Part shown: positions 1-32,852 of the stretch, piece after piece | Layout: each line of letters opens with the position of its first letter | Numbering within the stretch: the stretch's first letter is position 1 | Source of the DNA: Candidatus Poribacteria bacterium | Lineage (GTDB): Bacteria > Poribacteria > WGA-4E > GCA-2687025 | Assembly: GCA_028818695.1 (NCBI GenBank) | Contig: JAPPNK010000016.1 | Location: forward strand, 1-32,852 | Direction of reading: 5' to 3' | Length of the DNA: 32,852 nt | The notes under the pieces: model-generated | The model's database searches: none | What the model was told of the DNA's origin: nothing | What the model saw: the letters and a program-made list of their open reading frames with translations, nothing else | Made by a program: the position numbers and the translations under genes

Positions 1-474
1 ATATTGACCGTTTCTGATTTCGTCCAGACGTTGATGGTTGCCTGGTCAGTGTCGGTGTTGCCGTTGGCGTCGGCGGCTACGGCTTTGACGACAATGGGCG
101 CGCCGGTCGTTGAACCGAGAGCGGGGTAGTCATGGCTGAAGACGGCCGCCCTGCTCGGACCATTGGTTGTCCTGACAAAACTGTCATTGACGTACCAATC
201 GACGGTGTCAAAGTTCACGTTGGTGTCGACGAGCATGCTGTGGTTGTCGCCTTCAAAGGTGTCGTATCCGCTGTGGTAGGGGCCGATGGAGGTAATCTTA
301 ATTGTCGGCGGCTCATCAATCGGCGGCCGCTGACCTGGCACAGCAGCGCCGGCTGGCGCGCAGACGAAGACAGCGGCCGTTGCCGCAGCAAGCAAGGTCA
401 GCGCCGCTTTACGCAGCCGACTCTCGCGGGGGGGGGGTCATGAGAGTTCGCACGATTTCATTCAAATGACGCAC
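1..474 (-). CDS. secreted Ig-like protein, 5' part only, frame broken at a poly-C tract
   Basis: This gene starts in the window and runs off its left edge. From the tract to base 1 the minus strand is open and reads as a signal peptide (basic LRK, then a hydrophobic AALTLLAATAAVFV stretch ending near AGAA) followed by a beta-rich domain with phrases such as VDWYVNDSFV and VVKAVAADANGNTD, typical of Ig/cadherin-like extracellular modules. The likely start is GTG at 474, behind AAAGGA at a spacing of 10, or ATG at 441. Neither is in frame with the signal peptide as written, because 428-437 holds ten G (ten C on the coding strand). Nine C would restore the frame; with ten, the ATG frame stops after ten codons. 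It is either phase-variable, a sequencing error or a broken gene. The function of the domain is unknown. Confidence 0.6.
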
Positions 475-538
475 GTTTGCGTTTTCCTTTCTGGCGGTTT
501 CCCGCCGTGTAACTGAACGATTCTTGACAACATTCGGA

Positions 539-567
539 ACTATAGCATAGGCTTTGCCGCGCAACAA
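539..567 (-). promoter_or_regulatory. sigma-70 promoter, extended -10, for the secreted protein at 1-474
   Basis: On the minus strand there is TTGTTG (567-562), a 17-base spacer and TATAGT (544-539), with TG one base before the -10 box. It sits about 65 bases upstream of the GTG start at 474, with nothing else between. Confidence 0.6.
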
Positions 568-715
568 CGTTTTGAGCGCAAACGAACCTCCGCTGCCTCA
601 TGACCATAACCTATGCAGGCTTTTGAAACAAGATCTTTTTCTGAACGCGATTCTTGAGTGGGCGCATGTCGTCAAATGGAGGCGAACAGGTTTCTGCGCC
701 GCCTTTGGATTCCCG

Positions 716-1822
716 CTACCCGCCGCCCTCGGCATATTGAGCCGTCCCCGCGCGTATCTGCCACACATCCGAAGCGGCGCGCTCGCGAAGATCCTCCGGC
801 GCCTCGGTCGCCGTTAAAAAAACCTGCGGCGACAGCGACCCGAACGCTGAAAAAAGGCGTCTCGCCCGCCCCCTGTCCAGCTCCGACACCACATCGTCCA
901 GCAGCGCGACCGGCGCGATTCCTGTCGCCGCCTTCAACCATTCAAACTCCGACAACTTCAACGCCAGCGTCAAGGTCCGCTGCTGCCCCTGCGAACCGAA
1001 ACGGCGCGCGCTCCGCCCGTTCAAGCGCAGCTCCAGGTCGTCCCGATGCGGACCGACCGATGTTGTCCCGCGGCGTATGTCGTTCGTCTCCGCCGCCGTG
1101 AGCCGCTCCGCAAACGCATTCTCCAGCGACTCGCCCGACACGTTGGCGCGGTAGATCAGCTCCGCCTCCTCGCCTTCTCCGGCAAGCCGCTCCTGTTGAA
1201 GCCGCAGCAGCGGGCTGAGCTCTCCGCACACCTCCAAACGGCGCGCCGTGAGACGAACCCCCGCGGCGGCAAGCGGAGCCTCCCAGACGCGCAGCTCCGA
1301 AAGCGCCATGCGCCGGTCGCGCGTCTGCTTCAACGCCTCGTTGCGCTGCGACAACGCCCGCCGGTAATCGATCAGATCAGACAGGTAATCCTTGCGCGCC
1401 TGCGAGATGAGCGCGTCTAAAAAACGGCGGCGATCCTCGGGAGACCCGCGAACCGCCGCCGTCGACTCAGGAGCGAAAAAAACGATCTTCAAAAGACCGA
1501 CGATGTTTGAAAAACGAGCCTGCGCCTTCCCGTCCAGCGTCACGCGCTTTCGTCCGCCGCGCTCATACGCAATCTCCAAACGGCGGCGCGAATATCCGTC
1601 GTTCAGCAACCCCCGTATGTAGTAACTGGACGCCCCATGCCGCGCCATCTCCGCGTCCGAAGCCGACCGATGCGAGCGCGTCGCCGCCAGCATGTGGATC
1701 GCCTCCAGCAGGTTCGTCTTTCCCTGCGCGTTCTCCCCTAGAAAAAGATTGAACCGACCGAAGCGAAGCGACGCCTCCTCGTAGTTGCGAAAATTAACAA
1801 CCGTCAGCTCCTCAAGGCGCAC
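716..1822 (-). CDS. recF: DNA replication/repair protein RecF
   Basis: RecF is an ABC/SMC-like ATPase that binds gapped DNA and helps RecOR load RecA. The 368-residue product has the family's usual length. Walker A is GENAQGKT at residues 29-36, the signature SQGQQRT at 277-283 and Walker B VALLDD at 305-310, followed by the D-loop SELD. The N-terminus (LEELTVVNFRNYEEA) is typical. The start is GTG at 1822, ten bases after the dnaN stop, so it probably depends on translational coupling; I see no strong Shine-Dalgarno. It is third in the dnaA-dnaN-recF order common near bacterial origins. The last codons abut a TTGGATTCCCGCT sequence (705-717) that matches the core of the dispersed repeat family of this window, so the 3' end may have been altered by it. 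Confidence 0.95.
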   Translation of the reverse strand: MRLEELTVVNFRNYEEASLRFGRFNLFLGENAQGKTNLLEAIHMLAATRSHRSASDAEMARHGASSYYIRGLLNDGYSRRRLEIAYERGGRKRVTLDGKAQARFSNIVGLLKIVFFAPESTAAVRGSPEDRRRFLDALISQARKDYLSDLIDYRRALSQRNEALKQTRDRRMALSELRVWEAPLAAAGVRLTARRLEVCGELSPLLRLQQERLAGEGEEAELIYRANVSGESLENAFAERLTAAETNDIRRGTTSVGPHRDDLELRLNGRSARRFGSQGQQRTLTLALKLSEFEWLKAATGIAPVALLDDVVSELDRGRARRLFSAFGSLSPQVFLTATEAPEDLRERAASDVWQIRAGTAQYAEGGG

Positions 1823-1832
1823 GACAACGGCG

Positions 1833-3128
1833 TCACTTCATCAACGGCATGACGACGCAGAGATAATCGTCCGCGTCCGACTCGCGCACCACGGCGGCGC
1901 TGTTGTGGTCTTTGAAATCCACATAGATCACTTCGGAACGAGCCGCCTCCAGCGCATCCGCCAAGAAAGTATGCTTGAAATCGATGTCCAGCGGCTCCGT
2001 CGAGGCGGCGTTGATCTCCTCCTCCGCCTGTCCAGACGCCGAAATGGACGACAGCGCCAGATGATCCTCCTTGACGCTCAAGGTGAGCCGCAGCGTCGAG
2101 CGGTCTGAAAACTGGCTGATGCGCCGAATCGCGTTCATGAGGGAGCCGCGGTTCACCTCCATTCGGATCGAGTTGTTTTTCGGGATCAGCTCGCGGTATT
2201 CAACGTAGTTCCCGTCCTGGAGTCGGCTGATGAGCGTCTTGCCGCCGCTGTCGAACACGATCTGGGCGGAGGGGGAATTCTCGCGCTGCGCCGTTCCGAC
2301 GCGCAGTTCGTCGTCCGGCTCAAAGGCGCGCAGAAGCTCGTCGGCGGCTTTTGTCGGCAGAAGGGCGCTCCATTTCGGCTGCTCGCCGGCGGGAGCCGCT
2401 TCCGGTTCCGCCTGCTCTTCTTCTTCCGCTTCCTGCTCCGCCTCTTCGCCGCCGTTCTCTTCGGCTTCCGGTTCCGCCTCTTCGACGGGACCGTTGCCAT
2501 TTTCTTCCGCCTCTTCCTGTTCCGCCTCGCCGTCTGCGGAGCTATCAGCCGACGCTGCCTCTCCCCATCCGCCCAGACCCTCCACATCGACGCTCTTGAC
2601 GGCGAGGCGCATGCTGTCGGTCGCCACGGAGCAGAGCCTGTCGTCGAACGCTTGGAAGTAAACGGCGTTCAGAACATACCGCGTCTCTTCAGAAGCGACG
2701 GCAAACTTGGTGCAGCGGATCAGCTCCTGCAGGTCGCCCGCCTTGACGGTGAAATCGAACCTGTCGGCGGTGTCGATGCGAGGGAATTCGTCCGCGGCGA
2801 TGCCGGGCAGCTTGGCGACAACCTTGCCGCACTGAACGGCGATCTGGCGCCCGTCCAGCTTTTCGATGCGCACATGGTCGTCCGGCAGTTCGCGCACAAA
2901 GGCTGCCAGTTTGGCGGCGGGGAGCGTCGCGCTTCCGCTCTCTTCCACATGGGCGTCCACGCGCAGGCGCACGCTCACCTGGAGATCGGTCGCGGTCAGA
3001 ACAGCGACGTCGTCCTCAACATCAATCAGAACGTTGGCAAGAATGGGCAAGGAGCTTTTGGTCATGGCGACGCTCTGGAGCAGCTGCATCGCGCTGTTGA
3101 GTTCGGTTCGGTCAAATACGAGTTTCAT
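1833..3128 (-). CDS. dnaN: DNA polymerase III beta sliding clamp with acidic insertion
   Basis: The beta clamp is a ring-shaped dimer that tethers the replicative polymerase and other DNA enzymes to DNA. The N-terminus (MKLVFDRTELNSAMQLLQSV), the ATDSMRLAV segment at about 169-177 and the C-terminus VVMPLM are clear family marks. At 431 residues it is about 60 longer than the usual 365-380. The excess is a Glu/Ala/Gly/Asn-rich stretch at about 184-250, lying between RLAVKSV and SALLPTKAADELL, that is in a loop of domain II just past the residues forming the partner-binding pocket in E. coli clamp. ATG at 3128 is preceded by AGAAAGGA. The insert stays in frame and the flanking fold is intact, so the gene looks functional. 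Confidence 0.95.
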   Translation of the reverse strand: MKLVFDRTELNSAMQLLQSVAMTKSSLPILANVLIDVEDDVAVLTATDLQVSVRLRVDAHVEESGSATLPAAKLAAFVRELPDDHVRIEKLDGRQIAVQCGKVVAKLPGIAADEFPRIDTADRFDFTVKAGDLQELIRCTKFAVASEETRYVLNAVYFQAFDDRLCSVATDSMRLAVKSVDVEGLGGWGEAASADSSADGEAEQEEAEENGNGPVEEAEPEAEENGGEEAEQEAEEEEQAEPEAAPAGEQPKWSALLPTKAADELLRAFEPDDELRVGTAQRENSPSAQIVFDSGGKTLISRLQDGNYVEYRELIPKNNSIRMEVNRGSLMNAIRRISQFSDRSTLRLTLSVKEDHLALSSISASGQAEEEINAASTEPLDIDFKHTFLADALEAARSEVIYVDFKDHNSAAVVRESDADDYLCVVMPLMK

Positions 3129-3189
3129 CTCGGTTCCTTTCTCGTTTGCGTCGGCGCGTCCGCGCCTTTAATCTTTTTTAATTTTAAAA

Positions 3190-3207
3190 TAGTAGCAGTA
3201 GTAGTAG
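3190..3207 (+). promoter_or_regulatory. DnaA-trio array of the origin unwinding element
   Basis: The plus strand reads TAG TAG CAG TAG TAG TAG, six triplets without interruption, which is 3'-GAT-5' type DnaA-trio sequence. It is flanked on one side by AT-rich DNA and on the other by GTCC and the box TGTGGAAAA. In known origins DnaA filaments assemble on this single strand to open the duplex. Confidence 0.8.
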
Positions 3208-3529
3208 GTCCTGTGGAAAACGCGCGCAACCGTCAAGAGTCTGCTGATCGCGCAGGATCAAGGCGTATGAAAATCGTTGGAAAACCGCCATGGCAACTTT
3301 GTGCGCAACTTTTGGAGAAACCGCATGCGCCGCTTTAGTCCAAAACCGCCGGCAAAACGGCAACAGCCTTTCCAACGCTTTCCCACAAAACTGTCCACAT
3401 GCGCTTTTCAACGGCAAATTCGGAGCGCGCCCATGAAAACGCCATGCGAGCAACCTGTGGGAAAAACATGTGGGAAATTGTGGACAACCCGCATGAGCCT
3501 GCTTGTCATGCGGGTTTAAAGCGATCCAG

Positions 3530-3538
3530 TTATCCACA
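3530..3538 (+). promoter_or_regulatory. consensus DnaA box
   Basis: TTATCCACA is an exact match to the bacterial DnaA box. It lies 28 bases downstream of the dnaA stop and is the strongest of about seven boxes in the spacer. Confidence 0.9.
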
Positions 3539-3566
3539 AAAACGTCCCTGCTCCGCCGCGTTTTTT

Positions 3567-4982
3567 TCATGACGCCGACCCTCCGCGCCTCGAACGTCCG
3601 CCTTGAATGAGCTGTTTCAGCCTTTCAATCGTCTCTGCCGTCCCCGGATTTTCCTGCGCCTCGTTTTCGATCTTCTTGCATGCTGAATGAACGGTGCTGT
3701 GGTCGCGCCCGCCGAATTCGCGCCCGATCTCCATGAGCGAGTGGTCTGTCAGCTGGCGGCAGAGATACATCGCCATATGGCGGGCGTTGGCGACGTGTTG
3801 CGTGCGGAGTTTCGATTTCATTTTCGACGCGCTGACGCCGTAAAACTCGGCGGTCGTTTCCAGCGTCTGTTTTGCCGAGATAAACTCCGCCCCGCCGCCG
3901 CTGTTTGCGTCCCCGCCGAGAGCCTCCTGCGCCACATCTACGGTGATCGGAACGCGCAGCAGCCGCGCATGTTGAAACGCGGTCATGAGGGAGCCTTCCA
4001 GCTCGCGTATGTTGGAGTCGATGCGCTCGGCAAGGTACTCAGCCGCCTCGTCCTCCAGCTCAACGGCGCCGATGTCGGCCGCTTTTCGTTTTAAAATGGC
4101 GACGCGCGTTTCAAATTCCGGCGGGTAGATGCGCGCCGTCACCCCCCATAGAAACCGCGTCTTGATGCGCTCCTCAATCTCCGACATGTCGTTCGGGGCG
4201 TCGTCGCTTGCCAGGACAATCAGCTTGTTCGCGTTGTAAAGGTCGTTGAAGGTGTGGAGGAACTCAATCTGCGTCTGCTCCTTTTTTTGAAGGATCTGGA
4301 CGTCGTCCATGAGCAGCACATCGTTTGTGCGGTACTTGTTGCGGACAAGCTGGGTTTGCGAGTTCCCGATCGCTTTGATCGTGTCGTTCAGAAACGTTTC
4401 GGCAGAGACGTAGAGCGTTTTGAGCGGGGCGCCGGATTCGACGACCGCGTTTCCGATGGCGTGGAGCAGATGCGTCTTGCCGAGTCCGCTTCCGCCGGAG
4501 AGAAAAAGCAGGTTGCACGGTCCGTTGACGGGGCGCTCCGAGACGCTCATGGCGGTGGCGGCGGCGAGTCGGTTGCTGGAACCGATGATGAACCGCTCGA
4601 AGACGTATTGTGGGTTCAGTCCGCTCGGCCGGTCTTGTCCGATGGGAACGACAGCGGGCTGGCGCCGACGCACCGGCAGAGGGGGCGCGATTTCGGTTGC
4701 GTCGTCTAGCATGCGGGCGGGTCTGGGCGAGCTGTTTTCAGGGTTCACGACGTACTCCAGCTCAATGGGCTGGTTCGGATACCGCCGCTGGAGTATCGCT
4801 TTCATGGCGGGGGCGTGGCGTTTCTGTATGGCGCCGCGCGCCCAGGTGGAGGAGGTGATGATTCGGAGAAGGTTCTGTTCGGGTATGAATTCGCCGTCAG
4901 CCGGTTCCAGATAGACGCACCGGCTGCCGTTCAGCGTTTCTTCGACAAAGTCGCGCCAAACAAAGCTGTTAGAGTCCGACAT
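3567..4982 (-). CDS. dnaA: chromosomal replication initiator DnaA
   Basis: DnaA is the AAA+ initiator that binds DnaA boxes in oriC and melts the origin. In the 471-residue product, domain I is at the N-terminus, a Pro/Arg-rich linker lies at about 85-120, and the AAA+ core has Walker A GGSGLGKT (163-170), Walker B VLLMDD (222-227) and the arginine-rich sensor segment IEERIKTRFLWG. Domain IV carries the box-binding helix-turn-helix with GREFGGRDHSTVHSACKKIE (420-439). Ser replaces the more usual Val in GGVGLGKT. ATG at 4982 follows GGAAGG at a spacing of 10. I found no convincing promoter upstream. The gene is transcribed toward oriC and lies upstream of dnaN. Confidence 0.97.
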   Translation of the reverse strand: MSDSNSFVWRDFVEETLNGSRCVYLEPADGEFIPEQNLLRIITSSTWARGAIQKRHAPAMKAILQRRYPNQPIELEYVVNPENSSPRPARMLDDATEIAPPLPVRRRQPAVVPIGQDRPSGLNPQYVFERFIIGSSNRLAAATAMSVSERPVNGPCNLLFLSGGSGLGKTHLLHAIGNAVVESGAPLKTLYVSAETFLNDTIKAIGNSQTQLVRNKYRTNDVLLMDDVQILQKKEQTQIEFLHTFNDLYNANKLIVLASDDAPNDMSEIEERIKTRFLWGVTARIYPPEFETRVAILKRKAADIGAVELEDEAAEYLAERIDSNIRELEGSLMTAFQHARLLRVPITVDVAQEALGGDANSGGGAEFISAKQTLETTAEFYGVSASKMKSKLRTQHVANARHMAMYLCRQLTDHSLMEIGREFGGRDHSTVHSACKKIENEAQENPGTAETIERLKQLIQGGRSRRGGSAS

Positions 4983-5160
4983 TTTCGCTCAACCTTCCGA
5001 TGTTTCAATTAGGCTATACGATTCGGCATAGGGCATGGTTGCATCATCGTTTGCGCAGCAGCCCTACTGCGTTGATTAACGAAGCAACCCCGACCTTACG
5101 ACGTAAAAATGCCCCGCCCCCGTTTCTCCTCCCCGCCCAGCAGCCGACCTCATGCGTAAA

Positions 5161-5250
5161 GTTGGGACATTTGAACGAATGATCGCTCTATTTATGGGAA
5201 AAAGGCGCCGACAACCAGGGCGTCATTCCCGCGAAAGCGGGAATCCAGAG
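5161..5250 (+). repeat. dispersed repeat element, copy with ATTTGAACGAATGA flank
   Basis: The left part (5161-5182) matches 10198-10219 at all but one position (GTTGGGACATTTGAACGAAT versus GTTGGAACATTTGAACGAAT, both followed by GA). The right end (5221-5250) is the palindromic core, ATTCCCGC GAAA GCGGGAAT followed by CCAGAG. Confidence 0.75.
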
Positions 5251-5317
5251 TCCCGCCCGAACCCATCCGCCTTCCTTAGATTCCGCTTTGATTCCCGCTC
5301 CGCCCGCCCAGAAGGGC

Positions 5318-5346
5318 TTGACATTTTACCCTTTTGGATACATACT
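5318..5346 (+). promoter_or_regulatory. sigma-70 promoter for the ferritin-like gene
   Basis: TTGACA (5318-5323), a 17-base spacer and CATACT (5341-5346) lie about 70 bases upstream of the start at 5417. The -35 box is perfect. Confidence 0.75.
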
Positions 5347-5416
5347 TTCTTAAAGAAAAGGGCAAACGCGCCGCGCCAAATCTAAACAGAAAACAGGATC
5401 GGAGGAGCCGCCTGAC

Positions 5417-5968
5417 ATGATCACCGTCCGAGAACTCTTCGAAGCGTGCATCGAATACGAGCTGACGAACGCCCGCGTCTATGCCTCCTTCATGATACGC
5501 CTCGGCGTTGACGATGAACGCGCCGCGCAATTCTGGGAGGAGATGAGCTCCGAAGAGTGGGATCATTACATCATTCTGAACTTCGGACGAAGCCTGTGCG
5601 AACGCGCCGGCATGATGAGCGAACCCGCCCGAAACGTAAAATCCGAAACGCTTGAAAAACTGAACGCGCTCGTCTCCCAAAGCGAAGAACGCGCCGCGGA
5701 AGGCGGCTACACTCTCAAAGAGGCGTTTCAGATCGCCATCGCCTTAGAATCAAGCGAAGTGGATTATCTGTTCTTGAACCTAATCCGCGTCATACGGCAA
5801 GCCATCAGCCGACTCGGCGAATACCATCTCGAAAAGCGCATTCAAGAAGCGAGCGGCGACATGCGCCACCATCTCGACAGCCTCGTCGCCGCCATCCGCC
5901 GCCTGGGGAACGACCCAGAGCTGGTGCGCGAGGCGCGCGACGCCTTCTCCGCCGCGCCCGCGCGGTAA
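5417..5968 (+). CDS. ferritin-like (rubrerythrin-type) di-iron protein
   Basis: The 183-residue, all-helical protein has the first half of the rubrerythrin motif E-x31-E-x2-H: Glu15, Glu47 and His50 in SEEWDH. The second half is less regular, with Glu111/Glu114 in ALESSEVDYLF and D148-x2-H151. Family members bind two irons in a four-helix bundle and act in peroxide or iron handling. It has no C-terminal rubredoxin-like Cys motif, so reduction would need a separate donor. ATG at 5417 is preceded by GGAGGAGC. The gene has its own strong promoter and is convergent with the aminopeptidase gene, three bases apart. The assignment is by motif and composition; another ferritin-superfamily role is possible. 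Confidence 0.6.
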   Translation: MITVRELFEACIEYELTNARVYASFMIRLGVDDERAAQFWEEMSSEEWDHYIILNFGRSLCERAGMMSEPARNVKSETLEKLNALVSQSEERAAEGGYTLKEAFQIAIALESSEVDYLFLNLIRVIRQAISRLGEYHLEKRIQEASGDMRHHLDSLVAAIRRLGNDPELVREARDAFSAAPAR

Positions 5969-5971
5969 CCT

Positions 5972-7285
5972 TCAGCCGCTCTGAACCTGGGCCTCCACCT
6001 CGTCCGCCTCTTTAGGTATCCCCGCCGTCAGGTTCTCATGCCCGTCCGCCGTGATGAGCGCGTCGTCCTCAATGCGGACGCCGACGCCGCGGTACGCCTC
6101 AGGGACGCTCTCGTCGTCTTCCGACACATACAGCCCAGGCTCCACGGTGAAGACGGCGCCTTCGCTCAGCAAAAACGGCTCGCCATCGATCTCCGCAGGA
6201 CCAGGGTCATGCACATCCAAGCCCAGATGATGCCCCGACCCGTGCATATAGTATTGGCGGTAGGTTTTCTCTTCGATGTGAGCGTCTACGCCGCGCCCGT
6301 CCAGCCAGCCCAGCTCCACCATCGACTCGGTCAACAGCCGCACCGACAGTTCGTGGAGCTGTTTGAGCGGTATGCCTGGGCGCGCCGCCTCGATCATCGC
6401 CTTCTGCGCGCGCAGAACCGCCTCGTACATCTCGCGCTGGGCGGAGCTGAATCTGCCGTTGATCGGATAGGTGCGCGTCACGTCGGAGGCGTAATGTCCG
6501 CGCATCGCGCCCGCGTCGATGAGCAGGACGTCGCCGCTGCGCAGCGGGTCGTTGTTGGAGACATAATGGAGGCAGGTGGAGTTGTTGCCGCCGCCGACGA
6601 TGCTTTTATAGGCGGGACCGTCGCCGCCTTTTTTTCGGAAAGCTCCGTTCAGCGCCGCTTCGATTTCGTATTCCCATCCGCCGGGGCGTATCTGCGGTAC
6701 CGTTTCGGCGTATGCTTCGCGCGTGATTTCGGCGGCGCTGCGGATCATGTCGATCTCTTCCGGCGTTTTATGGACGCGCAGGTTGGCGAGAAACCAGTCG
6801 AGGTCGCAGAATTCCAGCGCGCCGCGCCCCGACCGTCCGCTAGAGGTCGCGGACGCTCTGCAGAGGCGGTGGAGCGTCTGTCCGCGCCGCGAGCTCATAT
6901 CGGCGCGGAGGTAGATGCGCCAGGCTGCATCGACAAGCGGCTTCAGTTTTTCTTCCAGCTCGTCTATGGGGTGGGCGTTGTCGGCGTTGTATTCGTTGAG
7001 AGCGCCTTCGACGCCGGCGCGTTTTCCGTCCCATCGTTCGCTCACGGGGTCTTTTGGCGGGACGAAAAGCGTGTAGGACCGCTCGCCGTTGTTGGAAAGC
7101 AGGACGGCGGCGGCGTTCGGCTCTGGAAAGCCTGTTAGGTAGAAAAAGCCGCTTTCTTGTCGAAACTTGACATGGTTGGGGGTTGTCGATCCGGCAGAGA
7201 CGATGAGGGCGGCGTTTTCGCCCATTGCGTCGAACGCTTTTTCGCGCCGTCCTGCAAAGAATTCGGATGTCAGTTTCGCGTTCAT
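5972..7285 (-). CDS. pepP: Xaa-Pro aminopeptidase (M24B, PepP-like)
   Basis: The enzyme removes an N-terminal residue preceding proline; it is cytoplasmic and uses two metal ions. The 437-residue product has the N-terminal aminopeptidase-P domain and a pita-bread catalytic domain with the five metal ligands visible: Asp257 (LLIDAG), Asp268 (YASDVTRT), His352 (HGSGHHLGLDVHD), Glu382 (FTVEPGLY) and Glu406 (GVRIEDD). The start ATG at 7285 was chosen because AAGGAAGG stands six bases upstream; the open frame extends 12 codons further but without a ribosome site. A promoter is visible at 7341-7369. No signal peptide is seen. Confidence 0.92.
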   Translation of the reverse strand: MNAKLTSEFFAGRREKAFDAMGENAALIVSAGSTTPNHVKFRQESGFFYLTGFPEPNAAAVLLSNNGERSYTLFVPPKDPVSERWDGKRAGVEGALNEYNADNAHPIDELEEKLKPLVDAAWRIYLRADMSSRRGQTLHRLCRASATSSGRSGRGALEFCDLDWFLANLRVHKTPEEIDMIRSAAEITREAYAETVPQIRPGGWEYEIEAALNGAFRKKGGDGPAYKSIVGGGNNSTCLHYVSNNDPLRSGDVLLIDAGAMRGHYASDVTRTYPINGRFSSAQREMYEAVLRAQKAMIEAARPGIPLKQLHELSVRLLTESMVELGWLDGRGVDAHIEEKTYRQYYMHGSGHHLGLDVHDPGPAEIDGEPFLLSEGAVFTVEPGLYVSEDDESVPEAYRGVGVRIEDDALITADGHENLTAGIPKEADEVEAQVQSG

Positions 7286-7340
7286 GATGCCTTCCTTAGC
7301 CGTGTTGGATGCGCTTTTCATTCAATGCGCGCTGGCGGAT

Positions 7341-7369
7341 AGTATGCGCCATCTCGCCGCCGCATACAA
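7341..7369 (-). promoter_or_regulatory. sigma-70 promoter for pepP
   Basis: The minus strand reads TTGTAT (7369-7364), a 17-base spacer, and CATACT (7346-7341), about 55 bases upstream of the ATG at 7285. Confidence 0.5.
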
Positions 7370-7416
7370 CGGCTTGTCCTGAGAAGGACGCCTTGAGTTA
7401 GGACAGATCTGATTGT

Positions 7417-7467
7417 GAATGCGGACGTCGTCTGTTGGACTCTGGATTCCCGCTTTCGAGGGAATGG
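7417..7467 (-). repeat. dispersed repeat element, copy with GTCGTCTGTT flank
   Basis: The core CTCTGGATTCCCGCT TTCG AGGGAAT is present in inverse orientation. The flank GCGGACGTCGTCTGTTGGAC matches 18785-18819 with few changes, defining a second flank type. Confidence 0.7.
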
Positions 7468-7564
7468 CGGAATTGGAAGCGCGGGATGACAGCGGGCGGC
7501 GCGGACGCTTTAGGGTCAAAAATAAAAACCTCCATATCAGCGTACTGCCCCAGCGCAAAGGCGG

Positions 7565-7593
7565 TTGCAAAAAACGGCGGGATTCTGCATGAT
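7565..7593 (+). promoter_or_regulatory. sigma-70-like promoter for the membrane-protein pair
   Basis: TTGCAA (7565-7570), a 17-base spacer and CATGAT (7588-7593) stand about 30 bases before the ATG at 7625. Confidence 0.45.
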
Positions 7594-7624
7594 GTTCACT
7601 TGCGCAGACAGAAGGGAGGCGCAA

Positions 7625-7927
7625 ATGAAAGGCAGCCGAGCGGTTGTGAGCCTGCTGTTGAAACGAGGAGACGGGCTTTTGGCGGCTTTGTTGTCGTACG
7701 CTCTTCATCTCTTGATGTTGTGCCTGTGCGGCGCGCTGACGTTTGCGTTGATCTGCGCTCCCCTCTTATTTGGGGATCTCCCAAACGCAGCCGAGAAAGG
7801 ATCGCCGTCCATGACGCTTCCGATTCTGCTGTCGGTTGCGGCGGCGGTTCTTCTTTGCCGCTGGGCGGAAAGGCTGCTCTTCCAGTTTGCGCAGCATTGG
7901 ACAAAAATGAAGGAGGAACGAAAATGA
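7625..7927 (+). CDS. small membrane protein, two predicted spans
   Basis: I do not recognise the family. The 100-residue product has a basic N-terminus, a long hydrophobic hairpin at about 17-48 (LLAALLSYALHLLMLCLCGALTFALICAPLLF), a second span at about 65-78 (LPILLSVAAAVLLC) and a charged tail ending KMKEERK. The ATG at 7625 was chosen over upstream in-frame starts because GAAGGGAGG stands close in front. Its stop overlaps the next start in an ATGA, so the two genes are translationally coupled and the products probably act together in the membrane. Confidence 0.7.
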   Translation: MKGSRAVVSLLLKRGDGLLAALLSYALHLLMLCLCGALTFALICAPLLFGDLPNAAEKGSPSMTLPILLSVAAAVLLCRWAERLLFQFAQHWTKMKEERK

Positions 7928-8559
7928 GAGGCGCGCGCGGTTTCGCGCTAATTGGAGCTTTGGGATTGATCATAGCGGGCGTCTGGCAAACGCTCATCTA
8001 CAGCGGATCCCCGGAGGGGGGCGGCGCTGAAGCCTGGATCAACTTCTTCGGCAACGCGCCGCTGCTCGGCAAAACATGGGGCTTCCGCATCGGCGTTCTG
8101 ATTCTGTTAACCGCCCCGCTTTACGCCCTCGGAAAGAGCGTCGAAAACGGATGGGCGCGCGCCGCCATGGCGTTTCTGCTCGTCTGGCTCCCGCTTTCGT
8201 TCATCGAAGCGATCCTTCAAACGATACCGGTTGAAACGATGCGCAGATGGGCGGAAGCTTCCACGACCGGCATGGACGCGGCGCAGGGGGCGGTCTTCGT
8301 ACTCTGGGACGCCGTTTTAGAGCCGACCCGCGCCGTGAACGCTGTCCTCGGCGTCTTTGCGTTCTGCCTGTTTGCCGCCAGCTGCGGCGGGAAAATGCCG
8401 GTACTGGGCGGCGTCATACTGATCGCGTCGCTGGGCGTGGCGATCATCGTCGGCGCGTCTCCCATCGTCGAGACCAGCTTGACGATCGTCGAGGGCGCGC
8501 TGATCGGAGCGTTCGCTGTCGGCGCGCCGAAAAAAGAAGAGAATCCGCTGTTGCCTTGA
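7924..8559 (+). CDS. multi-span integral membrane protein, unknown
   Basis: The 211-residue protein has about six hydrophobic spans: GFALIGALGLIIAGVW at the start, GVLILLTAPLYAL, AMAFLLVWLPLSFIEAIL, AVLGVFAFCLFAASC, VLGGVILIASLGVAIIVGA and a last one near EGALIGAFAVG. It ends in a short charged tail. No catalytic motif, nucleotide site or known signature is visible. ATG at 7924 overlaps the preceding stop (ATGA), which fixes the start and implies a two-gene operon. A transporter subunit or an anchor for an unseen partner is possible, but nothing in the sequence decides it. Confidence 0.65.
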   Translation: MRGARGFALIGALGLIIAGVWQTLIYSGSPEGGGAEAWINFFGNAPLLGKTWGFRIGVLILLTAPLYALGKSVENGWARAAMAFLLVWLPLSFIEAILQTIPVETMRRWAEASTTGMDAAQGAVFVLWDAVLEPTRAVNAVLGVFAFCLFAASCGGKMPVLGGVILIASLGVAIIVGASPIVETSLTIVEGALIGAFAVGAPKKEENPLLP

Positions 8560-8909
8560 AAAACGTCAGCGGACAAAGCGACCGAGATTCGCATCCTTAG
8601 AGCATGGCGCAGGGCGCGCTGCGCAAGAATTCCGCCCATCAGCTGAAAAAAAATTTGATTTCCCGCCGGCTTCGGTTAGGATACATGGCAGATTGAAAAA
8701 CGGCTAGGTTCAGTACGCAATTGTTTAAGTCTGAATCAACGAAAGAGATTCGCTCTATGAAATGCCGCGTTGTTCGGATGATCGGTTGGGCAGGAAAAAA
8801 ATTTGACTCCCCCGCCGGCTCTGGTTTAGGAATTACGCGGCAGATTGAAAACGGCCAGGTTCCGTAAGCGAACGTCCAACAAACAGAACCAATGAAAGAG
8901 GTTCACTCT
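8560..8909. other. 350-base spacer consisting mostly of a tandem duplication
   Basis: Apart from about 85 bases after the membrane-protein gene, this spacer is two copies of the upstream region of the porin-like gene (see the repeat at 8646-8947). It also holds a short junction ORF at 8757-8867. Confidence 0.7.
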
Positions 8910-8947
8910 ATGAAAGGCAACGTTGTTCGGATGATCGGTCGACTGGG
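8646..8947 (+). repeat. tandem duplication of the porin-like gene's upstream region and first codons
   Basis: Copy 1 is about 8646-8794 and copy 2 about 8795-8947. Both begin with A-rich then ATTTGA, continue through CCGCCGGCT, GGTT-AGGA and GGCAGATTGAAAA, and end in AAAGAG-TTC-CTCTATGAAA, GTTGTTCGGATGATCGGT. They differ by scattered substitutions and small indels, so the event is not recent. Both contain a TTGAnT that could be a -35 element. Copy 2 leads into the intact gene; copy 1 carries only its first dozen codons. Confidence 0.85.
8757..8867 (+). CDS. 36-codon junction ORF, remnant 5' end of the porin-like gene
   Basis: ATG at 8757 follows GAAAGAGA, as in the intact copy. The first eleven codons (MKCRVVRMIGW) mimic the true gene's start (MKGNVVRMIGR); the frame then crosses the duplication junction into copy 2's upstream DNA and ends at TAA. 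It may be translated, but the product has no complete signal peptide. It is best regarded as a by-product of duplication or a degenerate leader ORF. Confidence 0.45.
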   Translation: MKCRVVRMIGWAGKKFDSPAGSGLGITRQIENGQVP

Positions 8948-10148
8948 AAGCGCGCTGGCGATGCTGGCGGCGCTCATGTTCAGCTCCATTTTACATGCCC
9001 AAGACGGCGGCATAGCGGACGCCCCTGGGGATGTGACCGGCGTGTCGCGCGCCTTCAACCCCGCTATCAGCATCAACGGACTGTTTCTCGGAAACGTCAT
9101 GCTCGGCGGCGAAGAAGGGCATCATCATGAAGAGAACGGGCATCATGACGAAGAGAACGGGCATCATGACGAAGAGAACGGCCATGAAGAGGAGAACGGC
9201 CATGAAGAGGATGGGCACGGGCATGAAGGACACGCCCACGGGGCGCCCATTGAGGACGGCTGGGGCGTTCAAGAGATTGAGGCTCAATTTACCGCCTTTG
9301 TCGATCCGCATGTGAAGGCGAACGTCATGCTCGGCATGCATGGTTCCGCCGGCTTTGAGCTGGAAGAAGCGTATGTCCTGACGCTCGGAATGCCGGCAGA
9401 CCTGGCGCTCAAGGCGGGTAAATACTTCGCCGCATTCGGACGCCATAACCAGCTGCATAAGCATCAGTTCCCGTTTGTTGAAGCCCCGCTTGTCCACGAA
9501 AGCCTGTTTGGAGAAGAGGCTCTGAACGAGGTCGGCGCCGAATTGAGCTGGCTCGCCCCTGTCGACTGGTACGCCGAGCTGATCGGCGGCGTGTACAACG
9601 GCGACAATCCGATACTGTTCGGCAGCGAAGAGAGCTGGGACCTCGCCTATCTGGGGCGGCTGCGAAACCAGCTGGACATCAACGACGCGACAACGTTTGA
9701 GATCGGTGCGTCGGCAGTGTTCGGCTCGCGGACGCAGGAACATCTTCATGACGACATCGTGGAAGATGTGGAGGAGTCGAATTCGGTCTTCGGCGTGGAC
9801 GCGCGGATCAAATGGAAGCCGCTCGAAGCCGCGCGGCATCAGATGTTCGTCATCGCGGGCGAATTCTTGACCGGCAGCGTCGGCGAAGAGGACCTGTCGG
9901 GCGGATACGCTCTGGCGCAGTACCAGCTCACTAAAGGCTGGCTTGTCGAGGCGGGTTTCGACTGGCTGACGGAGCATGAGGAGACGGCGTCCCGCATCCG
10001 CGCGGTTCTCGCCTTCATCCCGACCGAATTTCAGCTGCTGCGCCTGCAGTTTGCGTCCGCGAGCCATCCGGACGAGGAGGACGCCGAAAACAGCGTGTCG
10101 CTTCAGTACAGCTTCACGATCGGCTCCCATCCCGCCCATTCCTATTAA
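8910..10148 (+). CDS. His/Glu-rich outer-membrane porin-like protein, probably for zinc
   Basis: The 412-residue product begins with a signal peptide (MKGNVVRMIGRLGSALAMLAALMFSSILHA, cleavage near HAQ). At about residues 69-112 comes a tandem HHEENGHHDEENG-type segment ending GHGHEGHAHG, a plausible metal-collecting region. The remainder alternates short amphipathic strands with turns (AYVLTLGMPADLALKAGKYFAAFGRHNQLHKHQFPF, ALAQYQLTKGWLVEAGFDW) and ends SVSLQYSFTIGSHPAHSY, as in outer-membrane beta barrels. ATG at 8910 is preferred over the in-frame ATG at 8892 because AAAGAGG sits eight bases ahead of it. The next genes are ZnuA- and ZnuB-like, so zinc (or manganese) passage across the outer membrane is the likely role. 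The metal is inferred. Confidence 0.75.
   Translation: MKGNVVRMIGRLGSALAMLAALMFSSILHAQDGGIADAPGDVTGVSRAFNPAISINGLFLGNVMLGGEEGHHHEENGHHDEENGHHDEENGHEEENGHEEDGHGHEGHAHGAPIEDGWGVQEIEAQFTAFVDPHVKANVMLGMHGSAGFELEEAYVLTLGMPADLALKAGKYFAAFGRHNQLHKHQFPFVEAPLVHESLFGEEALNEVGAELSWLAPVDWYAELIGGVYNGDNPILFGSEESWDLAYLGRLRNQLDINDATTFEIGASAVFGSRTQEHLHDDIVEDVEESNSVFGVDARIKWKPLEAARHQMFVIAGEFLTGSVGEEDLSGGYALAQYQLTKGWLVEAGFDWLTEHEETASRIRAVLAFIPTEFQLLRLQFASASHPDEEDAENSVSLQYSFTIGSHPAHSY
9112..9240 (+). repeat. in-frame tandem repeat coding the His/Glu-rich segment
   Basis: Units of about 21 bases (GGGCATCATGACGAAGAGAA plus C, twice exactly, with variants before and after) and shorter GGCCATGAAGAGGAGAAC-like units lie head to tail. 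The unit lengths are multiples of three, so copy-number change would alter the number of His residues without breaking the frame. Confidence 0.8.
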
Positions 10149-10197
10149 GGCATGATCAGAAAGACGAGGTCGGCTCCTTGAGTTAAGAGTTAGAAGA

Positions 10198-10287
10198 GTT
10201 GGAACATTTGAACGAATGAAGCCTTTCTATCTGCGGAAAAGCTGCCGCCTGCCAGATCGTCGTTCCCGTCCGAGCGGGAATCCAGAG
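10198..10287 (+). repeat. dispersed repeat element, second copy with ATTTGAACGAATGA flank
   Basis: This shares its left flank with 5161-5182 and ends in the core CGTTCCCGTCCGAGCGGGAA followed by TCCAGAG (10261-10287). It fills much of the spacer before the znuA-like gene. A TATATT at 10311 could be a -10 box, but no good -35 is seen. Confidence 0.75.
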
Positions 10288-10373
10288 AAGCCGGCGAAGC
10301 CCTCCGCATTTATATTCAGGCATGTTCCAACTCTGGAGCCGGCGTCTGCTGAAACGACACAAGGAGAACATCT

Positions 10374-11285
10374 ATGCGCAGAGCTATCGTAGCCCTTTGG
10401 ACCGTCTCCGCCTTTTTTCTGTGCGACTCGGCATGCGCGCTTCGCATCGTGGCGACGACGCCCGATCTGGCGGCTGTCGCCAAGGAGATCGCCGGCGAAG
10501 ACGTGGACGTCCATGCGATTGTGAAAGGAACGCAAGACCCGCACTATGTCGAAGCGAAACCGAGCTACATACGCCGAGTCAACCGCGCCGACATCCTCAT
10601 CTATACCGGCATGGAGCTGGAGGTCGGCTGGCTTCCGCTGCTCATTGAAGGCGCGCGGAACAGGCATATGACGCCTGGAAGCCGGCGGCTCATCAACGCC
10701 TCCGAAGCCGTTAAGGAGAAGCTGGAGGTCCCCGAAGAGGAGTTGCAGCGTTCCGACGGGGATATCCATGCCGAAGGGAATCCGCACTATATGCTGGATC
10801 CGCGCAACGGCATTCTGGTCGCCGAGCTGCTGGCGGAACGGTTTTCCGAGATCGACCCTGAGCGGAAGGAGCAGTATGAGGCGAACCTGAAGGCGTTTCA
10901 AACCGCCTACAAGGAGCGCATCAAGGACTGGGAGGAGCGGCTCAAGGCATGGAAGGGCGTCAAGATCGTCGCCTACCACCGCACGTGGGCATATGCGTCA
11001 AACTGGCTCGGCTTTGAGGTGATCGGGCATGTGGAGGAGAAGCCGGGCATACCGCCCGGTCCGCGCCATCTGGCGAATCTCATCGCGCAGATTCGGTCGG
11101 AGAAGGCGGTCGCGGTCGTCGCGTCGAGCCATTTTTCGCCGAAGATTCCGCAGGCGACGGCAAGCCGAGCGGGGGTGAAGTATATTCCCCTGCCGCAGAC
11201 GGTCGGAGCCTACAAGGAGGTGAAAACCTACGCCGATATGTTTGAGAAGATCGCCGTGGAGTTAGAAAAAGCGATGTCGCCGTGA
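10374..11285 (+). CDS. znuA: ZnuA/TroA-type metal-binding protein of an ABC importer
   Basis: This periplasmic cluster-A1 binding protein delivers zinc or manganese to an ABC permease. The 303-residue protein has a signal peptide (to about residue 22, ACA-L), then LRIVATTPDLAAVAKEIAGEDV. The three conserved metal His are His57 (GTQDPHYVEAKPS), His138 (GNPHYMLDP) and His202 (AYHRTW). The fourth ligand is not obvious: where many members have Asp/Glu, SSHFSPK occurs. The usual His-rich loop of ZnuA is absent; the upstream porin-like protein carries a His-rich segment instead. ATG at 10374 follows AAGGAG. The next gene overlaps its stop codon. Zinc versus manganese cannot be decided from sequence alone. 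Confidence 0.88.
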   Translation: MRRAIVALWTVSAFFLCDSACALRIVATTPDLAAVAKEIAGEDVDVHAIVKGTQDPHYVEAKPSYIRRVNRADILIYTGMELEVGWLPLLIEGARNRHMTPGSRRLINASEAVKEKLEVPEEELQRSDGDIHAEGNPHYMLDPRNGILVAELLAERFSEIDPERKEQYEANLKAFQTAYKERIKDWEERLKAWKGVKIVAYHRTWAYASNWLGFEVIGHVEEKPGIPPGPRHLANLIAQIRSEKAVAVVASSHFSPKIPQATASRAGVKYIPLPQTVGAYKEVKTYADMFEKIAVELEKAMSP

Positions 11286-12121
11286 TGGAGCAGCTCTCGA
11301 TCATGGCGGCTCCGTTCGCCGCGTGCCTGATCCTGACCGGCATCCACGCCTATCTTGGGATTCATATCCTGGCGCGCGGCGTCATTTTTGTGGACCTTGC
11401 GCTGGCGCAAATTGCGGCGCTGGGCGCTCTGCTCGCCGCGCTGCTGGATGTGGAAAGCAAGGTCGGGGTCTATTTCTTTTCGCTTGGGTTGACGATTGTC
11501 GGCGCGGGCGTCTTCACCTACACGCGCTCCATCAAGGGAAGCGTTCCGCAGGAGGCGTTCATCGGCATGGCGTATGCGGTCGCGTCGGCGGGGGCGATTC
11601 TCATGGCGGACCGCATCGCGCACGCCTCGGACGAGATCAAGTCGATGTTGACAGGCTCCATCCTGTTTGTCAGCTGGGAAGAGGTCGGCGCTGTGGCGGC
11701 GCTGTATGCGGCGGTCGGGCTGATCCATTGGATCTTTCGGAAGCGGTTCATGCTCATCTCGCTGCGTCCAAAGGAGGCGCAGGAGAGCGGCATATCGATA
11801 CGCTGGTGGGACTTTCTGTTTTATGCGCTGTTCGGCGTCGTTGTAACCAGTTCAGTGCAGATTGCAGGCGTTCTGCTGGTGTTCAGTTTTTTGATTGCGC
11901 CGGCGATTGTCGGCTCTTTACTCGCCTCCCGTGTGAGCTCCCGGTTGATGATCGGCTGGGCTTTTGGCGTGGCGGCTAGTTTCATGGGCTGTAACATATC
12001 GTATCAGATAGACGATCCGACGGGACCGACCATTGTGTGCGTGTTTGGGTTGGGTTTAGTGGCGGCGTTGATAGCGCGGCGCGCGCTCGGCGCTTCCCGG
12101 GCGGACGACTCCTCATCATAG
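11285..12121 (+). CDS. znuB: ZnuB-type metal ABC transporter permease
   Basis: This is an inner-membrane permease of the ABC-3 family (zinc/manganese/iron). The 278-residue product is hydrophobic, with about eight spans and typical family phrases (GIHILARGVIFVDLALAQIAALGALLA near the N-terminus, FSFLIAPAIVGSLLASRVSSRL near the C-terminus). The start is ATG at 11285, sharing the A of the znuA stop (TGATG); GTG at 11282 is the alternative. The ATPase (ZnuC) that completes such importers is not adjacent and not elsewhere in the window. The C-terminus RADDSSS and the stop lie inside the terminator hairpin. Confidence 0.9.
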   Translation: MEQLSIMAAPFAACLILTGIHAYLGIHILARGVIFVDLALAQIAALGALLAALLDVESKVGVYFFSLGLTIVGAGVFTYTRSIKGSVPQEAFIGMAYAVASAGAILMADRIAHASDEIKSMLTGSILFVSWEEVGAVAALYAAVGLIHWIFRKRFMLISLRPKEAQESGISIRWWDFLFYALFGVVVTSSVQIAGVLLVFSFLIAPAIVGSLLASRVSSRLMIGWAFGVAASFMGCNISYQIDDPTGPTIVCVFGLGLVAALIARRALGASRADDSSS

Positions 12122-12133
12122 GAGTCGTCCCCC
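12103..12133 (+). terminator. hairpin terminator overlapping the znuB stop codon
   Basis: A perfect 11-base stem, GGACGACTCCT (12103-12113) and AGGAGTCGTCC (12120-12130), closes a six-base loop. The znuB TAG (12119-12121) begins at the loop's last base. The tail CCCTTT is short, so termination may be modest. Confidence 0.6.
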
Positions 12134-12220
12134 TTTCAGCAAACGCCGTAACGTGCGCCCCCGCGCTTCGTTCATCATGCGTCCGTCGATTCACACATAA
12201 CATTTGAAGGACTGCCGCCC

Positions 12221-12637
12221 ATGCCGAGCGTTTATCTTCACTTCAACGGCAATTGCCGCGAAGCGTTTGAGTTTTACAGGTCTGTCTTCGGGGGAGAGTT
12301 TACGACCCTTTCCGCCTTCCGCGAAGCCCCTGTCGACATCCCTCACATTTCCGAATCCGACATGGACAAGATCATGCATGTCAGCTTCCCCGTCCACGGG
12401 GACGAGCTGATGGGCAGCGACCTTCCCGAAAGCTTCGGCTTGCTTCAAGGCAACAACTTCGCCGTCAACGTCTCTCCTGAAACGCGGGAGGAGGCGGACG
12501 CGCTGTTTGCCGCGCTGTCGGAGGGCGGGAGCGTTCGCATGCCGATGAGCGACGCCTTCTGGGGCGCATACTTCGGCGCTTGCGCCGACAAGTTCGGCGT
12601 CATCTGGTACATCAGCTGCGAAGACGCCTCTTCATAA
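12221..12637 (+). CDS. PhnB-like VOC (glyoxalase-fold) protein
   Basis: The 138-residue protein has the paired beta-alpha-beta-beta-beta layout of the vicinal-oxygen-chelate superfamily. Phrases are typical of the PhnB/DUF3861-like branch: VYLHFNGNCREAFEFYRSVFGGEF at the start, FAVNVSPETREEADALFAALSEGG in the middle, DAFWGAYFGACADKFGVIWYISCE at the end. Members are usually metal-binding or degenerate; substrate cannot be told. ATG at 12221 has GAAGGA about 9 bases upstream. It is transcribed alone, after the znuB terminator and before its own GC-rich hairpin. Confidence 0.85.
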   Translation: MPSVYLHFNGNCREAFEFYRSVFGGEFTTLSAFREAPVDIPHISESDMDKIMHVSFPVHGDELMGSDLPESFGLLQGNNFAVNVSPETREEADALFAALSEGGSVRMPMSDAFWGAYFGACADKFGVIWYISCEDASS

Positions 12638-12644
12638 CGCGCGC

Positions 12645-12667
12645 TGTCGGAGAGCGGGAATCCAGAG
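12645..12667 (+). repeat. dispersed repeat core, partial copy
   Basis: TGTCGGAGAGCGGGAATCCA then GAGG. Only the right half of the palindrome is kept. Confidence 0.55.
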
Positions 12668-12695
12668 GCGGCGGCAAGCGTTTTAAACCCCCCAA

Positions 12696-12724
12696 CCCCC
12701 CTTGTCAGGGGGGCTTTCGTTTTC
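12696..12724 (+). terminator. Rho-independent terminator after the VOC gene
   Basis: Six C (12696-12701), loop TTGTCA, six G (12708-12713), then CTTTCGTTTT. It is also the first unit of a degenerate tandem repeat. Confidence 0.6.
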
Positions 12725-12780
12725 CGCTTTGTCAGGGGTTTTCTATTCTCGTCCTTGTCAGGGGAATTTCTACTCTCCCC
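12696..12780. repeat. degenerate tandem repeat, unit about 26 bases
   Basis: Three units contain CTTGTCAGGGG or CTTTGTCAGGGG (from 12701, 12727 and 12754), each followed by a T-rich TTCTAnTCTC-like tail; a fourth, decayed unit may follow at about 12780-12803. The minus-strand lipoprotein gene ends inside it. Confidence 0.65.
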
Positions 12781-13583
12781 CTCTCAACGTTTCTTATTCT
12801 CTCCACGGCGGGGATGGGGGGGTTTCCATGTCGGATCCCGTCCGTCCAGCCCTCCGTATCGTCCTTCTTGTCAAGAAGATAGATGATATAAGGCGGCTCC
12901 GTTTGGTCCATCGCCGCTTGGTACGCCTGCCACCAGTACGGAGCCTTCAGCTCCAGCGCCTTCTGCGCAGCGATCAGGTCCGCCTGATACGCCCGCATTA
13001 CAGCCGTCTCTTTCGGCGCCGCTTCAGCGAACGCCTGCGCCGCTTCAACGGCCGCCCTGTTTGCCGCGTTCAGCTCCCGTTCGTTTCTCTGATGCGCCGT
13101 CAGCTTCAACTCGTTTTTGGCTAGCGCCTCGTTGCGTTTTTGATAAGCGACGTGGAACTCCGCCCGCGCCGCGGCGTGTCGGTCGTCCGCCTGTTTTCGC
13201 GGGAACGTTTCAGGTGTGGTGTTTTCTCGCGCCTTCCACGCCCGTTCCAGCTTGGCGTTCGCGATTCGATACGCATTCTCCGTTTTGTCCACCGCTGCCT
13301 TCGCCGTCAGATACGGCTTCTCCGTCTCTTCCAGCTTTTGCAGCGCCTTTTCTCGTTTTTCCAACGCCGCTTTCAACGCGCGCCATTCCTTCGGAGCCGT
13401 TTTTTTCATCGCCTTTTGCGCTTTTTTCAAGCCGTCATACGCCTTCTGATGCGCCTTCCACTCTTCGGGAGCCGCTTTTTTTAATTCATATTCCGCCATC
13501 TGCCGCGGTCCGCCGCCGCTGCATCCCGCCGTCAAACCTGCGAGCAAGAGCGCCGCGACCGCCGCCTTTTTGAGACGCTTCAT
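12732..13583 (-). CDS. coiled-coil lipoprotein
   Basis: The 283-residue product has a lipoprotein signal peptide with lipobox LTAGC (Cys at about 21). A long, nearly uninterrupted Ala/Lys/Glu/Arg-rich helix to about residue 235 has repeated phrases (APEEWKAHQKAYDGLKKAQKAMKKTAPKEWRALKAALEKREKALQKLEE), suggesting a coiled coil. No enzyme motif is seen; a structural role in the cell envelope is possible. ATG at 13583 follows AAAGGAGG, a strong ribosome site. A weak promoter (TGGACC, 16 bases, TATGAA) may lie near 13610-13640. The last about 15 residues (RVEIPLTRTRIENP) are encoded by the tandem repeat at 12696-12780, which also supplies the stop. Confidence 0.75.
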   Translation of the reverse strand: MKRLKKAAVAALLLAGLTAGCSGGGPRQMAEYELKKAAPEEWKAHQKAYDGLKKAQKAMKKTAPKEWRALKAALEKREKALQKLEETEKPYLTAKAAVDKTENAYRIANAKLERAWKARENTTPETFPRKQADDRHAAARAEFHVAYQKRNEALAKNELKLTAHQRNERELNAANRAAVEAAQAFAEAAPKETAVMRAYQADLIAAQKALELKAPYWWQAYQAAMDQTEPPYIIYLLDKKDDTEGWTDGIRHGNPPIPAVERIRNVERGRVEIPLTRTRIENP

Positions 13584-13691
13584 CGTTTCCTCCTTTATGG
13601 GCGCGCGTAGTTGTTCATATGATACCGCATACGGCGGTCCAGGCTACTGACCATGCCCTTTGACAGTCTCTATATTACGAAGGTTTTGATT

Positions 13692-13750
13692 TTAGAAGTC
13701 GTTTTGGAATGTATAGGCTGTCTGGGAGAACTCTGGATTCCCGCTCCCCG
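13692..13750 (-). repeat. dispersed repeat element, copy with TTTTGGAATGT flank
   Basis: The flank GTTTTGGAATGTATAGGCTG then TCTGGGAG matches the reverse complement of 28640-28682 at most positions. It ends in CTCTGGATTCCCGCT. A following CCCCGTTTTTACGAGGACAT stretch (13760-13782) recurs near 18821-18841. Confidence 0.7.
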
Positions 13751-13872
13751 CTCCCCGTTCCCCGTTTTTACGAGGACATGCTTCACGGGGACATGCTTCG
13801 AGAGAATGACGGGAGGAGGAGCGCCGGAAGGACGATCCGACGAGCGGGCGGATTCGGAGCGTTAAACGCATT

Positions 13873-14802
13873 TCAACGGAAAAATGGATCGGGCTTCGAC
13901 TCCTCCTCCAGCCAGGCGTCCAGCCGCGCCTTTTTGGTACGCCTGCGCCGCCAGTGCGCGATCAAAAAAATCGGCGTGAAGAAGGAGCCGACCGCTAAAG
14001 CTCCCCCAATCACGGGCAGCCAGTGGTAACCGGACGACGCCGACTCTTTCCATTCGTCCGCGTATAATTCGACCGACATGCCGAAGACGGTCTCAAAGGC
14101 GTCCTCAAACGGCTCGCCGCGCTGAAGACGCGCCAGCAAGGTCTTCAGCTGCGTGAAGGAGTGGTCAAGGACAAGGCCGCGCACCGCGCTGAACGACTGC
14201 ACATACGCCAGATGCGCCCGCCCCGCTTCGCTCGGAAACGCCTCGTCCAGGCTTGTCAACGGGATCATCGACCGAAACAGCGCGTTGGAAAGGAGCGTCC
14301 AACGATGCATGAGCGTCCACGGCTCCGAGACATACATAGCGAACCCTTCGTGGAACCAGAGCGGCGCCTCCATCGCCTTTTCCCCGATGAGAGCGCCCAA
14401 GGCGAGATGCGCCGTTTCGTGCCGCGCGATGCGTTCCAGCTCCTCGTACCCCCCCTGCCCTTTCGGCTGAAGGATCGCCATTTCGCCTTTCAGCGGGAAC
14501 GCGAACCCCTGCGCCCAGTCGCGTATCGGCGCCTGCGCGAGCGACTTGAATCGATCGGGGGACTGCGCGATCCAGACGCGAAACGGACGTTTCAGCTCAA
14601 TATCGTAATGCGCGGCGATTTCGTCAAACAGCTCCTGCGAGACCTTGAGCGCTCTCCGCGCCGCCAGATCGTCCGTTTCATAGCTCAGATGAAAATGCTC
14701 GCTCTCAAGCGTTTTCCATTCTGTCTGCGCGGGCAGCGGGAGCGCCGTCAGCGCCGTCAAAATAGACGCAAGCGCGATGGGCAGGTGTCTACGCTGTCGC
14801 AT
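13873..14802 (-). CDS. membrane-anchored peptidase-MA-like metalloprotease
   Basis: The 309-residue protein begins with a signal peptide (PIALASILTALTALPLPAQ). The extracytoplasmic domain has the gluzincin pattern: H128-E-T-A-H132 and a downstream WFHEGFAMY with Glu152 as probable third zinc ligand, as in peptidase MA family proteins. Near the C-terminus a single span (about 264-284, WLPVIGGALAVGSFFTPIFLIAHW) is followed by basic RRRRTKKARLD, giving a periplasmic catalytic domain with a cytoplasmic tail. ATG at 14802 has AGGACGGA upstream. It is divergent from the PEP-hydrolase-family gene. The substrate is unknown; these proteins are sometimes listed as non-peptidase homologues, but the zinc site here is intact. 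Confidence 0.8.
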   Translation of the reverse strand: MRQRRHLPIALASILTALTALPLPAQTEWKTLESEHFHLSYETDDLAARRALKVSQELFDEIAAHYDIELKRPFRVWIAQSPDRFKSLAQAPIRDWAQGFAFPLKGEMAILQPKGQGGYEELERIARHETAHLALGALIGEKAMEAPLWFHEGFAMYVSEPWTLMHRWTLLSNALFRSMIPLTSLDEAFPSEAGRAHLAYVQSFSAVRGLVLDHSFTQLKTLLARLQRGEPFEDAFETVFGMSVELYADEWKESASSGYHWLPVIGGALAVGSFFTPIFLIAHWRRRRTKKARLDAWLEEESKPDPFFR

Positions 14803-14817
14803 GACGTTCCGTCCTGT

Positions 14818-14846
14818 TTGTTGAAAATGCCGACATATGCTATATT
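14818..14846 (+). promoter_or_regulatory. sigma-70 promoter, extended -10, for the PEP-hydrolase-family gene
   Basis: TTGTTG (14818-14823), a 17-base spacer ending ATATGC, and TATATT (14841-14846). It is 28 bases upstream of the ATG at 14874. The -35 box and the TATGC before the -10 are shared with the promoter at 539-567. Confidence 0.7.
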
Positions 14847-14873
14847 ACCACAGGTTCTGAAGGGAGGGGCGGA

Positions 14874-15704
14874 ATGGCATTTACGCGCCGAGAGATGATC
14901 GCGCGGCTGCGCGCGGTTTTAGCAGAGGGAAAGGCGGTGATCGGAGGCGGAGCCGGGACGGGCATCTCGGCAAAATGCGCCCAAGCCGCCGGCATCGACC
15001 TGATCATCATCTACAACAGCGGGCGGTTTCGTATGGCGGGGCGCGGTTCGCTTTCCGGGATGCAGCCCTACGGAGACGCGAACGCGATTGTGGTGGAGAT
15101 GGCGCGGGAGGTTCTGCCTGTCGCGCGTCAAACGCCGGTTCTGGCGGGGGTCTGCGGCACCGATCCGTTCCGTCTGATGGATGTCTTTTTGCGCGAATTG
15201 AAAGCGATCGGATTTTCGGGCGTCCAGAATTTCCCGACGGTCGGCATCATCGACGGCGTGTACCGCGCCAACCTTGAGGAGACGAACATGGGTTACGACC
15301 TTGAGGTGGAGATGATCGCCGAGGCGCGGCGGCAGGACCTTTTCACGGCGCCGTATGTGTTCAACGAACAGGAGGCGGCGGCGATGGCGGAAGCGGGGGG
15401 CGATCTGCTCGTCGCGCATATGGGTTTGACGACAAAAGGCTCCATCGGCGCGCAGACGGCGTTGACTCTGGACGAGGCGGTGGAGCGCGTTCAGGCGATT
15501 CATGACGCGGCAAAGGCGGTTCGAGACGATGTGATGGTGATCTGTCACGGGGGACCGATTGCGGAGCCTGAAGACGCGCGGTATGTTCTGGATCGCACTG
15601 AAGGCGTCGTCGGCTTTTTCGGCGCGTCGTCCATTGAACGGCTGCCGACCGAACGCGCGCTGACGGAGCAGGTTCGACGGTTTAAAGAGATTGCGTTGAG
15701 TTAG
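14874..15704 (+). CDS. phosphoenolpyruvate-hydrolase-family TIM-barrel protein
   Basis: The 276-residue protein matches the PEP_hydrolase/Tm-1-C type TIM-barrel family by phrases such as [79 protein letters not shown] and a C-terminal [16 protein letters not shown]. The reaction of bacterial members is poorly defined; the fold resembles PEP mutase/isocitrate-lyase enzymes. In many genomes the partner is a Tm-1/UPF0261 ATP-binding protein, but none is present here. GAAGGGAGGGG gives a strong ribosome site before ATG 14874. It stands alone, with its own promoter. Confidence 0.85.
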
Positions 15705-15740
15705 GGCGGACGGTTCGGCGTTAACGGCCGCTTTGCGCCT

Positions 15741-15840
15741 CAAACGGCGCTGATCATTTGTCGATCATCTATGCGCGACAAACTCGTTTGTCGATCATAT
15801 TTGCTCAAAAGTGAACGTCAAACGGCGCGCGCATCATGCT
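15741..15840. repeat. direct and inverted repeats in the spacer before the DUF4365 module
   Basis: TTTGTCGATCAT occurs at 15757-15768 and 15787-15798. The second copy shares a 7-base hairpin CGACAAA-CTCG-TTTGTCG (15776-15793). CAAACGGCGC also occurs twice, near 15741 and 15820. It may be an operator, a terminator for the convergent genes or an insertion scar. Confidence 0.5.
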
Positions 15841-15842
15841 TT

Positions 15843-16979
15843 TCATTCATGCATGATGAGAGAGAGGTTGCGCGGCCGCCGCAATTCATATCCGTTGCCG
15901 GCGCGGTAGATGTCGCCGTCTAGGCTGATGGGGCGCCGCTCATCAAAAGCCCTGATGACCGCTTTGAATGACGGCGCTTCAAATACAACGTTCATACGAA
16001 GAGGCTTCCCGTTGCGCACACAGTAGATCCCCGCTCTGCCGTCAAATTCTTCAGGTTCCCGCTCTAACTTGACAACCCATGCGACGACCGTTTCATCCAA
16101 AAAAGGCTCTGTACTGCGAAATTGAGCGGCCGCTTCCGCCAGCATCTCCGCTGAATGTATCGTGAATTGGAAACGGCGCGGCTCTACATTGGACAGCCGC
16201 TCTTCCGACCATGACACATGAATGACAATGCCGTTCCATTGAGCGGTCAACGCCGCCAGTGAATCGCACAGGTTTGCGCTGACGCCGTAGGGGACGGCGT
16301 CTTGAAAAGGTTCCAGCGAGTCTTTCTTGAGAGATTCTTCGATGGCTTTGTCGGTATGTTCCAACGCCTCCGAAAGTTTGCGAATGGCGCGGCGGGGAAA
16401 CGGCGCCAGCGCATCGCCGCGTCCTTCATGGAGGGTCGGCTGCTGAAGGAACAGCGGCGAATAGAGCGTGAGCGACTGTCCCATGCCGAAAGAACGAAGC
16501 GGCCGCACAAGACTAAGATAATCGCTCACCTGAGAGCTGAAGGGACCGCGGTAGATTGACTGCGGTTTTTCGACAGCGCGCGCGGCCGCCGCAAACATGC
16601 TGCGGGCGTCTTTCAAAAGACCTGCGCCTTGATTCAGCGAAAGCGGGGCTTCAGAGGCGTTGACGGTTTTGGAAGGATGCATACGCACAACGTCATAACA
16701 GGCTTCAGATATGTCGTAAAACACGTCCAGTTGGGAACGTTCCTCCACCTCGGCGAGCGCTGTGACCGCTTCAGCCATGCGTTCCGCATAGCCGGGAGAC
16801 GTGTCTTTATACGGAACGACGACGCTCCATCGTTGACTGCCCCGCTCAAAGGTGTAGAAAGACGCTGGACGCTTGCCCCATTGTCCCTCGTCTTTCCAAC
16901 TTCGATATTTAAGGTAGGATCTCAAATTGCGGAGAGGCAACGACAACAAAGCGTCTCGGTCGCGGATTTGGACTTTCAT
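15843..16979 (-). CDS. unrecognised 378-residue protein paired with a DUF4365 protein
   Basis: I do not recognise this family. There is no signal peptide or membrane span, so it is cytoplasmic. The first about 100 residues carry several aromatic-rich strands (SYLKYRSWKDEGQWGKRPASFYTFERGSQRWSVVVPYKD), then a helical region (about 105-215) and a mixed C-terminal part with ITIHSAEMLAEAAAQF-like and WVVKLEREPEEFDGRAGIYCV segments that read like alternating strands. It begins two bases after the stop of the DUF4365 gene, with AAGGAGAG as ribosome site, so the two are co-expressed and probably interact. The strands plus repeated RRF/RRP basic spots would suit a nucleic-acid or partner-binding role, but this is inference only. 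Confidence 0.7.
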   Translation of the reverse strand: MKVQIRDRDALLSLPLRNLRSYLKYRSWKDEGQWGKRPASFYTFERGSQRWSVVVPYKDTSPGYAERMAEAVTALAEVEERSQLDVFYDISEACYDVVRMHPSKTVNASEAPLSLNQGAGLLKDARSMFAAAARAVEKPQSIYRGPFSSQVSDYLSLVRPLRSFGMGQSLTLYSPLFLQQPTLHEGRGDALAPFPRRAIRKLSEALEHTDKAIEESLKKDSLEPFQDAVPYGVSANLCDSLAALTAQWNGIVIHVSWSEERLSNVEPRRFQFTIHSAEMLAEAAAQFRSTEPFLDETVVAWVVKLEREPEEFDGRAGIYCVRNGKPLRMNVVFEAPSFKAVIRAFDERRPISLDGDIYRAGNGYELRRPRNLSLIMHE

Positions 16980-16981
16980 GG

Positions 16982-17461
16982 TTACTCTCCTTCTTGGTCA
17001 ATAAGATTCGTCATATTGTTGAGCTGGGCGGCGTCAAAGACGTTTCCAACCGGTACGACAACCGTGACGGTCTCAACATTTTGCGTCGGAGGCTCGCCTT
17101 CAAGAGACGCCCAATAGCAGCAATGGCGCACGCACAATTCTTCTTCAGTTTGGTTGAGCCGGTCAGCTTCGTTTTTCGGCATCCACATGACAATCAGGAT
17201 TCGAGGCACGTCCGTTTCTTTGCGCAGATCGTTGTAATTTTTGACGGACAGAGGGAAATGCAAACCGTCGCCCCGCATAATGTCGCGCGCCGTCGATTTC
17301 AGCTGAAACTCAATTCTGGGGCAGTTTCCAACATCGGACATTAAGATTCCGTCCCCGCTGTCTGTGTCAACATTGATCGCGCCAATCTTCCAGCCAGCCT
17401 GAGCCGCCACAGCGCGCACATACGCAATAGACAGCTGCTCCATCTGTTGTTCAGGAGTCAT
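16982..17461 (-). CDS. DUF4365-type PD-(D/E)XK nuclease-fold protein
   Basis: The 159-residue protein resembles the DUF4365 family. It starts MTPEQQMEQLSIAYVRAVAAQAGW, has the acidic VDTDSGDGIL (Asp37) and the core EFQLKST (Glu51, Gln53, Lys55), matching the D...ExQxK active-site pattern of restriction-like nucleases, and then HFPLSVKNYNDLR and PRILIVMWMP. Length is normal for a stand-alone copy. The start was set to ATG 17461: an in-frame TTG at 17533 lies inside the -35 box of the promoter and cannot be transcribed. GGAGG stands 15 bases upstream, a long spacing. It is the first gene of a two-gene operon. Nuclease activity and a defence role are inferred. Confidence 0.7.
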   Translation of the reverse strand: MTPEQQMEQLSIAYVRAVAAQAGWKIGAINVDTDSGDGILMSDVGNCPRIEFQLKSTARDIMRGDGLHFPLSVKNYNDLRKETDVPRILIVMWMPKNEADRLNQTEEELCVRHCCYWASLEGEPPTQNVETVTVVVPVGNVFDAAQLNNMTNLIDQEGE

Positions 17462-17504
17462 TGCTGTGAACTCATTCCTCCACTGACTAGACTTTGACCA
17501 TATA

Positions 17505-17533
17505 ATTTTAGGACGCAGTAGGGCTGTTGTCAA
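17505..17533 (-). promoter_or_regulatory. near-consensus sigma-70 promoter for the DUF4365 operon
   Basis: The minus strand reads TTGACA (17533-17528), 17 bases, TAAAAT (17510-17505). Transcription would begin near 17498, leaving a leader of about 37 bases. The -35 box overlaps the stop of the 21-codon ORF at 17530-17595. Confidence 0.8.
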
Positions 17534-17595
17534 TAGGCGGACAACGCCTGCTCGCAGCGTTCAACGGCGCTCGATTCGTCTGCCGCGGCGGTCAT
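17530..17595 (-). CDS. 21-codon ORF overlapping the Gfo/Idh stop (possible gene remnant)
   Basis: ATG shares ATGA with the stop of the oxidoreductase gene, the usual arrangement for a coupled downstream gene. The product is MTAAADESSAVERCEQALSA plus Y. It then stops in the DUF4365 promoter. It is either a truncated downstream gene cut off by insertion of the DUF4365 pair, or chance. Confidence 0.3.
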   Translation of the reverse strand: MTAAADESSAVERCEQALSAY

Positions 17596-18680
17596 GGCGC
17601 CTCCCAACCCTCCAAAGGATGCCGCCGATCCGTCAGCGGAAGCGCCGCCCGCCCGTGACGATGCGCCGCATAAACCCCAAGGATCATCTCCATTGACCAG
17701 CGCGCGTTTCGTCCGCTGCACATCGGCTCCCGATCCTCCTCTACCGCCTGAATCAAATCCAACACAAGCGGCTTGTTCAGTTCCACAACCCCCTTGCTCC
17801 GCGACGGATGCCCGACCACAACCCACTCATCCGCCGACGGCGGCGGAGACAAACATCCATGCGGATACAAACAGAGCCGATCGCAGCGGTAATCCAGAAC
17901 GCCCTCGCTTCCCTCGATCTGAACGCCCATGGACCGATTTCCGAAATGAGAACCCTCCCGCCGAGAACGAAACGTCCCGACAATGCCGTTCTCAAAAAGG
18001 TAGGTCGCCCGCAGATGATCGCCCGCAATCAGCCCGACCTGCTCATCCCCCTGCCGCGCGTCCCCCTGCCCGACGGGGCGCCCGCCTTCAAGAACGACGG
18101 CGCTCACGCTCACAGGATCGCCGCCGAAGAGGCGCATCAGGTCGAAAATGTGCGTCCCAAGAACCGTCAGGTCGAGTCCGCCGCCGCGGCGGTCCTGCTT
18201 TCCGAAGCCATGCAGCTCGCGGATTTCGCCGATCGCCCCGTCCTCGATCATCTCCTGCGCCGTTTGAATGAACGGATGCGCTCGGTTTTGGTGGGCGACG
18301 GCGATCTTGACGCCGTTTCGTTCGCAGGCGTTCAGCATCGCGTCCGCGTCCTTCGGCGTTTGCGAAAACGGCTTTTCGCAGTAGATGCCGCGTATGCCCG
18401 ATTCGGCGGCGGCAACGACCATCTCCCTGCGTTCGCCGGCCCAGCGCGGACAGACGCTCACGAAGTCGAGCCGTTCGTTGTTGAGCATCTGTCGATAGTC
18501 GGCGTAACGGCGCTCCTGGGGGACGCCGAGGCGCTCTCCCGCCGCTTTCAATCCGCCGGGGTCGGCGTCCGCGACAGCCGCGATTTCGGCTCCGTCGATG
18601 GAGAGCCAGACCGTGTCGAGTCCGTGTCCGTAGTTGCCGCTTCCTGTATGTCCGATGACGCCGATTCGATAGGTTGCCAT
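17592..18680 (-). CDS. Gfo/Idh/MocA family oxidoreductase
   Basis: This is an NAD(P)-dependent sugar or cyclitol dehydrogenase-type protein. The 362-residue product starts MATYRIGVIGHTGSGNYGHG, a Rossmann fold whose glycine pattern is unusual (GHTGSGNYG). It has the family lysine motif CEKPFS (about 118-123), then AVAHQNRAHP and the C-terminal alpha/beta domain with LDLTVLGTHIFDLMRLF, where the His is a typical catalytic residue. ATG 18680 was chosen over a longer open frame because the Rossmann start follows it directly and GGAAAGGCGG precedes it. No signal peptide. The substrate is not determinable. It lies after the DUF4365 operon's promoter, in the same orientation. Confidence 0.88.
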   Translation of the reverse strand: MATYRIGVIGHTGSGNYGHGLDTVWLSIDGAEIAAVADADPGGLKAAGERLGVPQERRYADYRQMLNNERLDFVSVCPRWAGERREMVVAAAESGIRGIYCEKPFSQTPKDADAMLNACERNGVKIAVAHQNRAHPFIQTAQEMIEDGAIGEIRELHGFGKQDRRGGGLDLTVLGTHIFDLMRLFGGDPVSVSAVVLEGGRPVGQGDARQGDEQVGLIAGDHLRATYLFENGIVGTFRSRREGSHFGNRSMGVQIEGSEGVLDYRCDRLCLYPHGCLSPPPSADEWVVVGHPSRSKGVVELNKPLVLDLIQAVEEDREPMCSGRNARWSMEMILGVYAAHRHGRAALPLTDRRHPLEGWEAP

Positions 18681-18784
18681 GCATCCGCCTTTCCGTTGTT
18701 TCTTAGGGCGATTGTCGCGCAAATGGGCGGAATTGGAAAGGGGATGTGTCGACCTTAAGGCTTTAGTTGGACACGTCGGCATGC

Positions 18785-18841
18785 GAACGCGGATGTCGTC
18801 TGTTCGATTCTGGATTCCCTCCCCGTTTTCACGAGGACATG
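18785..18841 (-). repeat. dispersed repeat element, second copy with GTCGTCTGTT flank
   Basis: GAACGCGGATGTCGTCTGTT, then CGATTCTGGATTCCC, matches 7417-7451 with few changes. The stretch after it (CCCCGTTTTCACGAGGACAT) recurs at 13760-13782, linking the flank types. Confidence 0.7.
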
Positions 18842-18950
18842 GCTTGCGTGGGAAGGGCGGTCTGCGGAGAAGAGGGCGGCTCCAAATGCGCAGGGATGAC
18901 AGGATAGGCGGAGGGCTATATGATGTAACCAAAGCAGAAAGGAGCGGAAT

Positions 18951-21900
18951 GTGGACGCGAAGGCGTTGGTTGCGGCGGCGGGGATCGGCTTGCTCGCTTT
19001 TTTGTTTTATCCAAGATCGGACGCCCCGAAGACGCCCGGTTCTGGCGAATGGGTCGAAACCGCCAAACAGATCGAAGGCGAACCGCTCAAACTCGCCAGC
19101 TGGAGCCGCGCCGATCCGCCCACCGCCACCTTAGACCTCGGCTTCGTCTATCTGCTCGACAGGGCGCAGATCGAATTTGAAAACGCCGCCGAAGACGGAC
19201 CTCGAGTGTACGAGATCGTTGTCAGCAAGGAGAGAAACGCCGCGTATCAGCGCGTCTTCACCTTCAGAAGCTCCTCCAGAAACTACCCCTACGCCGCCCT
19301 AGAGTTTCAGAACCGACAGGAGGGGCGCTGGGTTCAGGCGGCGGTCAACGACTGGTTCAGCGTCAAGCCCGCCGTCAAGTCGTTTCAGGTGGGTCCTGTT
19401 TATACGCGCGTCTGGAGTCCGATACAACGCGTCGAAACCTCCCACAACCCCGACGCCGCAAATCTGCTCATCGACGGCGTCTCGACAGACGAGTCGACCT
19501 GGGCGGGCGCGGAGAAGCAAGAAGCGGAGGAGCAAGAGACGGAAAAGGAAGGCGAACCGCAGTTTCAAACGCCCGCAGAAGATGTCTGGGCTGTCATTGA
19601 GCTGAAAGAGGAAGCGGTTGTGTACGGAATGCGCGTCGCAACCGGCGGACCTGGCAACGGCGTCCGCGCTTATCAGGCGCATGCAAGCCTGGACGGGGAG
19701 CGGTTCCGACTCATGGGTTCCGCGTCCGACCTGCCGGACGAGCCGATCCTGAGCCGCCTGATGTTTCAGGAGCCTGTGAAGGCGCGGTATCTGCGCATCG
19801 AGATCAAACAAGACGAATGGCACGGCGCTTATCCTGCGCTGCGCGAAATCGAAGCGTTCACCGACCGTTACCGCCCCGCCCCATCCGTTCAGCAGGACGG
19901 CGCCGGCGGCGTCAGCTTCATACAGATACGGCGCGACAACTGCGGACAGAGCCTAGAGCGCTCGCCCCATATGACGCAGGGCTTTCCATACGACCGAGGC
20001 GGCGGGGAGCCTGAAAACCGATACGGATGGATCGAAAAAGAGGAAATCGAGGGCGAAGCGGAGGAGAATCTGCGCGCCTTCGCTTACCATTACGACGCGG
20101 TCCGCTTTCATTATGACGGGCTTTCAAAAGACCGCCTTTACACGTTGTATGTGTCGTATCTGCAGAACGCGGACGGGGGTCGGCGTCAAAATCTGACGGC
20201 GGACGGGTATCTGCTTCATGGGGATGAGCCGGTTCCGACAGCGGCGCAGCCCCCGCGCATTTTTGCGGTGCCGCCGCAGGCGGTTGAAGACGGCGAGCTG
20301 GTCGTTTCGGTCAACCGGCTGGCGGGACCGAACGCTGTCGTCTCCGAAATCTCGCTCTACGAGTCGGCGCAAGGAGCGGACGAATCGGACGCCGGCGACC
20401 GCCGAACTGCCAAGATCGTCCAAGCGCATGCGCCGTTGACCATCGACGGCAAGCTGGACGACTGGAGCCGACTGCATCCGCTGCGCGTCGGAGACGGGGA
20501 GCCGTCCGTCTGGGCGGAGTGGGACGACTCGTCGCTGTATATCGCGCTGTCGATACCGCTGCCGCTTCTCTCGGAGGCGCCGTCGCTGCAGGACGCCTTC
20601 GACCTGTTCATTGACGCGCGGGTGGACGGGGCGGAGCATGCGCCGTCGCTCTCCATCTACCAGAAGGGCGACGTTCACATACGGCTGCTGCGCATCGGCG
20701 GGACGCCCGCGGCGCGGTATGTGCGCCACGAGTCGGAGCAGGGGGCGGAGGCGCCGATGGAGATACCGGCGGTTAAAACCGCGGCGCGCTCCGACGGCGG
20801 GCTGTACACGCTGGAGATCCAGCTTCCAAAAGAAGGCGCGCTCCCAGACTGGGAACCGAAAATCGACCGCTTGATCGGGTTGAACTACATCCTGTCGCTT
20901 CCGAACACGGAGACGGCGCGCTGGCATCTTTCGGCGCGCCGTCCGCATGACCCGCCGGTGCGCTGGCTGCGCTGTCAGTTGATCGGATCGATTCAGGGGC
21001 GTATGCAGTTCGGCGCCGCGCCGGACGATTTTGAAACGGCGGACGGCGGGGTCTTTCCGTACTTCGCCGGCGGAAGTCTCTGGGCGATGGCATACGACCC
21101 GGACGCCAACCGCGACCCGTCCGTCGAGGAGTCGATCTCCGCCGTCGTTTCAGGCGGCGCCTTTGGCGAGGAGATCCGTCTTGAGCTGCGGGAGGGCGCG
21201 CTGGTTGTTGGAGAGGGGGGCGAAGTGGAGCTGGCGCCGTCCGCCGACAGCGAGCGGTTTTTCGCGCCCGTTCAGACCGAATACGCCGAGGAGCCGTTGA
21301 ACGCGGCGGACCGCATCTCGGCGCGGGGCGGCGAACTGTTGACCGTTTCATACGAAGACTCGTTCGCGCGGCCGGACGGCTCCGCGGAAACCGCCTCGGC
21401 GCAGGCGTCCGCCGTAACGGGCGCGGACGGAGAGATTCAGATGGAACCGGCGGGACGATTCACCGCCGGCGACATGCTGCGCATTACAGCGGTTGACGGC
21501 GACGAACACGGGCTGCTTGAAATCATAGAAGAAACGGCAGCTGAAGAGACCGATGAAGCGACAGAAGACGCTTCAAATGAAGAGGAGGCAGAGGCTCCGA
21601 CTCAGGCTAATGAGGAGACGGCGGAGGCGCCGACTCAGGCTAATGAGGCGGCGGCGGAGGTTCCGACTCAGGTTAAAATAAACGGGCGCGAGGCGGTTGT
21701 GTCAGCGCTGGATCTGGGCGAGGCGCGGGATGTTGAGAAGATCGTATTGAAAGAGAATGAGAGCGGCGCGTATGAAGGCGAGCTGCCGACCGTATACAGC
21801 GTTGAGCCTGTGAGGGGGGACGGCGTCTTGCAGATCGCCGGAAATCAGATTGCGCAGGCGGCGTATATCGACAAGGCGCGGGCGAGCGGAGAAACGGACG

Positions 21901-24767
21901 TCTCCATAACCGCCTCGGCCCGCGCCGCGGCAGGCGACACCGCCCTTCTCCAAGTTCGCATGCCCGGCGGCGCTTTTGAGAACGGCGGCGGTGCGCCGGC
22001 TCTCTTTAGGGCGGGGGCGCCGCTCATTGTGCGCGTGCGCGACGCCGATTTAAACAAAGACCCGTCCATCGCCGACACGGCTCTAATTCAGGCGGAAGGC
22101 TCCATTTTAAACGACTCTTTGACCATTAAATTAACCGAAATGCTGCCGAACTCTGGGCTTTTTGAAGGCGCCGTTCCGACCCGCTACGGCGTTCAAGCTG
22201 AACAAAATGAAACCATCGAAGCCGCGGGCGGCGAACGCATCCTCTTTAAACATCTGGACGCGCTCCAAGCGACGGGCGAACCGAACGTTCTGGTTGAGGC
22301 GCACGCCGAAGCGGAAACGGGCGGCGACGGACGGCTCGCCATTGTGCGCGGCGACGACGCGGCAGAAACGCGGCTTTTCAACGCCGGCGATCTGCTCCAT
22401 CTGCGCTTAGCGGAGCCGGACGACATCGGGCAGGAGGCGCTGGTTCGCCTGGAAACGCGCGGCGAAAACGGACAGGCGCTCGACTCCGAGAGCGTCTATC
22501 TGCGCCGCTCCGCCTCCGACTCGCAGCTCTACCTCGGCTCCATTCCGACCGCATACGGCGCGCCCGTTCCGTCCGACGAGACGCTCCAAGCGCGGGGCGG
22601 AATCGTTGTCCGAGCCGTGTATCAAGACGCGCTGCGCGCCAGCGGCGAAACAAACATCGAAGCGTCCGCGGAGGCGGAGGCGAACGCCGGCAGCGACGGA
22701 AAACTGCGGACGCTCGACCTGTTTGGAGAGAAGGAGGCGGACGCTTTCCGCGCGGGAGAAGCGATTCTGATCGAGGTGAAGGACGACGACCTGAACGTCT
22801 CGGACGAGGCGATTGAAACCGCGTCGGCGGAGGCGCGGGAGGATTTTCTGGGCGACTCGGTCGTCGTCGTTCTGAAAGAAACGACAGGGAGCAGCGGCGT
22901 GTTTCGAGGCGAGCTGCGGACGCAATACGCCGACGCCGCCGTTGAGGACAATCTGCTTCAGGCGCAGGGGCAAAGCTACGTCGTCGTCGCCTATATCGAC
23001 GCGCTGTCGGCGGACGGGGAGGCGCAGGCGGAGCGGACGGCGGCGCTCTATGCGGCGTCGGGCGAACGGGGGCGCGTCGCGGCTCTCACGCTGGACGGCG
23101 AGCGGCGCGTCGGCAACCTTCATCCGAACGGAACCGCCCTCATACGGGTTGTGGACGGCGATCTGAACGAAGACCCGCTGTTTCAAGAGTCGACCGAAGT
23201 GACGGCGGAGGGAAACCTGCTGCGCGACCAGCTGCGGCTTCATCTGCGCGAAACGGGGCTGGACACAGGCGTGTTTGAAGCGAGGCTGGAGACGGAACTT
23301 TCCAGCGAGGCGAACCGAAGCGACCTGCTTTTACAGACGGCGGAGAAGGAGACCGTAACGATCGTTTATGTGGATGCGTTGACCGACGCCGGCGAGCCGA
23401 ACGCGCCTGCGAGCGTCCGCCTTGTGGTCGCCGGTTCCAGCCCTGGGCGCATTGAAATCGTGGAAGCGGACGGGACGGAGATGACCGCGTTCACGGCGGG
23501 GGAGTGGCTCTATGTGGCGATACAGGACCTGCTTTTGGCGGCGGATCCGAACATTCGCCCTGCGGCGCTGTTCACCGCTTCGGAGTCGGGCGACCAGGCG
23601 CGGGCGGTTTTGGAGCCTGTGCCGGGGGCGGACGGGCAATTTTGGGGCAGGGTTGCGACGCGGTACAGCCTTCTGCCGGCGCGGGACAACACGTTGGATG
23701 TGCGCGGCGGCGAGACGGTCGCGGCAACCTACGCGCCGGAGGGGCTGTTTGGGCGGCTCATCGCGGACGCGACGATTGCGCGGCGGGGTCAGCGCGGACA
23801 GCTGAGCGCGGCGCTGCCGGACGGCTCCCCGCTTCTAGAGCTGGCGCCGGGCGACACGGCGGTTGCGCTCCTGTATGACAGCGACCGAAACGCGGATCCG
23901 TTCGCCGTGGAGACCGCGGAGGCGTATGCGTCTGCGCAGGACGGGGCGGAGCCGACGCCGATTCGGCTGCGGGAAACGGCGCCGAATTCGGGCGCCTTTC
24001 GGGGCGATGTTTTAACCTCCTACGGCAAGGAAGCGCCGGCGGGCGCGCTCGGTCTCACGGGCGGCGAAACGATCAAGATCGCCTACGTCGACCCGCTCAC
24101 CGACACGGGCGAAGCGGGCGTTGAGATCGAAACGACGGTTCAAGTCCGCAAGGTCGGTTTTGCGCCGTACTCCGAAAGCAGACTATCGGTGACCGGCGTC
24201 CCAAACCTATGGGCGCTTGATCACGCGATGAGTACGCCGGGCGAGGAGATACGGGTCTGGGCGCAGTGGACGCGCGACGCGCTCTATTTCTTCATTCAGG
24301 TTGAAGACGATTCGCCCGTTGTGGAGGATGTGACGCGCTGGCATATCGGTTCCGACGCGGTGGAGCTGCATCTGACGCCGTTTCAGGACGAGTATGATCT
24401 GCCAAAGCATCTGTCGCCGACGGGGGCGGCGCCTGGGGCGGCGTTCTGGATATGTCCGCGCGGGGGCGGCTATTCGGGCGAAGACCCCTATATCGGTCAG
24501 GCGGCGCCGCGCCGCGTTTATAACCTGTCGGGCGGACGTTCTGGCTTTGAGGCGGCGGTCAAGACGACGGACGGGTATTACACGATTGAAGCGCGCCTTC
24601 CGTACGGCGCGGCTCTGGGCGGTTTTGATCCGTTCACTTCGGCGAAGCGGCGCAAGATCGGGTTCAACTTTCTGCTGTACCGTTCGGACGCGGCGCAGGT
24701 CTGGTGGGCGGAACCGCTTCGCCGCCCGAGCGGCGCCGGCGTTCTTTATCTAGAGGGCGGCCCGTGA
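18951..24767 (+). CDS. giant secreted surface protein with discoidin-like, CBM9-like and tandem repeat domains
   Basis: The 1938-residue protein begins with a signal/anchor helix (VAAAGIGLLAFLFY). Two F5/8-type-C (discoidin-like) regions at about 27-135 and 164-307 contain SWSRADPPTATLDLGFVYLL and RYLRIEIKQDEWHGAYPALREIEAF. A CBM9-like domain follows at about 495-670 (TIDGKLDDWSRL, AEWDDSSLYIALS). From about 710 to 1730 come seven or eight copies of a 120-125-residue module built around DADLNKDPS, ETxxxSGVFxG, GGE and YxDALxxxGE. An APTQANE-type linker (881-908) interrupts the array. A second CBM9-like domain (about 1744-1937) closes the protein. GTG 18951 has AGAAAGGAG upstream. Carbohydrate binding and surface location are inferred; there is no sorting signal at the C-terminus. 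Confidence 0.85.
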   Translation: MDAKALVAAAGIGLLAFLFYPRSDAPKTPGSGEWVETAKQIEGEPLKLASWSRADPPTATLDLGFVYLLDRAQIEFENAAEDGPRVYEIVVSKERNAAYQRVFTFRSSSRNYPYAALEFQNRQEGRWVQAAVNDWFSVKPAVKSFQVGPVYTRVWSPIQRVETSHNPDAANLLIDGVSTDESTWAGAEKQEAEEQETEKEGEPQFQTPAEDVWAVIELKEEAVVYGMRVATGGPGNGVRAYQAHASLDGERFRLMGSASDLPDEPILSRLMFQEPVKARYLRIEIKQDEWHGAYPALREIEAFTDRYRPAPSVQQDGAGGVSFIQIRRDNCGQSLERSPHMTQGFPYDRGGGEPENRYGWIEKEEIEGEAEENLRAFAYHYDAVRFHYDGLSKDRLYTLYVSYLQNADGGRRQNLTADGYLLHGDEPVPTAAQPPRIFAVPPQAVEDGELVVSVNRLAGPNAVVSEISLYESAQGADESDAGDRRTAKIVQAHAPLTIDGKLDDWSRLHPLRVGDGEPSVWAEWDDSSLYIALSIPLPLLSEAPSLQDAFDLFIDARVDGAEHAPSLSIYQKGDVHIRLLRIGGTPAARYVRHESEQGAEAPMEIPAVKTAARSDGGLYTLEIQLPKEGALPDWEPKIDRLIGLNYILSLPNTETARWHLSARRPHDPPVRWLRCQLIGSIQGRMQFGAAPDDFETADGGVFPYFAGGSLWAMAYDPDANRDPSVEESISAVVSGGAFGEEIRLELREGALVVGEGGEVELAPSADSERFFAPVQTEYAEEPLNAADRISARGGELLTVSYEDSFARPDGSAETASAQASAVTGADGEIQMEPAGRFTAGDMLRITAVDGDEHGLLEIIEETAAEETDEATEDASNEEEAEAPTQANEETAEAPTQANEAAAEVPTQVKINGREAVVSALDLGEARDVEKIVLKENESGAYEGELPTVYSVEPVRGDGVLQIAGNQIAQAAYIDKARASGETDVSITASARAAAGDTALLQVRMPGGAFENGGGAPALFRAGAPLIVRVRDADLNKDPSIADTALIQAEGSILNDSLTIKLTEMLPNSGLFEGAVPTRYGVQAEQNETIEAAGGERILFKHLDALQATGEPNVLVEAHAEAETGGDGRLAIVRGDDAAETRLFNAGDLLHLRLAEPDDIGQEALVRLETRGENGQALDSESVYLRRSASDSQLYLGSIPTAYGAPVPSDETLQARGGIVVRAVYQDALRASGETNIEASAEAEANAGSDGKLRTLDLFGEKEADAFRAGEAILIEVKDDDLNVSDEAIETASAEAREDFLGDSVVVVLKETTGSSGVFRGELRTQYADAAVEDNLLQAQGQSYVVVAYIDALSADGEAQAERTAALYAASGERGRVAALTLDGERRVGNLHPNGTALIRVVDGDLNEDPLFQESTEVTAEGNLLRDQLRLHLRETGLDTGVFEARLETELSSEANRSDLLLQTAEKETVTIVYVDALTDAGEPNAPASVRLVVAGSSPGRIEIVEADGTEMTAFTAGEWLYVAIQDLLLAADPNIRPAALFTASESGDQARAVLEPVPGADGQFWGRVATRYSLLPARDNTLDVRGGETVAATYAPEGLFGRLIADATIARRGQRGQLSAALPDGSPLLELAPGDTAVALLYDSDRNADPFAVETAEAYASAQDGAEPTPIRLRETAPNSGAFRGDVLTSYGKEAPAGALGLTGGETIKIAYVDPLTDTGEAGVEIETTVQVRKVGFAPYSESRLSVTGVPNLWALDHAMSTPGEEIRVWAQWTRDALYFFIQVEDDSPVVEDVTRWHIGSDAVELHLTPFQDEYDLPKHLSPTGAAPGAAFWICPRGGGYSGEDPYIGQAAPRRVYNLSGGRSGFEAAVKTTDGYYTIEARLPYGAALGGFDPFTSAKRRKIGFNFLLYRSDAAQVWWAEPLRRPSGAGVLYLEGGP
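21591..21674 (+). repeat. 33-base tandem repeat coding an APTQANE linker
   Basis: Units begin at 21591, 21624 and 21657 and encode EAPTQANEETA, EAPTQANEAAA and EVPTQV. The unit length is a multiple of three. Confidence 0.8.
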
Positions 24768-24795
24768 GTTTCTAAGAACATCCCAGGGATAGCCC

Positions 24796-24824
24796 TTGAC
24801 CTGCCGCCCGCCCTCTTATACGCT
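24796..24824 (+). promoter_or_regulatory. possible promoter for the WD40 gene
   Basis: TTGACC (24796-24801) is followed either by TATACG after 15 bases or TACGCT after 17. An apparent TTG start for the WD40 gene lies in this -35 box. Confidence 0.4.
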
Positions 24825-24852
24825 GTCAAAACCGACCGAAACGGAGCTGTAT

Positions 24853-26709
24853 ATGAGACGGCGCTTTTATTCGCTGTGCGCCTGCTTTTTGATGTTGTGC
24901 GCATTCAGGACATTGCCTTCGCAGCTCATTTCGCAGCTCGGTCTGCCCGACGGCGCCAAGCTGCGCATCGGCAGGGGAAACGTCCTGTCGCTCGCGTATT
25001 CGCCGGACGGCAAGAGGCTCGCCGCAGCAAGCAGCGTCGGAATCTGGATCTACGACGCGCTCTTCGGCGGAGAGATCGCGCTGCTTCGGGGGCATACGCG
25101 CCAGGTCAATTCGGCTTTCTATTCATCGGACGGCAAGCGCATCGTCAGCGCAAGCGAAGACATGACGGTTCGGATATGGGACGCGGAGACCGGCGCCCTT
25201 CTCAACATGCTTAAAGGGCATGGATCGTCCGTCAATTCAGCGTTCTATTCATCGGACGGCAAGCGCATTGTCAGCGCAAGCGAAGATGGAACGGCGCGCG
25301 TCTGGGACGCGGAAACGGGAGCTCTTCTCAACACGCTCAAAGGACATGGTTCGTCCGTCAATTCGGCGTTCTATTCTCCGGACGGGAAACGCATCGTCAG
25401 CGCCAGCCGCGATGGAACGGTTCGCATTTGGGACGCGGAGACCGGTGCCCTTCTCAAAACATTGGAAGGTCATACAAAAAGCGTCCATTCGGCGGCGTAT
25501 TCTCCAGACGGCAAGAGAATTGCAAGCGTAAGCCCCGACAAGACCGTTCGAGTCTGGGACGCGGAGACCGGCTCCCTTCTCCATACGCTTGATTCGGGTA
25601 GAGGCTTGACCCGCACGTTGGCGTATTCGCCGGACGGCAGATATCTTGCCGGCGGAAATATGCTTGATCTGCTGTTGTGGGACGCCGCTCACGGCGCGCC
25701 TCTTCAGCCGGCCTTTAGCTACACTCATGGAAGCGGAGCCAGTTCATTCGCGTTTTCGCCGGACGGCCATAACGTTGCCGCCGCTGACAGGGACGGCCCA
25801 ATTTACATTTGGAACATCAAGCTTCGCGAGCATATTCGCTCGTTTGAGGGGCATACCGACTTCAGCGCGTGCGCGTTGTCGCCGGACAGTAAGCGCATCG
25901 CTGCGGCAAACCGATATGAATACTTCATTTACATATACGACGTCGCTGCCGGCGCGCTTCTCAATCTATACCATGTAGGCAATCATGTGGACTCTTTGAG
26001 CTATTCGCCGGACGGCAAGCGCATCGTCGCCGCAACTTGGGGATATACCTTTCGCGTCTGGGACGCCGAGAAAAATACGCCGCTCCGTAGGTTCAATGGG
26101 GGGCATGCGGGAATGGTCGTGTCCGCGTCCTATTCTCCGGACAGCAAGCGCATCGCCAGCGCGGGTCGGGACAAAACGGTCCGCATCTGGGACGCGGAGA
26201 CCGGCTCCCTTCTCAATACGCTTAAACATCAGTATCCCGTCCATTCGACGTCCTATTCTCCGGACGGCAAACGCATCGCCAGCGCAGGCGCCGACACAAC
26301 GGTTCGCATCTGGGACGCGGAGACCGGCGCTCTTCTCAACACGCTTGAAGGACACCGGCATTCCGTCCATTCGGCGTCTTATTCTCCGGACGGCAAGCGC
26401 GTTGTCAGCGCGGGCTACTCCGATATGCCGCGCATCTGGGATGCCGAGACGGGCAAACTTATCAAGACGCTCAAGGAATATACAGGCGCGATCGGCTGGG
26501 CGTCGTATTCCCCAGACGGAACGAAGATCGCAAGCGGAGCCATGGATACAACCGTATGCGTCTGGGACGCCGAGACGGGCAACCTTCTCAAAAAGTTCGA
26601 AGGGCATACGGGCAATGTCAATTGGGGGGCGTTTTTGCAGGACGGAAAGACGCTCGTTTCATCAGGCGCTGACGGTACCGTTCTATTTTGGGACATCTCC
26701 GACCTCTAA
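24853..26709 (+). CDS. secreted WD40 protein with 14 repeats (two propellers)
   Basis: The 618-residue protein has a signal peptide (MRRRFYSLCACFLMLCAFRTLPSQ) and fourteen WD40 repeats of about 41 residues, each with the YSPDGKRI-SA-D-TVRIWDAETG-LL-TL-GH pattern; this would fit two seven-bladed beta-propellers. Repeats 2-5 and 10-13 are close to consensus and near-identical to one another, whereas 6-9 are divergent, which suggests recent amplification at both ends. WD40 propellers are scaffolds for protein binding; no catalytic domain is attached. ATG 24853 follows GGAG at a spacing of 8. It lies 85 bases after the giant surface protein gene in the same orientation, so the two may function together. 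Confidence 0.92.
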   Translation: MRRRFYSLCACFLMLCAFRTLPSQLISQLGLPDGAKLRIGRGNVLSLAYSPDGKRLAAASSVGIWIYDALFGGEIALLRGHTRQVNSAFYSSDGKRIVSASEDMTVRIWDAETGALLNMLKGHGSSVNSAFYSSDGKRIVSASEDGTARVWDAETGALLNTLKGHGSSVNSAFYSPDGKRIVSASRDGTVRIWDAETGALLKTLEGHTKSVHSAAYSPDGKRIASVSPDKTVRVWDAETGSLLHTLDSGRGLTRTLAYSPDGRYLAGGNMLDLLLWDAAHGAPLQPAFSYTHGSGASSFAFSPDGHNVAAADRDGPIYIWNIKLREHIRSFEGHTDFSACALSPDSKRIAAANRYEYFIYIYDVAAGALLNLYHVGNHVDSLSYSPDGKRIVAATWGYTFRVWDAEKNTPLRRFNGGHAGMVVSASYSPDSKRIASAGRDKTVRIWDAETGSLLNTLKHQYPVHSTSYSPDGKRIASAGADTTVRIWDAETGALLNTLEGHRHSVHSASYSPDGKRVVSAGYSDMPRIWDAETGKLIKTLKEYTGAIGWASYSPDGTKIASGAMDTTVCVWDAETGNLLKKFEGHTGNVNWGAFLQDGKTLVSSGADGTVLFWDISDL

Positions 26710-26791
26710 GCTCCATCATTCAGTTTCATGGCGTCAGGCGCCGCGCAGTCGAGAAGCCGCAAACCGCCAAAAACGCCCGCATTTATCGCCG

Positions 26792-27970
26792 CTAATAACG
26801 CATGAAATGCGACTTGGCGGAGGGTTGATACTGAACCTTCAGCAGCTCCGGCGTCTCAATCCGCCGGACGCCCGCATGCCGCGCCTTTAAACACGCCTCC
26901 ATGACGCCCGATACCAGCAGCGTTCGGTCGGCGGGATACGGCGCCGCCCCTGTTTCAAACATCTCATCGATCTTATGAACAAGACCGCTGAAATGGTGAA
27001 CGCCCGGCGTCGGCGTCAAAAAAAACTGCGTCGAGACCGGCGCCGGCTCCCCGCGCAGACGCGCCGCAAACAGAAAATCGTTCGCCGCCCCGTTCAACAT
27101 CAACATGGACGCCCGAAGCCCGTCCGCGTAATGGAGAATGTAAGCGCAGGGGTTCTTCGCCAGCTCCCGCGCATAGCCCAGCCCGACAAGGTTTTCAGGC
27201 CGCCCGTCCTCAACGGCGTTCCCCTGCGGCGTGTCCGACCGAGAGACCGCCGACTCCAGCAGCTCCCATGACCAGACCCCCTCGTCCCCCGCCTTCCACA
27301 CCTCCTCCCCTTCCAGATACTCGACCGCTTGAACGCCTGTTTCGCCGCCCTTTCGCCGCTCCGTCATGCATTGAAGCCCCTCAAGCGCGTGGAAGTCGTA
27401 GCTGTCAAGTCCGCCGTATCCGACGGCGAGCGCCTCCTCCAGCTCGCTTTCAAGGGGCAGCTCCAGAGGGGGAAGCCGTATGGCGACCGGTATGGAGCTG
27501 CCCGCCATGAGGGCGAAGTTGCCGCGCTTCGACTCCCGCGCCATCCGCTCCGCTTTTTCAAATTCATACGAGAGATGCTTGTCCACAAAGACGGGGGCGG
27601 TTCGCTGATCCTGTTGAAACGTTTTGACAATCTGCCGAAAGAATTCATGCCGCGGATAGAGCGTCTGCCCCAGCTCGTTTTGAGGGTATTGTCCATGCTC
27701 GGCGATGAGCAGGACGCCTTCCACGGCGAGCGCATGTCCGCCGTTGCGCAGCGCGGAGGGTATGGTGGGATGAATGTTAAAGCCGAAACGCTCGGCGCGC
27801 TCTCGGCTCAGATCGTTGTCGGGAAATTGATCGACGTACATGGAGACGATTTTGGCGTTTGTCCGCATCGGCTGCCCGTTGAGCGCATAGCCGGACAAAA
27901 AGCGGTCGCAAATGACCTGCGCATGCGAAAGGTATCGGTATTCGGTGACGACAGCGGCGATCGGTTTCAT
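26792..27970 (-). CDS. uncharacterised protein with Gfo/Idh-like N-terminal half
   Basis: I do not recognise a named family. The 392-residue product starts MKPIAAVVTEYRYLSHAQVICDRFL and contains AVEGVLLIAEHGQYP and PVFVDKHLSYEFEKAERMARE. These correspond in position to the Rossmann fold, the 'avvvat' strand and the EKP helix of Gfo/Idh/MocA proteins, but with Asp-Lys-His instead of Glu-Lys-Pro and without a clear glycine motif. It may be a degenerate member that has lost cofactor binding. ATG 27970 was chosen for GGAGGATGCGACC directly ahead; the frame is open 52 codons further but across the rimP promoter. No signal peptide. It is divergent from rimP. Confidence 0.65.
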   Translation of the reverse strand: MKPIAAVVTEYRYLSHAQVICDRFLSGYALNGQPMRTNAKIVSMYVDQFPDNDLSRERAERFGFNIHPTIPSALRNGGHALAVEGVLLIAEHGQYPQNELGQTLYPRHEFFRQIVKTFQQDQRTAPVFVDKHLSYEFEKAERMARESKRGNFALMAGSSIPVAIRLPPLELPLESELEEALAVGYGGLDSYDFHALEGLQCMTERRKGGETGVQAVEYLEGEEVWKAGDEGVWSWELLESAVSRSDTPQGNAVEDGRPENLVGLGYARELAKNPCAYILHYADGLRASMLMLNGAANDFLFAARLRGEPAPVSTQFFLTPTPGVHHFSGLVHKIDEMFETGAAPYPADRTLLVSGVMEACLKARHAGVRRIETPELLKVQYQPSAKSHFMRY

Positions 27971-28020
27971 GGTCGCATCCTCCAAGCCGTTCGTTACAGG
28001 TTCGCCGAAAAGGGAGCCGC

Positions 28021-28049
28021 TTGCAACTGCCGCTTTGAGCGCGTATAGT
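28021..28049 (+). promoter_or_regulatory. sigma-70 promoter for rimP
   Basis: TTGCAA (28021-28026), 17 bases, TATAGT (28044-28049), 33 bases before the ATG at 28083. Confidence 0.65.
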
Positions 28050-28082
28050 GTCCGCATTCCACCCATCAGGAAAGGCTTTCGT

Positions 28083-28556
28083 ATGCAGCATCTGACGAAA
28101 GAAGAGGCGCGGGAGATCATCGCCAAAGCGTGCGGCGCGCAGCTGGAAGCGAACGGGTATGAGCTGGTGGACGCCCTGTGGAACCGCCATCGGCGCGGGT
28201 CGACGGTTCAGCTGTTCATTCACCGCGAGGGCGGGGCGACCATCGGCGATTGTCAGAAGGCGCACAAAATGGCGCAGCCGCTCCTGCAGACGGAGGGCAT
28301 TCTGGATGAGCGCGGATCGTTGGAGGTGGCGACGCCTGGCCTTGACCGCCCGCTCCGTTCTCCGTCCGATTTTCGGCGGGCGATCGGGTACGCCGTCATC
28401 CTGCGCCGCCGAAAAGCGGACAGCCCCGACGAAGAGGAGCGCCTCAAAGGCGTCGTCGAGTCGGTCGATGAGAACGTTCTGACGCTCTCGGACGCAGACG
28501 GGCAGCTCATTTCAACAGCGATGGAAGCGGTCATCGTCGGCAAGTTTGACATCTGA
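28083..28556 (+). CDS. rimP: ribosome maturation factor RimP
   Basis: RimP assists maturation of the 30S ribosomal subunit. The 157-residue product has the family's usual length and landmarks: YELVDALWNRHRRGSTVQLFIH, the CQKAHKM helix, LEVATPGLDRPLRSPSDFRRAIG and a C-terminal SH3-like part ending AVIVGKFDI. ATG 28083 follows AGGAAAGG. In most bacteria rimP heads a nusA-infB operon; here it has its own promoter and is followed by a dispersed repeat and then an unrelated operon, so the gene is detached. Confidence 0.9.
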   Translation: MQHLTKEEAREIIAKACGAQLEANGYELVDALWNRHRRGSTVQLFIHREGGATIGDCQKAHKMAQPLLQTEGILDERGSLEVATPGLDRPLRSPSDFRRAIGYAVILRRRKADSPDEEERLKGVVESVDENVLTLSDADGQLISTAMEAVIVGKFDI

Positions 28557-28609
28557 CCTTCCGCCTTAAGCTTGGCATTGTTGAAGGAAAAAGGGTTTGC
28601 CAGCCAGAT

Positions 28610-28682
28610 CGTCATTCCCGCGCAAGCGGGAATCCAGAGAGCTCCCAGACAGCCTCCACATTCCAAAACGGCTTTCTAATAT
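28610..28682 (+). repeat. dispersed repeat element, copy with TTTTGGAATGT flank
   Basis: The core is CGTCATTCCCGCGCAAGCGG followed by GAATCCAGAG (28610-28639). The right flank, read on the minus strand, matches 13692-13734 with few changes. Confidence 0.75.
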
Positions 28683-28717
28683 CATCGTCTGTAGAGACTG
28701 CCGGTCGGGAGCGCCCC

Positions 28718-28746
28718 TTGACACGGCGACTCCGCTCTGGTAAAGT
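28718..28746 (+). promoter_or_regulatory. near-consensus sigma-70 promoter for the isomerase operon
   Basis: TTGACA (28718-28723), 17 bases, TAAAGT (28741-28746), 32 bases before the ATG at 28779. Confidence 0.8.
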
Positions 28747-28778
28747 TGCGTCGATTTTACACACGCAAGGAGACACAT

Positions 28779-29540
28779 ATGCCCGCCATCAAACAGTCCG
28801 CCTGCTTCGGCTGTTTTGCCCGAAAAGGCGTCTCGGCTGAACAGGTCATCGAATCGGCCGCCAAGATCGGCTACAAGTCGGTTGAAATGCTTCCGCGCGA
28901 CCACTGGAACAAGGTGATCGACGCCGGACTCGCCATCGCATGCGTCGTCGGACACGGCTCGCTTCCGAACGGACTCAACAGGCGCGACAACCATGACCGC
29001 ATCGAAGACGAGCTGAAACGGAACATCGAAACCGCCGCCGAATACGGCATACCGGGTCTCATCGGGTTCAGCGGCAACCGAAACGGCTTGCCGGACGACG
29101 AAGGCATCGACATCTGCGCCGAGGGGCTGGACAGGGTCAAGGGGTTCGCCGAAGAAAAAGGCGTCACGATCAACATCGAACTGCTCAACAGCAAGGTGAA
29201 CCATCCCGACTACCAGTGCGATCATACCGCATGGGGCGTTGAGCTGTGCAAGAAGGTCGACTCGCCGAATGTGAAACTGCTTTACGACATCTACCACATG
29301 CAGATCATGGAGGGCGACCTGATCCGAACGATACGAAACAGCATCGACTACATCGGGCATTTCCATACGGCGGGCAACCCTGGGCGGAACGACATGGACG
29401 AGACGCAGGAGATCTACTACCCCGCTGTCATGCGCGCCATCGCCGAGACCGACTACGACGGCTTCGTCGGCCATGAGTTCGGACCGAAGGGCGAACCGCT
29501 CGCCGCTATGAAAGCCGCCTACGACACCTGCAACGTCTGA
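28779..29540 (+). CDS. hydroxypyruvate-isomerase-like TIM-barrel protein, copy 1
   Basis: This is a cytoplasmic sugar-isomerase/epimerase-type enzyme of the AP-endonuclease-2 fold, close to hydroxypyruvate isomerase. The 253-residue product shows the Hyi metal-site phrases: IELLNSKVNHPDYQCDHTAWG (Glu), LLYDIYHMQIMEGD (Asp, His), GHFHTAGNPGRNDMDETQEIYY (His) and GFVGHEFGPKG (Glu). ATG 28779 follows GCAAGGAG. The N-terminus SACFGCFARKG is Cys-rich and differs from the paralogue next door. It shares an operon with copy 2 and the MobA-like gene. Hydroxypyruvate is the family's usual substrate, but related sugars are possible. Confidence 0.85.
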   Translation: MPAIKQSACFGCFARKGVSAEQVIESAAKIGYKSVEMLPRDHWNKVIDAGLAIACVVGHGSLPNGLNRRDNHDRIEDELKRNIETAAEYGIPGLIGFSGNRNGLPDDEGIDICAEGLDRVKGFAEEKGVTINIELLNSKVNHPDYQCDHTAWGVELCKKVDSPNVKLLYDIYHMQIMEGDLIRTIRNSIDYIGHFHTAGNPGRNDMDETQEIYYPAVMRAIAETDYDGFVGHEFGPKGEPLAAMKAAYDTCNV

Positions 29541-29566
29541 CGCACATCTAACGAGGAGCGCGAACA

Positions 29567-30328
29567 ATGTCTACAATCAAGCAGTCGGTCGTCTGGTGGT
29601 GCGCCGCGCGCGGCGGAATAGACCATGCCGACCTGATCAAAAGAGCGGCGAAGATGGGGTACAGCTCGGTTGAAATGAGCGGTCCGGACGTCTGGCCGCT
29701 CATCCATGACGCCGGCATGGAGATCGCCATCGTCGGCGGACATGGAACGCTCACAAACGGACTCAACAAGCCGGAGAACCATGACCGCATCGAAGACGAA
29801 CTCTCCAAAAACATCGAAATCGCGGCGCAGAACCGCATCCCGTCGCTCATCGCCTTCAGCGGCAACCGAAACGGCTTGCCGGACGACGAAGGCATCGACA
29901 TCTGCGCCGAGGGGCTGAACCGCGTCAAAAAACTGGCGGAAGAGAAAAACATCGTCGTCTGCGTCGAACTGCTCAACAGCAAAGCGGACCACCCCGACTA
30001 TCAATGCGACCATACCGCATGGGGCGTTGAACTGTGCAAGAAGGTCGACTCGCCGAATGTGAAGCTGCTTTACGACATCTACCACATGCAGATCATGGAG
30101 GGCGATCTGATCCGAACGATACGGGAGAACATCGACCATATCGGGCATTTCCACACGGCGGGCAACCCTGGGCGGAACGATATGGACGAGACGCAGGAGA
30201 TCTACTATCCGCCGATCATGCGCGCTGTCGCCGAGACCGACTACGACGGTTATGTGGGTCATGAGTTCATTCCGAAGGGCGATCTGTTCTCCGCGCTTCA
30301 GGCGGCTCATGATCTGTGCGCCGTTTAG
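29567..30328 (+). CDS. hydroxypyruvate-isomerase-like TIM-barrel protein, copy 2
   Basis: This 253-residue paralogue of copy 1 lies 26 bases downstream, with ACGAGGAG as ribosome site. The C-terminal half (from DYQCDHTAWGVELCKKVDSP onward) is almost identical to copy 1, also in DNA. The N-terminal half has diverged (SVVWWCAARGG for SACFGCFARKG; SGPDVWPLIHDAG for LPRDHWNKVIDAG), the region that includes much of the substrate-pocket entrance. The same metal ligands are kept. The next gene's start lies within its last codons. The two copies may act on different substrates or as a hetero-oligomer. Confidence 0.85.
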   Translation: MSTIKQSVVWWCAARGGIDHADLIKRAAKMGYSSVEMSGPDVWPLIHDAGMEIAIVGGHGTLTNGLNKPENHDRIEDELSKNIEIAAQNRIPSLIAFSGNRNGLPDDEGIDICAEGLNRVKKLAEEKNIVVCVELLNSKADHPDYQCDHTAWGVELCKKVDSPNVKLLYDIYHMQIMEGDLIRTIRENIDHIGHFHTAGNPGRNDMDETQEIYYPPIMRAVAETDYDGYVGHEFIPKGDLFSALQAAHDLCAV

Positions 30329-30914
30329 GGGTTTGAGCGGAATCGTTCTTGCGGGCGGAAAAAGCCGGCGCATGCGGCGCGATAAAACGGAGCTGGCTGT
30401 CGGCGGCGTTCCCGTTATGGAGCGCATCCTGAACGCGCTGAACGAGGCGGGCGCGTTCGAGACGCTGGTTGTCGGGGGGCGTCCGGAGCGGTTTGACGCC
30501 TACAGCGTTCGGGTCGTATCGGACGATCCTCCCGGTTTCGGCGTCGTCGGGGGCATTGCGGCGGGGCTTTCCGCCATGCGCGGGGACGCCGCCTTGACGG
30601 TCGGATGCGACATGCCTTTTTTGACGGGGGAGCTGTTGAAGCGGATCGCGTCGCGTCTCGACGACGCGGACGGAGCCGCCGCCGAAACCGACCGCGGGAT
30701 AGAGCCGCTCTGCGCCGCGTATCGAAAGTCGGCGGAGCATGCCTTCCGCGCGATGATGCGGGAGGGGGATCTCGCCGCGCGCAACGCCGCCCGCCGCCTT
30801 CGTCTAAACCGCGTTTTTTTAAAAGGCGAAGACGCGCGCCGCCTCTTCAACATGAACGCGCCTGAAGACCACGCCCTCGCCCAGCGCCTCGCCGCAGAGA
30901 TGGACGGCTCCTAG
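30309..30914 (+). CDS. mobA: MobA-like molybdopterin nucleotidyltransferase
   Basis: MobA adds GMP to molybdopterin to make the guanine-dinucleotide cofactor. The 201-residue product has the nucleotide loop LAGGKSRRMRRDK at about 13-25 (family GGxSxRMGxDK, here Arg in place of the glycine), a metal-binding VGCDMPFL and a C-terminal FNMNAPEDH typical of the 'NiNTPEDL' motif. ATG 30309 overlaps the end of the isomerase gene by 20 bases; TTG 30333 is the alternative. Expression is coupled to the isomerases. No other molybdenum-cofactor gene is in the window, so a different nucleotide-transfer target cannot be excluded. Confidence 0.8.
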   Translation: MICAPFRGLSGIVLAGGKSRRMRRDKTELAVGGVPVMERILNALNEAGAFETLVVGGRPERFDAYSVRVVSDDPPGFGVVGGIAAGLSAMRGDAALTVGCDMPFLTGELLKRIASRLDDADGAAAETDRGIEPLCAAYRKSAEHAFRAMMREGDLAARNAARRLRLNRVFLKGEDARRLFNMNAPEDHALAQRLAAEMDGS

Positions 30915-30942
30915 TCCCCGCCTGCGCCGACGAATCAGCAGC

Positions 30943-31677
30943 TTAGTTCCGCTTCAAATCTCCCCAAACAACAGCGGCTTTCCCGGCAGGTTCCACATTC
31001 AGCAGCAGGTCTGTCGTCGTTTCGCCGATGACGAGGTTGTCGATATAGATCAGTCCGTAGAGGCCGAACTTGCCCGTTTTGAGCGCGTCGTTGGAGCCTT
31101 CTAGGACAGGGTCCTCCTCGTCAAAGTCGGGCGCGTCCTCTTTCAAGCCGATGTAAGCCTTGAAGTCGGAGCCGAGGACCGAGATGCGGAAGCGGTACCA
31201 TTTTTCAGGTTCCGCAAGGTAATTTCCCTTCACGATGCGCGACCATCCGCCTGTGCGATGCCAGAAGTCGAAGGTGCCTGATTCGCCGCCGGCGCGCCGG
31301 TCGAATAGGTAGAAGTTGTCGCCGTCCTGATAGCGGAAGATGGATCCCATGTAGAAGTCGGCGGGAAAATATCCGTCGTATTCGATGATGTAGTCTGTCC
31401 AGTTTTCTGCGCCGACGCCGTAGATGGAGCCGCCGGGTCCGTCGTGGCGGGACTGATCATGCGCCATGTCGGAGGAGGAGAGAACTTTGTTGTCGGGATT
31501 GAGAGGGTCTTTGACGACGGACGCTTCTGTTTTTCCTTCAAAAAGAACATGCCATCCGTCCGGGAGCGAGCCGACAGGGTCCGCTTCAAAGTCGCTTCCG
31601 TACAGCTGTTTTCCTTCAGCCAACGGCGCCGTCGCCGCCAGCGCCATCATGCCGATCCAGATCGCCCAACGCTTCAT
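30943..31677 (-). CDS. secreted LamG/concanavalin-like domain protein
   Basis: The 244-residue product has a signal peptide (WAIWIGMMALAATAPLAEG), then a beta-sandwich with LYGSDFEADPVGSLPDGWHVLF, MGSIFRYQDGDNFYLFDRRAGG and KWYRFRISVLGSDFKAYI, a pattern seen in LamG-like and 3-keto-disaccharide-hydrolase (DUF1080) domains. It ends IYIDNLVIGE, a typical closing strand, plus a short tail. No catalytic acid pair is evident, so it is probably carbohydrate-binding or structural. ATG 31677 follows AGAAAGGA. It is convergent with the MobA-like gene, 28 bases away. Confidence 0.7.
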   Translation of the reverse strand: MKRWAIWIGMMALAATAPLAEGKQLYGSDFEADPVGSLPDGWHVLFEGKTEASVVKDPLNPDNKVLSSSDMAHDQSRHDGPGGSIYGVGAENWTDYIIEYDGYFPADFYMGSIFRYQDGDNFYLFDRRAGGESGTFDFWHRTGGWSRIVKGNYLAEPEKWYRFRISVLGSDFKAYIGLKEDAPDFDEEDPVLEGSNDALKTGKFGLYGLIYIDNLVIGETTTDLLLNVEPAGKAAVVWGDLKRN

Positions 31678-31814
31678 GCTCGTTCCTTTCTAAAAACGGA
31701 TCCGATCCTTGAGTTTGAGATTTGAACGCATGCGGCTTTTGTTGATGAGAAAGGGAGCCGCCCGCGTTCAAACTCGGCAATCTTCGATTCAACCGCCTGG
31801 CTCCAAAAAAATGG

Positions 31815-31843
31815 TTGCCTGCGCGTTGTTTCTACAGCATAAT
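31815..31843 (+). promoter_or_regulatory. sigma-70 promoter in the spacer
   Basis: TTGCCT (31815-31820), 17 bases, CATAAT (31838-31843). It points toward the short ORF at 31916. Confidence 0.6.
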
Positions 31844-31915
31844 ACAGATTGATGCGCCGCGCATTGAATTGTTCGGCGCCGCAACCGAATAAAGGCTGCG
31901 GAAAGGAGGGCGTCT

Positions 31916-31948
31916 ATGCATACCGAAATAGGAGGAGCCGAAAGCTAA
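31916..31948 (+). CDS. 10-codon ORF with perfect ribosome site
   Basis: The ORF MHTEIGGAES is preceded by AAAGGAGG (31902-31909) at a spacing of six. The transcript can also fold AGCC (31936-31939) to GGCT (31949-31952) inside GGAGG (31931-31935) to CCTCC (31959-31963). It may be a small protein, a leader peptide or part of a regulatory RNA; no gene follows in the same orientation. Confidence 0.35.
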   Translation: MHTEIGGAES

Positions 31949-31969
31949 GGCTGACGGACCTCCCGGGAA

Positions 31970-31997
31970 GCGCAGAGGGTTTAACGGCCCTCTGCGC
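31970..31997. terminator. hairpin between convergent units
   Basis: A perfect 10-base stem, GCGCAGAGGG (31970-31979) and CCCTCTGCGC (31988-31997), has an 8-base loop. It lies 22 bases beyond the stop of the minus-strand gene at 32020 and downstream of the short plus-strand unit, so it could serve both. No T-run follows in either direction. Confidence 0.45.
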
Positions 31998-32019
31998 CCC
32001 GTTCCGATCCGTTCTCTTT

Positions 32020-32718
32020 CTAAGGTATCGGCACGGACAGCGGCAGATCATCGCGATGCGTCCCAGGGCCTAGGACGCTTTCGTCTTCGGGGATATGGAG
32101 AACCCCGTCCTCATAAACGATCCGCCCTTTATACCGGTCCCCTAGCCATATCTTTCCCAAGATCTTCAGCGCCGTTCGCTCTTTTTTCTCTGGAAAAGAC
32201 ATTTCCGTCTCCATCTTGAAAAAAGCCACGGTCGCGAAGACGCCCGACCCGCCGCCGCTTTCACGAAACTCCACGATCTCCACGCCCGACGGCGACGTTC
32301 CGATATGAGAGTACATGAGATACGCCCCATGCTCTCCCTCCCACTCTACCCAGGTCTGCCCGTTCCATTCCTTGAGTTCAAATCCCAAGAGCTCCTTAGA
32401 CATGTCCAACGGACCGCCCAGACGATAGAGATTGTCGAACAGATCGAACATGTAAGGCGACGAAAGATTGAGGCTGCAAACCGTCTCAGTTTTAGTGCTG
32501 CTTCCGACCATGGCATCCACAATCAGCGGATGAATGAACTTCTTTTGGCGAAACGAATACGGGCTGGACGCTGCCAGCTCCTTCGTTTCAGAAACCTCCG
32601 CTTGATCTGCGCCGGCTTCCGCTTGCCCGAAAGTCGTATGATCCAACAAACCTAGGGCGAAGACGGCTCCCAACGCCGCTAACCCCGTTCCGAGTATAAC
32701 CCATGCGAAACGCTTCAT
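32020..32718 (-). CDS. secreted or membrane-anchored protein, unknown
   Basis: I do not recognise the family. The 232-residue protein starts with a basic residue pair and a hydrophobic span (MKRFAWVILGTGLAALGAVFALGLL), a signal peptide or anchor. An Ala/Glu-rich linker follows, then a domain with FIHPLIVDAMVGSSTKTETVCSLNLSS, a single Trp-rich stretch EWNGQTWVEWEGEHGAYLMYSH and KILGKIWLGDRYKGRIVYED. No catalytic motif is seen. ATG 32718 was chosen because AAGGAGG precedes it; the frame is open upstream to 32760 but across the promoter. The gene has its own promoter at 32756-32785. Confidence 0.7.
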   Translation of the reverse strand: MKRFAWVILGTGLAALGAVFALGLLDHTTFGQAEAGADQAEVSETKELAASSPYSFRQKKFIHPLIVDAMVGSSTKTETVCSLNLSSPYMFDLFDNLYRLGGPLDMSKELLGFELKEWNGQTWVEWEGEHGAYLMYSHIGTSPSGVEIVEFRESGGGSGVFATVAFFKMETEMSFPEKKERTALKILGKIWLGDRYKGRIVYEDGVLHIPEDESVLGPGTHRDDLPLSVPIP

Positions 32719-32755
32719 GCGCTGTTCCTCCTTATGATGGATGTTCTGTGTACAC

Positions 32756-32785
32756 AACATAACGCATACCGCTGCTGCGCGTCAA
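32756..32785 (-). promoter_or_regulatory. sigma-70-like promoter with adjacent palindrome
   Basis: The minus strand reads TTGACG (32785-32780), 18 bases, TATGTT (32761-32756). The palindrome TGTGTACACA (32747-32756) abuts the -10 box and would cover the transcription start, so it could be an operator. Confidence 0.55.
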
Positions 32786-32852
32786 CGCTCCTGTGGAAGG
32801 GGTAGTACCTGAAGGCGATGGAATTCATTAGGGCATATTTTTGACCAAGACG

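Follow-up and report, generated by a model that had tools for sequence, protein, structure and literature searches.

The stretch of DNA considered here (the window, 32,852 nucleotides) is an entire contig (G000:C15) of a 3.57-Mb genome assembled in 35 contigs. Its minus strand carries an operon of two genes at positions 17461-15843. The first, gene A (16982-17461), encodes a 159-residue protein of the DUF4365 nuclease type, and the second, gene B (15843-16979), encodes a 378-residue partner that begins two bases after the stop of A, as the sequence-only reading of this DNA had described, with a ribosome site (GGAGAG) overlapping the end of A. A promoter-like site, TTGACA-17-TAAAAT, is present at 17533-17505 and shortly precedes an ATG at 17461; with 11 of 12 positions matching, the near-perfect promoter previously assigned to the pair was borne out. 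The open reading frame of A as listed comprises 183 codons, from a TTG at 17533 to 16982 on the minus strand. This TTG is an unlikely start codon because its first base also opens the -35 hexamer TTGACA, paired with TAAAAT, and the ATG at 17461, which lies near the start of homologues, is much more likely. Elsewhere in the window, recF-like, dnaN and dnaA genes are grouped at 716-4982, so that the origin of the chromosome is probably within the window, at a distance of about 11 kb from the A-B pair.

The operon is located between two metabolic genes, in agreement with the earlier description: a PEP-hydrolase-like gene at 14874-15704 (PEP_hydrolase, 5.2e-129) and a Gfo/Idh/MocA oxidoreductase gene at 17592-18680, the latter followed by a 1938-codon open reading frame on the other strand (18951-24767). 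A truncated gene had been suspected at the oxidoreductase border. In alignments to orthologues from three related genomes (63-65% identity), the oxidoreductase is covered from residue 1 to residue 361 of 362, and is thus full length, while the short open reading frame at 17530-17826 overlaps it, so that no truncated gene lies there. A comparison aimed at the empty site yielded no clean one, the oxidoreductase orthologues having other neighbours. At the opposite border, the spacer between the convergent genes (15757-15798) contains the 12-mer TTTGTCGATCAT twice, with copies at 15757 and 15787, 30 bases apart; the expected number of such repeats is 0.11 at up to one mismatch, for a pattern picked after the fact. 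The border repeats that had been called unusual do exist, but a search of the genome did not recover them as a genome-wide element, and they look like part of a terminator region between the convergent genes. The spacer bears no sign of a mobile end, and no RNA element was detected in it by Rfam matching or by folding (z -0.62).

Profile searches of both proteins identified a family for the pair. Protein A matches PDC-M02A of PADLOC-DB (PDLC04297) with an E value of 4.5e-52 over model positions 1-162 of 165, and protein B matches PDC-M02B (PDLC04298) at 3.4e-84 over positions 1-374 of 380. B is matched by 30 PADLOC-DB models in all, and profile searches found no Pfam or NCBIfam domain in it, so the partner is unrecognised, as had been stated, in the latter two collections and recognised in the former. 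PDC-M02 is defined by two adjacent genes on the same strand, an arrangement present in the window, and the genes are adjacent in relatives as well. Judged by sequence, the window pair is a member of PDC-M02, a candidate system catalogued in PADLOC-DB v2.0.0 (2023), with which it shares both full-length proteins, their order and their spacing class. Since both proteins match over their full length, the proposal of an undescribed system does not hold. The PDCs are defence candidates derived from a guilt-by-embedding approach, and for most of them experimental validation is pending (PMC12988326). In the literature searched, neither a paper dealing with PDC-M02 by name nor an experiment on any of its members was found, and among publications on DUF4365 no title or abstract was recognisable as concerning the A-B pair.

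The assignment of A to DUF4365 with an ExQxK core was confirmed, with a match to PF14280 at 9.8e-18, whose 65 bits exceed the cut-off of 24.3, and a core reading R-I-E51-F-Q53-L-K55. The predicted active site comprises D32, D37, E51, Q53 and K55. Far from varying freely, D32, D37, Q53 and K55 are invariant across 64 A sequences, of which 72% have D and 22% have E at position 51; this conservation is not circular, since the loci were gathered through B and not through A. Neither protein gave a useful match when solved structures were searched by sequence. The structural model of A (pLDDT 92.6) has as its top match the DREN domain of SPARDA (VIA Z 12.5, rmsd 3.4 over 134 residues; Foldseek E 1.3e-5), followed by archaeal Hjc (Z 9.4), and the A profile aligns weakly to EcoRV (E 0.07), placing D37/Q53/K55 over the D-(D)-x-K columns. 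In TmuRE, a DUF4365-APAZ protein, Q62 and K64 form a potential active site, and a Q62A/K64A variant was made as an inactive form (PMC10810196). We take these residues as equivalent to Q53 and K55, since both pairs constitute the Q-x-K of the same domain. Sequence and structure prediction together show A to be a nuclease of the DREN/DUF4365 type that consists of the PD-(D/E)XK domain alone, its predicted active site being intact.

The model of B (pLDDT 92.4) has an OB fold at its C-terminus (residues 292-378), which resembles PriB, SSB, RPA and HIN-200 domains with Z scores of about 7 to 9.5, middling values that are common for OB folds and indicate the fold and not a function. The prediction for the C-terminus is a single-strand-binding type of OB fold. 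OB folds are common, and protein or RNA are also possible ligands; B is probably a DNA-binding partner of A. Among the PDB matches listed none was to a full-length fold, all of them being to the C-terminal OB domain, and because this domain filled the list the N-terminal 290 residues, to which no fold was assigned, were barely covered by the fold search. The only profile match of B to a solved structure, a designed helical bundle (4.8e-05), was taken as a helix artefact. The sole good full-length structural match was gp37 of Leptospira phage LE1 (3.6e-20), which turned out to be a B protein itself, with an A gene, gp38, adjoining. A BFVD match to a DUF6575 phage protein (TM 0.31) was too weak for use; DUF6575 has been found in a validated defence system (PMC9519451). 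Within the family, the motif LGQTExGSF (B residues 158-170, window positions about 16470-16510) is kept in most M02B proteins, unlike the window B and its four nearest Chloroflexota relatives, which lack it and form their own clade. Conservation of a second motif, GVSANLC, is partly circular, as the genome scan used it as a pattern, and only six independently found sequences count towards it.

Strong A matches were found beside B in all samples. Each of the 28 such matches in a set of 26 genomes selected through B directly adjoins a B gene, and six further B genes are orphans without A. The same holds in two samples not chosen through B, each of which includes one or two genomes known beforehand to hold the pair: six of six A matches adjoin B in 301 genomes of one phylum, as do all five strong matches, one of them next to a partial B, in 385 genomes of one class. 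Relatives were located at 174 loci in species genomes, and among the 80 kept, whose selection by B favours an intact B, A is full in 55, fragmented in 12 (some possibly through assembly error) and absent in nine, the other four loci being at contig edges. The two genes overlap through ATGA in 35 of the 55 full pairs. At five orphan loci (L042, L029, L073, L067 and L079), B lies directly behind genes of the Vsr/Dcm, HsdS, nucleotidyltransferase or DUF1828/1829 types, and B may have partners other than A. The tight coupling, and the presence of strong A matches only beside B, suggest that the two proteins would act jointly, with B holding or recruiting A. The confinement of A to the side of B fits a needed sensor and a restraining antitoxin equally, the present data not separating the two. 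As a toxin-antitoxin system, B would silence a toxic nuclease A, and its loss in stress or infection would free A, resulting either in defence by self-killing or in mere stabilisation of the carrier element. The overlap of the two genes and their carriage by plasmids and prophages agree with such a role, as does, suggestively, the asymmetry whereby B sometimes occurs without A. Nonetheless, B exceeds the typical size of an antitoxin and has an OB fold, the nuclease-first order is not diagnostic, intact A stands beside a truncated B at two loci (G084 and G101), and the selection of the 80 loci by B enters into the asymmetry itself. We regard this explanation as unlikely.

The neighbourhoods of the relatives are rich in defence genes, the enrichment that the sequence-only reading had proposed to look for. 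For 20 loci in large contigs, the genes within about 6 kb number 148; the 144 control genes came from other parts of these 20 genomes, in 12-kb stretches positioned according to a fixed rule. At a threshold of 1e-10, 241 PADLOC models were matched near the loci versus 27 in the controls, counts which refer to models and not to genes and which are inflated by many overlapping restriction-modification models. Among Pfam families, HsdS, HsdR, DUF1828/DUF1829, resolvases and nucleotidyltransferases appear near the loci, and transporters and enzymes in the control stretches. At single loci, Vsr and Dcm, or HsdS, stand directly upstream of an orphan B (names read from the translations), and at a locus on an Entomospira plasmid there are an Abi gene and three genes of the DUF262 type. 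The position of the window pair itself, between two metabolic genes and not in a defence island, counts against a defence reading. The hsdS, hsdR, Vsr and Dcm neighbours, together with the alignment of D37/Q53/K55 over the D/D/K columns of EcoRV, would suit a restriction-like system of type IV or accessory kind, in which B reads a modification or structure of DNA and A cuts that DNA, alongside the restriction-modification systems nearby. Restriction-modification systems possess a cognate methyltransferase, however, whereas none is present in the two-gene operon or in the adjacent genes of the window; no domain that reads modified bases was recognised in B; and, no other defence genes being as common as those for restriction, their nearness may reflect only the clustering of defence islands. 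This possibility is given a low probability, comparable to that of a toxin-antitoxin pair.

The distribution of the pair is that of a rare and mobile element. B was found in one of 84 genomes of the phylum, the window's own, with the PADLOC model or a 69-sequence profile, and the pair is absent from 14 control genomes. In the tree of 93 B proteins the phyla are mixed, and the window B groups with four Chloroflexota proteins (100/99), the nearest relative being 53% identical. The G+C content of the pair is 0.547 versus 0.600 for the window, and its GC3 is 0.60-0.61 versus 0.735-0.775 in eight window genes and 0.68 in a ninth. Taking into account the rarity in the phylum, the mixing of phyla in the tree and the compositional offset, the pair looks horizontally acquired. 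Further relatives comprise eight in viral contigs and six on plasmids. A first scan of viral contigs using one protein gave no match, the pair had no nucleotide match to plasmids, and a tblastn search of phages with the window B found none; a more distant B led to LE1 and to mycobacterial prophages, and in Mycobacterium abscessus the A-B pair occupies the left end of prophages. On a Pigmentibacter plasmid (L006:7663-8004), a transposase-like fragment occupies the place of A and reaches an intact B. The window's genome contains additional PDC-M02 sequence at two contig ends: C23 has a complete A followed by a B that stops halfway (114718-115834, L004), and C12 has only the second half of a B (37730-38317, L003). 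The two ends have a 21-base stretch in common, in inverted orientation, and the fragments could represent either two copies or a single gene split by the assembly. Several relatives (L010-L089), Synechococcus spongiarum for example, may be sponge-associated, going by record titles. One report describes sponge-associated microbes as rich in defence genes (PMC5099237). A housekeeping role in repair or recombination, pairing a resolvase-like nuclease with a PriB/SSB-like partner, would agree with archaeal Hjc as the second-best fold of A and with the resemblance of the OB fold of B to PriB and SSB, but the occurrence of the pair in a single genome of its phylum and in none of the controls, its foreign composition and its carriage by plasmids and phages make this highly improbable.

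Linkage across phyla, an invariant active site, defence-rich neighbours and carriage by plasmids and temperate phages together indicate a mobile PD-(D/E)XK module of defence type, as had been proposed, and the pair is probably a real and functional one, belonging to a catalogued candidate family and not to a new one. Of the three outcomes named beforehand as refuting the proposal, namely genes that do not co-occur, freely varying active-site residues and conserved core genes without mobility, none was seen. The explanation that we favour, with reasonable though not high confidence, is that the pair is a PDC-M02 module gained by horizontal transfer, whose role is most likely defence against phages or plasmids, where B would sense the invader and A would cut. 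By analogy with SPARDA, B would take the place of the sensor, recognising nucleic acid of the invader or a replication intermediate, possibly by means of its OB fold together with the larger N-terminal region (residues 1-290). B could then gather several copies of A, the assembly switching the nuclease on, and A would cut the DNA of the invader, or DNA in general. A more specific version, in which a DREN-type nuclease is governed by an OB-fold sensor of exposed single-stranded or replicating DNA, unrelated to Argonaute, is put forward only tentatively; if true, it would constitute a second, guide-free trigger for a nuclease type known so far with Argonaute partners. The invariant D32, D37, Q53 and K55, the likeness of the predicted fold of A to the SPARDA DREN and the predicted OB fold of B are new, and PDC-M02 is seen to have many relatives over many phyla, plasmids and phages. 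The DREN link and the OB fold provide a sensor-nuclease hypothesis that names residues and can be tested; for the source genome, the pair is an ordinary mobile gene pair of defence type.

When compared to known systems, A resembles the archaeal Hjc and EcoRV-type PD-(D/E)XK nucleases in core fold and catalytic columns, without close sequence similarity and with a different partner and context; where EcoRV has a second acidic residue, A has Q53. The likeness to SPARDA is closer, with a nuclease fold and a Q-x-K active site common to its DREN and to A, and in both cases a two-gene operon in which one protein holds the nuclease and the other a putative sensor. In SPARDA, the DREN is at first kept inactive; recognition of a target leads to a filament, in which DREN tetramers form and cut nucleic acids broadly (PMC12205087). 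There, however, APAZ is fused to the nuclease, whereas A, at 159 residues, stops where the nuclease domain ends, and the partner is a short Argonaute (MID-PIWI), whereas B and the adjacent genes have no Pfam Argonaute match and the fold matches listed for B are to OB domains only. Other counterparts are carried by temperate phages: gp38-gp37 of LE1 and genes 1-2 of the M. abscessus prophage prophi102-2 are A-B pairs by profile (E 1e-33 to 3e-60) with the gene order kept, and their B proteins are 23-25% identical to another family member.
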